DNA of 64,000 nt from Micromonospora zingiberis (GTDB lineage Bacteria > Actinomycetota > Actinomycetes > Mycobacteriales > Micromonosporaceae): NCBI RefSeq assembly GCF_004331455.1, contig NZ_SJJR01000001.1, positions 124,001 through 188,000 on the forward strand, written 5' to 3'. This document shows positions 1 to 64,000 of the stretch, in pieces (position 1 is the first letter of the stretch; the number at the start of each line of letters is the position of its first letter). A program made the translations under genes and the position numbers. Below the pieces are notes generated by a model. That model was not told where the DNA came from. It was given only the letters and a program-made list of their open reading frames with translations, and made no database searches.

Positions 1-208
1 CGTCGTCTTCACCGGCGACACCCTGTTCGCCGGTGGGCCGGGGGCCACCGGCCGCTCGTACAGCGACTTCGGCACCATCATCGACTCGATCCGCGACCGG
101 CTGCTCACCCTGCCGCCGCAGACCGTCGTGCACACCGGCCACGGCGACAGCAGCACCATCGGTGCCGAGGCGCCGCAGCTGCCGCAGTGGCTGGCTCGGG
201 GACACTGA
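1..208 (+). CDS. MBL-fold metallo-hydrolase, C-terminal part
   Basis: Only the last 68 codons are in the window, read from base 2 to a TGA at 206-208. The peptide begins VVFTGDTLFAGGPG and contains a TGDTLF block and a later HTGHGD block. These are the C-terminal metal-site motifs of the glyoxalase II / YcbL-like metallo-beta-lactamase fold (the Asp bridging two metals and the last His). The substrate cannot be told; members hydrolyse thioesters such as S-lactoylglutathione-type compounds. The next gene starts within its 3' end, so the two may be cotranscribed. Confidence 0.8.
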   Translation, partial: VVFTGDTLFAGGPGATGRSYSDFGTIIDSIRDRLLTLPPQTVVHTGHGDSSTIGAEAPQLPQWLARGH

Positions 209-1368
209 CCGTCGGGTGCGGTCCGGTCGGGTCCGGCAGTCCGGATGCGTCGGTACGCCGGCCCGGTCGACCGCCCACGGTGACGCCGGCGCAGCGCCAC
301 GCGCTGCGCCACGTCCGTGCGGTGGCGTTGCGCGACCGGCCGGTCGCGCTGGCCACCATCGCCCGGTTGCTCGCCGGCACCGACGTACGCGCCGACCCGG
401 AACAGCTCGTCGCGGCGATCGGTACGCAGGGGCGGATCACCCTCAACTTCCATCCCGACCGGCTGCTCGCCGACGGTCGAACGGTCGCGCAGGCACTCGC
501 CACCGAGGGCGTCTACCGCAGCCAGTTCGAGACCGGGATCTCCAGCGGCGGGTTGACCGCGTACCCGGGCGGGGACCGGGACCGCTGGGAGCGGCAGCTG
601 TTCGGCGGCGCGTACCAGTTGCCGGGTGTGCGCCCGGCGGACCGGCCGAAGTACGGCGGCCTGAACCTGCTCGACCATCCGGACGGCGCCTCGCCGCGCT
701 TCGGCTCCTGTCACCTGCGGCTGCGGTCCGAGGTGCTGGACCGCACCACGTTCTGTTTCGGCGACAGTCATCTCGGCCCGCGTGACGTCGGCACCGTCGA
801 CGTGCTCGACCCGGTGCTGGCCGCGCTCCTCACGGCGACGGTGGACACCGGCGCCAGCCTGGGTCGGCCGGGCGTGGATCTGGTCGCACTCACCGCGGCG
901 CTGCTGCGACGCCGCGAGCACGTCGCCGCCGCGCCCCGGGCCGCCGGTCGGGCGCTGGACGACTACATCGAGGCGCAGGTGCACGGCGAGGTCGACCTGA
1001 GCCGGGACGTGCGGGAGTTGGTCGCCGACCCGTCGTTCCGGGGCACCGCCGTCGGGACGGCCCTCGGCGCGGCAGCCCGACGGCACGGCTTCCGGCTGCG
1101 CTGGCACGCTGGCTTCTCCCTGCCCGTGGACCGGGTCGACGCCGACTTCCGGGGCCCGGTGATCCCGCCGCTGGCCGCCCGGGTGCACGCCGAGTTCGCC
1201 CGGCCGGGCGAACCGCTCACCGCCGCACTGATCGGTCGGGCCGCCGCCTCGCTGGTCACCGACCCGGACCGCTGGGCCGATCGGGGACCGGTCGCGGACA
1301 CCCGGCAACATCTCAAGCAGCTCTGGCATGTCCTGGTGCGGTTCGGGCTGCCCTGCGACGACCGGTGA
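187..1368 (+). CDS. DUF3626 domain-containing protein
   Basis: A protein of up to 393 aa with the look of the DUF3626 family: an ITLNFHPDR block near residue 85, then GISSGG and YPGG blocks, then PKYGGLN and SPRFGSCH near residues 155-180. The family is widespread in actinomycetes and has no established biochemical function. The longest reading frame starts with GTG at 187 and overlaps the upstream hydrolase by 22 bp. A second GTG at 280, just before TPAQRHALRHV, fits the usual family N-terminus as well, and neither has a clear ribosome binding site. No signal peptide or membrane segment is visible, so it is probably cytoplasmic. Confidence 0.82.
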   Translation: MAGSGTLTVGCGPVGSGSPDASVRRPGRPPTVTPAQRHALRHVRAVALRDRPVALATIARLLAGTDVRADPEQLVAAIGTQGRITLNFHPDRLLADGRTVAQALATEGVYRSQFETGISSGGLTAYPGGDRDRWERQLFGGAYQLPGVRPADRPKYGGLNLLDHPDGASPRFGSCHLRLRSEVLDRTTFCFGDSHLGPRDVGTVDVLDPVLAALLTATVDTGASLGRPGVDLVALTAALLRRREHVAAAPRAAGRALDDYIEAQVHGEVDLSRDVRELVADPSFRGTAVGTALGAAARRHGFRLRWHAGFSLPVDRVDADFRGPVIPPLAARVHAEFARPGEPLTAALIGRAAASLVTDPDRWADRGPVADTRQHLKQLWHVLVRFGLPCDDR

Positions 1369-1584
1369 CCACTGTCCGGTCCGTCCCCGGCTGACCTCGC
1401 CTGCCCGACCCGTCGGGTGAGCCGGATCGCAGCCTGCGCCCTGACCGGCATTTCCGGAATGCCCGACACTTCGGCCAGGTTGTGTCCCCCATAGCGTCGG
1501 CAGGTAAACCTCGTCCGGCCACCGCAGTTCCCCCGAGAGCGGCTCAACCCCGAGCGGCTCGTAACGATCGAAAGGGCAACCATC

Positions 1585-2292
1585 GTGAAGCTCGACTTCA
1601 CTCGATGGCTCCCGGCCATCGCGACGAACCCGAACCGCAGGACCGCACTGAGCGTGTTGGGCGTCACCGCCCTCGCCGGGCTGGCTTTCGGCCCGACGGC
1701 CGTCGCCGCACCGATCACCACCGGCCCGCACCAGGGCGCCGTGGCGGCGATCGACAAGGCCACCGGCCGGGACGCCACGGACGCCACGGACGCCACGGTC
1801 GAATCCGGGCTGACCACCGGCGGGAGCACCGACAAGCCGGCCGCCGGCAAGCCGACCCGCGACGAACTGGTCCCGTACGGCGTGCAGGGCGGGCAGTCGC
1901 GGGTCCCGCTCGACAACGCCCAGCGGCAGAACGCCAAGACCATCATCGAGGTGGCCAAGAAGACCGGCGTCGGCGAGCGCGGCGCGGTGATCGGCGTCGC
2001 CACCGCCTTGCAGGAGTCGAAGCTGTACAACCTCGGTCACCTGGGGGCGTACAACGACCACGACTCGCAGGGCCTGTTCCAGCAGCGGCCGTCCAGCGGC
2101 TGGGGCACCGAAGCGCAGATCACCGACCCCGAGTACTCCTCGGCGGCCTTCTTCCAGGCGCTGCGCAACGTCAACGGTTGGCGCGACATGCCGCTGACCG
2201 ACGCCGCGCAGACGGTGCAGGTCTCGGCCTACCCGTTCCACTACGCGCAGTGGGAGGAGCAGGCGGCGGACGTCGTCTCGCAACTCTGGTGA
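1585..2292 (+). CDS. Secreted lysozyme-fold-like protein (paralogue of 10664)
   Basis: A 235 aa protein. The N-terminus has positive residues then a hydrophobic stretch (about residues 23-43) ending in AVAAP, a likely Sec signal peptide. A low-complexity linker holds three repeats of DAT (bases 1772-1798). The conserved C-terminal domain (about residues 105-235) carries ALQESKL, LGHLG, DHDSQGLFQQRPSSGWG and QVSAYP. This domain often ends actinomycete cell-wall hydrolases and looks like a goose-type or transglycosylase lysozyme fold, with the Glu of QESK as candidate catalytic acid (inference). The start has an AAAGG site 8 nt upstream. A close paralogue lies 8.4 kb downstream, and a strong bidirectional terminator follows. 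Confidence 0.75.
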   Translation: MKLDFTRWLPAIATNPNRRTALSVLGVTALAGLAFGPTAVAAPITTGPHQGAVAAIDKATGRDATDATDATVESGLTTGGSTDKPAAGKPTRDELVPYGVQGGQSRVPLDNAQRQNAKTIIEVAKKTGVGERGAVIGVATALQESKLYNLGHLGAYNDHDSQGLFQQRPSSGWGTEAQITDPEYSSAAFFQALRNVNGWRDMPLTDAAQTVQVSAYPFHYAQWEEQAADVVSQLW

Positions 2293-2301
2293 GCTCCACA
2301 G

Positions 2302-2335
2302 AACCGGCCGGCCCTGCATGCGGGGCCGGCCGGTT
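2302..2335. terminator. Bidirectional hairpin between convergent genes
   Basis: A perfect 13-bp stem (2302-2314 with 2323-2335) around an 8-nt loop lies between the convergent genes ending at 2292 (+) and 2353 (-). There is no long U-run, as is usual for actinomycete terminators. Confidence 0.8.
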
Positions 2336-2352
2336 CGTGTCTGCGGGGCGCC

Positions 2353-3774
2353 TCAGGCGTGCTGGCGGTGCCGGACGATGTCCACGAGGGCGGCGAGCAG
2401 GGCCAGTGTGATGATCCCGGCAGAGACCAGCAGCGAACGCTCGAACGCCTTCGACCAGTCGCCGCTGCTGCTCACCACCGAGAAGAAGACCGCGCCGACG
2501 GCGGCGATGCCGGCCGCCGAGCCGATGCGCTGGCCCGTCTGGAGCATCCCCGCCCCGCTGCCCGCCTGCGGTACCGGCACCTGGGACAGGGTCAACGTCT
2601 GATTCGGCGCGATCACCAGACCGCTGCCGATCCCGGCGAGCAGCAGGGGAGCGGCGGTCACCCAGGGCACCGGGGCGTGCGGCGCCAGCTCGATGGCCAG
2701 GGCCACCAGGCCGAGCCCGACCACCACGGCGAGCAGCCCGACGGCGACCAGCGGCCGGCCGAACCGGTTGACGATCCGGCCGCCGACCGCCGACGCGACG
2801 GCCGAACCGAGCGCGAACGGGGTGATCGCCAGGCCCGCGACGAGGGCGGTGTAGCCGTGGCCGATCTGTAGGTACAGGGTGAAGATGAAGAAGATCGCGG
2901 TGAAGCCGCCGAAGTAGATCAGGGCGATCAGCGCGCCTAGGGCGTACGACTGGCGGCGGAACAGGCGGACGTCGAACAGCGGGGGACCCTGCCGGGCGTA
3001 CCGCCGCTCCCAGAATGTGAAGCCGACCAGCGTGACCAGACCGGCGGGCAGCAGCAGCCACTTCGCCGCACCCGGCCACTGTTCCCGCTGCACCAACGGC
3101 AGCAGCACCAGCGTCACGCCGACGCCGAGCAGCAGGACGCCGACCGGGTCGGACCGGCGGCGCACGGTTTGGCCCACCGGCCGGCGCGGCATCAACCGCC
3201 AGCCGAGGATCACCGCGACGATGCCCACCGGCACATTGACGAAGAAGACCCACCGCCAGCCGTGCTCCGGCCCGCCCGCGGCGATCAGCAGGCCACCGAG
3301 CAGCGGACCGACCGCCGTGGAGATACCGATGGTGGCGCCGAGCAGCCCGAACGGCCGGGCCCGTTCGGGCCCCTGGAAGAGTTGCTGGATCATCCCGGTC
3401 ACCTGTGGGTTCACCAGGCCGGCGGCGGCGCCCTGGAGCAGCCGGGCGACGATCAGCCAGGTGGGGGACTGGGCCAGCCCGGCCGCCGCGCTGGTGACCG
3501 TGAACAGGGCGATGCCGAACACGAACGCGTTGCGTCGGCCGTGCACGTCACCGAAGCGGCCCGCCGGCACCAGCACCAGCCCGAAGGTCAACGCGTAGCC
3601 GGACAGCACCCACTGCAAGTCGGCCGGGCTGGCGTGCAGGGCCCGGTCCAGCGACGGGATGGCCACGTTGACGATGCTGATGTCCAGCAGCGTCATGAAC
3701 GCCGCGACCAGCCCGACGCCGAGGGCCTGCCAACGCCGTCGACCGTCGTACGAGTCGGAGCCCGCCGAACTCAT
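2353..3774 (-). CDS. MFS exporter, DHA2 (EmrB/QacA) type
   Basis: A 473 aa integral membrane protein of the DHA2 drug:H+ antiporter family. The first helix carries LDISIVNVAIP, the hallmark of the 14-helix family (motif D1). It is followed by the motif A loop GRFGDVHGRRN and motif C-like GPLLGGLL. It probably exports a hydrophobic compound, but the substrate cannot be read from sequence. Translation starts at ATG 3774 behind a GGGGGGA site. Downstream on the same strand there is only the terminator at 2302-2335. The small gene at 3833-4069 lies just upstream on the same strand, so the two could form a transcription unit. Confidence 0.9.
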   Translation of the reverse strand: MSSAGSDSYDGRRRWQALGVGLVAAFMTLLDISIVNVAIPSLDRALHASPADLQWVLSGYALTFGLVLVPAGRFGDVHGRRNAFVFGIALFTVTSAAAGLAQSPTWLIVARLLQGAAAGLVNPQVTGMIQQLFQGPERARPFGLLGATIGISTAVGPLLGGLLIAAGGPEHGWRWVFFVNVPVGIVAVILGWRLMPRRPVGQTVRRRSDPVGVLLLGVGVTLVLLPLVQREQWPGAAKWLLLPAGLVTLVGFTFWERRYARQGPPLFDVRLFRRQSYALGALIALIYFGGFTAIFFIFTLYLQIGHGYTALVAGLAITPFALGSAVASAVGGRIVNRFGRPLVAVGLLAVVVGLGLVALAIELAPHAPVPWVTAAPLLLAGIGSGLVIAPNQTLTLSQVPVPQAGSGAGMLQTGQRIGSAAGIAAVGAVFFSVVSSSGDWSKAFERSLLVSAGIITLALLAALVDIVRHRQHA

Positions 3775-3832
3775 GGTGTCCCCCCGAGCGCCGTCCCGGC
3801 TACCCGGGGAACGTACCGTCCGGCGGTGCCCG

Positions 3833-4069
3833 TCACGCCAGTTGCTGCGCGCAGAACCGGGGACCGAAGTCCAGCCCGGCCATCGGCGAATCCTCCCGGT
3901 GCAGCAGGTTCTTCTCGGTGAGCAGGTGCAGCGGGGACTGCAACTGCTCCTCGGTCAGGCCGCACTCCTGGGCGATCAGGTCCGGGTACGGGACCTGTCC
4001 GCGCGCCTCCAGGGCCGCCACCGCGTCGTAAACCCGAGCCTCGACGTCCGACAGCTGCACCTGCTGCAT
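3833..4069 (-). CDS. Small conserved-looking protein, 78 aa, unknown function
   Basis: The reading frame is open further upstream, but the start is placed at ATG 4069 (MQQVQLSDVE) because an AGGAGGACACC ribosome binding site directly precedes it. The product is 78 aa, acidic and soluble. The pattern VEARVYDAVAALEARGQVPYPD then LTEKNLLHRE resembles a short winged-helix, helix-turn-helix-like layout, but no family was recognised with certainty. It shares the intergenic region with the divergent reductase gene at 4216. Confidence 0.6.
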   Translation of the reverse strand: MQQVQLSDVEARVYDAVAALEARGQVPYPDLIAQECGLTEEQLQSPLHLLTEKNLLHREDSPMAGLDFGPRFCAQQLA

Positions 4070-4203
4070 GGTGTCCTCCTCACGCTCGACCCGCCTGCGG
4101 CAGGCGGTCTGCGTCGCGCGGTTACCCCCTGCGCCGCCGAAGATGCACCCCACCCGGCCGCCGGCCCGCGCTCGCCGTCCCCGCACGACCGTCCGCGCTG
4201 ACC

Positions 4204-4209
4204 TACGCT
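4204..4209 (+). promoter_or_regulatory. -10 element TACGCT, leaderless start
   Basis: A TANNNT hexamer ends 6 nt before the GTG at 4216, so the transcript would start at or next to the start codon. Confidence 0.55.
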
Positions 4210-4215
4210 GCATCG

Positions 4216-5370
4216 GTGACCGATTGGCAACTCGTGGTGATCGGCGGTGGCCCGGCCGGACTCTCGGCCGCCTATGTCGCCGCCCGGCGCGGTGTTCGCA
4301 CCCTGGTCCTCGAACGGGCCGCGCACCCGCGATACAAGACCTGTGGCGGCGGGCTGACCGGCACCTCGCTCGCCGCCGTCGCCGACCGGATCGAGGTACC
4401 CGTCCACGACGTGGTCGACCAGGTCACCTTCACTTTGGACGGGCGTCGCCCGTTCACCCGGCGACACCGCGCCGGGCACCTGGTCAGCCTGGTGCGCCGG
4501 GAGGAGTTCGACGACCGGCTGCGCGCCGCCGCGGTGGCCGCCGGGGCCGAGGTCCGCGAGCGGGTCACCGTCCGCGCCCTGGACCAGACCCCCGATGGCG
4601 TACGCCTGCGGCTGGCCGACGGTGCCACGCTCCTGGCGCGTACGGTCGTCGGCGCGGACGGCTCGTCCGGGGTCAGCGCGCGACACGTCGGGGTTCGCTG
4701 CCGGCAGGTGGATCTGGGGCTGGAACTGGAGCTGCCGGTGCCGCCGCCGCAGCAGACCCGGTGGCGGCACCGGGTGTTGCTCGACTGGGGCCCGCTGCCC
4801 GGTTCGTACGCCTGGGTCTTCCCCAAAGGCGACCGGCTCACGGTCGGGGTGATCGCCGGCCGGGGCGAGGGGGAGCGGACCCGGGAGTACCTGCGCCGGT
4901 TCGTCGACCGCCTGGGCCTGTCCGGGCTGCCACCGGCGCATGACTCGGGGCACCTGACCCGGTGCCGGGCCGACGACTCGCCGCTGCGCCGGGGCCGGGT
5001 CCTGGTCGCCGGGGACGCCGCCGGCCTGCTGGAACCCTGGACGCGGGAGGGGATCAGCTACGCGTTGCGCTCCGGCGAACTGGCCGGTGAGGCGGTCGCC
5101 GACGGCGACCTGGCCGGCTACGAACGGGCGGTCGAGCGGCGACTCGTGCCCGCCATGCGGGCCGGGTACCGGCTGCTCGACGTCTTCTCCCGGCGTCCGG
5201 AGCTTTTCCACGCGGCGGTGGCCACCCCGCCGGGCTGGCGCGCGTTCACCCGGTTCTGCCTGGGCCGGGCCGACTTCGGCCAGTTGGTCGAGCGGATGCC
5301 CGTACGGACGGCGCTGGCCCTGGCCGCCCGGCTGCCCAGCCCGCGCGCATCCCTCACCCACCAGCCCTGA
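4216..5370 (+). CDS. Geranylgeranyl reductase family FAD-dependent oxidoreductase
   Basis: A 384 aa flavoprotein. The N-terminal Rossmann motif VIGGGPAGLSAAY binds FAD. CGGGLTG at about residue 37 and VAGDAAGLLEPWTREGI at about 265 are typical of the geranylgeranyl reductase / digeranylgeranylglycerophospholipid reductase group. In actinomycetes such enzymes saturate isoprenoid chains, for example of menaquinone or lipid precursors. The exact substrate here is inferred only by family. The GTG start at 4216 has no ribosome binding site but has a -10 element 6 nt upstream, so it is read as leaderless. A strong terminator follows at 5395. Confidence 0.85.
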   Translation: MTDWQLVVIGGGPAGLSAAYVAARRGVRTLVLERAAHPRYKTCGGGLTGTSLAAVADRIEVPVHDVVDQVTFTLDGRRPFTRRHRAGHLVSLVRREEFDDRLRAAAVAAGAEVRERVTVRALDQTPDGVRLRLADGATLLARTVVGADGSSGVSARHVGVRCRQVDLGLELELPVPPPQQTRWRHRVLLDWGPLPGSYAWVFPKGDRLTVGVIAGRGEGERTREYLRRFVDRLGLSGLPPAHDSGHLTRCRADDSPLRRGRVLVAGDAAGLLEPWTREGISYALRSGELAGEAVADGDLAGYERAVERRLVPAMRAGYRLLDVFSRRPELFHAAVATPPGWRAFTRFCLGRADFGQLVERMPVRTALALAARLPSPRASLTHQP

Positions 5371-5394
5371 CGCAAGCTCGCGGGTGACGTGGTC

Positions 5395-5439
5395 GATCCT
5401 GTCTGGCTCGCCCTGAAGGTCGCCGAGCCAGACAGGATC
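5395..5439 (+). terminator. 16-bp hairpin terminator
   Basis: A perfect 16-bp inverted repeat, 5395-5410 with 5424-5439, with a 13-nt loop, 25 nt after the stop codon of the reductase gene. Confidence 0.8.
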
Positions 5440-5582
5440 CTAGGATGCTCTAGCGGGTGTGCCGGCAGTCGTCACCCACGCACGCGTGCCAGTTGGCCTA
5501 TTGCCAGTAGCTGTCGACGAGCAGGCCCCACGACCCGGCTACACACATCGGTGAGCCACCCACCCCGCTCGCCCGGCACCGG

Positions 5583-5588
5583 TAGGTT
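5583..5588 (+). promoter_or_regulatory. -10 element TAGGTT before the MurF-like remnant
   Basis: TAGGTT ends 6 nt before GTG 5595, the spacing of a leaderless promoter. It suggests that the truncated gene still has its original promoter. Confidence 0.5.
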
Positions 5589-5594
5589 CATCAC

Positions 5595-5801
5595 GTGCTT
5601 CCGATGAGCCTTCAAGAGATCACGGCCGTTGTCGGCGGAGCCGTCCATGACGTCGCCGGCCCGGTGACGGTGACAGCCCCAGTGGTGTTCGTGCGGATAC
5701 GGTCCGCTCTGTTGCTGGCCGTAAAGAACGAACCGTGCCGCGAGAACCTGCGCGCATATGCCGCAGTGCTGGCCGGTGCCACTCCTCTATCGAATGGATA
5801 G
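5595..5801 (+). pseudogene. Truncated MurF-like N-terminal remnant
   Basis: Only 68 codons. The start, MSLQEITAVVGG then HDVAGPVTVTAPVVF, matches the first ~30 residues of MurF (UDP-MurNAc-tripeptide D-Ala-D-Ala ligase), whose N-terminal domain binds UDP. After VVF the expected DSR motif and all of the ATPase domain are missing, and an unrelated tail leads to a TAG at 5799-5801. The following gene starts 8 nt later. The most economical reading is a gene fragment left after deletion or recombination. A short bona fide protein is possible. The stretch 5690-6150 is also less GC-rich than its surroundings. Confidence 0.5.
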
Positions 5802-5808
5802 ACGACCG

Positions 5809-6150
5809 ATGAAGCTGTTGAGCGTCAAGCCTGGTGAAGAAGTAATCGACGCGCTTACCCGACGTGCAGCAGAAGAGGGTATAACGAATGGCGCAATCGT
5901 CTCTCTCATCGGTGCTGTCGATGAGTGTGCAATCAGCAACATGCCTGCGGACGACGCAAGCACGGATATCGTCAACGAGTACCGGCAGCCGTTCGAGCTG
6001 AGCGGAACCGGCGAGATCCGAGACGGCAAAGTCCATGTGCATGTGGTCCTCGGCCGAGAGGGCGACGTTGCCCTGGCCGGTCACCTGCACCGGGCGCGTG
6101 TCGAAACCTTCTTCGTGCACGCGTACACGCTCCCGTTGCAACAGGGGTGA
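5809..6150 (+). CDS. PPC (DUF296)-domain protein
   Basis: A 113 aa protein made almost wholly of a PPC/DUF296 domain: GITNGAIVSLIGAV, then the FELSGTGEI block, then HVHVVLGREGD and GHLHRARV with conserved histidines, then VETFFVHAY. In plants the domain sits in AT-hook proteins. Stand-alone bacterial copies form trimers with a metal-binding groove and their role is unclear. The start is set at ATG 5809 because the domain begins there; further upstream ATGs at 5758 and 5794 lie inside the preceding remnant. Codons are less GC-rich than in neighbouring genes, consistent with transfer. A 15-bp terminator follows at 6199. Confidence 0.8.
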   Translation: MKLLSVKPGEEVIDALTRRAAEEGITNGAIVSLIGAVDECAISNMPADDASTDIVNEYRQPFELSGTGEIRDGKVHVHVVLGREGDVALAGHLHRARVETFFVHAYTLPLQQG

Positions 6151-6198
6151 CCGGTCCGCCGGAGGCGTTCGCACCCTCAACCTGGCCGAGCGCTGCGT

Positions 6199-6235
6199 GC
6201 AGGAGCCCTCGGCGGTAGGCGCCGAGGGCTCCTGC
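6199..6235. terminator. 15-bp hairpin terminator between convergent genes
   Basis: A perfect inverted repeat, 6199-6213 with 6221-6235, with a 7-nt loop. It lies between the plus-strand PPC gene and the minus-strand nucleotidase gene and can serve both. Confidence 0.8.
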
Positions 6236-6249
6236 GGTGGAAGGGGCCG

Positions 6250-8037
6250 TCAGAAGACGGGAACGCCAGCGCGGACCAGGCGCCAGTTCGGCCGGAAGAA
6301 GTCGGCCGGGTCGATCACACCGCGCTCCTGCGCCCAGTCGATGAGCAGCTGGCGGATCTCCTGCTGCGCGTTGTAGACCTGCGTCTTCACGATGCCGGGG
6401 AAGTTGCCGCCGCCGCTGCGCCGGTAGTTGTTCACGGCCACCACGAACCGGGCGTCGTCGCCGACCGGAGTGTCGGTACCGGGCAGCACGAGACGGGTGA
6501 TCCGCTGGCCGACCGGACGGGAGATGTCGATGTCGTAGTCGAGGCCGGAGAAGACGTCGTAGTTGTAGTCCGGCACCGCCGGGTCGCTGATCGTGTCCGG
6601 GTCGACCGGCGTACCGACGGCGTGGGTGCGGAAGAACTTCGCCGAATATTCCAGGTAGGCCCGCACCTCGGCGCCACGCAGCACCACCGCTTCGAGGGTG
6701 TTGTCGTAGACGTACAACCCGGCCACGTCACGGATCAGTACGTCACCGGCGGGGAAGACGGCGGAGCGGCTGAACGGCGCGGCGATCGACAACACCGGCA
6801 GGTCGGCGTACTCGCCGCCGGCCAGGGCCGTGGTGACCGCCTCGGTCTGTACGTGGTTGATGAAGTCCAGGATCGGGGTGTCCTGGTAGCGGGACGTGGC
6901 AGCCGACAGTTCCTCGGTGGACCGGGCCACCACCTGGTTGACGTACGCGACGGTCTTCTCGTGCTGCTTGCGCACCGCGGCCAGGACCTTCGGGTCCTCG
7001 ACCACGGTGTTGGTGTTGAGCAGCGTGGCGCCCTTCTTGGTGATCTTCCAACGGCCGCGTTCCCGGGTCAGGGTGAAATCCATCCGGGTCAGCCGCTGGC
7101 CCCAGCGCGACGGCTCGGAGAGCAGCACCTGCTCGCCGGTGGTCGGGTTGGTCACGAAACGCTCGGGCACCTCGGCGTGGGCGTGCCCGAACAGGATCGC
7201 GTCGATGCCGGGCACCTGCGCGGCGATCATGGCGGTCGGGTTCTCCACCGGCAGTTCCGGGCCGTAGCTGGAGGTGCCGCTGTCGCCGCCGTGCGCCGAG
7301 ATCAGGATGAGGTCGGCGCCGCGCTGCCGCATGATCGGCACGTACCTGGCCGCGGTGGCGATCATGTCGTCGAAGCGGAGCCGGCCCTCGACGTGCGCCC
7401 GATCCCAGATCGTGGTGCCCGGGTTGGTCAGGCCGAGGATGCCGACCCGCAGCGTCGGTGCGGCGAAGCCGAGCGAAACCTTCTTGATCACGTACGGCTG
7501 GAAGGCCGGCTTTCCGGTGGCGGCGTTGACCGCGTTGGCGGCCAGGGCGGGGAAGCCGAGTTGGCGGATCCACTTGTCCAGCAGCGGCAGCCCGTAGTTG
7601 AACTCGTGGTTGCCCAGCGTCACCGCGTCGTAGTCGATGATGTTCATCGCCCGGGCCATCGGGTGTTTCTCCCCGGTGACGGTGATCGGCTCCTGCTTGG
7701 CGTAGTAGGTGGCCAGCGGGGTGCCCTGGATCGTGTCGCCGGCGTCGAGCACCAGCGTGGCCCGGCCGCGCCGCTCGGCGCGGATCTGGTTGATCAGAGT
7801 GGCCAGCTTCGCCACACCGACATCGTTGCCCCGGCTGTCGTCGTACTCGGTGTCGCGGTAGTAGTCCCAGTTGTAGACGTTGCCGTGGGTGTCCGACGTG
7901 CCGAGCAGGGTGAGGTCCCAGCTCCGTGGCTTGCCGGCGGCGGCCGCGGGCGCGGCGGTGACCAGCGGTGCGGCGGCCGCGGCCGCCGCCGCGACGAGCA
8001 CCTGACGGCGGGACGGACCGGCGGGGGAGGAGGTCAT
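6250..8037 (-). CDS. Secreted 5'-nucleotidase / metallophosphatase family protein (Tat)
   Basis: A 595 aa exported enzyme. The N-terminus has SRRQVL followed by a long Ala-rich hydrophobic stretch, a twin-arginine signal. The mature part starts with the calcineurin-like metallophosphatase domain: GTSDTHGN, LDAGDTIQG, LGNHEFN and a later GHAHAEVP supply the two-metal ligands. The C-terminal 5'-nucleotidase domain follows, with NYRRSGGGNFPG typical of the substrate-binding loop. The family hydrolyses extracellular nucleotides or cyclic nucleotides for phosphate and nucleoside scavenging. The start at ATG 8037 has an AAAGGG site. A -10-like TAAGGT reads leftward at 8085-8090. Confidence 0.88.
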   Translation of the reverse strand: MTSSPAGPSRRQVLVAAAAAAAAPLVTAAPAAAAGKPRSWDLTLLGTSDTHGNVYNWDYYRDTEYDDSRGNDVGVAKLATLINQIRAERRGRATLVLDAGDTIQGTPLATYYAKQEPITVTGEKHPMARAMNIIDYDAVTLGNHEFNYGLPLLDKWIRQLGFPALAANAVNAATGKPAFQPYVIKKVSLGFAAPTLRVGILGLTNPGTTIWDRAHVEGRLRFDDMIATAARYVPIMRQRGADLILISAHGGDSGTSSYGPELPVENPTAMIAAQVPGIDAILFGHAHAEVPERFVTNPTTGEQVLLSEPSRWGQRLTRMDFTLTRERGRWKITKKGATLLNTNTVVEDPKVLAAVRKQHEKTVAYVNQVVARSTEELSAATSRYQDTPILDFINHVQTEAVTTALAGGEYADLPVLSIAAPFSRSAVFPAGDVLIRDVAGLYVYDNTLEAVVLRGAEVRAYLEYSAKFFRTHAVGTPVDPDTISDPAVPDYNYDVFSGLDYDIDISRPVGQRITRLVLPGTDTPVGDDARFVVAVNNYRRSGGGNFPGIVKTQVYNAQQEIRQLLIDWAQERGVIDPADFFRPNWRLVRAGVPVF

Positions 8038-8198
8038 CTGCTGCCCTTTCCAGACGGGTTCGGCGCCTTATGAGCGCCGTGGGCACCTTAGACCAGACAA
8101 GTGACGTCAGCCTTGCCCACGATCGGCTGTTTCCGGGCAACCGGTGCGGGTAGGGCCATCCAGGACCGGATCGAATCGACCCGCACGAGGAGACGTCC

Positions 8199-9101
8199 GT
8201 GAGCCATGACCAGCACACCCAGCAGGACCCGACCGAGCAGTACGGCCAGCAGTCGGGACAGCCGAGCCAGCAGCAGTCGCCGCCGGGGCGTACCGGGGCG
8301 ATGACGCCGAAGCCGGATCACGGCGAGGAGACCTACCAGGGCACCGGCAAGCTGGACGGAAAGAAGGCGGTCATCACCGGCGGTGACTCCGGTATCGGTC
8401 GGGCGGTGGCGATCGCCTTCGCCCGGGAAGGCGCCGACGTACTGATCTCCTACCTCGGCGAGGAGGAGGACGCCGACGCGCAGGAGACCGTACGGCTGAT
8501 CGGGGCCGCCGGTCGCAAGGGCGTCGCGGTACGCGGCGACATCGCCGACGAGGACAACTGCCAGGCGCTGATCGACCGGGCGCTGTCCGACCTGGGTGGC
8601 ATCGACATCCTGGTGAACAACGCGGCGTACCAGATGGCACAGGACAAGGGCCTCGCCGGGATCAGCACCGAGCAGTTCGACCGGGTGTTCAAGACCAACC
8701 TGTACGCGATGTTCTGGCTGTGCAAGGCGGCGCTGCCGCACCTGGACGAAGGTTCGGCGATCATCAACACGTCGTCGATCCAGGCGTTCGACCCGTCACC
8801 GCAGCTGCTCGACTACGCCACCACCAAGGCGGGGATCGCGAACTTCACCAAGGCCCTCGCCGCCGACCTGGTCGACAAGGGCATCCGGGTGAACGCCGTC
8901 GCGCCGGGCCCGATCTGGACCCCGTTGATCCCGGCGACGATGCCGGAGGAGAAGGTGAAGCAGTTCGGTACGGACACCCCGGTCGGTCGCCCCGGTCAGC
9001 CCGCCGAGCTGGCGCCCGCGTACGTCTTCTTCGCCTCGCAGGAGTCGAGCTTCATCACCGGCGAGGTACTCGGCGTCACCGGTGGCCGCTTCACCAAATG
9101 A
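8199..9101 (+). CDS. Short-chain dehydrogenase/reductase, YghA-like
   Basis: A 300 aa NAD(P)-dependent SDR. A Gln-rich N-terminal extension of about 50 residues precedes the Rossmann motif TGGDSGIGRA. Then come NNAA, and the catalytic Ser, Tyr and Lys in NTSSIQAF and YATTKAG. The N-terminal extension and the GGDSGIG wording are typical of the YghA / glucose-1-dehydrogenase-like group, often linked to general stress. The start is GTG 8199 behind GAGGAGA. It is divergent from the nucleotidase gene. A copy of the 52-bp repeat begins 6 bp past its stop. Confidence 0.88.
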   Translation: MSHDQHTQQDPTEQYGQQSGQPSQQQSPPGRTGAMTPKPDHGEETYQGTGKLDGKKAVITGGDSGIGRAVAIAFAREGADVLISYLGEEEDADAQETVRLIGAAGRKGVAVRGDIADEDNCQALIDRALSDLGGIDILVNNAAYQMAQDKGLAGISTEQFDRVFKTNLYAMFWLCKAALPHLDEGSAIINTSSIQAFDPSPQLLDYATTKAGIANFTKALAADLVDKGIRVNAVAPGPIWTPLIPATMPEEKVKQFGTDTPVGRPGQPAELAPAYVFFASQESSFITGEVLGVTGGRFTK

Positions 9102-9106
9102 GATGA

Positions 9107-9158
9107 AAGGAAGGGCACCTTGTTAACGCCTGCGGTAGATAAGGGGTCCCTTCTTAAC
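9107..9158 (-). repeat. 52-bp dispersed repeat, copy 1
   Basis: Read on the minus strand this 52-bp element matches the element at 11438-11489 with roughly nine or ten differences. It has two similar half-units, each starting GTTAA and carrying an imperfect AAGG...CCTT palindrome, joined by a CGCAGGC-type linker. It starts 6 bp after the SDR stop. It looks like a dispersed, REP-like intergenic element; its function is unknown. Confidence 0.75.
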
Positions 9159-9251
9159 GTTTGTGCGAGGGAGGGGCGCGGTGCCCGTCGATGTGGTCGG
9201 CCGCGTTGGTCGAGGTGGCCGTCGGCGGCTACACCCAGCGGCGCGCCGACG

Positions 9252-9911
9252 TCAGCGGGGCCAGTCCGTGAGCTGTCGCCGGATCTGGGCGATGTCGGCG
9301 GCGTCGAGGCCGTAGCGGGCGAAGCGGCGGTCCGGAATCCGGTCCAGGTAACGGCCGGCGGCCCGGACGTCCTCGTCGTCGAGCGCGGGATCGAGCTGCC
9401 GGGCCAAATCCAGCAGGTCGGCGACCGACCGGTGCGCCAGGGCGGCGGCCACGTCGATGTAGTCGCGGACCTCGCGACGGTTGACCAGGGCGGCGGTCTT
9501 GTTGGCGATCAGATCGCGGACGTCCATCACCGGCCCGAGGTCCATCACCACCGGGCTACGGTGCCGGTCGAGTCTTGCCAGACTGAGCCGGATCTGGCGG
9601 CCGTCCCGGGCGACGACGAAGTCCCGCATGTCCTGGTCGAAGCCGTCGAACAGGTTGCCGAGGTCGCTGTCCGGGTCCGCGTTGGTCACCTCGAACCCGG
9701 CCGCCTGCAACGCCGCTCGGACTCCGGCGGCTGCCGCGGCGGCAGCACCCTCCACGTCGGCGAAGAGGTCGACGTCTTCGGTGGGGCGGGTGACCAGCCC
9801 GTGGGCCGCCCACGCCACACCGCCGCCGAGCACGAAGCGGTGCGGACCGGCGACGGCCAGCGCCACCCGGGCCACCTCGCGGTAGAAGTCGTGCGGGTGG
9901 GACCCGGTCAC
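9252..9911 (-). CDS. AbiEii/AbiGii-type nucleotidyltransferase
   Basis: A 219 aa protein with the minimal nucleotidyltransferase core: FVLGGGVAWAAHG then RPTEDVDLF (the GG and DVD metal motif). Later come NKTAAL and R-x3-RDYIDVA, the pattern of the AbiEii/DUF1814 group. Members include the toxins of abortive-infection and MenT-like toxin-antitoxin systems, which transfer nucleotides to tRNA or other targets; others are housekeeping. The GTG start at 9911 overlaps the stop of the upstream 113 aa gene by GTGA, so the two are translationally coupled and form a clear pair. Whether this is a toxin is unproven. Confidence 0.8.
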   Translation of the reverse strand: MTGSHPHDFYREVARVALAVAGPHRFVLGGGVAWAAHGLVTRPTEDVDLFADVEGAAAAAAAGVRAALQAAGFEVTNADPDSDLGNLFDGFDQDMRDFVVARDGRQIRLSLARLDRHRSPVVMDLGPVMDVRDLIANKTAALVNRREVRDYIDVAAALAHRSVADLLDLARQLDPALDDEDVRAAGRYLDRIPDRRFARYGLDAADIAQIRRQLTDWPR

Positions 9912-10249
9912 GCTGACCGGAGACCCCGGTGCCGGCTCTCCCACGCCGCACGTACGCCGTGGGGCAGGTTCAGCAGCCGCCACACCCGGCGCAGTGTCCG
10001 GCCGTCGACCAGACGGCGCAGGTCGTCGAGGCTGGTGGTCTCGCGCAGTACGTTTTCGTACATCCAGAGCAGTTGGTCCGGATCGGCCAGGTCGAACGCG
10101 CGGTCGCTGCTCCACATCAGTCGCACCGGCAACTCCACCACCCCGCGGGTGGGCCCGCGCAGCTCGGCCAGCGTCCGGGCGACCACGGCGGGCCGGCCGG
10201 GCCGGGCGAGGTACGCCACGCCGGTCGTGACGGATGAGACGGCCTGCAT
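9908..10249 (-). CDS. 113 aa partner of the AbiEii-like nucleotidyltransferase
   Basis: A soluble 113 aa protein starting MQAVSSVTTGVAYL at ATG 10249. The motif LPVRLMWSS...FDLADP...LWMYENVLRE and the C-terminal LRRLVDGRTLRRVWRLLNLP suggest a helical protein. I do not recognise a named family. Its stop overlaps the GTG of the nucleotidyltransferase by 4 nt. It would therefore be made first and in proportion, as in many antitoxin-first modules. It lacks an obvious AbiEi winged-helix signature, so calling it an antitoxin is inference only. Confidence 0.65.
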   Translation of the reverse strand: MQAVSSVTTGVAYLARPGRPAVVARTLAELRGPTRGVVELPVRLMWSSDRAFDLADPDQLLWMYENVLRETTSLDDLRRLVDGRTLRRVWRLLNLPHGVRAAWESRHRGLRSA

Positions 10250-10663
10250 GCTGTCAGGGTAACCCCGCACCGGCCGAAATCGGATCGTCCCGGCTCGCCG
10301 GCGTCGGGATCGGCGTACCGGCGGGCAGTGTGCCCGCCCAGTTGTCGGCAATTTGAGCCAGACGTCCGTTTCGGGGTGTGGGTGGCAGTGCCCTCGGGGT
10401 GGAATGCCGGCCGGGTCGGGTTGGTTGTACATGGCTGGCCGGGCCCGCTTCGGTGGCGGTGCTGGTCGGTGTGGTCGGCGGGCGGATTTCGGAATGACCT
10501 GGCCCGGCCGGTCGTTACACATGGTCCCGGCGCCGCGAGGCCCCCCACCCCGCGAGTCAGCCGGACCTCTTTCCCTCTTTTGTCTTTTAGCGCCTGACGG
10601 CGTTTGCGTTGCTTGCCGTCCCCTTGTGGCGGGTGGCGTCTACCCCCGAATGGAGCTTTGATC
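10250..10663. other. 414-nt intergenic leader, no gene seen
   Basis: The gap separates the divergent AbiEii-like pair and the second lysozyme-like gene. No open frame on either strand looks coding. The last 100 nt include a pyrimidine-rich run (about 10563-10590), unusual here. No known riboswitch was recognised, although cell-wall hydrolase genes in actinomycetes often have a c-di-AMP (ydaO) leader. Confidence 0.5.
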
Positions 10664-11251
10664 ATGACTTCGATGCTGCGTAAGACTGTTCTGGGTATCG
10701 CTGGTGTCGCGTTCGCCGGTGGCGTGTTCGCCGGCCCGGTCGCCGCCCACGCCGACGTGACCCCCGTGGCCGGTACCACCGCTGTGGCGGTGCAGGCCGA
10801 CAAGCCCGACACGAGCAAGCTGATTCCGCACGGTGTGCAGGGCGCCCAGTCCCGCATCGACCTCAACGGTGAGCAGGTCGCGAGTGTGAAGGCGATCATC
10901 TCGGCGACGAAGAAGGCCGGTATGGACGAGCGTGCCGCCGTGGTCGCGATCGCCACCTCCCTGCAGGAGTCGAAGCTGGAGAACCTCGGCCACCTCGGTG
11001 ACCGTAACGACCACGACTCGCAGGGCCTGTTCCAGCAGCGCCCCTCCAGCGGTTGGGGCACGGTCGAGCAGATCACCGACCCCGAGTACTCCACCCTGGC
11101 CTTCCTCAAGGGCCTCAAGCAGGTCGACGGGTGGCAGGACATGCCGCTGACCAAGGCCGCCCAGACCGTGCAGGTGTCGGCGTACCCCGACCACTACGCC
11201 CAGTGGGAGCAGCAGGCCGCCGACCTGGTCACCCAGCACTGGAACAGCTGA
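10664..11251 (+). CDS. Secreted lysozyme-fold-like protein (paralogue of 1585)
   Basis: A 195 aa protein starting MTSMLRKTVLGIAG at ATG 10664, with GGAG 10 nt upstream. Residues 1-32 form a Sec signal peptide ending near AHA. The C-terminal ~130 residues match the paralogue at 1585 very closely: SLQESKLENLGHLG, the DHDSQGLFQQRPSSGWG block and QVSAYPDHYAQWEQQAADL. It is nearly all domain, with a much shorter linker. Role inferred as peptidoglycan cleavage or binding at the cell surface. A 14-bp terminator follows at 11280. Confidence 0.78.
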   Translation: MTSMLRKTVLGIAGVAFAGGVFAGPVAAHADVTPVAGTTAVAVQADKPDTSKLIPHGVQGAQSRIDLNGEQVASVKAIISATKKAGMDERAAVVAIATSLQESKLENLGHLGDRNDHDSQGLFQQRPSSGWGTVEQITDPEYSTLAFLKGLKQVDGWQDMPLTKAAQTVQVSAYPDHYAQWEQQAADLVTQHWNS

Positions 11252-11279
11252 CATTCCTTCACAGGGGGAGCAATAAACC

Positions 11280-11313
11280 GTTGGCCGGCACCCGAACCCG
11301 GGTGCCGGCCAAC
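11280..11313 (+). terminator. 14-bp hairpin terminator
   Basis: Perfect stem 11280-11293 with 11300-11313 and a 6-nt loop, 29 nt after the stop of the lysozyme-like gene. Confidence 0.82.
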
Positions 11314-11437
11314 GTCGTCTCCACCACCCCCGGCCTGCCCTGGCTCGGCTCCGCCGGTCCTGCCCTGCGTGGCCGGGCTCCCGCCCTGCGCGGCCGGGCT
11401 CCCGCCCTACGCCGCCCTGCGCGCTGCCGGGCCGGGT

Positions 11438-11489
11438 GTTAACAGGGGGCCCTTCCTCTACCTCAGGCGTTAATAAGGTGCCCTTCCTT
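11438..11489 (+). repeat. 52-bp dispersed repeat, copy 2
   Basis: Same element as 9107-9158 but inverted relative to it. The pair therefore brackets about 2.4 kb (AbiEii-like pair plus lysozyme-like gene). The second half-unit, ending in CCCTTCCTT, is the best conserved part. A 21-bp near-tandem repeat lies just upstream, about 11355-11416. Confidence 0.75.
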
Positions 11490-11676
11490 GCACAGCAGAG
11501 CTGGTGGGAGTGAGTTGCTGGGGAGTGGGAACAAGGATGGAGGTGGGTCGGTTGTACCGAGCGTCGGTGTGATCCAGTGTCCCCGGGCCTCACCTAATTG
11601 CCTTCGCGGAATACCGTTCGGCTGGAGCCGCGTCGCGCCACTCGCCGAGAGGCGACCTGCACACCGACACCCACTG

Positions 11677-11708
11677 CCGCCCCCGGCCCGTCTACGGGTC
11701 GGGGGCGG
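11677..11708 (+). terminator. 14-bp hairpin upstream of the fdh promoter
   Basis: Stem 11677-11690 with 11695-11708 (one G-U pair) and a 4-nt loop. No gene ends just before it. It may insulate the formate dehydrogenase promoter from readthrough or be part of its control region. The 289 nt from the repeat to the gene hold nothing else recognisable. Confidence 0.5.
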
Positions 11709-11751
11709 TCCGGTTCTGCCGAGCCGGGTCGCCGACCGCGCTCGTCTGCCC

Positions 11752-11757
11752 TAAGGT
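11752..11757 (+). promoter_or_regulatory. -10 element TAAGGT for the fdh-sel locus
   Basis: TAAGGT lies 20 nt before the chosen GTG at 11778, leaving a short leader that contains the GGAGG site at 11765-11769. Confidence 0.45.
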
Positions 11758-11777
11758 CGAACTCGGAGGTGACGGGC

Positions 11778-14700
11778 GTGGGTCTGCGGGACGTGTTGCT
11801 GGGCTGGCCGGTCTACCGGCAGCTCACCGGCGCCGATCCGCTGGGCCGGGGCGCGGCGGCCCAGTCTGCCCGTTCGGCGGCGCTCACCCCGCGCACCGAG
11901 GCCGCCGACCGGGTGGCCCGTTCCGTCTGCCCGTACTGTGCGGTCGGTTGTGGGCAGCGGGTCTTCGTCTCGGGTAACCAGGTCACCCAGATCGAGGGCG
12001 ACCCGGACAGCCCCATTTCCCGTGGTCGGCTCTGCCCGAAGGGCTCGGCCAGCAAGAGTCTGGTGACCAGTCCGCTGCGGCAGACGACGGTGCGTTACCG
12101 CCGGCCGTACGGCACCGAGTGGGAGGACCTCGACCTCGACACCGCGCTCGACATGATCGCCGACCGGATCCTCGCCGCCCGCGCCGAGACGTGGGAGGAC
12201 GTGGACGCCGAGGGTCGGCCGTTGAACCGTACGTTGGGCATTTCCAGCCTCGGTGGGGCGACGCTGGACAACGAGGAGAACTACCTCATCAAGAAGTTGT
12301 TCACCGCGATGGGGGCGCTTCAGATCGAGAACCAGGCGCGGATTTGACACTCCGCCACCGTCCCCGGTCTGGGGGCCAGCTTCGGTCGCGGTGGCGCGAC
12401 GGTTTTCCAACAGGACGTGGCGAACGCTGACGTCATCGTCATCCAGGGGTCGAACATGGCCGAGGCCCACCCGGTGGGCTTCCAGTGGGTGATGGAGGCG
12501 CGTAAGCGTGGGGCGAAGGTGTTCCATGTCGATCCACGGTTCACTCGGACCAGCGCGTCGGCTGACGTCTATCTGCCGATCCGGGCGGGCACCGACATCG
12601 CCCTGCTCGGCGGAGTGATCAACTACATCCTGACTAACGAGCTGGACTTTCGGGAGTACGTGCTGGCGTACACGAACGCGGCGACGATCGTCAGCGAGGA
12701 TTTCGTCGACGCCGAGGACGCCGAGGGGCTCTTCTCCGGGTTCGATCCGGCCACCGGCAGTTACGTGCAGGACAGTTGGCAGTACGCCGGGCACGAGCGG
12801 GATTCCGGCAGCGGTCACACGGCGACCGCGCGGGAGACCGCCGCCGGGCTGCGGCACGAGTCGCATGGTGCCCCGATCGCCGGCCAGGTCGAGCGGGACG
12901 AGACGTTGCAGCATCCGCGCTGCGTCTACCAGATCCTCAAGCGGCATTTCGCCCGCTACACGCCGGAGATGGTGCAGCGGGTCTGCGGGCTGCCGCCGGA
13001 GAAGTTCCTGGAGTTGGCCCGCGCCTGGACGCAGAATTCGGGCCGGGAGCGGACCGGCTGCCTGATCTATTCGGTGGGGTGGACGCAGCACAGCGTCGGG
13101 GTGCAGTACATCCGCACCGGAGCGATCATCCAACTGTTGCTGGGCAACGTGGGTCGACCCGGTGGCGGGGTGCTGGCGCTGCGCGGGCATGCCAGCATCC
13201 AGGGCTCCACCGACATCCCGACGCTGTTCAACCTGCTGCCCGGCTACCTGCCTATGCCGCATCACGCCCAGCACCCCACCTTCGACGACTGGGTGAACGC
13301 CATCCGGCACCCCGGGCAGAAGGGTTTCTGGGGCAACGCCCGCGCGTACGCGGCCAGCCTGCTGAAGGCGTACTGGGGCGAGGCGGCCACCCCGGACAAC
13401 GACTTCTGCTACGGCTACCTGCCTCGGCTCACCGGTGACCACGGCACCTACCAGCAGGTGCTCGACATGATCGACGGGAAGATCAGGGGTTACTTCCTGC
13501 TCGGCCAGAACCCGGCGGTCGGCTCGGCGCACGGTCGGGCGCAGCGGCTCGGCATGGCCAACCTGGAGTGGCTGGTGGTACGGGACCTGTTCATGATCGA
13601 AAGTGCGACGTTCTGGCAGCGCGGCCCCGAGGTGGCCACCGGTGAGATCGTGCCGCAGGAGTGCCGTACCGAGGTGTTCTTCCTACCCGCCGCCTCGCAC
13701 GTGGAGAAGGAGGGCACCTTCACCCAGACCCAGCGGTTGTTGCAGTGGCGGGAGAAGGCGGTCGATCCGCCCGGCGACGCCCGCTCGGAGTTGTGGTTCT
13801 TCTACCACCTGGGGCGCCGGCTGCGGGAGAAGCTGGCCGGGTCGCCGCTGCCCCGCGACCGGGCGTTGCTGGACCTGGCCTGGGACTATCCCACCCATGG
13901 TCCGCACGACGAGCCGGACGCCGAGGCGGTGCTGCGGGAGATCAACGGGTACGACATCGCCACCGGTCGCCCGCTCGCCGGCTTCGCCGAGGCCCGCGAC
14001 GACGGTACGACCGCCGTCGGCTGCTGGATCTACGCCGGGGTGTACGCCGACGGGGTGAACCAGGCGGCCCGTCGCCGGCCGGGCGGCGAGCAGGACTGGG
14101 TGGCCGCCGAGTGGGGCTGGGCGTGGCCGGCGAACCGACGCATGTTGTACAACCGGGCTTCCGCCGACCCGCAGGGCCGGCCGTGGAGCGACCGTAAGCG
14201 CTACGTCTGGTGGGACGAGTCGGCGGGGCGGTGGACCGGCCACGACGTGCCCGACTTCGAGGTGACCAAGGCGCCGTCGTACCGGCCGCCGCCGGGCGCC
14301 TCGGGGCCGGCGGCGCTGGCCGGTGACGACCCGTTCGTGATGCAGGCCGACGGCAAGGGCTGGCTGTACGCGCCCAGCGGCGTACTGGACGGGCCGCTGC
14401 CCACCCACTACGAGCCGGCGGAGTCGCCGGTGCGTAATCCGCTCTACGGTCAGCAGGGCAACCCGACCCGCAAGACGTACCGGCATCCGGTGAACTCCGT
14501 CAATCCCAGCCCGCCACAGGAACACAGCCAGGTCTTTCCGTACGTGTTCACGGTCAGCCGACTGACCGAGCACCACACGGCCGGCGGGATGAGTCGTACG
14601 GTGGCGCCGCTGGCGGAACTGCAACCGGAGATGTTCGTCGAGGTCTCCCCGGAGTTGGCGACGCTGGCCGGGCTGAACCATCTCGGTTGGGCGCACCTGG

Positions 14701-15071
14701 TCAGCGCCCGCGCGGTGATCGAGGCGAAGGTGCTGGTCACCGACCGGCTGGTGCCGCTGCGAGTGGACGGTCGGGTGATCCACCAGCTGTGGCTGCCGTA
14801 CCACTTCGGGTTCGAGGGGTTGGTCACCGGCGACTCGGCGAACGACCTGTTCGGCATCACCCTGGACCCGAACGTACTGATCCAGGAGAGCAAGATCGGC
14901 ACGTGTGACGTCCGTCCGGGCCGCCGGCCCACCGGAGCGGCGCTCGGTGAGCTGGTGGACGACTACCGTCGTCGGGCGGGCGTCACGCCGGGCGCCGTCC
15001 CGCCGGCGGTCACCCCCGGAGTGCCGATCGGGCCGCCCGGTTCCGGCGGCGACGGAGAGGGGAACGGCTGA
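11778..15071 (+). CDS. fdhA: Formate dehydrogenase catalytic subunit, selenoprotein (Sec190)
   Basis: A conventional reading splits this gene at TGA 12345-12347, but it is one 1097 aa selenoprotein. The protein reads ...ENQARI-Sec-HSATVPGL..., the exact context of the Sec ligand of formate dehydrogenases, and the frame stays open to TGA 15071. It oxidises formate to CO2 at a bis-MGD Mo or W centre. Cys51, Cys54, Cys58 (CPYCAVGC) and Cys86 hold a 4Fe-4S cluster. Molybdopterin-binding domains follow, and the C-terminal dinucleotide-binding domain starts near SRLTEHH. There is no twin-arginine signal, so the active site should face the cytoplasm. The GTG start at 11778 sits 8 nt after GGAGG; GTG 11769 is an alternative. 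The stop overlaps the next start (ATGA). Confidence 0.93.
12345..12396 (+). promoter_or_regulatory. UGA Sec codon and bacterial SECIS element
   Basis: The UGA at 12345-12347 is followed, after exactly 18 nt, by the apical motif GGTCT (12366-12370) flanked by CCCC (12362-12365) and GGGG (12371-12374). A lower 8-bp perfect stem pairs 12353-12360 with 12389-12396. The GGUCU apical loop and 18-nt spacing equal those of the E. coli fdhF SECIS, which SelB-GTP-Sec-tRNA binds to recode UGA. Confidence 0.9.
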
Positions 15072-16036
15072 TGGTCGACGCGCAGGGCCGACCCGGTGGG
15101 CCCGCCACACCGGCCGCCCCGCCGCCGGGCGATCCGGCGGCCGGGGCCGGCTGGGTCGACGCGCCGCCCCGGATGGGTTTCTTCACCGACACCAGCGTCT
15201 GCATCGGCTGCAAGGCGTGCGAGGTGGCCTGCAAGGAGTGGAACGGCGTACCCACGTCCGGGCTGGACCTGCTCGGCATGTCGTACGACAACACCGGGGC
15301 GTTGACCGCGAACTCGTGGCGGCACGTCGCCTTCGTCGAGCAGCCCCGGCCGGCCGGGCATCGCGGCGGATCCGAGCCGACCGAAGCTCCGGCGTCCGGG
15401 GCCACCGAGTTCCTCGGGATGCCCGCCGCCGGTCCGCCGGGGCGTACCGGCACCGCCGAGGGGCGCAGCGACTTTCGGTGGCTGATGATGTCCGACGTGT
15501 GCAAGCACTGCACCCAGGCCGGCTGCCTGGACGTCTGCCCGACCGGGGCGTTGTTCCGTACCGAGTTCGGCACGGTGGTGGTGCAGGAGGACATCTGCAA
15601 CGGCTGCGGCTACTGCGTGTCGGCCTGCCCGTACGGCGTCATCGACCGGCGGGTCGACGACGGCCGGGTCTGGAAGTGCACCCTGTGTTACGACCGGATC
15701 GGCGCGGGCCTGACGCCGGCCTGCGCGCAGGCCTGCCCCACCGAGTCCATCCAGTACGGCCCGCTGGACGAGTTGCGGGAGCGGGCCGCCGCCCGGGTCG
15801 CCACCCTGCACGAGCGGGGCACGCCCGAGGCGCGGCTCTACGGCCACGACCCGCACGACGGTGTCGGCGGCGACGGGGCCTTCTTCCTGCTGCTCGACGA
15901 GCCTGAGGTGTACGGCCTGCCGCCCGATCCGCAGGTCACCACCCGTGACCTGCCGAAGATGTGGCAGCGTGCCGGGGTGGCCGCGCTGGCCATGGCAGCG
16001 GGCGCGGTCGTCGCGTTCCTCGGCGGTCGCCGATGA
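15071..16036 (+). CDS. Formate dehydrogenase iron-sulfur subunit
   Basis: A 321 aa electron-transfer subunit. Four 4Fe-4S motifs are visible: CIGCKACEVACKEW (about residue 43), CKHCTQAGCLDVCP (about 143), CNGCGYCVSACP (about 176), and CTLCYDR plus CAQACP (about 200-225). The N-terminal ~35 residues are Pro/Gly-rich and carry no export signal. A C-terminal hydrophobic segment (about 299-318) could anchor it, as in FdnH/FdoH beta subunits. It passes electrons from the Sec/molybdopterin subunit to the NrfD-like membrane partner. Start ATG 15071 overlaps the fdhA stop (ATGA), and its own stop overlaps the next start in the same way. Confidence 0.9.
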   Translation: MVDAQGRPGGPATPAAPPPGDPAAGAGWVDAPPRMGFFTDTSVCIGCKACEVACKEWNGVPTSGLDLLGMSYDNTGALTANSWRHVAFVEQPRPAGHRGGSEPTEAPASGATEFLGMPAAGPPGRTGTAEGRSDFRWLMMSDVCKHCTQAGCLDVCPTGALFRTEFGTVVVQEDICNGCGYCVSACPYGVIDRRVDDGRVWKCTLCYDRIGAGLTPACAQACPTESIQYGPLDELRERAAARVATLHERGTPEARLYGHDPHDGVGGDGAFFLLLDEPEVYGLPPDPQVTTRDLPKMWQRAGVAALAMAAGAVVAFLGGRR

Positions 16037-17067
16037 GCCCCGAGCGACCGCCGGTGGGTGAGCGGTTCCGTCGGGAGATGTCGGGCGGGCGCCGCGGGCG
16101 GGGCGACGCGGGGCTGACGGTGCCGCCGGCCGAGTTCACCTCGTACTACGGGCGGCCGATCCTGAAACCGCCGGTGTGGACCTGGGAGATCGCCGCGTAC
16201 CTGTTCACCGGCGGACTCGCCGCCGGGTCGTCGCTGTTGGCGGCCGGTGGGCAGCTCACCGACCGGCCGGCGGTACGGCGGGCCGGGCGGGTCGCCGCAC
16301 TGGCCGCGATCACCGCCAGTGCCGGGCTGCTGGTCAAGGACCTGGGTCGGCCGGAGCGCTTCCACCACATGCTGCGGGTGGCCAAGCCGACCTCCCCGAT
16401 GTCGGTGGGCAGTTGGATCCTCGCCGGGTACGGTTCGGCGGCCGGGGTGGCCGCCATCGCCGAGGCGGCACCGCTGTTGCCGGAACGGGGTCCGCTGCGG
16501 CTGGCCCGCCGGGCGCTGCCGCCGCTGGGGCGGGCCGCCGGGCTGGCGGCCGCGCTGACCGCGCCGGCCCTGGGCACGTACACGGCGGTGTTGCTGGCCG
16601 ACACCGCCGTACCGTCGTGGCACGAGGCGTACCCACATCTGCCGTTGGTGTTCGGCGGCAGTGCCCTGGCCAGCGGCGCCGCGGTGGGTCTGATCGCCGT
16701 GCCGCCGGCACAGGCCGGTCCGGCGCGCCGGATGGCGGTGGCCGGTGCCGCCCTGGAACTGTACGGCGCCCATCAGGTGGAGACCCGTCTCGGTCTGCTC
16801 GGCGAGCCGTACCGGACCGGCCGTGCCGGGCGGCTGCTGCGGGCCGGCCGGACCCTGACCGCCGCCGGGGTGGCCGGCGCGGTGCTGGCCGGGCGTAACC
16901 GCACGGTGGCGGCGCTCTCCGGTGCGGCGTTGCTGGCCGCGTCGTTGGCCACCCGGTTCGGGGTCTTCCACGCCGGTGTCGTCTCCGCCCGCGACCCCCG
17001 GTACACGGTGCTGCCGCAGCGGGAGCGCCTGGCCCGGCGGCGGGCGGCCGAGGCACCGGACGGGTAG
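16033..17067 (+). CDS. nrfD: NrfD/PsrC-type membrane subunit of formate dehydrogenase
   Basis: A 344 aa membrane protein starting at ATG 16033 within an ATGA overlap. After a charged 50-residue N-terminus, with SYYGRPILKPPVWTWEI before the first helix, come about eight hydrophobic helices. DLGRPERFHHMLRV (about residues 110-123) is the NrfD/PsrC signature near the quinone site. It replaces the cytochrome-b gamma subunit of the E. coli enzyme. Electrons from formate probably go to menaquinone (inference). It ends 53 nt before the tRNA-Sec gene, so all these genes are likely in one transcript. Confidence 0.87.
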   Translation: MSPERPPVGERFRREMSGGRRGRGDAGLTVPPAEFTSYYGRPILKPPVWTWEIAAYLFTGGLAAGSSLLAAGGQLTDRPAVRRAGRVAALAAITASAGLLVKDLGRPERFHHMLRVAKPTSPMSVGSWILAGYGSAAGVAAIAEAAPLLPERGPLRLARRALPPLGRAAGLAAALTAPALGTYTAVLLADTAVPSWHEAYPHLPLVFGGSALASGAAVGLIAVPPAQAGPARRMAVAGAALELYGAHQVETRLGLLGEPYRTGRAGRLLRAGRTLTAAGVAGAVLAGRNRTVAALSGAALLAASLATRFGVFHAGVVSARDPRYTVLPQRERLARRRAAEAPDG

Positions 17068-17095
17068 GGCCGGGCCACCTCCCGGTGCCGCCGTG

Positions 17096-17120
17096 ACCGA
17101 GCTGTGATCCAATGCTCGGT
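17096..17120 (+). other. 7-bp inverted repeat abutting the tRNA-Sec 5' end
   Basis: ACCGAGC (17096-17102) and GCTCGGT (17114-17120) can form a hairpin with an 11-nt loop, ending on the base before the tRNA. It may affect tRNA processing or mark a local promoter; function unknown. Confidence 0.4.
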
Positions 17121-17216
17121 GGAGGCGTTCAGGTGGCTGGTGCCCCTCCCGGTCTTCAAAACCGGTGTGGTCCGGGACCCGGGCCAGGCGGGTTCGATTC
17201 CCGTCCGTCTCCGCCA
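17121..17216 (+). tRNA. selC: tRNA-Sec (anticodon UCA)
   Basis: A 96-nt tRNA, unusually long as tRNA-Sec must be. The acceptor strand GGAGGCG pairs with CGTCTCC, the discriminator is G and CCA is encoded (17214-17216). The anticodon TCA is at 17156-17158 in a 7-nt loop closed by CCGGT/ACCGG. A long variable arm follows, then GGTTCGATTCC in the T arm. It lies between the membrane subunit gene and selA, 21 nt before the selA start. The tRNA is therefore probably cut out of the operon mRNA or has its own promoter. Confidence 0.95.
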
Positions 17217-17237
17217 GCGCTGCGAGGAGATGACCCG

Positions 17238-18542
17238 ATGGGCGACGGTCGCGCCGACCCGAGGCGTCGGGTGCCACGCACCGACGCGCTGCTGGCCGAG
17301 CCACGGCTGGCCACGGCCGCCGTCAGCCTGGGCCGGGACCGCGTCAAGGCCGCCGTCCGGCAGGCCCAGGACCGGGCCCGGCGCGGCGAGATCGACCCCG
17401 AGCAGGTACGTGACGCCGCGCTGGCCGCGTTGCCGGCGGCCACGCCACGGGCCGTGCTCAACGCCACCGGGGTGCTGCTGCACACCAACCTCGGCCGTGC
17501 CGCGCTCTCCGACGCCGCGGTGACCGCGATGGTCGCCGCCGCCGGCCACACCGACGTCGAACTGGACCTGCACACCGGTCGACGGGCCCGCCGTGGCCGT
17601 GACGCGCTGGACGCCCTCGCCGCCGCCGTGCCGTCGGCCGGGGCGGTGCACGTGGTGAACAACGGTGCCGCCGCCCTGGTGCTCGCCGCCACCGCCCTGG
17701 CCGCCGACGCGGAGATCGTGGTCAGCCGGGGTGAACTGGTGGAGATCGGCGACGGGTTCCGGCTGCCCGACCTGCTCACCAGCACCGGGGCCCGACTGCG
17801 CGAGGTGGGCACCACCAACCGGAGCACGCTGGCCGACTACGCCGCCGCGGTCGGCCCGCGCACCGGGTTCGTGCTCAAGGTGCACCCGTCCAACTTCCGG
17901 ATCACCGGCTTCACCTCGGCCGTGCCGGTGCGGCGGCTGGCCGACCTCGGGGTGCCGGTGGTGGTGGACATCGGCTCCGGGCTGCTCGCGCCGGACCCGC
18001 TGCTGCCCGACGAGCCGGACGCGGCGAGCACCCTGCGCGCCGGCGCGGCGCTGGTCACCGCCAGCGGCGACAAGCTGCTCGGCGGTCCCCAGGCCGGGTT
18101 GCTGCTCGGCCGTGCCGAGTTGGTCGAGCGGCTGCGCCGGCACCCGCTGGCCCGGGCGTTGCGGGTGGACAAACTGACCCTGGCCGCGCTGGCGGCCACA
18201 CTCGGTGATCCGGTCACGCCCACCCGGTCGGCGCTGCACGCCGATCCGGCGGCGCTGCGCGACCGGACCGAGCGGCTGCGTGACGCCGTCGCCGCCGACG
18301 GTCACAAGATCGAGGTGGTGCCGTCGGTGGCGGTCGTGGGTGGCGGTGGCGCCCCCGGGGTGGAGCTCGAATCGTGGGCGTTGAGCCTGCCCGAGCGGTA
18401 CGCCGCAGCGCTGCGCACCGGCGAACCGCCGGTGCTCGGCCGGGTCGCGCACGGCCGCCTGCTGCTGGACCTGCGCTGCGTGCCCCCGCACGCCGACGCC
18501 GCCGTACGCGCCGCCGTGCTGGCCGTGCCCGGGGACGACTGA
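17238..18542 (+). CDS. selA: L-seryl-tRNA(Sec) selenium transferase
   Basis: A 434 aa PLP enzyme that converts Ser-tRNA-Sec to Sec-tRNA-Sec using selenophosphate. LLHTNLGRA (about residues 79-87) and TASGDKLLGGPQAG, holding the PLP lysine, are SelA signatures, and the length is normal. The start is ATG 17238 behind GAGGAGA at 17224-17230. The open frame continues upstream through the tRNA gene, which is not coding. It ends two bases before selB, so the two are tightly coupled. Confidence 0.95.
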   Translation: MGDGRADPRRRVPRTDALLAEPRLATAAVSLGRDRVKAAVRQAQDRARRGEIDPEQVRDAALAALPAATPRAVLNATGVLLHTNLGRAALSDAAVTAMVAAAGHTDVELDLHTGRRARRGRDALDALAAAVPSAGAVHVVNNGAAALVLAATALAADAEIVVSRGELVEIGDGFRLPDLLTSTGARLREVGTTNRSTLADYAAAVGPRTGFVLKVHPSNFRITGFTSAVPVRRLADLGVPVVVDIGSGLLAPDPLLPDEPDAASTLRAGAALVTASGDKLLGGPQAGLLLGRAELVERLRRHPLARALRVDKLTLAALAATLGDPVTPTRSALHADPAALRDRTERLRDAVAADGHKIEVVPSVAVVGGGGAPGVELESWALSLPERYAAALRTGEPPVLGRVAHGRLLLDLRCVPPHADAAVRAAVLAVPGDD

Positions 18543-18544
18543 GC

Positions 18545-20323
18545 ATGCTGGTGGTGGCCACCGCCGGGCACGTCGACCACGGCAAGTCCACGCTGGTGCG
18601 GGAGCTGACCGGGATGGAGCCCGACCGGTGGGCGGAGGAACGTCGCCGCGGGATGACCATCGACCTCGGGTTCGCCTGGACGGCGCTGCCCTCCGGTGCC
18701 ACCGTCGCGTTCGTCGACGTGCCCGGGCATGAGCGGTTCGTGCCGAACATGCTCGCCGGCGTCGGTCCGGTGCCCGCCGCGATGCTGGTGGTCGCCGCCG
18801 ACGAGGGGTGGATGCCGCAGTCCAGCGAGCACCTGGCCGCGCTGGACGCGCTCGGGGTCGCGTACGGGCTGCTGGTGGTGACCCGCGCGGACCTCGCCGA
18901 CCCGGGACCCGCCCTGGAGCGGGCCCGAACGGAGCTGGCGGCGACCTCGCTGCGCGGCGTGGACGCGGTGGTGGTCAGCGCGGCCACCGGTGCCGGCCTG
19001 CCCGAGTTGCGGGCCGCGTTGGACCGGCTCGCGGCGCGGCTGCCCGCCCCGTCGGCCGACGCACCGGTCCGGCTGTGGGTGGACCGCAGCTTCACCGTGC
19101 GCGGCAGCGGCACCGTGGTGACCGGCACCCTCGGCGCCGGCCGGCTGCGGGTCGGCGCCGAACTGGAGTTGGCCGGCAGCGGCGAACCGGTGCGGGTGCG
19201 GGGCCTGCACCGTCTCGGCGCGCCCTGCCGCCAGGTCGACCCGGTCGCCCGGGTCGCGGTCAACCTGCGTGGGTTGGCCCGCGACCGGATCGCCCGCGGC
19301 GACGCGCTGCTCACCCCGGGCCGGTTCGCCCGCACCGACCTGGTCGACGTGCGGCTGGCCGGTGACCCGGCGGCCGACCTGCCGGCGACGTTGACACTGC
19401 ATGTCGGTTCGGCGGCGGTGCCGGTGCGGGTACGCCCGCTGGGCGCGGACACCGTCCGGCTGCGGCTGGCCCGGTCGCTGCCGTTGCTGGTCGGTGACCG
19501 GGCCCTGCTGCGCGATCCGGGCCGTCGCCACGTGGCCGGCGGGGTCACCGTGCTGGACGTCGCCCCGCCGCCGTTGCGTCGGCGGGGTGCGGCGGCGGCG
19601 CGGGCGGCGGTGCTGGCCACCGTGGACGGCCGGCCGGACCTCTCCGGCGAGCTGCGCCGTCGAGGTCTGGCCCGCGCCGCCGACCTGCGCCGAGCCGGGG
19701 TGCCGGTGACCGTCGAGCCGGTGGCGGGGGACTGGCTGGCCGACCCGGAGCACTGGCGGCGGCTGGGCCGGCAGCTCACCGACGCGGTCGCCGACTACGC
19801 CCGAACGTATCCGCTGGAGCCGGGCGTCCCGGTGGAGGTGTTGCGGCAGCGTCTCGACCTGCCGGACCGGGCGTTGGTGGCGGCGCTGGTGCGGGCGCCG
19901 CTGCGGTTGGCGGCGGGTCGGGTCGGCTGCTACGAAGTGGATCCGCTGCCCGAGCCGGTGGCCCGCGCGCTGGCCCTGCTGCGCGACGAGCTGGCGGCGA
20001 GGCCGTTCCGCGCCCCCGACGCCGACCGGCTCGCCGCCGTCGGGCTCGGGGTGCGGGAGATCGGCGCGGCGGTACGCGCCGGGGCGTTGCTGCGGCTGAC
20101 CGGCAACGTGCTGCTGCCCCCGGCCGCGCCACAGCAGGCGGTACGGGTGCTGGCCACGTTGCCGCAACCGTTCACGCTCAGCGCGGCCCGGCAGGCCCTG
20201 GACACCACCCGCCGGGTGGCGGTGCCGCTGCTGGAGTTGCTCGATCGGCAGGGCAGTACCCGTCGGCTGCCGGACGACACCCGGATGGTGGTGGGTCCCC
20301 GCCGCGAGGCGTCCACCGCCTGA
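18545..20323 (+). CDS. selB: Selenocysteine-specific elongation factor SelB
   Basis: A 592 aa GTPase starting MLVVATAGHVDHGKST at ATG 18545. The P-loop GHVDHGKS, the G3 motif DVPGHE and the RRGMTIDLGFAW switch region are as in SelB; the NKxD motif is replaced by TRAD, normal for the family. EF-Tu-like domains 2 and 3 follow (FTVRGSGTVVTGT). The C-terminal third contains the winged-helix repeats that bind the SECIS hairpin; LDTTRRVAVPLLELLDRQG belongs to the last one. The C-terminal portion is somewhat shorter than in E. coli SelB (614 aa). It delivers Sec-tRNA to the UGA at 12345. No terminator is evident after it. Confidence 0.95.
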   Translation: MLVVATAGHVDHGKSTLVRELTGMEPDRWAEERRRGMTIDLGFAWTALPSGATVAFVDVPGHERFVPNMLAGVGPVPAAMLVVAADEGWMPQSSEHLAALDALGVAYGLLVVTRADLADPGPALERARTELAATSLRGVDAVVVSAATGAGLPELRAALDRLAARLPAPSADAPVRLWVDRSFTVRGSGTVVTGTLGAGRLRVGAELELAGSGEPVRVRGLHRLGAPCRQVDPVARVAVNLRGLARDRIARGDALLTPGRFARTDLVDVRLAGDPAADLPATLTLHVGSAAVPVRVRPLGADTVRLRLARSLPLLVGDRALLRDPGRRHVAGGVTVLDVAPPPLRRRGAAAARAAVLATVDGRPDLSGELRRRGLARAADLRRAGVPVTVEPVAGDWLADPEHWRRLGRQLTDAVADYARTYPLEPGVPVEVLRQRLDLPDRALVAALVRAPLRLAAGRVGCYEVDPLPEPVARALALLRDELAARPFRAPDADRLAAVGLGVREIGAAVRAGALLRLTGNVLLPPAAPQQAVRVLATLPQPFTLSAARQALDTTRRVAVPLLELLDRQGSTRRLPDDTRMVVGPRREASTA

Positions 20324-20374
20324 TCCGACGGCCCGGCTCGGCGGCATCGCCGGTCGGGACGCTGTCCCAGCACT

Positions 20375-20380
20375 TACCGT
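20375..20380 (+). promoter_or_regulatory. -10 element TACCGT, leaderless start
   Basis: Ends 6 nt before ATG 20387 and supports that small gene as real. Confidence 0.5.
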
Positions 20381-20386
20381 GACGGC

Positions 20387-20584
20387 ATGGACCCGAGTGC
20401 GGTCTGGCGGGACAAGCAGCACCGATGGCGGATCGAGGCGTACCGCGCACCGGACCTGCGGTTCGCCATCTTCGCCACCAACGGCCCCACCGAGTCGGCG
20501 CCGTTGTGGTTGTTCGGCATGTCGGCGCTGGCCCGCTGGTTGATGAGCCACAAGATCTCGCTCGACGACCTGGAGTCCGACTGA
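20387..20584 (+). CDS. Small hypothetical protein, 65 aa
   Basis: A 65 aa soluble protein (MDPSAVWRDKQHRWRIEAYRA...). It is Trp- and Arg-rich at the start and ends in ISLDDLESD. No family was recognised. A leaderless-type -10 element lies 6 nt upstream, which supports real expression. It follows selB by 63 bp but has its own likely promoter, so a link with selenium metabolism is not implied. Confidence 0.55.
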   Translation: MDPSAVWRDKQHRWRIEAYRAPDLRFAIFATNGPTESAPLWLFGMSALARWLMSHKISLDDLESD

Positions 20585-20644
20585 CCGCTTCGCCCGGTCG
20601 GGGGACATCCCGCCGGACGCCCGGAATGGCCGATTCGTCCGGTG

Positions 20645-20650
20645 TACGGT
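20645..20650 (+). promoter_or_regulatory. -10 element TACGGT, leaderless start
   Basis: Ends 7 nt before GTG 20658, and decides that start over the GTG at 20649. Confidence 0.5.
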
Positions 20651-20657
20651 GCGAGCT

Positions 20658-20843
20658 GTGAAGGACCGAGGCATCCGCAAGCTCGTCGCGGTGTTGGCCG
20701 GCCTCGCCGTGATCTACTTCGGCACCACCGGCCGCTCCCCGGAGGAGGGCGGTGGGCTCTCCGGCGGGCTGGTGGTGTTGGCGTTGCTCGCCGCGTTGCT
20801 GGTGTGGCATCTGACCAAGCCCGGTGGCGACGCGGCCAAGTGA
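20658..20843 (+). CDS. Small membrane protein, 61 aa
   Basis: A 61 aa protein with two hydrophobic segments: LVAVLAGLAVIYFGTTG (about 7-23) and LVVLALLAALLVWHL (about 37-51), joined by a short Gly/Glu loop. A positively charged N-terminus predicts both ends in the cytoplasm. Start chosen at GTG 20658 because the -10 TACGGT overlaps the alternative GTG 20649. Unknown function. Confidence 0.6.
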   Translation: MKDRGIRKLVAVLAGLAVIYFGTTGRSPEEGGGLSGGLVVLALLAALLVWHLTKPGGDAAK

Positions 20844-20935
20844 CCCGCCACGCTGCCCCGGCTGGAGGTCACCGGCGACGTGTCGCCCGGCCGCTCGGTG
20901 CGCAACCCACACCGCAGGCGCGTACCGCCGGCCGC

Positions 20936-21583
20936 TCAGCCGGTGCCGACGCTGCTCTTGATCTGCCCGGCCGATTCCTCGCCCAGTGCCACCCGTACCA
21001 GCGCCGAGGCCAGCCGCCCGAACTCGACCTCGTCGACCAGCCCGGCCAGTCGGTCCGGGGTGGCGGGCAGACCGAGCCGCTTCGCCCCGGCGACCGTGCG
21101 CCGGTCGGCGTACGGTCGCAGCTCCGGCCAGACCGTCTGCGCCTCGCGGAGGAAGATGTCCGCGCCGGTGGGGCCGATGCCGGGGAACTCGATCAGCAGC
21201 CGGCGCAGCTGTTCCTGGTCGCCGCCGGCCTGCCGACGCAGCCGCCGCAGGTCACCGTGCCAGCGATCCAGGCAGCGGCGGGCGCCGGTGCCGAGCATCG
21301 TCGCGGTCCGCTCGTCGTAGCGGCGGTAGTGGCCGCGGCCGAGCGCGTCGACCCGCTGCTGCCAGCTCGCCGCCTCCATCGCCGCTGGGGTGCGAAACCC
21401 GGCGGCGAACAGTTCCCGGGCGGCGGCTACCGCCACCTGTGCCCTGATCCGGGTACTGAGCAGCGTGACGAGCACGAGCAGTTGGTACAGCGGTGCCGGC
21501 CGGTCGGCCAGGGAGATGCCGGCCTCCTCGGCGTACGTGTGGCGGGTCAGCAGGGCCCGCGCGACATCCCGTTGGTCAGCCAT
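20936..21583 (-). CDS. Endonuclease III-like HhH-GPD protein
   Basis: A 215 aa protein with a helix-hairpin-helix of DNA glycosylase type: LIEFPGIGPTGADIFLREAQ (about 131-150), then RPYADRRTVAGAKRLG with the Asp expected in the GPD segment. The lysine that marks bifunctional glycosylase/lyases is not evident in the hairpin, where T-G replaces it. It may thus be a monofunctional or non-classical member. No Fe-S cysteine cluster is present at the C-terminus. It probably acts in base-excision repair; the damaged base is unknown. Confidence 0.72.
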   Translation of the reverse strand: MADQRDVARALLTRHTYAEEAGISLADRPAPLYQLLVLVTLLSTRIRAQVAVAAARELFAAGFRTPAAMEAASWQQRVDALGRGHYRRYDERTATMLGTGARRCLDRWHGDLRRLRRQAGGDQEQLRRLLIEFPGIGPTGADIFLREAQTVWPELRPYADRRTVAGAKRLGLPATPDRLAGLVDEVEFGRLASALVRVALGEESAGQIKSSVGTG

Positions 21584-21747
21584 CGGCGGCGCTTACCCGC
21601 TGCGCGGCCGAGTAGGCCCGGGTCGAGGTCCCCGGTGCGGAATGCCGCCGACGGCGGCGGGTAAGCCGCTGGTGGACGACGGCGGCGTCGAGCCGCTGGT
21701 GGACGTGGTCCACTGCCGCGTCCCGCCCCTCGCGAAGGGAGACGACC

Positions 21748-21951
21748 GTGACGAACCCGCAGCAGCAGGAGTTCCGTCGCAACGCCCTGGGCGGCACGAG
21801 CCAGGACAACAAGGGTCCCGGCCCGGCCGGTCATCCCGGTAGCCGTGGCAGGTCCCGGGCGGACACCGGGCGCCCCGTCCCCCGTGGACAGGTGTCGCCG
21901 TACGGGCCGACCGGGCAGCCGGTTGCCGAGGACGAGAGCGACCAGGGCTAG
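21748..21951 (+). CDS. Small disordered protein, 67 aa
   Basis: A GTG-initiated frame behind GAAGGGAGA, giving a Gln/Gly/Pro/Arg-rich, hydrophilic 67 aa protein (MTNPQQQEFRRNALGG...) with no hydrophobic core. It is probably intrinsically disordered. Its stop overlaps the end of the convergent membrane protein gene by 4 bp. Unknown function; could be spurious. Confidence 0.5.
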   Translation: MTNPQQQEFRRNALGGTSQDNKGPGPAGHPGSRGRSRADTGRPVPRGQVSPYGPTGQPVAEDESDQG

Positions 21952-22424
21952 CGCCCGGTCGCGCCGGACGGCCGCAGCCTGTTCCAGGTGGCTGCGGCCG
22001 TCAGCCCGTACGCGATGTGCGGCACCAGGTCGGCGAGCCAGTCGACGCGCCGCCAGGTACGCGGATCGGTGACGCCGAGCAGGGTCAACGACCCGTCGGA
22101 CAGGGTCATCGCCCCGCCACCGAGCAGCGCGGCGGCCCGCAGCACCGGCTGCCGCCGGCCCCGGGTCAACGCCGCGAAGCCGACGGCCGCCGCCACACCG
22201 AGGCCGTAGCCCATCAGTGCGCCGAGGCCGGAGCGACGGTTGCCGGCCCGTTCCCGTGGCCCCAGGTCCAGGTGTGTCACGTCGGCCACCCGTCCGGCGC
22301 TCTCCTCCGGGCTCTGGCTGGCCGGGCGGGCCCGTACCACCATGTCCAGATAGGTCGCGACGTTCAGGGCCGCGGTGCCCACCGCTCCGGCGATCAGCCC
22401 GTCGGCCAGCGCGGTGCCCTTCAC
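21948..22424 (-). CDS. Membrane protein of unknown function, 158 aa
   Basis: A 158 aa protein beginning VKGTALADGLIAGAVG at GTG 22424. The GTG overlaps the stop of the upstream 70 aa gene (GTGA). Three to four hydrophobic segments are visible: GLIAGAVGTAALNVATYL, then GALMGYGLGVAAAVGFAAL, then a segment near VLRAAALLGGGAM and one near IAYGLTAAATWN. No family recognised. Coupling to the small charged partner suggests a two-gene unit. Confidence 0.65.
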   Translation of the reverse strand: MKGTALADGLIAGAVGTAALNVATYLDMVVRARPASQSPEESAGRVADVTHLDLGPRERAGNRRSGLGALMGYGLGVAAAVGFAALTRGRRQPVLRAAALLGGGAMTLSDGSLTLLGVTDPRTWRRVDWLADLVPHIAYGLTAAATWNRLRPSGATGR

Positions 22425-22633
22425 TTCGGGTCGCCCGGTTCGCGGTTGCCCTTCGGGCCGTAGGTGCGTTCGCCCCGGACGATGCCGCGCTGCCCCCGGT
22501 CGCCCTGCAGGATCCGGTTGGCGGCCTCGTCGGCCCGTTCGTCCGACGCGCCCCGCCCCGAGTTGTCGATGGCGTTGCGGATGCGGGCACGTTGCTTGTC
22601 GTAGGCGTTGCTGCCCGGCCTGGGTCCTGGCAT
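22421..22633 (-). CDS. Small charged protein, 70 aa
   Basis: Starts at ATG 22633 with AGGAG 6-7 nt upstream; the GTG three bases earlier is less likely. The sequence has NAYDKQRARIRNAIDNSGRG and ADEAANRIL blocks, then a Gly/Arg-rich tail ending GNREPGDPK. It is very hydrophilic and partly helical. Unknown function; translationally coupled to the membrane protein downstream. Confidence 0.65.
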   Translation of the reverse strand: MPGPRPGSNAYDKQRARIRNAIDNSGRGASDERADEAANRILQGDRGQRGIVRGERTYGPKGNREPGDPK

Positions 22634-22712
22634 CACGGTCTCCTCTGGTGGTCGCCGGTGATGTACGCGCCCCGTCTACCCGCCTGGACCGGGGCCAACC
22701 CCGTCGATCCAC

Positions 22713-23615
22713 TCAGTCTCGGCTGCGGACCACCGCGACCGGACAGTGGCTGTGGTGCAGCATGGACCGGCTCACCGACCCCAGCAGCAACCCGGTCAGT
22801 TCGCCGCGTCCCTGACCCCCGACCACCAGCAGTTGTGCGCTGCGGGATGCCTCGGTGAGGATCTTCGGGGCGCGTCCGCGTACCGACTCGCGGTGGATCG
22901 GCACGTCCGGGTACCGCTCGGCCAGCCCGGCGACGGACTCGGCGAGGGCCCGCTCCTCGTCGGCCTGGAGCGCGGACTCGTCGTACACCAGGGGTTGGAT
23001 GTCGCCGGGGCGGGTGGGGACGGGGTGCCGGTACGCGTGGGCGGCGATCACCTCGGCGCCGCGCCGGGCGGCGGTCTGCACGGCGAACTCCACCGCCTGG
23101 CGGCACAGCTGCGAGCCGTCCACGCCGACCACGATCGGCCCGTCGGGGCGGGCGGTACCCCGGACCACCAGCACCGGGCACGGCGCGTGGGCGGCGACGG
23201 TGACCGCGACGGAGCCGACCACGAGCGCCGCGAAGCCACCCAGTCCGCGATCGCCGAGCACCACCAGCGCGGCGGTGGTGGCCGCGTCGAGCAGGACGCC
23301 CGTGGGCGCACCGTCGACGATCTCACCGGTCACCCGCAGCCCCGGGACGGTGGCCTGCGCCTCGTCGACCGCGGCGGCGACCAGCCCCTGCGCCTGGCCA
23401 CGCAGCCCACCGCCGGGTGGACCGTCGGTGGCCGGTGTGATCGGGGAGTGCAGCAGCGGCCAGATGAAGGCGTGCACCACTCGTAACGGCCGGTGCCAGC
23501 GGGCCGCCTCCGCCGCGGCGAGTCGTACCGCGGCGAGCGCGGACTCGGAGCCGTCCACGCCGACCACCACCGCTGCATCGGCCGAGTCCACCGTCACCCC
23601 CGTCTGTGCCGGCAC
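22713..23615 (-). CDS. Universal stress protein, tandem UspA domains
   Basis: A 300 aa protein with two UspA domains. Each begins with an AVVVGVDGS-type strand: VVGVDGSESAL at about 17 and VVGVDGSQLC at about 156. Each ends with the ATP-binding glycine pattern: GDRGLGGFAALVVGS and GGQGRGELTGLLLGSVS. In M. tuberculosis such tandem Usps bind ATP and are induced in hypoxia and dormancy. The start is GTG 23615; a GTG at 23597 would shorten it slightly. Confidence 0.92.
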   Translation of the reverse strand: MPAQTGVTVDSADAAVVVGVDGSESALAAVRLAAAEAARWHRPLRVVHAFIWPLLHSPITPATDGPPGGGLRGQAQGLVAAAVDEAQATVPGLRVTGEIVDGAPTGVLLDAATTAALVVLGDRGLGGFAALVVGSVAVTVAAHAPCPVLVVRGTARPDGPIVVGVDGSQLCRQAVEFAVQTAARRGAEVIAAHAYRHPVPTRPGDIQPLVYDESALQADEERALAESVAGLAERYPDVPIHRESVRGRAPKILTEASRSAQLLVVGGQGRGELTGLLLGSVSRSMLHHSHCPVAVVRSRD

Positions 23616-23728
23616 CGGGACCGGTCTTTTCGTCAGTATCCCGGCCGGTGCTGCTCAGCGGGGCGATACCGGCCACGGGCCCGGTGTCGGTACGCTGGCC
23701 TGGACCGCCTGGGGAGGGAGCGTCGTCG

Positions 23729-24475
23729 ATGGTGGAACCCGACCAGCCGAGCACGGCACGGATGATCGACTTCTGGCTCGGCGGGGAGCACCACTACCCG
23801 GTCGACGTCGCCGCGGCTCGGGCCTTCGAGCAGGCGTACGGGCCCTGCGCGCCGGTCTTCCAGTCCCTGCGAGCCTTCCTCGGCCGGGCGGTACGCGCGA
23901 TCGCCGCGACCGGTGTGGACAGTTTCCTGGTCTTCGGCGCGGGGGTGCCGACGATGGGCAACGTGCACGAGGTCGCCACCGACGCCACGGTCCTCTACAC
24001 CGATGTGGACCCGGTCACCATCCGCCTCGGTCAGCGTCTACTGGCCGGCAGCGACCGGGCCGGGTACGGCTTCGGCGACGCCACCGACCTCGGCACGGTG
24101 GATCCGGCGTTGCTGCACCGCTTCGTGCCGGGCTGGGGTCGGCGACCGGTGGGTGTGGTGTTCCTCGGCCTGGCCGCCTTCCTGGACGACGACACGCTCG
24201 CCCGCACGCTCGACGAGCTGTACGCGGCGACGGCGGTGGGCAGCCAGCTGGCGATCGACTTCGATACCGAGGAGTTGGCCGACAACCCGCAGGCGCTGGC
24301 CATGATGGGTCCGGCCTTCCGGATGCGGTCGCCGGCGGCGTTCGCGCCGTTGCTGGGGCGGTGGACGCCCACATCGGAGGGGATCGTGGCGGTGCCGCAG
24401 TGGCGGCCGGACGGGCCGCCGGAGCAGGTGCCGGACGCCTTCCACGGCGTGGTGGCGGTGCGGTCGGCCGGGTGA
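23729..24475 (+). CDS. SAM-dependent methyltransferase, DUF574 type
   Basis: A 248 aa protein of the large actinomycete DUF574 group. The N-terminus STARMIDFWLGGEHHYPVD is the hallmark (ARMYDYWLGGKDN-type motif). VDSFLVFGAGVPT takes the place of the usual GSGLPT loop and YTDVDPV ends the second strand, both SAM-site elements. The substrate is unknown. The start is ATG 23729 with GGAGGGAG upstream; the frame is open further upstream but diverges from the family. Confidence 0.82.
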   Translation: MVEPDQPSTARMIDFWLGGEHHYPVDVAAARAFEQAYGPCAPVFQSLRAFLGRAVRAIAATGVDSFLVFGAGVPTMGNVHEVATDATVLYTDVDPVTIRLGQRLLAGSDRAGYGFGDATDLGTVDPALLHRFVPGWGRRPVGVVFLGLAAFLDDDTLARTLDELYAATAVGSQLAIDFDTEELADNPQALAMMGPAFRMRSPAAFAPLLGRWTPTSEGIVAVPQWRPDGPPEQVPDAFHGVVAVRSAG

Positions 24476-24496
24476 CCGGGCGCCGGGCCGCCTCCG

Positions 24497-24519
24497 TATG
24501 ATGCTTGCCCCAAGGCAAG
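24497..24519 (+). promoter_or_regulatory. -10 TATGAT with overlapping palindrome
   Basis: TATGAT at 24497-24502 is followed at once by the palindrome CTTGCC-N4-GGCAAG (24504-24519), which would cover the transcription start. It is a good candidate operator for the phosphatase/MarR unit and possibly bound by the MarR protein encoded there (inference). Confidence 0.5.
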
Positions 24520-24537
24520 TATTTTCGGAGGATGGTC

Positions 24538-25716
24538 ATGGCGGATGCGCTCACGGGGGTTTCCCGCGCCCTGCGCGAGGCGCCGCCCGACCGTGTGGTC
24601 GAGGCCGCCGACCGGGCCATCCGGTCCGTGCTGGGTGCGTCGGGCACCGCTGTCTTCGTCGCCGACTACCGGATCAACGGTCTGTGGCCGGTGGTCGACT
24701 CGCGACAGCCGGAGGTCGCGGATCAGGCCGGGCAGAGCATGGTCCAGCGCTGCTTCAGCAGTCAGCAGCCCGTGCGCGACGGCGACGCGGGCGGCCGGTG
24801 TCGGCTCTACCTGCCGCTGACGGTCTGGGGTGAACGCCTGGGCGTGCTGATGGTCGAGTTGCCCCAGGAGCCGTCGGAGGAGGTCGCCGCTCGGGCGGTG
24901 GACGTCGCCGGTGAGGTGGCCATGGCGCTGCGCGCCGCCGACCAGGAGACCGACCGGTACCGGCGGGCCCGCCGCCGGGAACGGCTGAGCATGGCGGCCG
25001 AGTTGCAGTGGGAACTGCTGCCGGGGCGCAGCCTCAGCCATGACGCGTTCCACCTGGCCGGCCAGCTCGAACCGGCGTACACGGTGGGCGGTGACCACTT
25101 CGACTGGTCGCTGGACGACGACCGGCTCACCGTCACCGTGCTCAACGGCGACAGCATCGGGCTGGCCGCGGCGCTGCTGACCGCGGTGACGGTGAACGCG
25201 ATGCGCAACGCCCGCCGCTCCGGCGGCGGACTCGTGGAACAGGCCGAACTCGCCTCCGACACGGTCTACTACCAGCATCGCGGTCATCGGCACGTGGCCA
25301 CGGTGCTGCTCGAACTGGACTGTGTCACCGGTCGGGTGCGGGCGGTGGACGCGGGCTCTCCACATCTGATGCGGCTACGTGGTGGTTCGGTGACCCGGGT
25401 GGCGCTGGACCAGCAACTGCCGCTGGGCATGTTCGCCGAGACCCGCTACGACCTGCAGGAATTCGACCTGGATCCGGGGGACCGGCTGTTCGTCGTCTCC
25501 GACGGGGTGTGGGGCGCCGACCCGAGCGGCCGGGAGACGTACGGCCAGCGGGCGATGGCCCGGTCGATGCGGGCCACACGGTTGCAGCCGCCGACCGAGG
25601 CGGTTGGTACGGTGATGCGCGAGTTGCAGGCCTTCCACGCCGACGCCGACCTGCGTGACGACGCGGTCGTGGTGTGCCTGGACTGGCACGGTTCCGGCGA
25701 CCGGGAGGGCGGTTGA
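24538..25716 (+). CDS. GAF-like sensor with SpoIIE-type (PP2C) phosphatase domain
   Basis: A 392 aa cytoplasmic protein. Residues ~10-135 look like a GAF sensor (VLGASGTAVFVADYRINGLWPV...LYLPLTVWGERLGVLMVEL). A short coiled linker (RRARRRERLSMAAELQ) leads to the SpoIIE domain (~165-385) with metal-site blocks GGDHFDW, DAGSPHLMRL, VVSDGVWG and DDAVVVCLDW. Such proteins dephosphorylate anti-anti-sigma factors in response to signals. The start is ATG 24538, 6 nt after GGAGG; the ATG at 24532 is too close. It overlaps the MarR gene. Confidence 0.88.
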   Translation: MADALTGVSRALREAPPDRVVEAADRAIRSVLGASGTAVFVADYRINGLWPVVDSRQPEVADQAGQSMVQRCFSSQQPVRDGDAGGRCRLYLPLTVWGERLGVLMVELPQEPSEEVAARAVDVAGEVAMALRAADQETDRYRRARRRERLSMAAELQWELLPGRSLSHDAFHLAGQLEPAYTVGGDHFDWSLDDDRLTVTVLNGDSIGLAAALLTAVTVNAMRNARRSGGGLVEQAELASDTVYYQHRGHRHVATVLLELDCVTGRVRAVDAGSPHLMRLRGGSVTRVALDQQLPLGMFAETRYDLQEFDLDPGDRLFVVSDGVWGADPSGRETYGQRAMARSMRATRLQPPTEAVGTVMRELQAFHADADLRDDAVVVCLDWHGSGDREGG

Positions 25717-26222
25717 CGGACGCGGCCGAAGCCACAGGGCAGGACCAGCGGGACATTCGCAGGGGACATCGGGTGGAACGACCGGATCTCGCCGCGGCGG
25801 TCGACGGGGCCGCCGAGGCACTGGTGGCCGTCCTCGACTCGGCCGTGTCCCCGCATCGACTCTCCGTCTCGCCGACCCAGTTGCGGGTGCTGTCGTTGCT
25901 GTGCAGCCGACCGGCGACCAATGTCAACGGTCTGGCCGAGTTGTTGGACGTGGTGCCCTCCTCGGCGAGTCGGCTCTGTGACCGGCTGGAGGCGATCGGC
26001 CTGCTGCGCCGGGTGGCCGACCCCCGGGATCGTCGGGAGGTTCGGCTGGTCCCGACCACGGCGGCGCAGGCGCTGCTGGGGGAGGTGCGCTCGCGTCGGC
26101 ACGAGGCGGTGCGGGCCGTGCTCGACCGGATGCCGGCCCGGATGCAGCAGGAACTGCTGCGTGCCCTGGTGGCGTTCGGGCAGGCGGCGGAGGCGGCGGA
26201 CACCTCCGCGCGTACCGCCTGA
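25713..26222 (+). CDS. MarR-family transcriptional regulator
   Basis: A winged-helix regulator: SPTQLRVLSLL, NGLAELLDVVPSSASRLCDRLEAIGLL as recognition region, and VADPRDRREVRLV as the wing. The start is uncertain. TTG 25713 overlaps the phosphatase stop (TTGA) and gives 169 aa; GTG 25773 gives 149 aa and has an AGGGGA site. Overlap with the phosphatase gene suggests that one unit senses and responds to a signal. It may bind the palindrome at 24504-24519 or the near-palindrome GTGGTGACCAC at 26260-26270. Confidence 0.83.
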   Translation: MTDAAEATGQDQRDIRRGHRVERPDLAAAVDGAAEALVAVLDSAVSPHRLSVSPTQLRVLSLLCSRPATNVNGLAELLDVVPSSASRLCDRLEAIGLLRRVADPRDRREVRLVPTTAAQALLGEVRSRRHEAVRAVLDRMPARMQQELLRALVAFGQAAEAADTSARTA

Positions 26223-26502
26223 CCGCCGTCATGACTATTCATCCTAGGACGCTGTACACGTGGTGACCACCGTCACAACAACAGCCACGCACCGGGCGCG
26301 GTGCCGCTGGGCCAGGGGAGCGTCATGGCAGCCCGATATAGTGGCAGCGCATCCAGCCGGTCCGCGATCATCGACGGCGCGGACGGCAGGGCCAGGGGAG
26401 ATTCCGGATCGGGATCGCCGGCGTGAGCCGGCAGGGACAACACGCACGACCGCAGGCGGACCGAGGGCCCGCGGTGGTCGAGCGTGTCGCGGAGGAGGTT
26501 CG
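26223..26502 (+). promoter_or_regulatory. 280-nt gap with candidate promoter for the pgsA-like cluster
   Basis: No coding frame is convincing here. A near-palindrome GTGGTGACCAC lies at 26260-26270, and a -10-like TATAGT at about 26335-26340 precedes the long leader. The GGAGG site for the next gene is at the end. Confidence 0.4.
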
Positions 26503-27129
26503 GTGTCGCGTCGGCCCGCTGGAGCGGAGCAACCCCAGGCCGCCGACGCCGGCGAAGAGCAGCGGGTGCTGACCCTGCCGAACCTGATCAGTTTCGCGCG
26601 GTTGGCCGGTGTCCCGCTCTTCCTCTACCTGTTCCTTGTCGCCCGCGCGGACGTGGCGGCCATCGTGGTGCTGGCCATCGGTGGCACCAGCGACTGGGTC
26701 GACGGTTGGATCGCCCGGCGGCTGCGCCAGGTCAGCCGCCTCGGTGAGCTGCTCGATCCGCTCGCCGACCGGCTGTACATCCTCGCCATCCTGGTCGCCT
26801 TCACCGCCCGGGAAGTGGTGCCCTGGCAGTTCACGGCCGCCCTGCTGGCGCGGGAGCTGTTGCTGCTCGGTTCGCTGGTGGTGCTCCGCCGGTACGGATA
26901 CGGCCCGCCGCCGGTGCACTACGTCGGCAAGACCGCCACGTTCCTCCTGCTCGCGGCCTTCCCGACGCTGCTGCTGGCGGCCACCGTGTCGGGCGCCGCC
27001 GCGGTCGCCGGCCCGGTGGGCTGGGCCCTGGCGTGGTGGGGGCTGGTGCTCTACTGGGTGGCCGGGCTGTTCTACGTGGTCCAGGCGCGTCAGTTGGTGC
27101 GGGCGGTACGCGGTCGAGGAGGGGCATGA
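26503..27129 (+). CDS. CDP-alcohol phosphatidyltransferase, PgsA type
   Basis: A 208 aa membrane enzyme. The catalytic motif D-G-x2-A-R-x8-G-x3-D-x3-D is complete (DGWIARRLRQVSRLGELLDPLAD). LTLPNLISFARL opens the first helix, and about five or six hydrophobic helices follow. It transfers a phosphatidyl group from CDP-diacylglycerol to an alcohol; its place in the cluster corresponds to mycobacterial pgsA2 (Rv1822), whose acceptor is uncertain. The GTG start at 26503 has GGAGG 5 nt upstream. It overlaps the next gene (ATGA). Confidence 0.88.
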   Translation: MSRRPAGAEQPQAADAGEEQRVLTLPNLISFARLAGVPLFLYLFLVARADVAAIVVLAIGGTSDWVDGWIARRLRQVSRLGELLDPLADRLYILAILVAFTAREVVPWQFTAALLARELLLLGSLVVLRRYGYGPPPVHYVGKTATFLLLAAFPTLLLAATVSGAAAVAGPVGWALAWWGLVLYWVAGLFYVVQARQLVRAVRGRGGA

Positions 27130-28055
27130 GCGAGCGCGTGGGTGACGACGGCGAGGGCCGGCGCGGCGTACGGGCGTTCACCCCTGACTTCCTCACCGAG
27201 CTGTTCCGCAATCCGCTGGACCCCGGGTACGCCGATGCGGCGGCGCAGCGGGCGAAGAGTGGGCGGCCGGCGCGGCCGGGCTGGTCGGTGGGGCCGGTCA
27301 GCCTGGTGCTCGTCGTGCTGCTCGGTTTCCTGTGCGCGGTGGCGTACCGGCAGACGACGGCTGAGGAGCCGGGTCGCGCGCAGGCCCGTTCCGGGTTGGT
27401 GGCGCAGATCAAGCAGCGGCAGACCGACACGGACGCGTTGTCGGTGCGGGCGGACGAGTTGCGCGAGGAGGTGAACCGGCAGCGGGAGGCGGCGCTGGGC
27501 GGTTCGCAGGCGGCGCGGCTGCGTGACCTGGAGGCGAGCACCGGTCTTGGGCGGGTGCGTGGCGATGGTGTGGTGGTGCGGCTGGCGGACGGGCCGGGCG
27601 GGCAGGATTCGCTCAGTGGGGCCAACGTCGGGCCGTCGCAGGTGCTCTACAGCGACCTGCAGGGGGTGGCCAACGATCTGTGGGGTGCGGGGGCGGAGGC
27701 GATCGCGATCAACGGGCAGCGGTTGACGGCGACCTCGACGATTCGTAACGCGGGTCAGGCGATTCTGGTGGATTTCCGGCCGGTGACCGGGCCGTACGAG
27801 GTGTCGGCGATCGGTCCGGATTCGATGCGCAAGCGGTACGAGTCCAGCCGTAGCGCGTTGACGATGCGCAAGGTGGCGCAGGACACCGGGTTGTCGTTCG
27901 GTGTGCGGGACGTCGATGACCTCACCCTGCCGGCGGCTCCGGAGCCGCGGCTACGCTACGCGGAGCCTGCGGTGAGTCCGAGCGCGTCGCCGTCGGGTGA
28001 TGACGAGTCGTCCGGCTCGGGTACGTCCCCCAGTCCCTCCGGAGGTGGTCGATGA
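27126..28055 (+). CDS. DUF881 family membrane protein (first copy)
   Basis: A 309 aa protein corresponding to Rv1823. The cytoplasmic N-terminus (FTPDFLTELFRNPLDPGY) leads to one membrane helix (VSLVLVVLLGFLCAVAY, about 58-75). A coiled-coil stretch and the DUF881 domain follow (VRGDGVVVRLADG, LQGVANDLWGAGAEAIAINGQRL). The tail after residue ~275 is Ser/Pro-rich. DUF881 domains are structurally like the SpoIIIAF/coiled periplasmic proteins and their role is not settled. It overlaps both neighbours by 4 nt. Confidence 0.88.
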   Translation: MSERVGDDGEGRRGVRAFTPDFLTELFRNPLDPGYADAAAQRAKSGRPARPGWSVGPVSLVLVVLLGFLCAVAYRQTTAEEPGRAQARSGLVAQIKQRQTDTDALSVRADELREEVNRQREAALGGSQAARLRDLEASTGLGRVRGDGVVVRLADGPGGQDSLSGANVGPSQVLYSDLQGVANDLWGAGAEAIAINGQRLTATSTIRNAGQAILVDFRPVTGPYEVSAIGPDSMRKRYESSRSALTMRKVAQDTGLSFGVRDVDDLTLPAAPEPRLRYAEPAVSPSASPSGDDESSGSGTSPSPSGGGR

Positions 28056-28384
28056 TCGCGGTGCTGGCTCTGCTGGCCGGTGTGGTTCTCGGTCTGTGGT
28101 TGGATCCCACGGTGCCGGCGGCGTTGCAGCCGTACCTGCCGATCGCGGTGGTGGCCGCGTTGGACGCGGTGTTCGGTGGCGTTCGGGCGAAGTTGGACCG
28201 GATCTTCGATGACAAGCAGTTCGTGGTGTCGTTCATCTCGAACGTGCTGGTGGCCGCGTTGATCGTCTATCTGGGTGACCAGTTGGGTGTGGGTGGGCAG
28301 TTGTCCACGGGTGTGGTGGTCGTGTTGGGTGTGCGGATTTTCGGTAACGTGGCGGCGATCCGCCGGCACCTGTTCCGGGCGTAG
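28052..28384 (+). CDS. sbp: Small basic protein, DUF1290 (Sbp) family
   Basis: A 110 aa membrane protein with three hydrophobic segments: LALLAGVVLGLWL, LPIAVVAALDAVFGG and FISNVLVAALIVYLG. The AALDAVFGG-x-RAKL motif is typical of DUF1290 and the B. subtilis Sbp family, encoded between DUF881 genes in many Gram-positives near division or lipid genes. It starts in an ATGA overlap with the preceding gene. Confidence 0.9.
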   Translation: MIAVLALLAGVVLGLWLDPTVPAALQPYLPIAVVAALDAVFGGVRAKLDRIFDDKQFVVSFISNVLVAALIVYLGDQLGVGGQLSTGVVVVLGVRIFGNVAAIRRHLFRA

Positions 28385-28393
28385 GTTTGTGGC

Positions 28394-29344
28394 GTGAGTG
28401 ACGAGCACACCGAGACTGGTACGGGGTGGCCGCAGCCGGCGGGGCCGGCCCGGCCGGAGGGTCCGGCGGGTGAGCCGGATCCGCGGCCGCAGGCGCCGGA
28501 TCCGGATGAGTTGAGTCCGTTGTCGCCGCAGGGGCAGCCGGCCGAGGGTGATCCGGCGCCGGTCGAGGAGGCGGACGAGCCGTCGGCGGCGTCGGCTGGT
28601 ACGGCGTCGGCCACCGCGACGGCGGTGGCGGTTGCGGCGGCGGGTTGGCGGCGGTTCGGTTCGGCGACGGTGATGATCGGCGTGCTGCTGGTGCTGCTGG
28701 GTTTCACGCTCGCGGTGCAGCTGAAGACCACGTCGACGGATTCGTCGTTGGCGGCGGCTCGGCAGGAGGACCTGGTCCGGATCCTGTACGACCTGGAGGC
28801 GCGGGACATCCGGCTGCGGCAGGACATCACGGCGTTGGAGGACAGTCAGCGGCAGTTGCGTTCGGGTGAGCAGGGGCGCCAGGCGGCGTTGGAGGAGGCG
28901 ACCCGGCGGGCGGACGAGTTGGGGATCCTGGCGGGTACGTTGCCGGCGCGGGGTCCGGGTCTGGCGGTGCGGTTCCAGGCGGGTACGAAGCCGATTTCGG
29001 CGATCCGGGTGTTGGACGCGGTGCAGGAGTTGCGGGGTGCCGGCGCGGAGGCGATGCAGATTTCCGGTGGTGACCGGGCGTCGGTGCGGATCGTCGCGTC
29101 GACGTACTTCCTGGATGGGGAGAGCGGTTCGTTGATCGTGGACGGGCGCCGGTTGACGGGGCCGTTCACGATCACGGTGATCGGGGATCCGGCGACGATG
29201 CGCACGGGGCTGAACATTCCTGGTGGGGTGGTGGCGTCGGTGGCGCAGGACGGCGGTAACGTGATCGTTGAGGATCGTGAGGTTGCCGAGGTTTCGGCGC
29301 TGCACGTGCCGAGGACGCTGGAACACGCCCGGCCGGTCGGTTAG
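28394..29344 (+). CDS. DUF881 family membrane protein (second copy)
   Basis: A 316 aa protein corresponding to Rv1825. A long acidic Pro-rich cytoplasmic N-terminus (about 80 residues) precedes one membrane helix (VMIGVLLVLLGFTLAVQL). Then come a heptad-like coiled coil (about 115-170) and the DUF881 fold (LPARGPGLAVRF, VQELRGAGAEAMQISGGDR). In Corynebacterium-type actinomycetes, proteins at this locus localise to the septum; that link is by position only. The GTG start is 9 nt after the sbp stop. Confidence 0.87.
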   Translation: MSDEHTETGTGWPQPAGPARPEGPAGEPDPRPQAPDPDELSPLSPQGQPAEGDPAPVEEADEPSAASAGTASATATAVAVAAAGWRRFGSATVMIGVLLVLLGFTLAVQLKTTSTDSSLAAARQEDLVRILYDLEARDIRLRQDITALEDSQRQLRSGEQGRQAALEEATRRADELGILAGTLPARGPGLAVRFQAGTKPISAIRVLDAVQELRGAGAEAMQISGGDRASVRIVASTYFLDGESGSLIVDGRRLTGPFTITVIGDPATMRTGLNIPGGVVASVAQDGGNVIVEDREVAEVSALHVPRTLEHARPVG

Positions 29345-29400
29345 GTCGGTGGGGGCCGGCACCGGTCGGGCCGGTGTCGCGATGGATGAGGACGCTGCTG

Positions 29401-29781
29401 GTGATTCCTGAGGATCTGCGTTACACCGCTGAGCACGAGTGGGTGTCGGTCGCTGACGGCGGGGCTGTGCGGGTCGGCATCACCCATTTCGCGCAGGATG
29501 CTCTTGGCGACATCGTGTACGTGCAGTTGCCGGAGTCCGGTGCGGCGGTCGCGGCCGGTGAGTCGTTGGGTGAGATCGAGTCGACCAAGAGCGTGTCGGA
29601 GTTGTACGCGCCGGTGGCCGGTACGGTGTCGGCGCGCAACGAGTTGTTGGCCGACACCCCGGAGGTGATCAACACGGATCCGTACGGGTCGGGTTGGTTG
29701 GTGGAGATCACTCCGGCGGATCCGGCGGCGGTTGACGGGCTGCTCAGTGCGGATGCGTATCGCGAGTTGACCGAGAGCTGA
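29401..29781 (+). CDS. gcvH: Glycine cleavage system H protein
   Basis: A 126 aa lipoyl-carrier protein that shuttles the methylamine group between GcvP, GcvT and the lipoamide dehydrogenase. LRYTAEHEWV and IGITHFAQDALGDIVYV-type blocks are present. The lipoylated lysine is in IESTKSVSE and the end has NTDPYGSGWLVEI. Start set at GTG 29401 (VIPEDLRYT) with GAGGA upstream; upstream starts at 29374 and 29386 add non-conserved residues. gcvP lies 4 kb downstream on the same strand. Confidence 0.92.
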   Translation: MIPEDLRYTAEHEWVSVADGGAVRVGITHFAQDALGDIVYVQLPESGAAVAAGESLGEIESTKSVSELYAPVAGTVSARNELLADTPEVINTDPYGSGWLVEITPADPAAVDGLLSADAYRELTES

Positions 29782-29825
29782 GCGTTTGCTGTGCCGGCGG
29801 GTCGGTTTCTGTGCCGCGCGTCCGG

Positions 29826-29854
29826 TTGCCCTGTTTTTCGGCGCTGGCTAGGCT
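29826..29854 (+). promoter_or_regulatory. Promoter for garA-ftsR
   Basis: TTGCCC (29826-29831) and TAGGCT (29849-29854) are 17 bp apart, a good housekeeping promoter layout. It leaves a leader of about 140 nt before garA. Confidence 0.55.
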
Positions 29855-29998
29855 CGCCCAGTCGACCGAGAACCCATTTGTTGAGCGTCGCGGACAGCCT
29901 TTCGGGGCACGGAGAGCCAGCCGCCGGGTGGATGTACGCCCGGCGGCCAGACCCGCCGTCTCCCGACGCCGACCGAAACAGATCCGTGAGGTGGTCCC

Positions 29999-30451
29999 AT
30001 GACTCGCCCAGGCGACGAGTTCCCCCCGCTCGACGTCACGTCGACGCTCAATCTCGGTTCGCTCGAAGAAGCGTTGGAGGGGCCGGACACCGATGTGGTG
30101 CCGAGCCGGATGTCTGGTTCGTTGCCGCCGGGGATGGCGCTGCTGGTGGTCCGTCGGGGCCCGAACGCGGGTGCCCGGTTCCTGCTTGATCACGATGTGA
30201 CGACCAGTGGGCGGCACCCGGACAGTGACATTTTCCTCGACGATGTGACGGTGTCGCGTCGGCACGCGGAGTTCCACCGTGATGGTGGGACGTTCACGGT
30301 GCGGGACGTGGGCAGCCTGAACGGCACGTACGTGAACCGGGAGCGGGTCGAGGCGGCGACGCTGACCAACGGTGACGAGGTGCAGATCGGCAAGTTCCGG
30401 GTGGTGTTCATCGCCGGTCCGCGCCCTGAGGGCGAGGCCGGCCGGGGGTGA
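29999..30451 (+). CDS. garA: FHA-domain protein GarA
   Basis: A 150 aa protein with a C-terminal FHA domain (about 48-140): GRHPDSDIFLDDVTVSRRHAEF and VGSLNGTYVN hold the phosphothreonine-binding Arg, Ser, His and Asn. In mycobacteria GarA (Rv1827) binds and inhibits 2-oxoglutarate dehydrogenase and regulates glutamate dehydrogenase, switched by PknB/PknG phosphorylation of an N-terminal ETTS motif. Here the equivalent N-terminal stretch reads DVTSTLNLGSL, which keeps a T-S pair but not the exact ETTS. Its stop overlaps ftsR (GTGA). Confidence 0.9.
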   Translation: MTRPGDEFPPLDVTSTLNLGSLEEALEGPDTDVVPSRMSGSLPPGMALLVVRRGPNAGARFLLDHDVTTSGRHPDSDIFLDDVTVSRRHAEFHRDGGTFTVRDVGSLNGTYVNRERVEAATLTNGDEVQIGKFRVVFIAGPRPEGEAGRG

Positions 30452-31203
30452 ACGAGCCTGCGGCCTCGACGCCGTCCGGGGCGGGTCGCCCTCAGCCGTT
30501 GATGAGTATCGGCGAGGTGTTGGCTCAGCTGCGGGTGGATTTTCCCGACGTGACCATTTCGAAGTTGCGGTTCCTTGAGGCTGAGGGCCTGGTGGAGCCG
30601 CAGCGGACGGCGGCGGGTTACCGGAAGTACGGCTGGGACGATGTGGCGCGGTTGCGGTTCGTGCTGACCGCGCAGCGGGATCAGTATCTGCCGTTGCGGG
30701 TGATTCGTGAGCAGTTGGCGGATTGGGACGCTTCGGGGGAGGCACCGGAGCGGTCCCGGCCGGCGTTGGTGGCGGTGGGGCCCGATGGTGAGGTGCCGGG
30801 GCGGGGTGCCGGCCAGTCGGCTGAGTCGGGTCAGGTGCGGCTCTCCCGGTCGGAGTTGGTGTCGCGCAGCGGGATCGACGAGTCGATGTTGGGGGAGTTG
30901 GAGCGGCTCGGGTTGGTGGTGTCGGATCCGCCGGGTTGGTACGACGGCGATGCGTTGATCATCGCGCGGGCGGTGGCGGGGCTGTCGGCGTACGGGTTCC
31001 AGCCGCGGCATCTGCGGGGTTATCGGACGGCGGCGGACCGGGAGGTCGGTTTGTTCGCGCAGTTGGTGGCGCCGTTGGTGCGGCAGAGTGATCCGGCGGC
31101 GCGGGCGCGGGCGGCGGAGACGGCGCGGGAGTTGGTGGCGCTGTCGCAGCAGTTGCATGCGGCGCTGGTGCGGGTGGGGTTGCGCTCGACGTTGGGGCGG
31201 TGA
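30448..31203 (+). CDS. ftsR: MerR-like regulator FtsR
   Basis: A 251 aa regulator with a MerR DNA-binding domain: MSIGEVLAQLRVDFPDVTISKLRFLEAEGLVEPQRTAAGYRKY. The C-terminal region is long, where classical MerRs have a short dimerisation helix. Position after garA and the sequence match Rv1828, described in Corynebacterium as FtsR, an activator of ftsZ. The central linker (about 100-130) is Gly/Pro-rich. GTG start at 30448 overlaps the garA stop. Confidence 0.88.
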   Translation: MNEPAASTPSGAGRPQPLMSIGEVLAQLRVDFPDVTISKLRFLEAEGLVEPQRTAAGYRKYGWDDVARLRFVLTAQRDQYLPLRVIREQLADWDASGEAPERSRPALVAVGPDGEVPGRGAGQSAESGQVRLSRSELVSRSGIDESMLGELERLGLVVSDPPGWYDGDALIIARAVAGLSAYGFQPRHLRGYRTAADREVGLFAQLVAPLVRQSDPAARARAAETARELVALSQQLHAALVRVGLRSTLGR

Positions 31204-31244
31204 GGCGGCCGTGTGTGGCCGGATCGGCTGGTCGGTGCGTGGCG

Positions 31245-31250
31245 TAGGCT
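31245..31250 (+). promoter_or_regulatory. -10 element TAGGCT upstream of the DUF151 gene
   Basis: Lies about 130 nt before the nuclease gene start in a 175-nt gap with nothing else recognisable. Confidence 0.4.
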
Positions 31251-31378
31251 TGCGGGGGTAACCCCTCTTCTGGCGCGGTTGTTGGTGCGGGAAGCGCATG
31301 GGACGGCCGTGTCGCGGTCCGTGTACCGTGCAGGGAAGGGCGCGGTGCGGCGTAGGTGACAACGACACGGAGGCGGCG

Positions 31379-31843
31379 GTGCGCGAGCTGAGCGTGGTCG
31401 GGGTTCGGGTGGAGCTGCCTAGCAACCAGCCGATCGTCCTGCTCAGGGAGGTCGAGGGGGACCGCTATCTGCCGATCTGGATCGGCGCGGTCGAGGCGAC
31501 GGCGATCGCTTACGAGCAGCAGGGTGTCAAGCCGGCGCGGCCGTTGACTCACGATCTTCTGCGGGATGTGTTGGCGGCGTTGAAGGCGCCGTTGCGGGCG
31601 GTGGAGATCACCGAGCTGAAGGAGAACGTGTTCTTCGCTGATCTGTTGATCGGTGACGGGGTGCGGGTTTCGGCGCGGCCCAGTGATTCGATCGCGTTGG
31701 CGTTGCGGGTTGGTGCGCCGATTCGTTGTGCCGAGGAGGTCCTCAGTGAGGCGGGGATCGTGATCCCCGACGAGCAGGAGGACGAGGTGGAGAAGTTCCG
31801 GGAGTTCCTGGAGCAGGTGCGTCCGGAGGATTTCGCCGGCTGA
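31379..31843 (+). CDS. Bifunctional nuclease family protein (DUF151)
   Basis: A 154 aa protein of the DUF151 / bifunctional nuclease family: LPIWIGAVEATAIAYEQQGV, RPLTHDLLRDVL, VFFADLLIG, RPSDSIALALR. A plant member has DNase and RNase activity; the bacterial role is not well defined. It corresponds to Rv1829. Start GTG 31379 follows GGAGG by 5 nt; the frame open upstream is not conserved. The C-terminus is acidic (DEQEDEVEKFREFLEQV). Confidence 0.9.
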   Translation: MRELSVVGVRVELPSNQPIVLLREVEGDRYLPIWIGAVEATAIAYEQQGVKPARPLTHDLLRDVLAALKAPLRAVEITELKENVFFADLLIGDGVRVSARPSDSIALALRVGAPIRCAEEVLSEAGIVIPDEQEDEVEKFREFLEQVRPEDFAG

Positions 31844-31973
31844 GCTGGTGGCCCGTGGTGCGGGCTGGTTCGTCGTCCCATACCGGTGTGTGACTCTCGG
31901 TGATGGTGATGCTCGTCGCTGTCGATGCGCGGCGTGTCGCGACGGTTTCTCCCGGGTAACCCTGGAGGGTCGC

Positions 31974-31979
31974 TATAGG
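31974..31979 (+). promoter_or_regulatory. -10 element TATAGG for the MerR gene
   Basis: Gives a leader of about 60 nt carrying the GGGGAGG site before ATG 32048. Confidence 0.4.
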
Positions 31980-32047
31980 GTTGCCCGTGTCGAGGGGTGC
32001 GCGTCCCGGATACGACGTGTCATCGCACTGACGGGGAGGTTGTCCGG

Positions 32048-32644
32048 ATGCACGAGCCGCGAGATTCCGATCCGGTTACCGGGCTGGACGAGTCGGGTGG
32101 GATGCCCGGGTCGGCAACTGACGGTGACGGTGCGGTGGGGTACCGGGGTGTGACGGCGTGCCATGCGGTGGGGATCAGCTACCGCCAGTTGGACTACTGG
32201 GCGCGTACGGCGTTGGTGGTGCCGAGTGTGCGGGACGCGTCGGGGTCGGGTACGCAGCGGTTGTACTCGTTCCGGGACCTGGTGGTGTTGAAGGTCGTGA
32301 AGCGGCTGTTGGACGCCGGGGTGTCGTTGCAGAACATCCGTAAGGCGATCGAGGCGTTGCGGTCGCGTGGGGTGGAGGATCTGGCGGGTATCACGCTGAT
32401 CTCTGACGGGACGACGGTGTACGAGTGTCGTTCTCCGGAGGAGGTGGTCGACCTGTTGCAGGGCGGCCAGGGGGTGTTCGGCATCGCGATCGGTGGTGCG
32501 TTCAAGGAGATCCTGGGGTCGTTGTCGCATCTTCCGGCGGAGCCGGCGGTCGGGGCGGCGGATCAGCCGGCGCAGGAGCCTGCGGCGGGGGATCTGGTGG
32601 GCGACGAGTTGGCGGCGCGGCGGGCCCGGCGACGCGCGGGTTGA
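32048..32644 (+). CDS. MerR-family transcriptional regulator (Rv1830-like)
   Basis: A 198 aa regulator. After a ~30-residue acidic N-terminus the MerR domain reads GYRGVTACHAVGISYRQLDYWARTALVVPS, then LYSFRDLVVLKVVKRLLDAGVSLQNIRKAIEALRSRG. Placement after the DUF151 gene matches Rv1830, part of the conserved GarA/FtsR neighbourhood. The C-terminal region ends in a basic tail (AARRARRRAG). The start at ATG 32048 is set by its Shine-Dalgarno site. Confidence 0.88.
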   Translation: MHEPRDSDPVTGLDESGGMPGSATDGDGAVGYRGVTACHAVGISYRQLDYWARTALVVPSVRDASGSGTQRLYSFRDLVVLKVVKRLLDAGVSLQNIRKAIEALRSRGVEDLAGITLISDGTTVYECRSPEEVVDLLQGGQGVFGIAIGGAFKEILGSLSHLPAEPAVGAADQPAQEPAAGDLVGDELAARRARRRAG

Positions 32645-32723
32645 GTTTCCTGCCGCCGCTGCGGTGGCCCGAGCACCTCGCGTGGCTGGTCGCTGGCGGT
32701 GCGGTTGGGGCAGCATTGGTCGG

Positions 32724-33599
32724 GTGCAGGATGTGATCGAGCCGGTCGCGCGTCTGATGGCCGGCGGTGGTGTGGTGGTGCTCAGCGGCGCCGGGTTGTC
32801 CACCGAGTCGGGGATTCCCGACTATCGGGGGGTTACTGGTGTTGCCCGCCGGCACACGCCGATGACGTATCAGACGTTCGTGGGGGACGCGCAGGCCCGC
32901 CGGAGGTACTGGGCCCGCAGTCATCTGGGGTGGCGGTTGATGGCGCGGGCGGTGCCGAACGACGGGCACCGGGCGGTGGCCCGTCTGCACGGTGGTGGCC
33001 TGGTGTCGGAGGTCATCACGCAGAACGTCGATGGTCTGCACACGGCGGCGGGTAGCCGGGACGTGGTGGAGTTGCATGGCCGTCTGGACGAGGTGGCCTG
33101 CCTGGGGTGTGGGCAGCGGACGAGTCGTCTGGATCTGGATGGGCGGTTGCGGCGGGCCAATCCGGGGTTCGCGGGGCGGGTGGCGGCGGTCAACCCGGAT
33201 GGTGACGTGGAGCTGGACGACGCCGTGGTGGCGGGTTTCCGTACCGTCGACTGCCTGGCCTGTGGGGGGATGCTCAAGCCGGATGTGGTGTTCTTCGGTG
33301 AGACGGTGCCGGCGCAGCGGGTGCGGCGGTGTTTCGCGGCGGTGGAGCGGGCGCGGGTGCTGCTGGTGTTGGGGTCGTCGTTGACGGTGCTGTCGGGGCG
33401 GCGGTTCGTGCTGCGGGCGGCGCAGCGGGGGACACCGGTGGTGATCGTCAACCAGGGGCCGACGCGGGGTGACGGGTACGCCGAGGTGCGGGTGGACGCG
33501 CCGTTGGGTCGGGTGTTGCCGGCGTTGGCCGATCGGCTTCTCGGTGTTCAGCGGGCCGTGTCGGCCGGTGGGGTGCCGGTGGTTCCGGCGGCTGGCTGA
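32724..33599 (+). CDS. Sir2-family NAD-dependent protein deacetylase
   Basis: A 291 aa sirtuin. GAGLSTESGIPDYRG binds NAD. TQNVDGLH and ELHGRLDEV carry the catalytic His region. Two zinc pairs are present (CLGC and CLAC), then GSSLTV and VIVNQGPTR. It removes acyl groups from lysines with NAD. Between the zinc pairs about 45 residues are present, a class II/SIRT4-like layout. Start GTG 32724 is uncertain; GTG 32733 lies three codons in. It is 80 bp downstream of the MerR gene. Confidence 0.9.
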   Translation: MQDVIEPVARLMAGGGVVVLSGAGLSTESGIPDYRGVTGVARRHTPMTYQTFVGDAQARRRYWARSHLGWRLMARAVPNDGHRAVARLHGGGLVSEVITQNVDGLHTAAGSRDVVELHGRLDEVACLGCGQRTSRLDLDGRLRRANPGFAGRVAAVNPDGDVELDDAVVAGFRTVDCLACGGMLKPDVVFFGETVPAQRVRRCFAAVERARVLLVLGSSLTVLSGRRFVLRAAQRGTPVVIVNQGPTRGDGYAEVRVDAPLGRVLPALADRLLGVQRAVSAGGVPVVPAAG

Positions 33600-33654
33600 C
33601 GTCGGGCCGATGCGGGGGTGCCGGGGGTTCGCTGTGCGCCGGTGGGGACGCTGG

Positions 33655-33660
33655 TAGCGT
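33655..33660 (+). promoter_or_regulatory. -10 element TAGCGT before the glycine riboswitch
   Basis: Places the transcription start a few bases before the riboswitch P1 stem at 33676. Confidence 0.45.
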
Positions 33661-33675
33661 TGATCGCGCCGGTAG

Positions 33676-33797
33676 CACCCACGTGGGAGAGACCGGCCTG
33701 GCGGGAGCCGGGTCGGCGCCGAAGGGGCAAATCCTCCCCGGAACCTCTCAGGCAAAAGGACCGCGTCGGGACAGGCACTGTGGAGCGCCCGTGGGTG
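33676..33797 (+). promoter_or_regulatory. Glycine riboswitch, single aptamer
   Basis: P1 is CACCCACG (33676-33683) with CGTGGGTG (33790-33797). Conserved glycine aptamer blocks follow in order: GGGAGAGACC (33685-33694), GCGCCGAAGGGGCAA (to 33730), CCTCTCAGGCAAAAGGACC (33744-33762) and GGACAGGCACTGTGGAG. Only about 54 nt remain before gcvP, so there is no second full aptamer. The downstream strand can form a hairpin of GGGGGAGGG (33805-33813) with 33828-33836, a likely expression platform near the start codon. It should switch on gcvP when glycine is in excess. Confidence 0.9.
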
Positions 33798-33851
33798 TGA
33801 CAGAGGGGGAGGGCCGACCTGTCGACCCCCACCCCCGCGGGAGCGCCACCC

Positions 33852-36674
33852 ATGACCGCAGAGTTCTTCGCCGACCGTCACATCGGGCCGGGCCCGGACG
33901 ACGAGCGCCGGATGTTGGAGACCGTCGGCTACGCGTCGATCGACGAGTTGATGGATGCGGCGATTCCGGAGGTGATCCGCTGGCATGGCCGGCTGGCGCT
34001 GCCGGAGCCGGCCAGTGAGCAGGACACCCTGGCGGAGTTGCGGGCCCTGGCGGCCGGTAACACGGTCGCCGTTTCGATGATCGGGTTGGGTTACCACGGT
34101 ACGCACACCCCGGCGGTGATCCGCCGCAACGTGCTGGAGAACCCGGCCTGGTACACCGCGTACACGCCGTACCAGCCGGAGATCAGTCAGGGCCGGTTGG
34201 AGGCGTTGCTGAACTTCCAGACGATGGTGTCGGAGTTGACCGGGTTGGCGACGGCCAACGCGTCGATGCTGGACGAGGGTACGGCGGCGGCCGAGGCGAT
34301 GACCTTGGCGCGGCGGGCGTCGAAGAGTGCCAGTGCGGTGTATGTGGTCGACGCGGACACGTTGCCGCAGACCATCGCGGTGCTCACCGGTCGGGCGGAG
34401 CCGCTCGGTATCGAGGTGCGGGTCGTCGACGTGGACCGGGACGAACTGCCGGCGGAGTTCTTCGGTCTGCATCTGCAGTATCCGGGGGCGTCCGGGGCGG
34501 TGCGTGACCATGCTCCGCTGGTCGGGGCCGCGCACGCCGTCGGGGCGTTGGTGACGGTCGCGGCGGATCTGCTGGCGTTGACGTTGCTGCGGCCGCCGGG
34601 GGAGGTCGGTGTCGACATCGCCGCGGGCACCACGCAACGTTTCGGGGTGCCGATGGGCTTCGGTGGGCCGCACGCCGGGTATCTGGCGGTCCGGTCGGGG
34701 CTGGAGCGGATGTTGCCGGGTCGGCTGGTCGGGGTGTCCCGGGACGTGTCGGGTGATCCGGCGTACCGGTTGGCGTTGCAGACCCGTGAGCAGCACATCC
34801 GTCGGGAGAAGGCGACCAGCAACATCTGCACCGCGCAGGTGCTGCTGGCGGTGATGGCCAGCATGTACGCCGTCTATCACGGCCCGGACGGGCTGCGGCG
34901 GATCGCCGCGCGTACGCATGCGATGGCGGCCCGGTTGGCGGCGGGGTTGCGGGCCGGTGGGGTGTCGGTGGCCGAGGTGACGTTCTTCGACACGGTGACC
35001 GCGACGGTGCCGGGTCGGGCGGCGCAGGTGGTCGCGGCGGCGGCACGGCAGGGGGTGAACCTGCGGCTGGTGGACGTCGACCGGGTGGGGATCTCCTGCG
35101 ACGAGACCACCACCGACGCGCACCTGGCTGCGGTGTGGGCGGCGTTCGGGGTGCCGGCCGTCGACGGGGAGGTGCCCGAGGCGCTGCCGGCGGGGCTGGC
35201 GCGGACCTCGGATTTCCTGACCCATCCGGTGTTCCGTAGTCACCGCTCGGAGACGGCGATGCTGCGTTATCTGCGTCGCCTGGCCGATCTGGACTACGCC
35301 CTGGACCGGGGCATGATCCCGCTCGGTTCGTGCACGATGAAACTCAACGCCACCACCGAGATGGAGCCGGTCAGCTGGGCGGAGTTCGCCCACCTGCACC
35401 CGTTCGCGCCGGCTGAGCAGACCGCCGGCTACCGGGAGATGATCTCCCAGTTGGAGGGGTGGCTGGCGGAGGTGACCGGCTATGACGCGGTCAGTGTGCA
35501 GCCCAACGCCGGTTCGCAGGGGGAGTTGGCGGGTCTGTTGGCGATCCGTGCCTATCACCGTAGCCGGGGTGAGGCGCACCGGGACGTGTGTCTGATCCCG
35601 TCGTCGGCGCACGGCACCAACGCCGCGAGCGCGGTGATGGCGGGGATGCGGGTGGTGGTGGTCGGCTGTGACGCCGACGGCAACGTCGACCTGGTCGACC
35701 TCGACGCGAAGATCGACAAGCATCGGGACGCGCTGGCGGCGATCATGGTGACGTATCCGTCGACGCACGGGGTGTACGAGACGGGCATCGCGTCGCTGTG
35801 TGCGAAGGTGCACGAGGCCGGCGGTCAGGTGTACGTCGACGGGGCGAACCTGAACGCGTTGGTGGGGTTCGCCAAGCCGGGCCGGTTCGGGGCGGACGTG
35901 TCGCACCTGAACCTGCACAAGACGTTCTGCATTCCGCACGGTGGTGGTGGGCCGGGGGTGGGTCCGGTGGCGGTGCGTGCGCACCTGGCGCCGTTCCTGC
36001 CCGGTGACCCGGCGGGGGAGCCGGTGGACGGTCGGCCGGCGATCTCGGCGGCCCGGTACGGGTCGGCGGGGATCCTGCCGATCCCGTGGGCGTACCTGCG
36101 GATGATGGGGGCCGACGGGTTGGCCCGGGCGACCGGGGTGGCGGTGCTGGCGGCCAACTACGTGGCGGCGCGGCTGCGGGGGCATTTCCCGGTGCTGTAC
36201 GCGGGCAACAAGGGCTTGGTGGCCCACGAGTGCATCCTGGATCTGCGGCCGTTGACGAAGGCGACCGGGGTGAGCGTCGACGATGTGGCCAAGCGGCTGA
36301 TCGACTACGGGTTCCACGCGCCGACGATGTCGTTCCCGGTGGCGGGGACGTTGATGGTGGAGCCGACGGAGAGTGAGGATCTGGCCGAGCTGGACCGGTT
36401 CTGCGACGCGATGATCGCCATCCGGGCGGAGATCGACGCGGTTGCCGCGGGGCAGTGGCCGGCCGACGACAACCCGCTGGTGAACGCGCCGCACACCGCG
36501 GCGATGGTCTCCGGTGACCAGTGGCCGCATCCGTATCCGCGGTCGGTGGGTGGCTACCCGGCCGGGGTGGACCGGGTGGCGAAGTACTGGCCGCCGGTGC
36601 GGCGGGTCGACGGCGGGTACGGCGACCGGAACCTGGTGTGCTCGTGTCCGTCGCCGCAGGCGTACGCGGACTGA
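33852..36674 (+). CDS. gcvP: Glycine dehydrogenase (aminomethyl-transferring), P protein
   Basis: A 940 aa PLP enzyme, full length for the family. It decarboxylates glycine and hands the aminomethyl group to lipoyl-GcvH. Conserved blocks are DRHIGP near the start, [36 protein letters not shown] and the PLP lysine in [17 protein letters not shown]. The ATG at 33852 is preceded by GGGAG and the riboswitch. gcvH is 4 kb upstream and gcvT is not in the window. A terminator follows at 36691. Confidence 0.96.
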
Positions 36675-36690
36675 GTCACGGGGTGTGCGC

Positions 36691-36714
36691 CCGGGGCGGC
36701 ACCAGCCGCCCCGG
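36691..36714 (+). terminator. 10-bp hairpin terminator after gcvP
   Basis: Perfect stem 36691-36700 with 36705-36714 and a 4-nt loop, 17 nt after the stop. Confidence 0.75.
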
Positions 36715-36802
36715 CGGTGCGCCGACCTGGGTGCGAACGGCGCCGGACCGGGGGACTAGCCTGGGGCGACGCGGGAAAAGGTCGTGACGGATCGTGATCG
36801 TT

Positions 36803-37003
36803 TCAGGCGGCGAGGGCGTGCCGGGCGGGTCCGCGGTGGGGTGCGATGCTGCTGCCGTCGGGCAGCAACTCGCCGGTGTCCTCGAAGACGATGACGCCGT
36901 TGCAGAGCAGGCTCCAGCCCTGCTCAGGAAAGCAGGCGATGGCCTTGGCGGCTTCCCGGTCGGTGGCTTCGGCGGAGGGGCAGGTGGGTTGGTGCTGGCA
37001 CAT
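36803..37003 (-). CDS. DUF5999 family small protein
   Basis: A 66 aa protein starting MCQHQPTCPSAEATDREAAK at ATG 37003, with GGAG 6 nt upstream. MCQHQP-x-CPSA, HPEQGWSLLCNG-type wording (here FPEQGWSLLCNG), VFEDTGELLPDG and the closing APHR match the DUF5999 family of Streptomyces and relatives. Function is unknown. The Cys/His pair at the N-terminus might bind a metal. An ATG at 37036 would add 11 residues that also contain Cys and His. Confidence 0.85.
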   Translation of the reverse strand: MCQHQPTCPSAEATDREAAKAIACFPEQGWSLLCNGVIVFEDTGELLPDGSSIAPHRGPARHALAA

Positions 37004-37126
37004 CGGGTTCTCCGGACTGTGGGGGCACTGTGTCATGGTTCACATGACCAGTGACGCACAGTACCAAGCGGAAGCATGCGGCATCGAGCAGATGTCCGCG
37101 TGGTGCGCGGGAAATCCACTGAACGT

Positions 37127-38308
37127 ATGAGTAACAACTACCCAGACGTCGTGGAAGCGCTCCCACGTATGGTGGTCGATCCACCGGCGGCACCCGCCGG
37201 CTGCCGCGGCCGACTCGTCGAACGCGCCCGCTGGGAATGGCGCCCCGCCGACGGCGGGGACCCCGCCGCACGCACCGAGGACTTCCTCGCCGCCCACGGC
37301 CTACCGCTGCACGACCTGACCCGCCCCGCACCCGCCCACCACCCCGACGGAGTCTGCGGCGCCGCCCTCTACGTCTCCGCCACCGCCGGCACCCTGCTCG
37401 TCGGCGGCGCCGTCGGCGCGCCCAGCCCCGCCGACCTGCCCGACATCGCGGTCGTCGTCTACGAACACACCGACACGCCGCCACCGCCCGCCGCACCGGC
37501 CGGCTGGTGGCGTGGACCGTGGACCGAGAGCTGGACCCCCCACCACCACGCCGCCGCCGTCGAGGCGGTCCGCCGGGGCATCGGCCGAGGCGAGGTGTAC
37601 CAGGTCAACCTGGTCGGCCACGCCGCCGCCCCGTACGCCGGCGACCCGCTGCCCGCCCTGGCCCGCCTCGGCCGGCTACCCGGCGCCCGCTACGGCGGGG
37701 TACTCACCGGCCCCGGCTGGGCCATCGGCTGCGCCAGCCCGGAAACCCTCATCGAAGTCCACGACGGCACCCTGACCACCCGCCCGATCAAAGGCACCCG
37801 CCCCGCCACCGCCGCCGGCCGCACCGACCTGCTCACCTCCGCCAAGGAACGCGCCGAACACATCATGATCGTCGACCTGGAACGCAACGACCTGGCGCGC
37901 ATCGCCCGCACCGGCAGCGTCCGCGTCGACGACCTGTTCGCCGTACGCCGCTGGTGCGACCTGTGGCAGGCCGAATCCACCGTCCGCGCCGAGGTCGCCG
38001 ACGGCCTCGGCCTGGCCGACCTGCTCCGCGCCGTCTGCCCCGGAGGCTCCGTCACCGGCGCCCCGAAACTCGCCGCCCTGCACCACATCGCCGCCCTGGA
38101 ACCCGTCGGCCGGGGCGCCAGCATGGGCGGCCTCGGCTGGGTCGGCCCCGGTCACCTGGACCTGGGACTGACCATCCGCACCGCCGCCGTCGACGGCGAA
38201 TCCGTCCACGTCTGGGCCGGCGGCGGCATCACCTGGGACAGCGATCCCGACGCCGAAGTCGCCGAGGCGGCAGCCAAAACCGCACCCGTCCGCGCCGCCC
38301 TCGAATGA
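37127..38308 (+). CDS. Chorismate-binding enzyme, PabB-like
   Basis: A 393 aa protein with the chorismate-utilising fold. IGRGEVYQVNLVG, CASPETLIE, RPIKGTRPA (the Lys-rich active-site block), AEHIMIVDLERNDL, and PGGSVTGAPKL with GGGITWDSDP are the PabB/TrpE signatures. It most resembles aminodeoxychorismate synthase component I (folate p-aminobenzoate). An amidotransferase partner is not adjacent. The N-terminal ~100 residues are weakly conserved. Start ATG 37127 is tentative because ATG 37169 is equally possible; neither has a clear ribosome binding site. From here the plus strand turns markedly C-rich. Confidence 0.87.
   Translation: MSNNYPDVVEALPRMVVDPPAAPAGCRGRLVERARWEWRPADGGDPAARTEDFLAAHGLPLHDLTRPAPAHHPDGVCGAALYVSATAGTLLVGGAVGAPSPADLPDIAVVVYEHTDTPPPPAAPAGWWRGPWTESWTPHHHAAAVEAVRRGIGRGEVYQVNLVGHAAAPYAGDPLPALARLGRLPGARYGGVLTGPGWAIGCASPETLIEVHDGTLTTRPIKGTRPATAAGRTDLLTSAKERAEHIMIVDLERNDLARIARTGSVRVDDLFAVRRWCDLWQAESTVRAEVADGLGLADLLRAVCPGGSVTGAPKLAALHHIAALEPVGRGASMGGLGWVGPGHLDLGLTIRTAAVDGESVHVWAGGGITWDSDPDAEVAEAAAKTAPVRAALE
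37152..37165 (+). promoter_or_regulatory. LacI/CebR-like palindrome near the pabB-like start
   Basis: TGGAAGCGCTCCCA differs by one base from the CebR operator TGGGAGCGCTCCCA known in Streptomyces. It lies inside the frame if ATG 37127 is used, or 4 bp before ATG 37169. It may be chance in GC-rich DNA. Confidence 0.3.
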
Positions 38309-38344
38309 CCACCACCAGACACCCGCCCCGCCGCCGCAACCGAC

Positions 38345-38350
38345 TAGCCT
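38345..38350 (+). promoter_or_regulatory. -10 element TAGCCT, leaderless def
   Basis: Ends 7 nt before ATG 38358; no ribosome binding site is present. Confidence 0.55.
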
Positions 38351-38357
38351 TTCCACC

Positions 38358-38864
38358 ATGACCATGCGGGACATCCGAATCATCGGCGACCCGGTGCTGC
38401 GCACCCCCAGCGAACCGATCACCAGCTTCGACGCCGACCTGCGCGCCCTGGTCACCGACCTGATGGACACCCTGCTCGGCAAACCCGGCCGTGCCGGCGT
38501 CGCCGCCCCCCAGATCGGCGTCAACGCCCAGGTCTTCGTCTACGAAGCCGACGGCCACCGCGGCCACATGATCAACCCCACCCTGGAGTTGTCCGACGAA
38601 CTACAGGACGACGACGAGGGCTGCCTGTCCATCCCCGGCCTCTACTTCCCGACCCCCCGCGCCCTGCACGCCACCGCACACGGCTTCGACCAGCACGGCG
38701 AACCCCTCACCATCGCCGGCAGCGGCTTCCTCGCCCGCGCCCTGCAACACGAAACCGACCACCTCCTCGGCCGGCTGTACGTCGACACCCTGCGCGGCGA
38801 GGTCCGCCGCCGCGCCCTACGGGAGATCCGCGCCGGACGCTTCGACTCGCCCCGCCGCGCCTGA
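38358..38864 (+). CDS. def: Peptide deformylase
   Basis: A 168 aa metalloenzyme that removes the N-formyl group from new proteins. The three catalytic motifs are present: GVAAPQIG (GxGxAAxQ), EGCLSIPG with the metal Cys, and QHETDHL (HExxH variant with both His ligands and Glu). Length is normal. It appears leaderless. Its last 48 bp overlap the convergent GNAT gene. Confidence 0.95.
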   Translation: MTMRDIRIIGDPVLRTPSEPITSFDADLRALVTDLMDTLLGKPGRAGVAAPQIGVNAQVFVYEADGHRGHMINPTLELSDELQDDDEGCLSIPGLYFPTPRALHATAHGFDQHGEPLTIAGSGFLARALQHETDHLLGRLYVDTLRGEVRRRALREIRAGRFDSPRRA

Positions 38865-39416
38865 ACGCGCCCACTGCTGCCGGGTGATCGCGTACTCCAC
38901 CTCACCCTGCTCGGCGCCCGGCAGCGGATCCGACCACGACTGGTGGAAGGTACGCACCTGGCGCATCCCCACCGCCGCCATCGTCGCCCGCGACCCGACA
39001 TTGACCGCCATCGTCTCGGCGAACACCCGCCGCAACCCGAGGTCGACGAAAGCGTGCCGGATCAACTCCCGGGCCCCCTCGCTGGCCAGCCCCCGCCGCC
39101 ACCACCGGCGCACCAGCCGGTAACCCAACTCCGCCTGCCCCGCCACCGGCCCCTGATCGGGACGCCGCGGCGGCTCCAGCAGCCACCAGCCGACGAACTC
39201 ACCGTCGAGCAGCCCCGCCCAGAACCCCAGACCCGGCACCTCACCGGCCACCGCCAACCGCCGCCGATGCGCCCCGCGCACCTCCTCGGCCGACCGCACC
39301 GGCCCCAGGAAACGCATCACCTCCGGATCCGCGTCCAACTCGACCTCACCCGGCAGATGCTCGTCAGCCAACGGCACCAACACCAGCCGGGCGGTACGCA
39401 GTCTCGCCTGAGTCAT
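38817..39416 (-). CDS. GNAT N-acetyltransferase, RimJ/RimL type
   Basis: A 199 aa acetyltransferase: RTARLVLVPLADEHL at the start, the acetyl-CoA loop region LVRRWWRRGLASEGARELIRHAF, then GLRRVFAETMAVNVGSRATMAAVGM, the layout of the Acetyltransf_3 group. Substrate unknown. It starts at ATG 39416 and runs tail-to-tail into def with a 48-bp overlap, which is unusually long. Confidence 0.85.
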   Translation of the reverse strand: MTQARLRTARLVLVPLADEHLPGEVELDADPEVMRFLGPVRSAEEVRGAHRRRLAVAGEVPGLGFWAGLLDGEFVGWWLLEPPRRPDQGPVAGQAELGYRLVRRWWRRGLASEGARELIRHAFVDLGLRRVFAETMAVNVGSRATMAAVGMRQVRTFHQSWSDPLPGAEQGEVEYAITRQQWARSGAAGRVEASGADLP

Positions 39417-39471
39417 CCGCGCATCCTGTCACCGGCCCGACGCCGGCGACCACCGGAAATCCGCGGCCGGC

Positions 39472-39962
39472 TCACCCCACGGCAGCGGTCAACTCGAACT
39501 CCCCGTAGTCGGCCACCCGGCTGAAGCCCAGCCGCTCGTACAACCGCACCGCGGCAACTGCGCACGGCCCAGCAACTCCCCGGCCGGCTCCACCGCCGCC
39601 AACCGATCCGGCGCGGTCAACGCCATCTTCAGATGTGCCCCCGACGACGCCACCCGGAACGACCCGCGCAACGCCGCCTCCACACCGGGGGACAGATGCG
39701 CCTGCAACCGCGCCGGCAACACCGGCGCCAGCTCACCCACCAGCGCCGCCAACTCCCCGACGTCCGCCGGCCGCGCCAACGCCAACAACGTCGGCGGCAA
39801 CGCGCCGTGGTACAGCAACGCCACCGCGTCCCCACGCCGAAACCACGACGTGTACGGCCAGAAGAACTCGTCCAGGTCACCCAACTGGTAGGCGTACAGC
39901 CACGGATCCCGACCCAACAGCCCCGCCAGCACCACCCGATCGTGTTCCGCACGCACCGGCAT
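39472..39962 (-). pseudogene. GNAT acetyltransferase with internal deletion and frameshift
   Basis: The gene starts at ATG 39962 and reads as the N-terminal part of a two-part actinomycete GNAT protein up to AAVEPAGELLG. There the frame runs into CGCTSGW and stops at 39489. In another frame the same region gives VRLYERLGFSRVADYGEFELTAAVG to a TGA at 39472-39474, the standard GNAT C-terminus. The ~90 residues between (acetyl-CoA binding core) are missing. Both ends point to one event, a deletion near 39545-39575 that shifted the frame. The protein cannot be active as an acetyltransferase. Confidence 0.75.
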
Positions 39963-39995
39963 CCGCCGATGATCACACAGGAGTCGATGCCCCGG

Positions 39996-40784
39996 TCAGC
40001 CGGCCAGCCACTGGTCGTACCCCAGCTTCGCCACCAAGGCCAACACCACCACCAACAGCACCCCCCGCACGAACCCGGCGCCCCGACGCAACGCCATCCG
40101 CGCCCCCACCATCGCGCCGGCGATGTTGCACACCGCCATCGCCGCACCGAGCAGCCACCACACGTGCCCGGTCACCGCGAACACCGCCAACGCCCCCGCG
40201 TTCGTGCCCGCGTTCACCACCTTCGCCATCGCCGAACCGTGCAGGAAATCCGCCCCCACCAGCGCGGTGAACGCCACCACCAGAAACGTCCCCGTGCCCG
40301 GGCCGATCAACCCGTCATAGGTGGCGATACCCACCCCGGCCACCAGCACCGCCACCACCATCCGCACCCGGGTACGCCGCTGCGGCACCGCCAACACCCC
40401 CAGCTGGGGCCGCAACACCACGAACAGCGCCACCGACAGCAGCACCACCAACACCACCGGCCGGTACGCCGACGCCGGCACCGCCCCCGCCAACGCCGCA
40501 CCCAGCCCCGCACAGACCACCGCCAAGGCACCCGCCGGCCCCGCCACCGCCCAGTCGATCTTCGTACGGCGGGCGAAGGTCACCGCCGCCGTCGACGTCC
40601 CCGCGATCGCCGCCAACTTGTTCGTCCCCAACGCGGTGGCCGGCGGCATCCCCGGCGCCGCCACCAGCAACGCCGGCAACAGCAGCAAGCCGCCACCGCC
40701 CACCACCGCATCCACCCAACCAGCCATCGCGGCAACGGCCAGCAGCGTCCCGACGGTCAACGGATCCAACTCCACGCGCCGCAT
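39996..40784 (-). CDS. TauE/SafE family membrane transporter
   Basis: A 262 aa protein with about eight membrane helices. AVVGGGGLLLLPALL and ALGTNKLAA are the TSUP family repeats near the N-terminus, and GIATYDGLIGPGTGTFLVVAF is the matching second repeat. The family moves sulfite, sulfonates or other anions out of or into cells; the substrate is not evident. The start is set at ATG 40784; the frame continues upstream to 40832 without conservation. Confidence 0.88.
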   Translation of the reverse strand: MRRVELDPLTVGTLLAVAAMAGWVDAVVGGGGLLLLPALLVAAPGMPPATALGTNKLAAIAGTSTAAVTFARRTKIDWAVAGPAGALAVVCAGLGAALAGAVPASAYRPVVLVVLLSVALFVVLRPQLGVLAVPQRRTRVRMVVAVLVAGVGIATYDGLIGPGTGTFLVVAFTALVGADFLHGSAMAKVVNAGTNAGALAVFAVTGHVWWLLGAAMAVCNIAGAMVGARMALRRGAGFVRGVLLVVVLALVAKLGYDQWLAG

Positions 40785-40828
40785 TCTGCCCAGCCCAGCA
40801 CGCCCGGCACGGCCTGCTGTGGCCAGCC

Positions 40829-40915
40829 TCACCGGCCCCGCAGCCGCCGCACCCAGATCCCGACCGCACCCACCGCCAAGAACAGCAGCATCGAACAGAA
40901 CAGACCCTTCACCAT
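40829..40915 (-). CDS. Tiny membrane protein candidate, 28 aa
   Basis: A 28-codon frame from ATG 40913-40915 to TGA 40829 gives MVKGLFCSMLLFLAVGAVGI followed by WVRRLRGR: one membrane helix with a basic tail. It lies between two genes in otherwise unexplained sequence. Small single-helix proteins of this form are often real but missed. There is no good ribosome binding site, so confidence is low. Confidence 0.35.
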   Translation of the reverse strand: MVKGLFCSMLLFLAVGAVGIWVRRLRGR

Positions 40916-40941
40916 TACCGAAACTGTGCCACCAGCGTCGC

Positions 40942-40947
40942 TAAGGT
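40942..40947 (+). promoter_or_regulatory. -10 element TAAGGT, leaderless start
   Basis: Ends 6 nt before GTG 40954. Confidence 0.55.
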
Positions 40948-40953
40948 GACACC

Positions 40954-41733
40954 GTGCGCCTGGCCACGTTCAACCTGCTACACGGACGGTCCCTGACCGA
41001 CGGACTGGTCGACCCGGACCGCCTCACCGCCGCCGTCACCGCCCTCGACGCCGACGTGCTCGCCCTGCAGGAAGTCGACCGCGACCAGAGCCGCAGCGGC
41101 AACCTCGACCTCACCGCCATCGCCGCCCGCGCCCTCGGCGCCCCCGAACACCGCTTCGCCGCCGCCGTGGTCGGCACCCCCGGCGAAGCCTTCCGCCCCC
41201 TCACCCACGACGACGACGGCCACGGCGAACCCTGCTACGGCGTCGGCCTGGTCTCCCGTCACCCCGTCACCGCCTGGCAGGTCACCCGGCTGCGCCCCGC
41301 CCCGGTACGCTCCCCGGTCTACGTGCCCGGCCCCGGCGGCGGACTGATCCTGCTCCGCGACGAACCCCGCGTCGTGCTCGCCGCCGTACTCGACACCCCA
41401 CACGGCCCACTCACCGTCGCCGCCACCCACCTGTCCTTCGTGCCCGGCTGGAACATCCGCCAACTCCGCCAGGTCGTCCGCGCCGTCCGCACCCTGCCCG
41501 CCCCACGGATCCTGCTCGGCGACCTCAACCTGCCGGCCTGGGCCGCCCGCCTGACCTCCCGCTGGCACCTGCTCGGCCGCCGACCCACCTACCCGGCCGG
41601 CGCACCCCGCGTCCAACTCGACCACGCCCTCGCCGACCGGCAACGCTTCGACCAGCTACCCCCGGTCACCGCCGTACGGACCCCCCTGTCGACCATCTCC
41701 GACCACCGGCCCCTACTGGTCGACCTCGGCTGA
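40954..41733 (+). CDS. Endonuclease/exonuclease/phosphatase family protein
   Basis: A 259 aa protein of the EEP superfamily. Markers are TFNLLHGRS, LALQEVDRDQSRSG (metal Glu), VAATHLSFVPGWN, LLGDLNLPAW and the final SDHRPLLVDL (catalytic Asp-His). It has no signal peptide, so it may act on an intracellular phosphodiester such as nucleic acid or phosphoinositide; the substrate is unknown. Its 3' end overlaps the convergent oxidoreductase gene by 21 bp. Confidence 0.88.
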   Translation: MRLATFNLLHGRSLTDGLVDPDRLTAAVTALDADVLALQEVDRDQSRSGNLDLTAIAARALGAPEHRFAAAVVGTPGEAFRPLTHDDDGHGEPCYGVGLVSRHPVTAWQVTRLRPAPVRSPVYVPGPGGGLILLRDEPRVVLAAVLDTPHGPLTVAATHLSFVPGWNIRQLRQVVRAVRTLPAPRILLGDLNLPAWAARLTSRWHLLGRRPTYPAGAPRVQLDHALADRQRFDQLPPVTAVRTPLSTISDHRPLLVDLG

Positions 41734-42648
41734 GGTGAGGACAACCTTGCCCACGGCGTGACCGTTCTCGACGGTGGTGAGGGCCGCCGGGGCGTCGGCA
41801 AGCGGATGGACCGCAGTGACCACAGGCGCGAGAACGCCGTCCAGGGCCAGCCGGGCGGCCCGCTCCAGGCTCTCCCGGTCGAGGCGACGCTCCACGAAAC
41901 GCCCACCGAGCTCCGACACCGACACATCACCCACGGCGATCACGTTGCGGGGATCCCGGACCAGCGGGACGACCGTCCGCAACGAGGCGCCGCCGACCAG
42001 GTCGACGATCCCGTCGAAGCCGTCCGCGAACAACTCCCGCGCCGCGGCGACGACATCCCCGGCCGAATAGTCGACGAACCGCACCCCGACGGCCTCGGCG
42101 TACTCCCGCTTGCCGGCACTCCCGGTGCCGACCACCCGCAGCCCACGCCCGACAGCCAGCCGGGCGACGGCGAGGCCGACCCCACCCCCGACCCCGTTGA
42201 CCAGGACCGTCGCACCGGCCGGGAGGCCGAGCTGGTCGAGCGCATCCACCGCGGTCGTCCCGGCCACCGGCAACGTTGCCGCCACCGTCGCGGACAGGCC
42301 CGCCGGGATGCGCGCGGTGTGCGGCGCGGACAGCACCGTCGTCTCCGCGTAGGTGCCGCCACCGGTGAGGGCGAAGCCGAAGACCGCGTCACCCACCTCG
42401 AGCCCGTCGACGTCCTCGCCCCGGGCGAGAACGGATCCCGCCGCCTCCATGCCCAGCACGCGGGGGAACGGACGCCCACCGTCGAGCCCGGAGACCAGAC
42501 CCGAACGCAGCAGGTGGTCGAGGGGATTCACCCCGGCGACGTCGACCCGGATCAGCACCTCACCGCGACCGGGTACGGGATCGGGACGATCGAAGAACTC
42601 CTGCACCTCGGGCCCGCCGTACCTGCGGAAACCCCACGCCTGCCCCAT
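41713..42648 (-). CDS. Quinone-oxidoreductase-like MDR dehydrogenase
   Basis: A 311 aa zinc-independent medium-chain dehydrogenase. The markers are YGGPEVQEF, VDVAGVNPLDHLLRSG, GMEAAGSVLARG, LPVAGTTAVDALDQLGL and the NADPH loop VNGVGGGVGLAVARLA. It probably reduces quinones or enones with NADPH. Start ATG 42648 follows GGGAGG. The next gene upstream on this strand is a MerR regulator, likely its controller. This pair has balanced base composition inside a C-rich block, which suggests separate origin. Confidence 0.9.
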   Translation of the reverse strand: MGQAWGFRRYGGPEVQEFFDRPDPVPGRGEVLIRVDVAGVNPLDHLLRSGLVSGLDGGRPFPRVLGMEAAGSVLARGEDVDGLEVGDAVFGFALTGGGTYAETTVLSAPHTARIPAGLSATVAATLPVAGTTAVDALDQLGLPAGATVLVNGVGGGVGLAVARLAVGRGLRVVGTGSAGKREYAEAVGVRFVDYSAGDVVAAARELFADGFDGIVDLVGGASLRTVVPLVRDPRNVIAVGDVSVSELGGRFVERRLDRESLERAARLALDGVLAPVVTAVHPLADAPAALTTVENGHAVGKVVLTSAEVDQ

Positions 42649-42756
42649 CTGCTGCCGCCTCCCGGGTGACCGACCCCGGTGCTTCCGGGGCGCTGCGGCC
42701 ATCCTCATCGCTCACACCGATGTCAGAGGCAACCGGCTGAGGCACAGGTCACAGCA

Positions 42757-43152
42757 TCAGGACGCCCGGGTCACCGGTTCCGGGCCACGGGACAGCTCTG
42801 CCTGATGCCGACCGTTCGCCTTGATCAGCACGTCGAGCGCATCCCGGGTCTCCATCAGGTGCACGATGTCGGCGTCGATCCGGTCACGCTCGCGCGTCAT
42901 CGTCGCGAACGCCAGCTCGACGACGCCCGGGTCACTGGGAGTCTCCACGCACGGCAGCACACTCGCGATCACCCGGCTGGACATGCCCGCGCCGAACAGT
43001 TGCCGGATGAGCGACACCCGCAGCACCTCGGCGTCGGAATAGTGCCGCTGCCCGGACTCGGAGCGTGAGCTGGTCAGCAGGCCCTGCTCCTCGTAGTACC
43101 GCAGCGAACGCGGACTCACGCCCGTACGCCTGGACAACTCGCCGATCCGCAT
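42757..43152 (-). CDS. MerR-family transcriptional regulator
   Basis: A 131 aa MerR protein: MRIGELSRRTGVSPRSLRYYEEQGLL, QRHYSDAEVLRVSLIRQLFGAGMSSRVIASVL, then the dimerisation helix. Two cysteines are not paired as in metal sensors; the single PCVE Cys could sense redox or electrophiles. It probably regulates the adjacent quinone oxidoreductase gene (inference, analogous to SoxR/NmlR-like pairs). It appears leaderless: a -10 TAGCGT on this strand lies at 43160-43165. Confidence 0.88.
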   Translation of the reverse strand: MRIGELSRRTGVSPRSLRYYEEQGLLTSSRSESGQRHYSDAEVLRVSLIRQLFGAGMSSRVIASVLPCVETPSDPGVVELAFATMTRERDRIDADIVHLMETRDALDVLIKANGRHQAELSRGPEPVTRAS

Positions 43153-43159
43153 CCCCACA

Positions 43160-43165
43160 ACGCTA
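43160..43165 (-). promoter_or_regulatory. -10 element TAGCGT (minus strand), leaderless MerR
   Basis: Seven nt before ATG 43152 on the minus strand. Confidence 0.5.
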
Positions 43166-43353
43166 CGCCCGCCTGCCCCAGAACCAGACCGCCGGCCTGC
43201 GGGAGGACCATCAGCGCTGGTCCGGCAGATCCGCCCGATTCTCGGCGAATACCACGCCGAACCTCACCAACCGGGTATTGACTGCACACACCGAGTCATC
43301 GACAGTGGGCCATCTGACCAAGATTCGATCGACTCGACAAACGGGGTGAGACG

Positions 43354-44109
43354 TTGGAACTGGCCCAGGTCGTCCACACGGCCGTGGCCGCCGTAGCGGA
43401 CCGCATCGCCGCCGGCACCACCACCCGCACCGACACCACCGTCGACCACCTCTACCGCAGCATCGCCCGGAAACTCGACGCCTCCGTCATCGGCGCCCGC
43501 CTCCTCAAAGAACTGGAAAACCAGCCGACGGCCACCACCGCCCGCAGAGACGCCACCCAGGCCGTAGCCGCCGAAGCCGAAGCCGACCAGCACTTCGCCG
43601 CCGAACTGCGACACCTGGTCGACCAACTCACCCGCAACCTGCCGCACGCCTACCGCCCGAACACCACCCACACCCCACCGGCGCCCAGCACCGACCCGAC
43701 CCCCGGCCCGCCACCACGACACCCGCAGCCGAACACCGGCGCCATCGTCCTGATCGCCGCCGTCGCCGTCATCCTGCTGACCATCAGCACCACACTGCTG
43801 GTCAAACTGGTGCTGCCCCAGGCCGGCCTCACCGAAGGCGCCCGCCTGGACAAAATCTCCGGCACCTGGACCGGACCACCACCCAACAACGGCAGCCTCA
43901 CCATCCGCCCCGACGGCACCTTCGCCATCGCCGACCCGAACTGGAACTGCCCGGGACGCGTCAGCTCCCCAGGCCGATCCGTGTACGTCCTGGAGATGGA
44001 CTGCGGACTCTTTCGCACCTCCTTCGACGGCAAACTCAACCTGCTCGGCGACAAACTGACCCTCAGCGCGCCAGGATCGCCCGAGACCACCGTCCTCACC
44101 CGCCAATAG
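43354..44109 (+). CDS. Single-pass membrane protein of unknown function
   Basis: A 251 aa protein initiated by TTG 43354 behind GGGGTGAG. Residues 1-95 are helical and charged (repeated RRDATQAVAAEAEADQHF-like blocks) and a Pro/Thr-rich linker follows. A membrane helix (IVLIAAVAVILLTISTTLLV, about 130-149) comes next, then an exterior domain. The exterior part has GTWTG...GSLTIRPDGTFAI, a lipocalin-like or beta-strand repeat, and two cysteines (NCPG, DCGL) that may form a disulfide. The N-terminal helices resemble effector-associated helical domains of actinomycete conflict systems only loosely. No family assigned. Confidence 0.7.
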   Translation: MELAQVVHTAVAAVADRIAAGTTTRTDTTVDHLYRSIARKLDASVIGARLLKELENQPTATTARRDATQAVAAEAEADQHFAAELRHLVDQLTRNLPHAYRPNTTHTPPAPSTDPTPGPPPRHPQPNTGAIVLIAAVAVILLTISTTLLVKLVLPQAGLTEGARLDKISGTWTGPPPNNGSLTIRPDGTFAIADPNWNCPGRVSSPGRSVYVLEMDCGLFRTSFDGKLNLLGDKLTLSAPGSPETTVLTRQ

Positions 44110-44119
44110 ACCCCACCGC

Positions 44120-45181
44120 TCAACCCGGCGGACCGAACGCCAACGCCATCCGCAGCGCGGCGTCACGCACCCCGGTGAACCGGCGCACCTGCGCCAACCG
44201 ACCCGCCCACGTGGCCATCGCCGCCATCCGCTGCGTCGGCCCACGCCGCAACCCGTCGTAGCGCGCCAACGCCGACGCCACGTCCGGCTCCGCCGCCAAC
44301 GCCTGCGCCAACACCACCGCGTCGATCAACGCCTGACAGGCACCCTGCCCCAGATCCGGGGTCATCGCATGCGCCGCGTCACCCAGCAACACCAGCCGCC
44401 CCCGCACGTACGACGGCAACGCCGGCAGGAACTGCACGTCATGACGCAACAACCCGGCCGGGTCGAGCCGCCCCAGCACCGTCGGCACCGGATCGTGCCA
44501 GTCACCGAACCACCCGCGCAGCGCCGCCAGATCGCCCTCAGGTGGCTGGTACCCCGGCCGGGTGGCCACCGCCGCGTACCAGTTCGTCATCCCCGGCCCC
44601 TGCGGCGTCAACCCGAACTTGCGGCCCCGCCCCCAGGTCTCACCACCGGCCAGCAACTCCAACGACACCGTGCCCCGCCACGCCGTCATCCCCGCGTACC
44701 GCAACGGATACCGGTCACCGAACATCGACACCCGGGTCGCGCTGCGGATCCCGTCGGCACCCACCACCACGTCGTACCCGTCGGCCAACGCCGCCACATC
44801 GGTCACCGGTGAAGCGAACCGCACCGTACCCGCCGGCAACGCCTCCGCCAGCAAACCCAGCAACACCGGACGCGACAGCAGCAACACCCCCTCACCGTGG
44901 CGCCGCCGGATCCGATCCACATCCAGCGTGGCGACCACCGACCCGTCGGGCCGCCGCATCGCCCCGCCCGGTTGCGCGTGACCACGGTCGCGCGCCACCG
45001 GGCCCACTCCGAGCTGGTCCAGCGCCCGCAACGCCGACGGCCAGATCCCCAGCCCGGTGCCGGTCTCGGGCAACCCCGTGGCCCGCTCGAAGACCGTCAC
45101 CGACCAGCCCGCCCGCAGCAACCCGATGGCCACCGCCAGCCCACCCACGCCGCCTCCGATGACGGCCGCTGAACGTCTCAT
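44120..45181 (-). CDS. FAD-dependent monooxygenase
   Basis: A 353 aa class A flavin monooxygenase: VIGGGVGGLAVAIGLL (FAD), VVGADGIRSATR (DG motif) and LVLLGDAAHAMTPDLGQGACQAL (GD motif). It resembles salicylate- or zeaxanthin-epoxidase-like hydroxylases. It uses NAD(P)H and O2 to hydroxylate an aromatic or polyene substrate that cannot be named. It is divergent from a TetR gene with shared twin operators, so the enzyme is probably induced by its substrate or a toxic compound. Confidence 0.9.
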   Translation of the reverse strand: MRRSAAVIGGGVGGLAVAIGLLRAGWSVTVFERATGLPETGTGLGIWPSALRALDQLGVGPVARDRGHAQPGGAMRRPDGSVVATLDVDRIRRRHGEGVLLLSRPVLLGLLAEALPAGTVRFASPVTDVAALADGYDVVVGADGIRSATRVSMFGDRYPLRYAGMTAWRGTVSLELLAGGETWGRGRKFGLTPQGPGMTNWYAAVATRPGYQPPEGDLAALRGWFGDWHDPVPTVLGRLDPAGLLRHDVQFLPALPSYVRGRLVLLGDAAHAMTPDLGQGACQALIDAVVLAQALAAEPDVASALARYDGLRRGPTQRMAAMATWAGRLAQVRRFTGVRDAALRMALAFGPPG

Positions 45182-45192
45182 CCACCGACCGT

Positions 45193-45227
45193 ACTACATG
45201 TGTAGTCCAAAAAACTACTGCTGTAGT
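45193..45227. promoter_or_regulatory. Twin TetR operators between divergent genes
   Basis: Two copies of ACTAC-N4-GTAGT lie at 45193-45206 and 45214-45227, 21 bp centre to centre (two helical turns). The rightward -10 TAGTGT (45224-45229, leaderless GTG 45236) overlaps the second copy. A leftward -10 overlaps the first. Bound repressor should block both genes. Confidence 0.75.
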
Positions 45228-45235
45228 GTCGGCCC

Positions 45236-45802
45236 GTGGACGCCCGCCAACAACACCTCCTCGACGCCGCCATCACCGTCCTCGGCACCCGCGGCACCCG
45301 CCACCTCACCCACCGCGCCGTCGACGAGCAGGCCGCCCTACCCGCCGGCTCCACCTCCAACCGCTACCGCACCCGCGAAGCCCTCCTCGCCGGCGTCCTC
45401 ACCCGCATCCTCGACGCCGAAACCACCGGCTGGAACCAACTCGCCGCCCACCTCGACCACATCGCCCCCGACACCTTCGCCACCGCCCTCGGCACACTCG
45501 TACACCACCTCACCACCACCGGCCGCACCCTCACCCTCGCCCGGCTCGCCATCTTCACCGAAGCCGCCCACCAACCCGCCCTGCAACAACAGATCGCCCA
45601 CCGCCAGCAGGACCTCGCCGCCTGGGCCACCCCACTGCTGGCCGCCCTCGGCGCCCAGCACCCCACCACCGCCCTGCGCCTACTCCTCGCCCTCATCGAC
45701 GGCCTACTCAACAACCAACTCGCCAACCCCGACCCGACCTTCGACCCCACCACCACCATCGCCACGGTCCTGCCAGCGATCCTCAACGCTCAACCGGCCT
45801 GA
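45236..45802 (+). CDS. TetR-family transcriptional repressor
   Basis: A 188 aa regulator. The N-terminal helix-turn-helix is QHLLDAAITVLGTRGTRHLTHRAVDEQAALPAGSTSNRYRTREAL. The C-terminal ligand domain is hydrophobic with RLLLALIDGLLNN at the end. It most likely represses itself and the divergent flavin monooxygenase. The 3' end overlaps the convergent recombinase gene by 13 bp. Confidence 0.9.
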   Translation: MDARQQHLLDAAITVLGTRGTRHLTHRAVDEQAALPAGSTSNRYRTREALLAGVLTRILDAETTGWNQLAAHLDHIAPDTFATALGTLVHHLTTTGRTLTLARLAIFTEAAHQPALQQQIAHRQQDLAAWATPLLAALGAQHPTTALRLLLALIDGLLNNQLANPDPTFDPTTTIATVLPAILNAQPA

Positions 45803-46791
45803 GACCGCACCAACCCGACCAGCGCCCGGTTCGTCCGGTTGGCCCGCACCGCCTCCCGCTGCTGACCCGCCGTCACCTCGATGTACGTCTGCGACGACGC
45901 CAGCGACGCATGCCCCAACAGCCGCATGATCTCCGCCGCCCCCGCACCGTCCTCCGCCAACCGCGTCGCGAACGTGTGCCGCAACGCGTGCAGCCGCGCC
46001 CCACGTGGCACCCGGTCACCGATCCCGGCCCGCCGGTAACAGGACTCCACCAGATACTGCAACCCACCCCGCCGCAGCGGCTCACCCCGCCGATCCACCA
46101 GCAACGGCGAGTCCGGTCGCACCGTACGGGCACCGAACCGGCGTACCCGACTGTCCAGATAGGCCGACAGCACCTCGTCCAGACCCGGCTCCACCGGCAA
46201 CACCCGAGGCCGCCCACCCTTGCCGGCAACCTCCACCCGACGCTCACCCGGCCGACCGGCCAACGAACCGACCCGCAACGCCAGCAGCTCCGACAGCCGC
46301 AACCCCGCACACAGCGCCAACGCCAGCACCGCCACATCCCGCTCCGGCCACGGATCACGCTGGCGCCCCTCACCCCGCGCCGCCGAGGCGAGCAACTGCT
46401 CCGGCGTGTCCTCGCCCCGCAGCGGCTTCGGCTGGGGGAGCGGCGTACGGGGACGCCCGACCGCCGGCATCGGGTTACCGGGCACCACCTGCTCGGCCAC
46501 CAGGAACGTGAAGAAGCTGTTCCAGGTCGACCACGCACGCCCGACCGAGGCGGCGGCCCGGTCAGCGGCGAACCGGGCGAACGCCGCCCGCAGCAACCCG
46601 GGGGAGAGCGCTCCGATCCGAAGATCGGCGAGGGGGAGGGGAGGAGTGGCCAACTCCGCGGCGAGCGTGCCCACGGTGAGAAGATCCCGCCGGTACGCCT
46701 GCTGGGTGTGGGGGGAGGGCTTGCGGGTGGCACGTGCGGTCAGAAACTCCCCGACCAGCTCCGCGAGCGAATCACCCGATTTGTCATGCAT
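45790..46791 (-). CDS. Tyrosine recombinase, XerC/XerD-like
   Basis: A 333 aa recombinase with an N-terminal SAM-like core-binding domain (LAELVGEFLTARATRKPSPHTQQAYRRDL) and a C-terminal catalytic domain. The catalytic set is visible: Arg in CAGLRLSELLALR, Lys in GKGGRPR, HALRHTFATRL (His/Arg), LGHASLASSQ (His) and nucleophile TYIEV. It lacks the integrase-type N-terminal arm domain. No tRNA or phage genes are near, so it is not an obvious phage integrase. The ATG 46791 lies in a dif-like palindrome, and no ribosome binding site precedes it. It may be leaderless. Confidence 0.88.
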   Translation of the reverse strand: MHDKSGDSLAELVGEFLTARATRKPSPHTQQAYRRDLLTVGTLAAELATPPLPLADLRIGALSPGLLRAAFARFAADRAAASVGRAWSTWNSFFTFLVAEQVVPGNPMPAVGRPRTPLPQPKPLRGEDTPEQLLASAARGEGRQRDPWPERDVAVLALALCAGLRLSELLALRVGSLAGRPGERRVEVAGKGGRPRVLPVEPGLDEVLSAYLDSRVRRFGARTVRPDSPLLVDRRGEPLRRGGLQYLVESCYRRAGIGDRVPRGARLHALRHTFATRLAEDGAGAAEIMRLLGHASLASSQTYIEVTAGQQREAVRANRTNRALVGLVRSQAG

Positions 46792-46805
46792 AAGGCATAT
46801 TATGC
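46788..46805. promoter_or_regulatory. dif-like palindrome at the recombinase start
   Basis: GCATAA (46788-46793), 6-nt spacer GGCATA, TTATGC (46800-46805). Half-site sequence and 6-nt spacing are like XerC/XerD core sites (E. coli dif GCATAA-N6-TTATG). The recombinase ATG on the minus strand is inside the left arm. It could be a recombination site or an autoregulatory operator. Confidence 0.5.
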
Positions 46806-46926
46806 AGCTTTTTCGGGTTCCCTGACAACAGAGGGGAGTGGCCCCACTGCGGGCCCCCGTCGGCCCCCGGCGTGACCTTGCTGAGAGCTACGCTCCCGCT
46901 TGAGCCTGATCGATGGGGAGGGCGAC

Positions 46927-47130
46927 ATGAGCCGTGAGTTCGACGGTGCGATGTGGCGCAAAAGTAGCCGCAGCCTGAATGGAAACGCCGAATGTGTCGA
47001 GGTGGCGGTGACGGCACGGTCGGTTGGTCTTCGTGACTCGAAGGACCAGGGCGGCCCGATCCTCGTACTGGACACGCAGAGTTGGGTGGCGTTCGTCGGC
47101 GCGGTCAAGCGCCGGGGCCTGCGTCCCTGA
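46927..47130 (+). CDS. DUF397 domain-containing protein
   Basis: A 67 aa protein: MWRKSSRS, NAECVEVAV, VGLRDSKDQGGPIL and WVAFVGAVK fit DUF397 exactly. These proteins are very abundant in actinomycetes and normally sit next to an XRE/Scr1-type regulator, where they may act like antitoxins. No such partner is adjacent here, so this is an orphan. The ATG 46927 follows GGGGAGGG. Confidence 0.92.
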   Translation: MSREFDGAMWRKSSRSLNGNAECVEVAVTARSVGLRDSKDQGGPILVLDTQSWVAFVGAVKRRGLRP

Positions 47131-47193
47131 CCGCCGCCGGCCGGACCGGGCGGCCGCCCCTCGCGCGATCGAGGAGGGCCACGATCGCCCAAC

Positions 47194-47208
47194 TTGACAT
47201 AATGTCAA
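47194..47208. promoter_or_regulatory. 15-bp perfect palindrome TTGACAT-A-ATGTCAA
   Basis: In a 150-nt AT-richer gap between the convergent DUF397 and GNAT genes. The symmetry is that of a dimer operator, but no gene starts just beside it. It may be left over from a lost regulator next to the orphan DUF397 gene. Confidence 0.45.
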
Positions 47209-47280
47209 TTATCGACGCTACAGGAGTGCAGTTCTTCGAGTGAGTCGCTGGCTGGCGGGTGACGTCGGATCGATCCGATG

Positions 47281-47889
47281 TCACCCGCCGGGGGCGTACT
47301 GCCGGCGGTGTGGTGTCGGCGGCGGGTCGGTGCGGAGGCGGGCGTGCCGGTGGGTGTCGTGCCAGCCGTCGGCGTGGTGGCCTTCGCGGCGGGCCGTGCC
47401 CTCGGCGGGGTAGCCGGCGTGTTGGGCGACGCGGCACGAGGCCGGGTTGGCGGTCGAGTGGTTGAGTTCGAGACGGTGTAGGCCGGTGGTGAAACACCAG
47501 GTGGTGAGGGTGGTCAGGGCGCGGGTGGCGACGTGGTGGCCGCGGGCGGCTGGTAGGACCCAGTAGGACACTTCGGCGATGCCGTCGGCGAGGTCGAGTC
47601 GGCGCAGGTTGATCTGGCCGAGGACGCCGGTGGGGTCGGTGATGGCCCAGCCGGCGCCGGTTTCGGCGTGCCAGCGGTGGGTCCAGGTGGTGAGCCAGGT
47701 GTGGGCCTCGTCGTCGTTCATGGTGCGGCAGTGCCAGCGTTGGATGGCGGGGTCGGCGTAGGCGGCGAGTACGGCGGGCCGGTCGGTCGGTTGCCACGGG
47801 CGTAGTCGCAGGCCGGCGCCGTTGATGTCGGGTTGGGGCTGGTGACCGAGGGTGCCGGGTGGCAGGGCCGGGGGTGTCAGCAGGGGCAT
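47281..47889 (-). CDS. GNAT N-acetyltransferase
   Basis: A 202 aa acetyltransferase of the RimJ/L kind: GLRLRPWQPTDRPAVLAAYADPAIQRWH, GAGWAITDPTGVLGQINLRRLDL, AEVSYWVLPAARGHHVATRAL (acetyl-CoA loop) and LHRLELNHSTANPASCRVAQHAGY. Substrate unknown. Its ATG is one base after the stop of the SDR gene, so the two are coupled. Confidence 0.88.
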   Translation of the reverse strand: MPLLTPPALPPGTLGHQPQPDINGAGLRLRPWQPTDRPAVLAAYADPAIQRWHCRTMNDDEAHTWLTTWTHRWHAETGAGWAITDPTGVLGQINLRRLDLADGIAEVSYWVLPAARGHHVATRALTTLTTWCFTTGLHRLELNHSTANPASCRVAQHAGYPAEGTARREGHHADGWHDTHRHARLRTDPPPTPHRRQYAPGG

Positions 47890-47890
47890 G

Positions 47891-48619
47891 TCAGAGGCCG
47901 CCGCCGACGCGGAGGACGGCGCCGGTGGTGTAGGAGGCGTCGGGGCTGAGTAGCCAGGTGATGGCGGCGGCGACTTCGTCGGGTTCGCCGGGTCGGCCGA
48001 GTGGGATGCGGGCGGCGGCGCGGTCGGGTCGGTCGGGTTGGCCGGACAGGGCGTGGATGTCGGTGCGGATGATGCCGGGGGCGACGGCGTTGACCCGGAT
48101 GCCGTGTGGGGCGAGTTCCTTGGCCAGGCCGATGGTGAGGGCGTCGGTGGCGGCTTTGACGGCGGCGTAGTGGACGTACTCCCCTGGGCTGCCGAGGGTG
48201 GCGGCGACGGAGGAGACGTTGACGATGGCGGCGCCGTGGGTCATCCGGTGGGCGGCCTGTTGGGCGCAGAGGATGTAGCCGATGAGGTTGACGTCGATGA
48301 CTTCGCGTACGTCGTCGAGGCGTAGGTCGGTGAAGGGGCCGATGGGGCTGGTGATGCCGGCGTTGTTGACCAGTCCGGTGATGGGGCCGAGTTCGGCGGC
48401 GGCGTCGAAGAGGGCGGTGACCTGGTCGGGGTCGCGGGTGTCGGCGGGTACGGCGATGGCGCGTACGCCGGTGGCGCGCAGTTCGGCGGTGAGGGTGTCG
48501 GCGGTGGTGTGGTCGCGGCGGTAGCCGAGGGCGAGGTGGTGGCCGGCGGCGGCGAGGCGGCGGGCGGTGGCGGCGCCGATGCCGCGGCTGCCTCCGGTGA
48601 TGACGGTGACGGGTGTCAT
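47891..48619 (-). CDS. Short-chain dehydrogenase/reductase, FabG-like
   Basis: A 242 aa SDR. TGGSRGIGAATARRLAAAG (cofactor loop), LVNNAGI, NVSSVAATLG (Ser) and YVHYAAVKAATDAL (Tyr, Lys) are complete, and GGGL closes the protein. It looks like a 3-oxoacyl-ACP reductase or general alcohol dehydrogenase. Coupled to the downstream GNAT. Divergent from the peroxiredoxin gene, with a 128-bp gap in which no clear site was found. Confidence 0.9.
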   Translation of the reverse strand: MTPVTVITGGSRGIGAATARRLAAAGHHLALGYRRDHTTADTLTAELRATGVRAIAVPADTRDPDQVTALFDAAAELGPITGLVNNAGITSPIGPFTDLRLDDVREVIDVNLIGYILCAQQAAHRMTHGAAIVNVSSVAATLGSPGEYVHYAAVKAATDALTIGLAKELAPHGIRVNAVAPGIIRTDIHALSGQPDRPDRAAARIPLGRPGEPDEVAAAITWLLSPDASYTTGAVLRVGGGL

Positions 48620-48747
48620 TGGCCCTCTCCCCTGTCCCGGCTGCTGGCGGCGACGTTACCGTGGCGGTCGGTGCGGCGGGCAGCGCGGTGTGGTCGAGCA
48701 CACGGCGTTGTTCGCTTGCTGTCGCAGGTGTCGATTGAGGAGTGCTG

Positions 48748-49209
48748 GTGGCGGGTGTACGGGTCGGTGAGCTGGTCGAGGATTTCGAGTTGCCGGACGA
48801 GACGGGCCAGGTGCGGCGGTTGTCGGAGTTTCTGGCGCGGGGGCCGGTGGTGTTGTTCTTCTATCCGGCGGCGATGACGCGGGGGTGCACGGCGGAGAGT
48901 TGTCATTTTCGGGATCTGGCGGCGGAGTTCGCGGCGGTGGGGGCGCAGCGGGTCGGGATTAGTCGGGACTCGGTGGCGCGGCAGGCGGAGTTCTCGCGGC
49001 GGAACGGGTTCGATTTTCCGTTGTTGTCGGATCCGGATGGTGTGGTGGCGGATCAGTTCGGGGTGCGGCGGCGGTTGCCGTTGGGGCCGTTGAGTATGCG
49101 GCGGATGACGTTCGTGATCGGGACGGATCGGCGGGTCGTCGAGGTGGTGCACAGTGAGCTGGGCATGAACGATCATGCGGATCGGGCGTTGCGGGCGTTG
49201 GGGGGCTGA
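48748..49209 (+). CDS. Peroxiredoxin, BCP/PrxQ type
   Basis: A 153 aa thiol peroxidase: FELPDETGQVRRLSEFLARGPVVLFFYPAAMTRGCTAESCHFRD carries the peroxidatic Cys (T-R-G-C) with a resolving Cys five residues on, the PrxQ pattern. ISRDSVARQAEFSRRNGFDFPLLSD follows. It reduces peroxides using thioredoxin-like donors. Start GTG 48748 is 6 nt after GAGGA; GTG 48742 is too close to the site. Confidence 0.9.
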   Translation: MAGVRVGELVEDFELPDETGQVRRLSEFLARGPVVLFFYPAAMTRGCTAESCHFRDLAAEFAAVGAQRVGISRDSVARQAEFSRRNGFDFPLLSDPDGVVADQFGVRRRLPLGPLSMRRMTFVIGTDRRVVEVVHSELGMNDHADRALRALGG

Positions 49210-49279
49210 TCATCGGGTTGTCGGCGGCGGCTGGTATCAAGGCAGGCGGTTGAACACGTGTACGAGGAGAGGTTGTGTG

Positions 49280-49987
49280 ATGGGTGCCGCTGGCCAGGGT
49301 TTGTCCGAGGACGAGGTACGTGGCATCCGGGAGGCGTTGGCCGCGGGTCGTAAACCGAAGGTGGTGTTCACGGCGGCGGCGGGTCAGATCGCCGGGCAGT
49401 TGGGGCAGGTGGTCGAGTTGACCGATCCGTCGGTGTCCGACGAGTTCGTGGTGGTGCGGTTCGGGCGCGACGAGTTGCCCTTCTCCCCCGCTGATGTGGC
49501 GGTGGCGCCGCGTGGGGCGGGTCGGCGGCCGGCGGAGTCGAAGGTGGAGCCGGTGCCGGTCGAGCCGGTGGTGGCGGAGCCGGAGTTCGTGTTGGACCGG
49601 GTGCCGCAGCCGCGTCGGGAGGAGCCGAAGGTTCAGGAGGAGTCGAAGGTGGAGACGGTGGAATCGGTGGAGGCGAAGCCGGCGCGGCGGGCGGTGAAGG
49701 CGGCGAAGCCGAAGGGGCCGGCGGGCTTGACGGTGACGTTGGCGTACGCCGAGGGCGAGTGGACGGTGGCGGCGCAGCAGGGCAGCAAGGTGTTGGCGAA
49801 GCCGTACGTGTTGAAGCCGGCGGAGGCGCTGCGGATGGTGGCGCTGGTGGACGTGCCGGGGGTGCACGAGGCGGTGGAGCAGATCCTGGCGGCGGAGCGG
49901 GCGGAGGCCGAGCGGCAGGCGGAGAAGTTGCGGGCCGAGTTGGCCGAGATCGAGGCCCGGTTGGCGGATCTGCGCGAGGCGGGTTGA
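49280..49987 (+). CDS. Actinomycete protein, possibly DUF6319
   Basis: A 235 aa soluble protein. The N-terminal block EALAAGRKPKVVFTAAAGQIAGQLGQVVELTDP...DEFVVVRFGRDELPFSPADVAV is well ordered. An acidic Pro/Glu/Val-rich linker follows, then a C-terminal domain (LTVTLAYAEGEWTVAAQQGSKVLAKPYVLKPAEALRMVALVDVP) and a charged coiled coil (EAERQAEKLRAELAEIEARLADL). I recall this as DUF6319-like, at low certainty. The helix-rich basic design hints at nucleic-acid or nucleoid binding. Start ATG 49280 follows GAGGAGAGG. Confidence 0.7.
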   Translation: MGAAGQGLSEDEVRGIREALAAGRKPKVVFTAAAGQIAGQLGQVVELTDPSVSDEFVVVRFGRDELPFSPADVAVAPRGAGRRPAESKVEPVPVEPVVAEPEFVLDRVPQPRREEPKVQEESKVETVESVEAKPARRAVKAAKPKGPAGLTVTLAYAEGEWTVAAQQGSKVLAKPYVLKPAEALRMVALVDVPGVHEAVEQILAAERAEAERQAEKLRAELAEIEARLADLREAG

Positions 49988-50001
49988 GTGTGGTGTTGCT
50001 G

Positions 50002-50038
50002 GGGGCCCGGGGCGTGTCGCTCTGGGCCCCTGGTTTTT
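50002..50038. terminator. Hairpin terminator with U-run
   Basis: GGGGCCC (50002-50008) pairs with GGGCCCC (50024-50030) and is followed by TGGTTTTT, one of the few classic intrinsic terminators in this window. It lies between convergent genes. Confidence 0.75.
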
Positions 50039-50045
50039 GGGTGCT

Positions 50046-50519
50046 TCAGGTGTGGGTGGTCGGTTGGTGGTGGACCGGGAAGTTGACCGAGTTGGCGATG
50101 AAGCAGAGGTGGTGGGCGTCGTCGTGCAGGGCGGTGGCGGTGTCGGCGGTGTCGGGGTCGGCGACGGTCACCTGGGGGTGCAGGACGACTTCGGTGAAGT
50201 GGCCGCTGCCGGTGTTGTCGGTGGTCATGGTGCCGGTGGCGTGGTCGACGTAGTCGGTGACGACGATGCCGTTGTCGGCGCAGAGGTGCAGGTAGGCGAG
50301 CATGTGGCACTGGGACAGGGCGGCGAGCAGGAGTTGTTCGGGGTTCCAGCGGGTGGGGTCGCCGCGGAAGGTGGGGTCGGAGCTGCCGGGGATGGGTGGG
50401 GGGCCGTCGGCGGTGATGTCGTGGTCGCGGCGGTAGTCGCGGTAGCCGCTGGTGCCGGTGCCGAGGTTGCCGGTCCAGGTGACGGTGGTGGCGTAGGTGT
50501 GGGTGTGCAGGTGAGGCAT
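50046..50519 (-). CDS. OsmC-family peroxidase-like protein
   Basis: A 157 aa OsmC/Ohr fold protein. The block RWNPEQLLLAALSQCHMLAYLHLC has the first reactive Cys (SQCH), and HHLCFIANSVNFP holds the second, as in the SACF and LCP positions of OsmC proteins. HYRRDH-like early motif is present as YRDYRRDHDI. It reduces organic hydroperoxides. Starts at ATG 50519; a second redox enzyme near the peroxiredoxin. Confidence 0.88.
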   Translation of the reverse strand: MPHLHTHTYATTVTWTGNLGTGTSGYRDYRRDHDITADGPPPIPGSSDPTFRGDPTRWNPEQLLLAALSQCHMLAYLHLCADNGIVVTDYVDHATGTMTTDNTGSGHFTEVVLHPQVTVADPDTADTATALHDDAHHLCFIANSVNFPVHHQPTTHT

Positions 50520-50572
50520 GGGGTCATGGTGCCGGATCGGGCCGGGGTGTGTGGTCCCCGGCCCGGCGGCGG

Positions 50573-51571
50573 TCAGTGTTGCGGGATGTGGGCGACGCCG
50601 ATGCGCTTGCGGAACACCCAGTAGGTCCAGCCCTGGTAGGCGAGCACGATGGGGGTGAAGATGACCGCCACCCAGGTCATGATCTTGAGGGTGTAGGGGG
50701 TGGAGGCGGCGTTGGTGGCGGTCAGTGTGCCGGCCGGGTCCAGCGTGGAGGGCAGCACGTTGGGGAAGAGGGCGGCGAAGAGGGTGGCCACGGCCAGGCC
50801 GATGGCGACGGCGGTGCCGGTGAAGGCCCAGCCTTCGCGGCGTACCTTGGCGGCGGCGAGGCCGCCGAGCAGGGCGAGGGCGGCGCCGACGGCGAGGACG
50901 ACGGCGGCGGTGCTGGACCGGATGGTCAGGGTCCAGGTGAGGAACGCGACCGCGAGCACGGCGGTGACCACGCCGAGGCGGACGGCGAGGGTGGCGGCGC
51001 GGTGGCGGATGTCGCCGACGGTCTTGAGGGCGATGAACACGGCGCCGTGGGTGAGGAACAGGGCGGCGGTGGTGGCGCCGCCGAGCAGGGCGTACGGGTT
51101 GAGCAGGTTGAGCAGGCCGCCGACGTATTCGTGGTCGGCGTCCAGGGGTACGCCGCGCAGGATGTTGGCGAAGGCGACGCCCCACAGGATGGCGGGGATG
51201 AGTGAGCCGAAGAAGATGGCCTTGTCCCAGCGTTGTTTCCAGGTGGCTTCGGGGCGTTTGTGGCGGTATTCGAAGGCGACGCCGCGGGCGATCAGGGCGA
51301 GCAGGATGAGCAGCAGGGGTAGGTAGAAGCCGGAGAAGAGGGTGGCGTACCACTCGGGGAAGGCGGCGAACATGGCGCCGCCGGCGGTGATGAGCCAGAC
51401 CTCGTTGCCGTCCCAGACCGGCCCGATGGTGTTGATCATGACGCGGCGTTCGCGGTCGTCGCGGCCGAGGACGGGCAGCAGCATGCCGACGCCGAAGTCG
51501 AAGCCTTCGAGGATGAAGTAGCCGGTGAAGAGCACGGCGACGAGGAGAAACCAGATGGTGGTCAGTTCCAC
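50573..51571 (-). CDS. cydB: Cytochrome bd ubiquinol oxidase subunit II
   Basis: A 332 aa membrane protein with about eight or nine helices. FILEGFDFGVGMLLP and GPVWDGNEVWLITAGGAMFAAFP are CydB signatures. It supports heme assembly in CydA and quinol oxidation to reduce O2 with high affinity. The GTG start 51571 is 14 bp after the cydA stop. No cydDC transporter follows, unlike in many actinomycetes. Confidence 0.95.
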   Translation of the reverse strand: MELTTIWFLLVAVLFTGYFILEGFDFGVGMLLPVLGRDDRERRVMINTIGPVWDGNEVWLITAGGAMFAAFPEWYATLFSGFYLPLLLILLALIARGVAFEYRHKRPEATWKQRWDKAIFFGSLIPAILWGVAFANILRGVPLDADHEYVGGLLNLLNPYALLGGATTAALFLTHGAVFIALKTVGDIRHRAATLAVRLGVVTAVLAVAFLTWTLTIRSSTAAVVLAVGAALALLGGLAAAKVRREGWAFTGTAVAIGLAVATLFAALFPNVLPSTLDPAGTLTATNAASTPYTLKIMTWVAVIFTPIVLAYQGWTYWVFRKRIGVAHIPQH

Positions 51572-51585
51572 GGTGGGGCTCCGGG

Positions 51586-52998
51586 TCAGTAGGCGAAGGC
51601 GAGCGGGCGGTCGGCGTCGTCGGTGTCGTCGGGTTCCGGGTCGGGCGTGACGTCGGGTACGCCGGCCTTGGCGTAGCGGATCAGGAGTTTGACCTCGATG
51701 ACGGCGAGGGTGGCGTAGATGAGGGTGAAGGCGGCGAAGCTGGTGAGGACCTCGCCCAGGGAGACGCTGCGGGAGACGCCGTCGCGGGTGAGCATCTCGC
51801 CGAAGACGATCCAGGGTTGGCGGCCCATCTCGGTGAAGATCCAGCCGAAGGAGTTGGCCAGCAGCGGCAGGACGGGCATGACCAGGCCGGCGCGGAGTAG
51901 CCATTTGCCGCGTGGGGTGCGGCCCTTGCGGTGGGTCCAGAGCACGAGCAGGGCGATGGCGGCGGCGGCGAGCCCGAAGCCGATCATGAAGCGGAAGCTC
52001 CAGTAGGTGACGGGGATGATCGGGGTGTAGCTGCCGGGGCCGTACTGGGCGGTGTAGAGGGCCTGGAGGTCGTTGATGCCGTGCACGGTGCCGTTGGGGT
52101 CGCCGGTGCCGAGGTACGACAGCAGGTACGGGATCTTGATGGCGAACAGTTCGCGGCTGCCGTCGAGGCTGCCGACGGTGAGTACGGAGAACGAGGCGGG
52201 GCTCTCGGTGGTGTAGAGCCCTTCGGCGGCGGCCATCTTCATCGGCTGCACCTGGGTCATGATCTTGCCTTGGATGTCGCCGGTGATGACGACGATCGCG
52301 GCGGAGACCAGGGTGACCCAGGAGCCGAATTTCGCGGCGAACCGGTAGGCGGGGGTGTCGGGGCTGTCGCGGTTGCGGATCAGGTGCCACAGGGCGACGG
52401 CCACGAGCAGGGATCCGGCGACGAGGAAGGCGCCGGCGATGGTGTGCGGGAAGGTGATCAGGGCGACCTTGTTGGTGAGGACGGCGACGAAGTCGGTCAG
52501 TTCGGCGCGGCCGGTTTCCGGGTTGACCCAGTAGCCGACGGGGTTCTGCATGAACGAGTTGGCGGCGAGGATGAAGTAGGCCGACAGGTTGGTGCCGATG
52601 GCGGCGGCCCAGATGCTGGCCAGGTGCAGGCGTTTGGGCAGTCGGTCCCAGCCGAAGATCCATAGGCCGATGAAGGTGGATTCGAGGAAGAAGGCGACCA
52701 GGGCCTCGATGGCCAGGGGCGCGCCGAAGATGTCGCCGACGAAGCGGGAGTAGTCGCTCCAGTTCATGCCGAACTGGAATTCCTGCACGATGCCGGTGAC
52801 CACACCCATCGCGAAGTTGATCAGGAAGAGTTTGCCGTAGAACTTGGTGAGCTTGAGGTACTTCTCGTCTCCGGTGCGGTGCCAGAGGGTTTGCAGGATG
52901 GCGACCAGGACGGACAGGCCGATGGTCAGTGGTACGAAGAGAAAGTGGTAGACGGTGGTGACACCGAACTGCCAGCGGGCGACGTCCAACGCGTCCAC
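51586..52998 (-). CDS. cydA: Cytochrome bd ubiquinol oxidase subunit I
   Basis: A 470 aa heme-bearing subunit. ARWQFGVTTVYHFLFVPLTIGLS holds the heme b595 His. Helices with EFQFGMNWSDYSRFVGDIFG and the quinol loop MGRQPWIVFGEM (GRQPW) are present, and the Q-loop is short. It oxidises menaquinol on the outer face and takes the electrons to O2 without proton pumping. The GTG 52998 is 19 bp from a long palindromic region at 53017-53056. It could serve as terminal oxidase for electrons from the formate dehydrogenase (inference). Confidence 0.95.
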   Translation of the reverse strand: MDALDVARWQFGVTTVYHFLFVPLTIGLSVLVAILQTLWHRTGDEKYLKLTKFYGKLFLINFAMGVVTGIVQEFQFGMNWSDYSRFVGDIFGAPLAIEALVAFFLESTFIGLWIFGWDRLPKRLHLASIWAAAIGTNLSAYFILAANSFMQNPVGYWVNPETGRAELTDFVAVLTNKVALITFPHTIAGAFLVAGSLLVAVALWHLIRNRDSPDTPAYRFAAKFGSWVTLVSAAIVVITGDIQGKIMTQVQPMKMAAAEGLYTTESPASFSVLTVGSLDGSRELFAIKIPYLLSYLGTGDPNGTVHGINDLQALYTAQYGPGSYTPIIPVTYWSFRFMIGFGLAAAAIALLVLWTHRKGRTPRGKWLLRAGLVMPVLPLLANSFGWIFTEMGRQPWIVFGEMLTRDGVSRSVSLGEVLTSFAAFTLIYATLAVIEVKLLIRYAKAGVPDVTPDPEPDDTDDADRPLAFAY

Positions 52999-53016
52999 CT
53001 GCGACCCCCAGGCGCT

Positions 53017-53056
53017 CGTACTACAAGACGTAGTAAATACTACAACTCGTCGTACG
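53017..53056. promoter_or_regulatory. Large 40-bp imperfect palindrome upstream of cydAB
   Basis: The 19-nt arms 53017-53035 and 53038-53056 match at 15 of 19 positions around a central AA. Inside are the perfect GTAGTA-AA-TACTAC (53030-53043), ACTAC-N5-GTAGT (53020-53034), and the overlapping palindrome CGTCGTACGACG (53048-53059). It lies directly before the cydA GTG and is the likely cyd operator. It lacks the Rex box TTGTG-N8-CACAA, so a different regulator is implied. Confidence 0.65.
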
Positions 53057-53174
53057 ACGTTGTGCAGAGGCGGGCAACCCGAAGCGCCCCGGGACCAATG
53101 ACCCTGATCACCTCTGGCGGAGGGCCCGCCCTGACCGTCGTCTCCGGTGCCGGGCGTGCGACCATGAGCCGCTG

Positions 53175-53954
53175 ATGGACACGGTCTACTCCCCCTGGCA
53201 GCCGCCGCTGATCTGGCGGTTCGCGCAGTTGCTCGCCCGCCTGGTCGTCGGAGTGCTGGCCCGGCTGGAGGTCACCGGCGACGTGCCGGCCGCGCTGCGT
53301 GGCGGGCCACTGATCCTGGCCGCCAACCACATCAGCCCGTTCGACCCGATCGTGCTCGCCGCCGCCTGCCGGGAGCGTCGGATCGCGCCCCGGATCATGG
53401 CCACCGGCGGGCTGTTCCGCGCCCCGCTGATCGGCACCGCGATGCGCCGGGCCGGGCACATCCGGGTGGACCGGGGCACCAGTGGCGTACACCGGGCCCT
53501 GGACGACGCCGCCTCGGCCGCCGCCGGCGGCGCGGCTGTGCTGGTCTATCCGGAGGGGCGCATCGGTCTGGACCCGGGGATGTGGCCCGAACGCGGCAAG
53601 ACCGGCACCGCCCGGCTCGCCCTGGCCTGCGGTGCGCCGGTCATCCCGGTCGCCCAGTGGGGCTCACACGAGGTACTCCCCTACCGCGCGCCCCGGGGGC
53701 TGCTCGGTGGGGTGGTCCGCGCGCTGCTGCGCCGCCCGACGGTACGGGTGCACTTCGGTGCGCCGGTGGACCTCAGCGGCCTGGGCCACGGTGTGCCCGG
53801 TGCCGCTCGGACGGCCACCGACCGGATCATCGACGCGCTGACCGACACCCTCGCGCCGCTGCGACCGGACGAGCCCGACCGCCCCCGGTACGTCGATCCG
53901 GGTCGGCCGGTCGACACCAGCCGTTCGCACCGGCGCCGGCCCGCCGCCGGCTGA
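53175..53954 (+). CDS. 1-acyl-sn-glycerol-3-phosphate acyltransferase-like (PlsC family)
   Basis: A 259 aa acyltransferase with the HX4D motif in ANHISPFD (about residue 54) and the EGRIG glycerol-phosphate motif near 119. Another block, GHIRVDRGTSGVHRALDDA, is typical. A hydrophobic N-terminal stretch (WRFAQLLARLVVGVLARL) would place it at the membrane. It likely makes phosphatidic acid or acylates another lipid acceptor. ATG 53175 has only a weak site upstream. Confidence 0.85.
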   Translation: MDTVYSPWQPPLIWRFAQLLARLVVGVLARLEVTGDVPAALRGGPLILAANHISPFDPIVLAAACRERRIAPRIMATGGLFRAPLIGTAMRRAGHIRVDRGTSGVHRALDDAASAAAGGAAVLVYPEGRIGLDPGMWPERGKTGTARLALACGAPVIPVAQWGSHEVLPYRAPRGLLGGVVRALLRRPTVRVHFGAPVDLSGLGHGVPGAARTATDRIIDALTDTLAPLRPDEPDRPRYVDPGRPVDTSRSHRRRPAAG

Positions 53955-53975
53955 CCGACGGCGCGCCGTAACCGA

Positions 53976-54959
53976 TCATGGCAGGGCTTCGCCGCGGGCG
54001 GTGAGCCACAGCTCGTACCACTGCTCGTGGGTCAGTTCGGGCTCGCGGCGTACCGCGTCGCCGCAGGCGCGGATGCGCTCGGGGCGGGCGGTGCCGATCA
54101 CCGGCGCGATCCGCGCCGGGTGCCGTCGCAGCCACCACAGCATGATCGCCTCCGGGGTGGTGCCGTGGCGGTGCGCGAGCGCGGCGACGTGCTCGGTCGT
54201 GGCGTGCTCCGCCGGGGTCTGTCCGGCGCCGGTGAAACGTCCACCGGCCAGCGGCCCCCAGGCCTGCACCCCGATCCGGTTGCGCTGGCAGTGCTCGACG
54301 GTGCCGAGGGGGAAGCCGAGCGTGGCGGCGGGCCGGGTGTTGACCAGGACGCCGGCCTCCAGCCAGTCCCGGTCGGCCAGGCTCATCTGCAACTGGTTGA
54401 CCACCAGGGGCAGGTCCAGGTGGGCCTGTAGGTGGGCCACCTGTGCGGCGGCCATGTTCGACACGCCGAAGTGCCGCACCAGGCCCTGCCGGTGCAGCGA
54501 CGCGAGGGCCTGCGCGACGTCCTCGGGGTCGGCCAGCGGATCCGGCCGGTGCAGCAGCAGCACGTCGATCACGTCGGTGCGCAGCCGGGTCAGGCTCTGC
54601 TCCACGCTGCGCACGATGTGCGTGCCGCGCAGGTCGTAGAAGCCCGGCCGGCCGTCCTCGGGCAGGTGGATGCCGCACTTGGTCTGCAGCAGGATGCGCG
54701 AGCGCAGGCCCGGCGTACGGGACAGGACCTCACCGAAGACCGCCTCGGACTTGCCGTGGCGGTAGATGTCGGCGTGGTCGAAGGCGGTGATGCCGATCTC
54801 CAGGGCGGCCTCGATCGCCGCCTCGGCGGCGGCGATCTCCGGTGCGCCGTAGGGCTGCCGGTCCCACCCTCCGCCCAGCCCCATGCACCCGTAGATCAGC
54901 CGGTGCGCACGAATGTCGGTCACGGTGCTCGCCGAGGGCGGGTCCTGGTGGTCGGTCAT
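53976..54959 (-). CDS. Aldo/keto reductase, YdhF-like
   Basis: A 327 aa TIM-barrel oxidoreductase. ITAFDHADIYRHGKSEAVFGEVL (catalytic Asp, Tyr), LQTKCGI (Lys), LLHRPDPLADPEDVAQAL (His) and the NADPH loop GTARPERI fit the AKR family, closest to the E. coli YdhF group. Substrate unknown. Leaderless-type -10 TATCCA (minus) at 54966-54971. Divergent from the phosphodiesterase gene. Confidence 0.9.
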   Translation of the reverse strand: MTDHQDPPSASTVTDIRAHRLIYGCMGLGGGWDRQPYGAPEIAAAEAAIEAALEIGITAFDHADIYRHGKSEAVFGEVLSRTPGLRSRILLQTKCGIHLPEDGRPGFYDLRGTHIVRSVEQSLTRLRTDVIDVLLLHRPDPLADPEDVAQALASLHRQGLVRHFGVSNMAAAQVAHLQAHLDLPLVVNQLQMSLADRDWLEAGVLVNTRPAATLGFPLGTVEHCQRNRIGVQAWGPLAGGRFTGAGQTPAEHATTEHVAALAHRHGTTPEAIMLWWLRRHPARIAPVIGTARPERIRACGDAVRREPELTHEQWYELWLTARGEALP

Positions 54960-54965
54960 GGGACG

Positions 54966-54971
54966 TGGATA
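54966..54971 (-). promoter_or_regulatory. -10 element TATCCA (minus strand), leaderless
   Basis: Six nt before ATG 54959 on the minus strand. Confidence 0.45.
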
Positions 54972-55057
54972 GCACAGTCGATCTCGGTGGTCCGCGTCCG
55001 GGCGACCGGGCGGGTGGTTCGCCACGTCCCGGTCACCGGCAGGTCACCGGGGCCGGG

Positions 55058-55063
55058 CATACT
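55058..55063 (+). promoter_or_regulatory. -10 element CATACT, leaderless
   Basis: Seven nt before GTG 55071. Confidence 0.4.
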
Positions 55064-55070
55064 GCGCTGC

Positions 55071-55838
55071 GTGCCACCCGGTCCCCGTTACCTCGACGCG
55101 TCGACACCGCTGGCGTTCGCGCACCGCGGCGGTGCCGCCGCCGGCGACGAGAACACCACGGCGGCCTTCGCCCGCGCGATCGACCTCGGCTACCGGTACG
55201 TGGAGACCGACGTGCAGGCCACCGCCGACGGGGTGGCCGTGGTGTTCCACGACGACACGCTGCGGCGGGTCACCGGCCAGCGCGGTCGGGTGGCCGAGCT
55301 GCGCTGGGCCGAGTTGGCCTCGGTGCGGGTCGGTGGTGCCGCGGTGGTGCCCCGCCTCGACGAGGTGCTCGACGCGTGGCCGCAGGTGCGGTTCAACATC
55401 GACGTCAAGTCCGACCGTGCGGTGGCGCCGACGGTGGCCACCGTCGGCCGGGCCGGAGCCGGCGAGCGGGTGCTGCTCGCCTCGTTCAGCGACGCCCGGC
55501 TGGCCAAGCTACGTGCGCTGACCCACGGGCGGGTGGCGACCAGCCTCGGCGTGCGGGGGGTGGTGCGGCTGCGGTGGGCGTCGCTGACCGGGCGGCGGCT
55601 GCGGCTGCCGCCGTCGGTGGTGGCCGCGCAGGTGCCGGTGCGCTTCGGTCGGCTGCCGGTGGTGGACCGTCGGTTCCTGCGGACGGCGCACCGGCTGGGG
55701 TTGCAGGTGCATGTCTGGACGATCGACGAACCTGCCGAGATGCACGAGTTACTTGATCTTGGGGTTGATGGCATCATGACCGATCACGTCGGCGTGCTGC
55801 GCGACGTCTACCGCAGCCGCGGCCACTGGGCCGCCTGA
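55071..55838 (+). CDS. Glycerophosphodiester phosphodiesterase family protein
   Basis: A 255 aa GDPD. AFAHRGGA-x4-ENTTAAFARAIDLGYRYVETDVQAT holds the catalytic His, Glu and Asp. FHDDTLRRVTG has the second His, and FNIDVKSDR the metal site. It ends with VWTIDEPAEMHELLDLGVDGIMTDH as in the family. It splits glycerophosphodiesters from phospholipid turnover to glycerol-3-phosphate plus alcohol. No signal peptide, so the enzyme is cytoplasmic. Start is GTG 55071, leaderless by its upstream -10. Confidence 0.9.
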   Translation: MPPGPRYLDASTPLAFAHRGGAAAGDENTTAAFARAIDLGYRYVETDVQATADGVAVVFHDDTLRRVTGQRGRVAELRWAELASVRVGGAAVVPRLDEVLDAWPQVRFNIDVKSDRAVAPTVATVGRAGAGERVLLASFSDARLAKLRALTHGRVATSLGVRGVVRLRWASLTGRRLRLPPSVVAAQVPVRFGRLPVVDRRFLRTAHRLGLQVHVWTIDEPAEMHELLDLGVDGIMTDHVGVLRDVYRSRGHWAA

Positions 55839-55862
55839 GCAACCCGGGCAAAGGACCCCCAC

Positions 55863-57257
55863 ATGGCCGAGACGGTGACCCCCGCCGCGCAGGACGACAC
55901 CCCACCCCCCACCAGCACCCGTCGTGAACGCACCGGCTGGTACCTCTACGACTGGGCCAACTCGGCCTTCCAGACCACCGTCGTCGTGGTGTTCCTCGGG
56001 CCGTACCTGACCAGCGTGGCCAAGATGGCCGCCGGGTGTGCCCCCGACGCGGACTGCGCCGGGTACGTCTACCCGCTGGGCATCAAGGTCGCCGTCGGCT
56101 CGTACTTCCCGTTCCTGATCTCGGCGTCGGTGTTTCTGACCGTCTTCGTGTTGCCGGTGATCGGGGCGATCTCCGACCGGTCGTTGCACAAGAAGCGGCT
56201 GCTGGCCGGCGCCGCGTTCACCGGGGCGTTCGCCACCATCGGGATGGTCTTCGTCACCGGTGACCGGTACCTGCTCGGCGGCGCGTTGTTCATGGTCGCG
56301 AACATCGCCTTCGGCGCGGCGATCGTGGTGTACAACTCGTTCCTGCCGCAACTGGGCGGGCCGGACGAACGCGACGGCATCTCCAGCCGGGGCTGGGCGT
56401 TGGGCTACCTCGGTGGTGGCCTGCTGCTGGCACTGAACCTGGTCGTGGTGCAGTCGTTCGGCGACGGCACCCCCGAGCGGACCCTCGACCTGGCCCGCTG
56501 GTCGATCGTCTCGGCCGGCGTGTGGTGGGCGGCGTTCACCCTGTTCCCGCTGCGCTGGCTGCGTGAACACCCCACCGCCGCGGCGTTGGCCGCCGGTGAC
56601 CGGGGCAACGTGCTACTCGACGGGTTCCGGCAACTCGGCCGCACCCTGCGGGAGGTCAAGGCGTACCCGTTGACGTTGTTCTTCCTGCTGGCGTTCCTGG
56701 TCTACAACGACGGCATCCAGACCGTCATCACCCTGGCCAGCGTCTACGGCACCGAGGAGTTGGGGCTCGGGCAGAGCACGATGATCGTGACGATCCTGCT
56801 GGTGCAGTTCCTGGCCTTCGGTGGCGCGTTGGGGCTCGGCGGCCTGGCCGCACGCATCGGCGCGTGGAAGACGGTGCTGCTGAGCCTGGTGCTGTGGACC
56901 GCGGTGATCGTCGCGGCGTTCCGGCTGCCGGCCGAGGCGCCGGTGCCGTTCATGGTCCTCGGCGCGGCCATCGGTCTGGTGCTGGGCGGCAGCCAGGCGC
57001 TGAGCCGGTCCCTGTTCAGCCAGCTGATTCCGGCCGGCAAGGAAGGCGAGTACTACGGCTTCTACGAGATCAGCGACAAGGGCACCAGTTGGCTCGGCCC
57101 GGCGGCGTTCGGCCTGGTGTTCCAGCTGACCAGCTCCTACCGGGTGGGCCTGGTGTCGCTGCTGATCTTCTTCGTGGTCGGCTTCCTGCTGCTGTTGGCG
57201 GTACCGATGCGTCGGGCGATCATCGCGGCCGGAAACACCCCGCCACGGGTGCTCTGA
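55863..57257 (+). CDS. MFS transporter, UMF1 (Atg22-like) family
   Basis: A 464 aa transporter with about 12 helices. The hallmark GWYLYDWANSAFQTTVVVVFLGPYL opens the first helix, and GWALGYLGGGLLLALNL and GGSQALSRSLFSQLIPAGKEGEYYGFYEISDKGTSWLGP are family motifs. In fungi the family exports amino acids from the vacuole; bacterial substrates are unknown. It follows the GDPD gene by 24 bp, in the same direction, possibly as one transcript. Confidence 0.92.
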   Translation: MAETVTPAAQDDTPPPTSTRRERTGWYLYDWANSAFQTTVVVVFLGPYLTSVAKMAAGCAPDADCAGYVYPLGIKVAVGSYFPFLISASVFLTVFVLPVIGAISDRSLHKKRLLAGAAFTGAFATIGMVFVTGDRYLLGGALFMVANIAFGAAIVVYNSFLPQLGGPDERDGISSRGWALGYLGGGLLLALNLVVVQSFGDGTPERTLDLARWSIVSAGVWWAAFTLFPLRWLREHPTAAALAAGDRGNVLLDGFRQLGRTLREVKAYPLTLFFLLAFLVYNDGIQTVITLASVYGTEELGLGQSTMIVTILLVQFLAFGGALGLGGLAARIGAWKTVLLSLVLWTAVIVAAFRLPAEAPVPFMVLGAAIGLVLGGSQALSRSLFSQLIPAGKEGEYYGFYEISDKGTSWLGPAAFGLVFQLTSSYRVGLVSLLIFFVVGFLLLLAVPMRRAIIAAGNTPPRVL

Positions 57258-57304
57258 CCCACACCACAGGCCCGGCGGTAATCGGCTGGTCGCCGCCGAT
57301 CGGC

Positions 57305-57310
57305 TAGGCT
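57305..57310 (+). promoter_or_regulatory. -10 element TAGGCT, leaderless tdk
   Basis: Ends 8 nt before GTG 57319; no ribosome binding site is visible. Confidence 0.5.
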
Positions 57311-57318
57311 GCCCGTCC

Positions 57319-58047
57319 GTGACGAGCCCCGCTGACGCCGTACCGACCTGTTTGTCCCGACCCGCGCTGGCCGGGTCGGGCGACACCCCGGCCGGGTGTG
57401 TCGCCGCCCGTGGCGTCGACGGGCGGCCGGCGCACGCCGCCGCGTTGCGGTTCTACTGGGGGCCGATGGACTGCGGCAAGTCCACGATGGCCCTGCAGAT
57501 GAACTACAACCACTCCCGGCAGGGCCGCCGGGGCCTGGTCACCACTCGCATCGACCGTTCCCTCGGCCCGCAGGTCACCACCCGCATCGGCCTGGCCCAC
57601 GAGGCCACCGAGGTCACCGACGAGTTGGACCTGCGGGCCCTGGTCCGCGACGCCTGGGCCGACGGGGTACGGGTGGACTACCTGATCTGCGACGAGGCCA
57701 GCTTCTACTCGGTGGAACACGTCGAGCAGATGGCCGAACTGGTCGACAGCTACGACGTCGACGTGTACGCCTTCGGTCTGGCCACCGACTTCCGGTCCTG
57801 CCTGTTCCCCGCCGCCCAGCGGCTGTTCGAACTGGCCGACTCGGTAGCCCGGATCCAGGTCGAGGTGCTCTGCTGGTGCGGACGTGAAGGGCTGCTCAAC
57901 GCCCGGGTCGCCGGCGGGCGGGTGGTCCGCGAAGGTGAGCAGGTCGTCATCGGCGACACCGTCGACAGCGCCGACGTGCGCTACCAGGTGCTGTGCCGGC
58001 GCCACCACCGCAGCGGCGACCTGGGCCCCACCGCCGCCGGCAGCTGA
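57319..58047 (+). CDS. tdk: Thymidine kinase
   Basis: A 242 aa type II thymidine kinase. The P-loop is GPMDCGKST (about residue 48). The Walker B-like DEASFYSVEHVEQM contains the base Glu. FGLATDFRSCLFPAA belongs to the lasso region. Zinc ligands are CWCG and the late CRRHH. It phosphorylates thymidine with ATP for dTTP salvage. The first ~38 residues, before the conserved core, form an extension. Start GTG 57319 is supported by the -10 element. Confidence 0.93.
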   Translation: MTSPADAVPTCLSRPALAGSGDTPAGCVAARGVDGRPAHAAALRFYWGPMDCGKSTMALQMNYNHSRQGRRGLVTTRIDRSLGPQVTTRIGLAHEATEVTDELDLRALVRDAWADGVRVDYLICDEASFYSVEHVEQMAELVDSYDVDVYAFGLATDFRSCLFPAAQRLFELADSVARIQVEVLCWCGREGLLNARVAGGRVVREGEQVVIGDTVDSADVRYQVLCRRHHRSGDLGPTAAGS

Positions 58048-58190
58048 CGGCCCGGCCGGGCGCCCGCACCCGGCCCGGATAACGAAACGATCACTGCTGC
58101 GAACCTTTTCCCGGGCCCCGCCCCTTGTGTTGCGTAACGACATCGACCACGGGCCACAGCGGCCCGCGACGCAGCGGGGGTACAGGACGG

Positions 58191-61100
58191 ATGAGGTTCG
58201 CGTTGCGGCGTGCCCGCGCGACGAAGGGACTGCTGCTCGCCGCCGCCGGAGCGGCACTGGTGGCGACGGTGGCCCTCACCGGGCTGGCCGCGTACAGCCG
58301 GGACGTCGTCGACTCCGGCACCCGCAACGTGCTGAGCGCAGCCACCGCGCAGGAACGGTCGGTCCTCGTGCGGGCGTCCGCCGGGCGTACCGTCGAGGCG
58401 TTGCGGGAACGCGACACCGCGCTGCGCGAACACGTCGAGGCCGACCTGGACGGGCTACCCGCCCGGGTCAGCACCGCCGGATACGCCGCCGGCCGGCAGT
58501 TGCGCGGCGACATCGGCGACGCCGTCGCCGACCGCACCGGCACCACGTACGCCTCGGTGATTTTCCTCGACGACCTGCCCACACACGCCCGACTCGTCGA
58601 CGGTGCCTGGCCGCAACCCCATGCGGGACGCGTCCAGACCGCGCTGGCCGCCGCCGCGGCGGCCACCCTGAGGGTGGGTGTCGGTGACCGGATTCCGATC
58701 ACCGACGGGCTGACCGACCGGGTCACCGAGGTGAGCGTGGTGGGTGTCTTCACGCCCCTGGACCCCGACGCCGCGTACTGGCGGCTCGCCCCGGAGACGG
58801 CGACCGGTTCGCTACCGCAGGCGGCCACGTACGGTCCGATGGTGGTGGCCCAGGACGACTTCACCGCCCACTTCCTGGCCAACGCCTCCGCCGGTTGGCT
58901 CGTCGAACCGGACCTGTCCGGGGTGGGCACCGGCGCCGCCCTGGACCGGCTGGCCACGGCCGCGCGCCAGATCACCACCAGCACCCCGGCCGCGGCCGGT
59001 CTCGGGGACTCGGCGCTGGCCACCAGCGACCTCGGTGCGCTGGTGCAACGGCTGCAACAGGCCACCCTCGTCGGCCGGTCCGCGCTGGTCACCCCGATGC
59101 TGCTGGTGGTGGTGCTCGGCGGGTACGCGCTGCTGCTGGTGGCCGTGCTGCTCACCGAGCACCGTCGGGGTGAGACCGCCCTGCTGCGCGCCCGGGGCGC
59201 CGCCCGCTGGCAGTTGGCCGGGCTGACCGCCCGGGAAGCCACCCTGGTGGTGCTGCCCGCCGCCGGCCTCGCCCCGCTGCTCGCCGCCGAGTTGCTCGGC
59301 TTCGCCGACCGGCTACCCGGGCTCGCCGCGATCTCGCTGCCGGCGGACCACACACCCGATGCGGTGGTGTGGCTGGTGGCGGGTGCCGCCGCCCTCGGCT
59401 GTGCGCTGGCGATGATCGGACCGAGCCTGCGTCGCGGGGACAGCTACGTCGCCGACCTGGCCAGCCGGTCCCGACCCAGCCGCCGGGGCATGGTGCAGCG
59501 GGCCGGGCTGGACCTCCTCCTGGTCGGTCTGGCCGTACTCGCCTGGTACCAGCTCAGCCGCTACTCCTCCCCGCTGTCGCGTTCCCGTGGCGGGGACCTG
59601 GGCGTCGACCCGCTGCTGGCCGCCGCACCCACGCTGGGTGTGCTGGCCGGGGCGGTGCTGGCGTTGCGGCTGCTGCCGCCGCTGATCCGCCTCGCCGAAC
59701 GGTGGCTGGACCGTCGACCGTGGACCGCCACCATCCTCGGCACCTGGCAGGCCGGCCGACGCCCGCACGCCGGACCGGTGCTGCTGCTCGCCCTCGCCGT
59801 CGCGGTCGGCACCCTCGCCTGGTCCCTCGCCAGCACCTCCGACCGGTCCCTGCGGGACCAGGCCGCCCACCGCGTCGGCGCCGACCTGCGGCTGACCGAG
59901 GTCAACAACACCGCTCCGGACGGCCGGGCCGAACAGGTCGCCGGCCTGGCCGGCACCCAGGCGGTCCGGCCGGTCTGGCGGGACAGCGTGCGCCTCGGGC
60001 CGGCCGCCGAACCGGCCACCATGCTGGCGGTGGACGCCGACGCCGCCCGGGACGTGGTCCGTGTCCGCGCCGACCTGGCCGGCGGGTCCACCGGTCAGCT
60101 GTTCGACACCCTCACCGAAGGACGGGTCCAGACCCCGGCCACCACACTGCCCGCCGACACCCGGCGGCTGACCGGTCGCCTGCTCACCCGCGCCGACGGG
60201 TACGAGGTCAGCGGCTCGGTACGCCACCAGGCGGTGCTCGTGGGCCCCCGCGACGCCCACCGGCGGCTGCCGTTGGGCACCAGCCGCGACCGGGAAACCC
60301 TGCGCTTCTCCGTCGACCTGCCGGCCGTGGGCGGCCCGTGGCGGCTGGCCGGGTTCACCGCCGAGACCGTCGGCTCACCGGGAATGACCCTGGACTGGCG
60401 GCTGTCCGACCTGCGGGCCAGCTCGGATGCCTCGGCCGGCACGCCGATCGACCTGACCGGCGGGAAACCGTGGCGGCTGCTGGGCCGCGATGGTCCGGTG
60501 GCCACACCCACCGTGACCGGTGGCGCCCTGCACGCCCGCTACGTCCGCCCCCAGTCCGAGGGCTGGTACGGCCGACCGTCGCTGGTACAGCTGGGTATCA
60601 CCCGGCCCGCCGAGGGACGGGTGCCCGTGGTGGCCACCCCGCAGGCCCTCGCCGCCCTGCGGGTCGACGCCGGCGCGCAGACCCGGTTGTTCCTCGGTGG
60701 CGCCGACGTCGACGTGACCGTGGTCGGCACCGTGTCGGCGCTGCCCGGTGACGCCGAGGACGCCGCCCTGCTGGTCGACCTGCCGTCGCTGAGCGCGCGG
60801 CTGTTCCACGACAGCGGTCTGCTCCGTACGCCGCAGGAGTGGTGGCTGTCCACCGAGCCCGGGCAGGCCGAGCAGGTGGGCGCGGCGGCCCTGGCGTTCG
60901 GTGGGCTGAGCGTGCTGAGCCGTGAGGACGTCGCCGCCGAGCTGGCCCGCGACCCGTTCGGGGTGGGGGCGCGCGGCGCGTTGTTCGGCGCGGCGCTCGC
61001 CGCCGTGCTCCTCGCCGCCGTCGGCATCGCGGTGGATGTCAGCGCCACCGCCCGACGCCGGGCCGCCGAACTCGCGGTGTTGCACACCCTCGGCGCGGGA

Positions 61101-61394
61101 CACCGCCTGGTGGCCCGGTCCCTGCTGGCCGAGCAGTCGTTGCTCGCCGGGATGGGCGTACTGGTCGGGCTGGGCGTCGGGGTCGGCGTCGCGGCGACGA
61201 TGGCGCCGCTGGTCGTCCTCACCCCGTCCGCCGACCGGCCCGATCCACCGCCACTGCTGAACGTCGACTGGCTGCCGGTGCTGGCCACCGGCGTCGGCCT
61301 GCTGGCCCTGGCGTTGGCGTTCAGCGCCGCCGTCTCGGTGACCATGCGGCGTCGGCTCACCGCCACCCACCTCCGCACGGGGGAGGACCGGTGA
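58191..61394 (+). CDS. Large FtsX-like ABC permease (first of two)
   Basis: A 1067 aa membrane protein. A charged N-terminus and one helix (GLLLAAAGAALVATVALTGLAAY) lead to a large exterior domain. The first FtsX-type helix set is near ALVTPMLLVVVLGGYALLLVAVLL...ALLRARGAARWQ, followed by a second half with ALLLALAVAVGTLAW, a second exterior region, and a last set near RRRAAELAVLHTLGAGHRLVARSLLAEQSLL. It fits the MacB/LolE-type mechanotransmission permeases. The ATPase must be encoded elsewhere, probably beyond 64 kb. Start ATG 58191 is tentative. Confidence 0.83.
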   Translation: MRFALRRARATKGLLLAAAGAALVATVALTGLAAYSRDVVDSGTRNVLSAATAQERSVLVRASAGRTVEALRERDTALREHVEADLDGLPARVSTAGYAAGRQLRGDIGDAVADRTGTTYASVIFLDDLPTHARLVDGAWPQPHAGRVQTALAAAAAATLRVGVGDRIPITDGLTDRVTEVSVVGVFTPLDPDAAYWRLAPETATGSLPQAATYGPMVVAQDDFTAHFLANASAGWLVEPDLSGVGTGAALDRLATAARQITTSTPAAAGLGDSALATSDLGALVQRLQQATLVGRSALVTPMLLVVVLGGYALLLVAVLLTEHRRGETALLRARGAARWQLAGLTAREATLVVLPAAGLAPLLAAELLGFADRLPGLAAISLPADHTPDAVVWLVAGAAALGCALAMIGPSLRRGDSYVADLASRSRPSRRGMVQRAGLDLLLVGLAVLAWYQLSRYSSPLSRSRGGDLGVDPLLAAAPTLGVLAGAVLALRLLPPLIRLAERWLDRRPWTATILGTWQAGRRPHAGPVLLLALAVAVGTLAWSLASTSDRSLRDQAAHRVGADLRLTEVNNTAPDGRAEQVAGLAGTQAVRPVWRDSVRLGPAAEPATMLAVDADAARDVVRVRADLAGGSTGQLFDTLTEGRVQTPATTLPADTRRLTGRLLTRADGYEVSGSVRHQAVLVGPRDAHRRLPLGTSRDRETLRFSVDLPAVGGPWRLAGFTAETVGSPGMTLDWRLSDLRASSDASAGTPIDLTGGKPWRLLGRDGPVATPTVTGGALHARYVRPQSEGWYGRPSLVQLGITRPAEGRVPVVATPQALAALRVDAGAQTRLFLGGADVDVTVVGTVSALPGDAEDAALLVDLPSLSARLFHDSGLLRTPQEWWLSTEPGQAEQVGAAALAFGGLSVLSREDVAAELARDPFGVGARGALFGAALAAVLLAAVGIAVDVSATARRRAAELAVLHTLGAGHRLVARSLLAEQSLLAGMGVLVGLGVGVGVAATMAPLVVLTPSADRPDPPPLLNVDWLPVLATGVGLLALALAFSAAVSVTMRRRLTATHLRTGEDR

Positions 61395-61558
61395 GCGCGA
61401 GGAGTGAGCTTGCGAGCCCCGCAGCCGCGAACGAAAGGCCAGCTCGGTGAGCGCGAGGAGTGAGCTTGCGAGCCCCGCAGTCGTGAACGAAAGGCCAGCC
61501 CGGTGAGCGCGAGGAGTGAGCTTGCGAGCCCCGCAGCCGCGAACGAACGGGAGGACCG
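61391..61558 (+). repeat. Three tandem 56-bp units forming a chain of coupled mini-ORFs
   Basis: Units start at 61391, 61447 and 61503, with exact 56-bp period and few differences. Each carries GTG..TGA for 19 codons (VSARSELASPA-A/V-...-ER...R). Its stop overlaps the GTG of the next unit as GTGA. The first GTGA holds the stop of the upstream permease, and the last holds the GTG of the downstream permease at 61559. The 17-bp sequence GGGAGGACCGGTGAGCG occurs at both edges (61381 and 61549). Confidence 0.85.
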
Positions 61559-64000
61559 GTGAGCGTGCGACGGTTTCGGGCGTACGGCGCCCACCTGGGG
61601 CTGCTGGCGGTGTTGGGACTGGTGGCGGCGTTGCTGGTGACCGCCGCACCACGGCTGGCCAACGGGTACGGCGACCGGGGGTTGCGTGCGGACGTGCAGC
61701 GGCTGCCGCACCTGGTCCGCGACGTGTCGATAGCGGTCGAGCAGCGGCCCCACGACGTCACGGTGGCCGAGGCCGGTCAGGCCGCCCTCGACCAGCACGC
61801 CGAAGGGCTGCCGCAGCCGTTGCCCGCCCTGATCGACCGCCGGTGGTATGCCGCCGGGCTGCCCGAGGAGAAGTTGACCGCCACCGGTGACGACCCGCCG
61901 ATGGACGGTGGCGCGACCAAGCTGTTCGGGTTGCGGGCACAGACCGGGGTGCCGGAGGCCGCCGTCGTCGTTGCCGGGCGGTGGCCGCGTACCCAGCCGG
62001 GTGGGCCGGCCGAGTTGGCGGTGTCGCAGCGGCTGTCCGAGACGCTGTCGCTGCGGCCCGGCACCCGGTTACGGCTGACCGGCCCCGGAGGGGTGGCGCA
62101 GGCGCAGGTCGTCGGGGTGTTCGATCCGGTCGACGCGGATGATCCGGTCTGGGACGACCTGAAGGTCGGCCTGGAACCGGTCGTTCCGATCGAGGACGGT
62201 GAGCCGTACGTCACCCGGGCGGTCACCGACTGGGCGGGACTGGATGGCGTCGCCATGGCCAGCGGTGTCCCGGCGGTGTACAGCTGGCGGTATCGGGTCG
62301 ACGAGCACCGGCTGACCACCTCGACGTTGGCGGAGGTCACCGCGGCGGTGGCCGAGACGCGGCGCACCGAGTGGCTGCCGGGTTCGACGGTGCAGACGTC
62401 GCTGGACTTCGCGCTGGTCCGCTTCGCCGACCAGTTGAACGCGGTACGGGCGCTGCTGGCCGTGGTGCAGGCCGGGCTGATCGCCAGTCTCCTCGGGCTG
62501 ATCCTGTTGGCCGCCCGGCTGGCGGTGCAACGCCGCCGCGACGAGTTGGCGTTGCTGCGGGCGCGGGGCGCGTCGCTGACCGCGATCGGTTGGCGGACCC
62601 TCGCCGAGGCGGCGCCGGTGCAGCCGGTGGCCGTGCTGGTCGGCGCGTTGATCGGTAGCCGGATGCCGGGGCGCACCGACGGTGGGCTGTGGCCGCTGGT
62701 GCTGCTCGCCCTGTTGACCACCGCCGTGGTGCCGGCGCTGGCGATGTTCTCCGCGCGGCGGGTCGGGACGGTCGCCCGCCGGGCGGATCTGATCCGGCAA
62801 CGTCCGTCGGTGCGGCGGCTGACCCTGGAGGCCGGTGTGCTGGTGCTGGCCGTCGTCGGCGTACTGCTGCTGCGCCGTCGTGGTCTCGATGCGGCCGGTG
62901 GGGTCGACGCGTACCTCAGTGCGGTGCCGGTGCTGGTCGCGGTCGCCGCCGCACTGGTGGCGATCCGGTTGCTGCCGTGGCCGCTGGGGCTCGCCGGCCG
63001 GCTGGCCGGGCGCGCCCGGGGTGCGCTGCTGTTCCTCGGGGTGGCGCGGGCCGGGCGGGGGGATCCGGTGGCGTTGGGGCCGCTGGCCGTGCTGATCGTC
63101 GCGGTCAGTACGGGGGTGTTCGGTGGGGTGGTGACGACCACCGTGGCGGCCGCCCGGGATCGGGCCGCGACGCTGACCGTGCCGGGCGATGCCCTGCTGA
63201 CCGGGTACGCCTTCACCCCCGACGCCGGTGCCGCGCTGGCCGAGGTGCCGGGGGTGGCGGCGGTGGCCCGGGTGTGGGTCGACTCGAACCGGCGGTTGCT
63301 GTCCGACGACGGGCCGCAGGCCCGGCTGCTCGGCCAGGCCCGGGTGCTGGTGGTGGACGGTCCCGCGTTCGCCGAGGTGGTGGCGCACAGCGGCGTCGAC
63401 ATCGACGTGCCGGCCGCGTTGCGGGCCGCCGAGCGGGGCGACGCCGCGGTGCCCGCGGTGGTTTCCCCGCAGGTGGCGGCGGATCTCGGTGACGCGGTGG
63501 TGGCGGCCGACGTGCAGGGCCGGCTCTACGGGTTCCGGGTCGCCGCGGTGGCCGATGACTTCCCCGGCGTCGGGTTGGGCGTGGAACGGTTCGTGGTGCT
63601 GCCGTGGCAGGCGCTACCCGAGTACGCGGACACCCCGATCATCCCGAACCAGTACCTGCTCGCCGGGGACGACATCGATCAGGCGCGGCTGCTGGGTGTC
63701 GCCGACGACGCCCAGCGGCAGCGACAGTCTGCGGTGCTCGGCGTGGCGGTGACCCGGCCGCAGTTGCCGGCGGCGGTGCAGACCTGGCGGGCGTACCGGG
63801 AGGGGTTGGACCGCACCGGCGCCAACGAGGTGCTGACCCTGGCGTTCACCGCCGGTGCGGCCGGTGGGACGGCGTTGGCCGTACTCGCGGTGGGGTTCGC
63901 GGTGGTCGCCGACGCCGGTGGTCGGGGCCGGATGCTGTCCCGGTTGCGCACGCTGGGTCTGTCCGCCGCCCACGGCCGCCGGCTGCTGGTGTACGAGTTG
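61559..64000 (+). CDS. FtsX-like ABC permease (second), 3' end outside window
   Basis: The frame is open from GTG 61559 to the end of the window (814 codons, no stop). The first helix is LGLLAVLGLVAALLVTAAP. An exterior domain with GRWPRTQPGG and LVGVFDP-like blocks follows. FtsX helices appear from about residue 300 (ALLAVVQAGLIASLLGLILLAARLAVQRRRDELALLRARGAS). A second transmembrane set lies near 750-800. It probably pairs with the permease encoded just upstream and an ATPase downstream. GGGAGG 4 nt before the GTG is its ribosome binding site. Confidence 0.82.
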   Translation, partial: MSVRRFRAYGAHLGLLAVLGLVAALLVTAAPRLANGYGDRGLRADVQRLPHLVRDVSIAVEQRPHDVTVAEAGQAALDQHAEGLPQPLPALIDRRWYAAGLPEEKLTATGDDPPMDGGATKLFGLRAQTGVPEAAVVVAGRWPRTQPGGPAELAVSQRLSETLSLRPGTRLRLTGPGGVAQAQVVGVFDPVDADDPVWDDLKVGLEPVVPIEDGEPYVTRAVTDWAGLDGVAMASGVPAVYSWRYRVDEHRLTTSTLAEVTAAVAETRRTEWLPGSTVQTSLDFALVRFADQLNAVRALLAVVQAGLIASLLGLILLAARLAVQRRRDELALLRARGASLTAIGWRTLAEAAPVQPVAVLVGALIGSRMPGRTDGGLWPLVLLALLTTAVVPALAMFSARRVGTVARRADLIRQRPSVRRLTLEAGVLVLAVVGVLLLRRRGLDAAGGVDAYLSAVPVLVAVAAALVAIRLLPWPLGLAGRLAGRARGALLFLGVARAGRGDPVALGPLAVLIVAVSTGVFGGVVTTTVAAARDRAATLTVPGDALLTGYAFTPDAGAALAEVPGVAAVARVWVDSNRRLLSDDGPQARLLGQARVLVVDGPAFAEVVAHSGVDIDVPAALRAAERGDAAVPAVVSPQVAADLGDAVVAADVQGRLYGFRVAAVADDFPGVGLGVERFVVLPWQALPEYADTPIIPNQYLLAGDDIDQARLLGVADDAQRQRQSAVLGVAVTRPQLPAAVQTWRAYREGLDRTGANEVLTLAFTAGAAGGTALAVLAVGFAVVADAGGRGRMLSRLRTLGLSAAHGRRLLVYEL

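Follow-up and report, generated by a model that had tools for sequence, protein, structure and literature searches.

A short dispersed unit at stop/start overlaps of Micromonospora genes that appears to keep translational coupling

Known junction repeats and the structure of the insert

REP/BIME repeats are palindromic and extragenic. The mycobacterial interspersed repetitive units (MIRU) are those of Supply et al. 1997. In three papers, MIRU are presented as dispersed units of 40-100 bp at gene junctions with variable tandem copy number, and they are said to appear mobile, to enter at start codons and to carry a small ORF coupled to the following gene at -4 nt (PMC12548453, PMC2734929, PMC4213456). 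The host family of MIRU differs from that of the Micromonospora unit studied here. Judged by these descriptions, the likeness is one of kind: our unit seems to work like a MIRU, as an apparently mobile and coupling-keeping element at stop/start overlaps. The MIRU lengths reported there, 77 and 53 bp, leave by our arithmetic a remainder of 2 on division by 3, as do the canonical unit lengths of 56, 59 and 62 found here. Termination-reinitiation at ATGA or GTGA overlaps of 4 nt has the same geometry as the bare junctions in our data, and the hops of the relay described below use DTGA; unlike in such plain overlap coupling, the junction is here lengthened by inserted units, with 1 to 5 of them at the permease junction.

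In the window, i. e. the whole stretch of 64,000 nucleotides of Micromonospora zingiberis DNA that was analysed, three units of 56 bp fill positions 61391-61558 between two genes; all features lie on the + strand. The upstream gene (58191-61394, stop TGA at 61392-61394) has a candidate ATG at 58191, which is our reading of a mechanical ORF that begins at 58125, and its product matches FtsX (PF02687, E 1.6e-16 in Pfam). The downstream gene starts with the GTG at 61559 and has an open frame of 911 aa that runs past the window end at 64000; for the 813 residues encoded inside the window, Pfam gave nothing at E<=0.001. Of the two permeases that the first-pass annotation had placed here, the upstream one matches a Pfam permease family, whereas the in-window part of the downstream protein gave no such match. 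The units (61391-61446, of the TTGC subtype; 61447-61502; and 61503-61558, with a tail unlike those of units 1 and 2) contain the ORFs 61391-61450, 61447-61506 and 61503-61562, each of 19 residues plus TGA, with the translations VSARSELASPAAANERPAR, VSARSELASPAVVNERPAR and VSARSELASPAAANEREDR, respectively. The opening GTGA doubles as the stop of the upstream gene, the frame set by this GTG stays open through the unit, and the TGA of every unit ORF overlaps the following GTG, the last of which is the start of the downstream gene, so that the tandem of GTGA-overlapping 19-codon ORFs is as originally annotated. The 3' end of the unit resembles a Shine-Dalgarno (SD) sequence. The unit head GTGAGCGCGAGGAGTG, with up to 2 mismatches, has three matches in the window against 0.13 expected. 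Within unit 1, a second, staggered GTGA (61404-61407) follows 13 nt past the first; to judge from its position, it would stop and could restart ribosomes that enter in another frame, and it is the entry point in 3 of 108 other arrays.

A 17-bp edge, GGGAGGACCGGTGAGCG, occurs in exactly two copies in the window, against none expected from shuffles: the left copy (61381-61397) covers the end of the upstream gene, the GTGA junction and the first bases of unit 1, and the right copy (61549-61565) ends in the opening codons of the downstream gene. The proposed repetition of this edge on both sides of the insert thus stands for the window, whereas none of the relatives compared shows the exact repeat. 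Since the right edge differs in relatives with 1-2 units (M. radicis, ...GGCGGAACCCGTGAG; M. qiuiae, ...GGCGGGACCGGTGAGCG), the edge is probably not simply the duplication made by the original insertion, an idea that these relatives leave unsupported. A simple duplication of a DTGA target is likewise unsupported, as D is discordant between the edges (36 GG, 11 GA, 2 AG and 1 AA). Beyond DTGA, only the two preceding nucleotides match above chance, in 35 and 31 of 50 pairs as compared to 25.0 and 16.8 for shuffled pairs (17 and 17 versus 12.1 and 11.3 at the 29 single-unit sites), and there is no clear target-site duplication. No mobilising enzyme was found for the unit family.

Dispersal and reading frame of the arrays

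The unit is a dispersed family that occurs genus-wide rather than the result of one event between two permeases. Like MIRU, it is short, dispersed and often tandem: there are 1-5 units per site with inner periods of 54-62 nt, and the core pattern was present in all 101 sampled Micromonospora genomes with 6-82 matches each (0-1 for the reversed control). The genome of the window itself has 30 matches, several of which share one array. The head pattern was found in 151 of 250 genomes of the family, many of those outside the genus having only 1-2 matches, which is near the control level. Among 396 genomes of the phylum, two Micromonospora genomes had 40 and 42 core matches, and 24 of the other 394, outside the family, had 1-2, similar to the control; in contrast to its spread in Micromonospora, the core pattern does not form a family elsewhere in this phylum sample. 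In one genome of another genus (G135), the first 30 of 66 matches gave 10 arrays, only three of which had the upstream stop at +1; their downstream frames were of the coupled type in five and of the fused type in five cases. A literature search that included Micromonospora and Micromonosporaceae, with most subscription journals outside its coverage, found no description of this repeat.

Arrays were taken from the genome of the window, from 30 single loci in other genomes of the genus and from orthologues of the permease junction, with larger samples from four genomes (G020, G073, G030 and G033) and few from a fifth (G011); 30 core matches without a head were set aside. From the 143 arrays found, 9 duplicates and one that was too short were dropped. 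In 108 of the remaining 133, both flanks were confidently co-directional coding sequences, four had one opposing flank, and 21 had no confident flank call. Copies that mostly lie in frameless gaps would have spoken against coupling, and this is not what we see. As in the stop/start placement of MIRU, the upstream stop sits on the first DTGA of the unit, i. e. at +1, in 88 of the 108 well-resolved arrays. The paths that leave these 88 arrays end coupled in 77 cases, fused in frame in nine and beside the downstream start in two, and none is broken; over 71 independent sites, this class comprises 49 coupled, 7.1 fused, 2 near and 0 broken. Where the upstream stop lies ahead of the unit (13 arrays), six are coupled, five fused, one near and one broken, and in four of the 108 the path could not be traced. 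The conservation of coupling by the insert, as proposed for this single locus, is thus found across the sample.

The frame is sensitive to length: in silico deletion of 1 nt from the tail breaks 63 of the 88 arrays, and a 2-nt deletion makes fusions of 77 and breaks nine. Linker length varies between the subtypes by +3 or +5 nt, and the last unit nevertheless leaves remainder 2 in 28 of 31, 18 of 18 and 37 of 48 cases by subtype (2 + 11 exceptions with remainder 0 and one with remainder 1), because the tail changes as well: in one subtype it usually has 33 nt, in another usually 31 or 34 nt. In-frame fusion is also tolerated at the inner unit-to-unit junctions (periods 54, 57 and 60): the inner periods of 47 multi-unit arrays leave remainder 2 in 25, 0 in 20 and 1 in two. 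An SD-like tail is present in 42 of 50 cases as compared to 27.9 for shuffled tails. The near absence of broken-path copies from this sample, in which decayed copies are under-represented since sites were chosen by the core pattern, suggests that the reading path is under purifying selection.

We therefore favour, with a probability of about 0.8, the view that the 168-bp insert consists of a short, dispersed element in three tandem copies, which targets DTGA overlaps and keeps coupling by a relay. The element would insert at 4-nt stop/start overlaps between co-directional genes; a ribosome that finishes the upstream gene would restart on the unit, read about 19 codons per unit, and stop and restart at each unit, thereby reaching the downstream start. 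Such a relay would make insertion and later changes of copy number cost the operon little. Taken as a whole, the interpretation given in the first-pass annotation is supported.

Occupied and bare junctions in related species

Three junctions are occupied by the unit in some relatives and lack it in others, a feature that corresponds to the reported mobility of MIRU. At the permease junction (23 loci), 16 loci have unit cores, 1 to 5 in different species: 13 are coupled (L203 among them), two are fused (including L204) and one is scored as broken, in which the units do reach the expected GTG and the tested frame of the gene begins no earlier than residue 72, being disturbed ahead of there (L213). 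Among the loci without units, four are bare, with just a GTGA or ATGA overlap, which fits the annotated single GTGA overlap of an insert-free junction, two have other, coupled spacers, and one (L214), anchored only with many mismatches allowed, is doubtful. At ruvA-ruvB, nine of 30 loci have units, all coupled, 16 are bare and five have other, coupled spacers; at murG-murC, the 30 loci comprise 12 with units, all coupled, four bare ones, 12 with other, coupled spacers and two with head remnants in frame. The species compared at these two junctions are the 30 with the best matches out of 61 and 60, respectively, and are thus not independent. In the pooled data, 34 of 37 junctions with units are coupled, two are fused and one is scored as broken, and 24 of the 46 without units have the bare 4-nt overlap. 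Spacers unrelated to the unit are coupled in 19 cases, the twentieth being the doubtful L214. One filled and one bare locus (L334 and L335) have the same flanks, and ATGACG stands on either side of the insert. The comparison of units and bare overlaps suggests that the unit is apparently mobile. As a difference from the MIRU descriptions, our data include the same junctions in bare form, with remnants and with swapped subtypes when species are compared. A spacer motif from another locus of the permease junction (L215) is sparse, with 0-2 matches per genome and presence in 16 of 61 genomes.

Alternative explanations and implications

Coupling could also persist by insertion bias alone if the element targets DTGA and its moving copies leave remainder 2. 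The canonical lengths all have this remainder, so some of the frame conservation may indeed come from the moving copy, and each of the 24 bare junctions at the three loci is a DTGA overlap, as this explanation expects. It does not account for the one-sidedness of the length changes (remainder 0 in 20 arrays versus remainder 1 in two), for nine fused and no broken exits in the main class, or for the 19 unrelated spacers that are likewise coupled at the same junctions; we consider bias without selection unlikely. A regulatory role of the DNA or RNA, for instance as an internal promoter, terminator or attenuator, with the ORFs being incidental, is still less probable. The MIRU region of senX3-regX3 is reported to drive senX3-independent expression of regX3 (PMC4213456), but a consensus scan of 61300-61650 (sigma-70 only for promoters) found no promoter-like or terminator-like site, and there was no Rfam match at E<=1. 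This speaks against a promoter or terminator in the scanned region as well as a leader-peptide attenuator or known RNA element. RNA folding of one composite sequence for each of three subtypes was no better than that of shuffles (z 1.12, -0.06 and 0.35), which disposes of a conserved hairpin and separates the unit from REP/BIME repeats; it shares with these that it is short, dispersed and sometimes tandem, but it lacks their palindromic structure and is placed by reading frame. Moreover, a regulatory role would leave the frame rule unexplained.

That the 19-residue peptides are functional products seems very improbable. Their frame stays open at almost every site, and conservation of the opening codons is strong, but variation is even over the codon positions (0.029/0.076/0.034 at 16 sites, 0.045/0.067/0.058 at 11 and 0.067/0.049/0.070 at 41), indicating that what is conserved is the DNA and not the peptide; in the +5-nt subtype, the second half is read in a different frame, and units are fused in many arrays. 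Of the two roles left open for the mini-peptides, by-product or function, the peptides look like by-products, and there was no sign of peptide selection.

Within the favoured reading of a coupling-keeping relay, it is tempting to speculate that the element has become a specialist of stop/start overlaps, which serve it as safe harbours, and that its copy number is an evolvable rheostat of the ratio of gene products. Two staggered GTGA, a single open frame and an SD-like tail would then form a built-in ribosome bypass, and copy number (1 to 5) would act as the rheostat since every further unit adds a termination-reinitiation step or a longer bridge. Copy number does differ in our between-species comparison; we regard this extension as tentative. 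The unit family would be an independent example, from outside the mycobacteria, of a mobile unit that preserves coupling. Natural series of presence/absence, copy number, remnants and frame, as at ruvA-ruvB and murG-murC, allow one to measure from sequence how strongly selection acts on termination-reinitiation coupling, and they make it possible to test in harmless laboratory actinomycetes what each added reinitiation costs. Further copies of the unit were also observed at gap-pgk and hisD-hisC.

The tandem units in the window and their dispersed family

The finding is real and broader than first reported, and its kind is already known from mycobacteria. In the window, a 56-bp unit is present in three direct copies (starts at 61391, 61447 and 61503) between an FtsX-like permease gene that ends at 61394 and a downstream gene whose GTG start at 61559 directly follows the third unit. 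Every copy opens a 19-codon GTG frame that ends in a TGA sharing a 4-nt overlap with the following GTG: the stop of the permease gene is the TGA within the first GTGA of the insert, and the last GTG in the series is the start of the downstream gene. The first-pass annotation was right about the tandem units and their GTGA-overlapping 19-codon frames, and the 17-bp edge sequence reported for both sides is exact at 61381-61397 and 61549-61565. It had called both flanking proteins permeases; this holds for the first, which matches Pfam FtsX, but a Pfam search with the window portion of the second gave no match.

The insert has 30 matches across the 6.5-Mb genome, several of them inside one array, and the four close orthologous loci with a named organism are all from Micromonospora, which points to this genus. 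The core GAGCCCCGCAGTCGCGA is present in 101/101 sampled genomes of this genus (6-82 matches each with one mismatch allowed), as compared to 0 or 1 matches for the reversed control in the same genomes. With two mismatches allowed, the head pattern was found in 151 of 250 Micromonosporaceae genomes: it is abundant in Micromonospora and a few other genera, with mostly 1-2 matches, about the control level, elsewhere. Among 396 genomes of the phylum, 26 contain the core, with 40 and 42 matches in the two Micromonospora genomes and 1-2, again about as in the control, in the remaining 24. In the samples searched, the unit sequence is confined to the family. There are three main subtypes with a head-to-core linker of 23, 26 or 28 nt, and both ends are common to all of them. 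Single units make up 86 of 133 arrays; the remaining arrays are tandems of 2 to 5.

Placement and reading frame

The sampled copies do not mostly lie in frameless non-coding gaps, a pattern under which the first-pass annotation would have considered the coupling coincidental: 108 of the 133 arrays kept are flanked on either side by confidently coding sequence on the strand of the element, one flank is opposed in 4 arrays, and 21 arrays are unresolved. The path was traced from the upstream stop by termination and restart on overlapping DTGA, i.e. a 4-nt stop/start overlap such as GTGA or ATGA. In 88 of the 108 arrays, the upstream gene terminates precisely on the TGA within the first DTGA of the unit; from there, 77 paths end on the downstream start via an overlap (coupled), 9 are fused in frame and 2 end near the start, and 0/88 are broken, as compared to the equal shares of the three frames that would be expected. 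Clustering by both flanking proteins left 71 independent sites, and the first-DTGA class then comprises 49 coupled, 7.1 fused and 2 near, again with none broken. Entry occurs via the second GTGA in three arrays (2 coupled, 1 near the downstream start); where the upstream gene ends ahead of the unit (13 arrays), the rule holds less strictly, with 6 coupled, 5 fused, 1 near and 1 broken, and the path could not be followed in 4 arrays. The inner periods of the 47 multi-unit arrays leave, upon division by three, a remainder of 2 in 25 arrays, of 0 in 20 and of 1 in 2; remainder 0, which fuses the units, is thus common and remainder 1 rare. L167, one of the two remainder-1 arrays (61-nt periods), still gets to its gene by a hop via the second GTGA. 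Among the 10 arrays read in G135, a genome of another genus, the upstream stop is at +1 in only 3, and the downstream frames have remainder 2 in 5, remainder 0 in 5 and remainder 1 in none.

The same junctions were compared with and without units. The downstream gene of the permease junction has a recognisable orthologue in 23 of the 101 Micromonospora genomes, and 16 of these junctions carry 1 to 5 unit cores: 13 are coupled, L204 and the shortened L210 run into the gene in frame (fused), and L213 was scored broken; its units lead to the expected GTG, but the frame tested for the gene starts no earlier than residue 72 and is disturbed ahead of it. The others have 4 bare GTGA/ATGA overlaps, 2 other coupled spacers and 1 doubtful case. 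At ruvA-ruvB (best 30 of 61 matches), 9 junctions with units, all coupled, stand beside 16 bare overlaps and 5 other coupled spacers. At murG-murC (best 30 of 60 matches), there are 12 with units, all coupled, 4 bare overlaps, 12 coupled junctions with a short unrelated mini-ORF spacer (the entry is TGATG instead of DTGA in 6 of them), and 2 with an 18-nt head remnant in frame with murC. Pooled over the three junctions, where the species are best matches and hence non-independent samples, 34 of the 37 cases with units are coupled and 2 fused, the last one being scored broken; the 46 without a unit core comprise 24 bare overlaps, 19 coupled spacers of other kinds, the 2 remnants and 1 doubtful case. 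The flanks of the filled locus L334 and the bare L335 match, with ATGACG on either side of the insert; elsewhere the D of DTGA is not the same at both edges, and therefore a fixed target duplication cannot be claimed.

Further spacers were observed. The murG-murC mini-ORF with the conserved GCGACSGGAAGGTAC ends on ATGA (L350, L351, L353-L357, L359-L362 and L365; 12/30 genomes); in L363, L364, L366 and L367 a unit precedes a mini-ORF of this type, and the path still finishes on ATGA. In one genome, the permease junction (L215) holds another spacer, an ORF beginning MSERIIQLSGTGTRRDGERSEAAR that is ATGA-coupled at both sides; its motif is sparse in the genus (16/61 genomes). The head remnants at the murC start are those of L345 and L349, and decay of the element may have left an N-terminal extension on murC.

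Selection, inheritance and the mycobacterial parallel

A ribosome finishing the upstream gene would restart on the unit and then be handed to the downstream start; for this reason insertion would be nearly silent, and selection would remove copies that break the path. The unit tail carries a Shine-Dalgarno-like motif at 42 of 50 coupled sites versus 27.9 in shuffled tails. The canonical unit lengths already have remainder 2, and therefore part of the frame pattern may be inherited with the moving copy. Subtypes with different linkers reach the same exit frame by different tail lengths, mostly 31 or 34 nt with the 28-nt linker and mostly 33 nt with the 23-nt linker. Since the tail change keeps the exit frame despite a linker gain that is not a multiple of three, this comparison of sequences supports selection above mere inheritance of length. 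Conservation is even over codon positions and folding is no better than for shuffled sequences; thus, neither a peptide nor an RNA structure explains the unit.

According to excerpts of PMC12548453, the mycobacterial MIRU is apparently mobile and enters at start codons with its own ORF coupled at -4 nt, and its effect on the gene is probably minimal. An excerpt of PMC2734929 gives sizes of 40-100 bp and a variable copy number, and one of PMC4213456 describes 77- and 53-bp units at senX3-regX3, with promoter activity there. By description rather than alignment, the Micromonospora unit behaves like MIRU in the features testable here; it differs in that its sequence is limited to the family of the window in the samples searched. 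A literature search whose coverage left out most subscription journals found no earlier description of the Micromonospora unit. Within the literature searched, the following are new: a second host family, bare sites at unit junctions, frame compensation between subtypes, and counts that show frame-breaking copies to be nearly absent.

Mixed subtypes and a variant unit

Different subtypes occupy one junction across species (L003 versus L190) or stand side by side in a tandem; L063 and L198 (permease junction) are further cases. This suggests conversion or repeated insertion at the same site. On the single-contig chromosome G020:C1, the + strand holds most of the listed copies in the first 5.1 Mb or so and the - strand most of those further along, which may reflect the orientation of genes or replication. 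A 55-bp variant forms an array at two contig ends of the genome of the window (L006/L012 at the end of C12, L011 at the start of C30). As read, it is oriented against the neighbouring genes, has no GTGA and does not obey the coupling rule; a CCCGAGC/GCTCGGG inverted repeat is present. The adjoining gene, beginning VTAADYADQLKDLDATLRNIEAVLDLDRLRADK, presumably encodes release factor 2.
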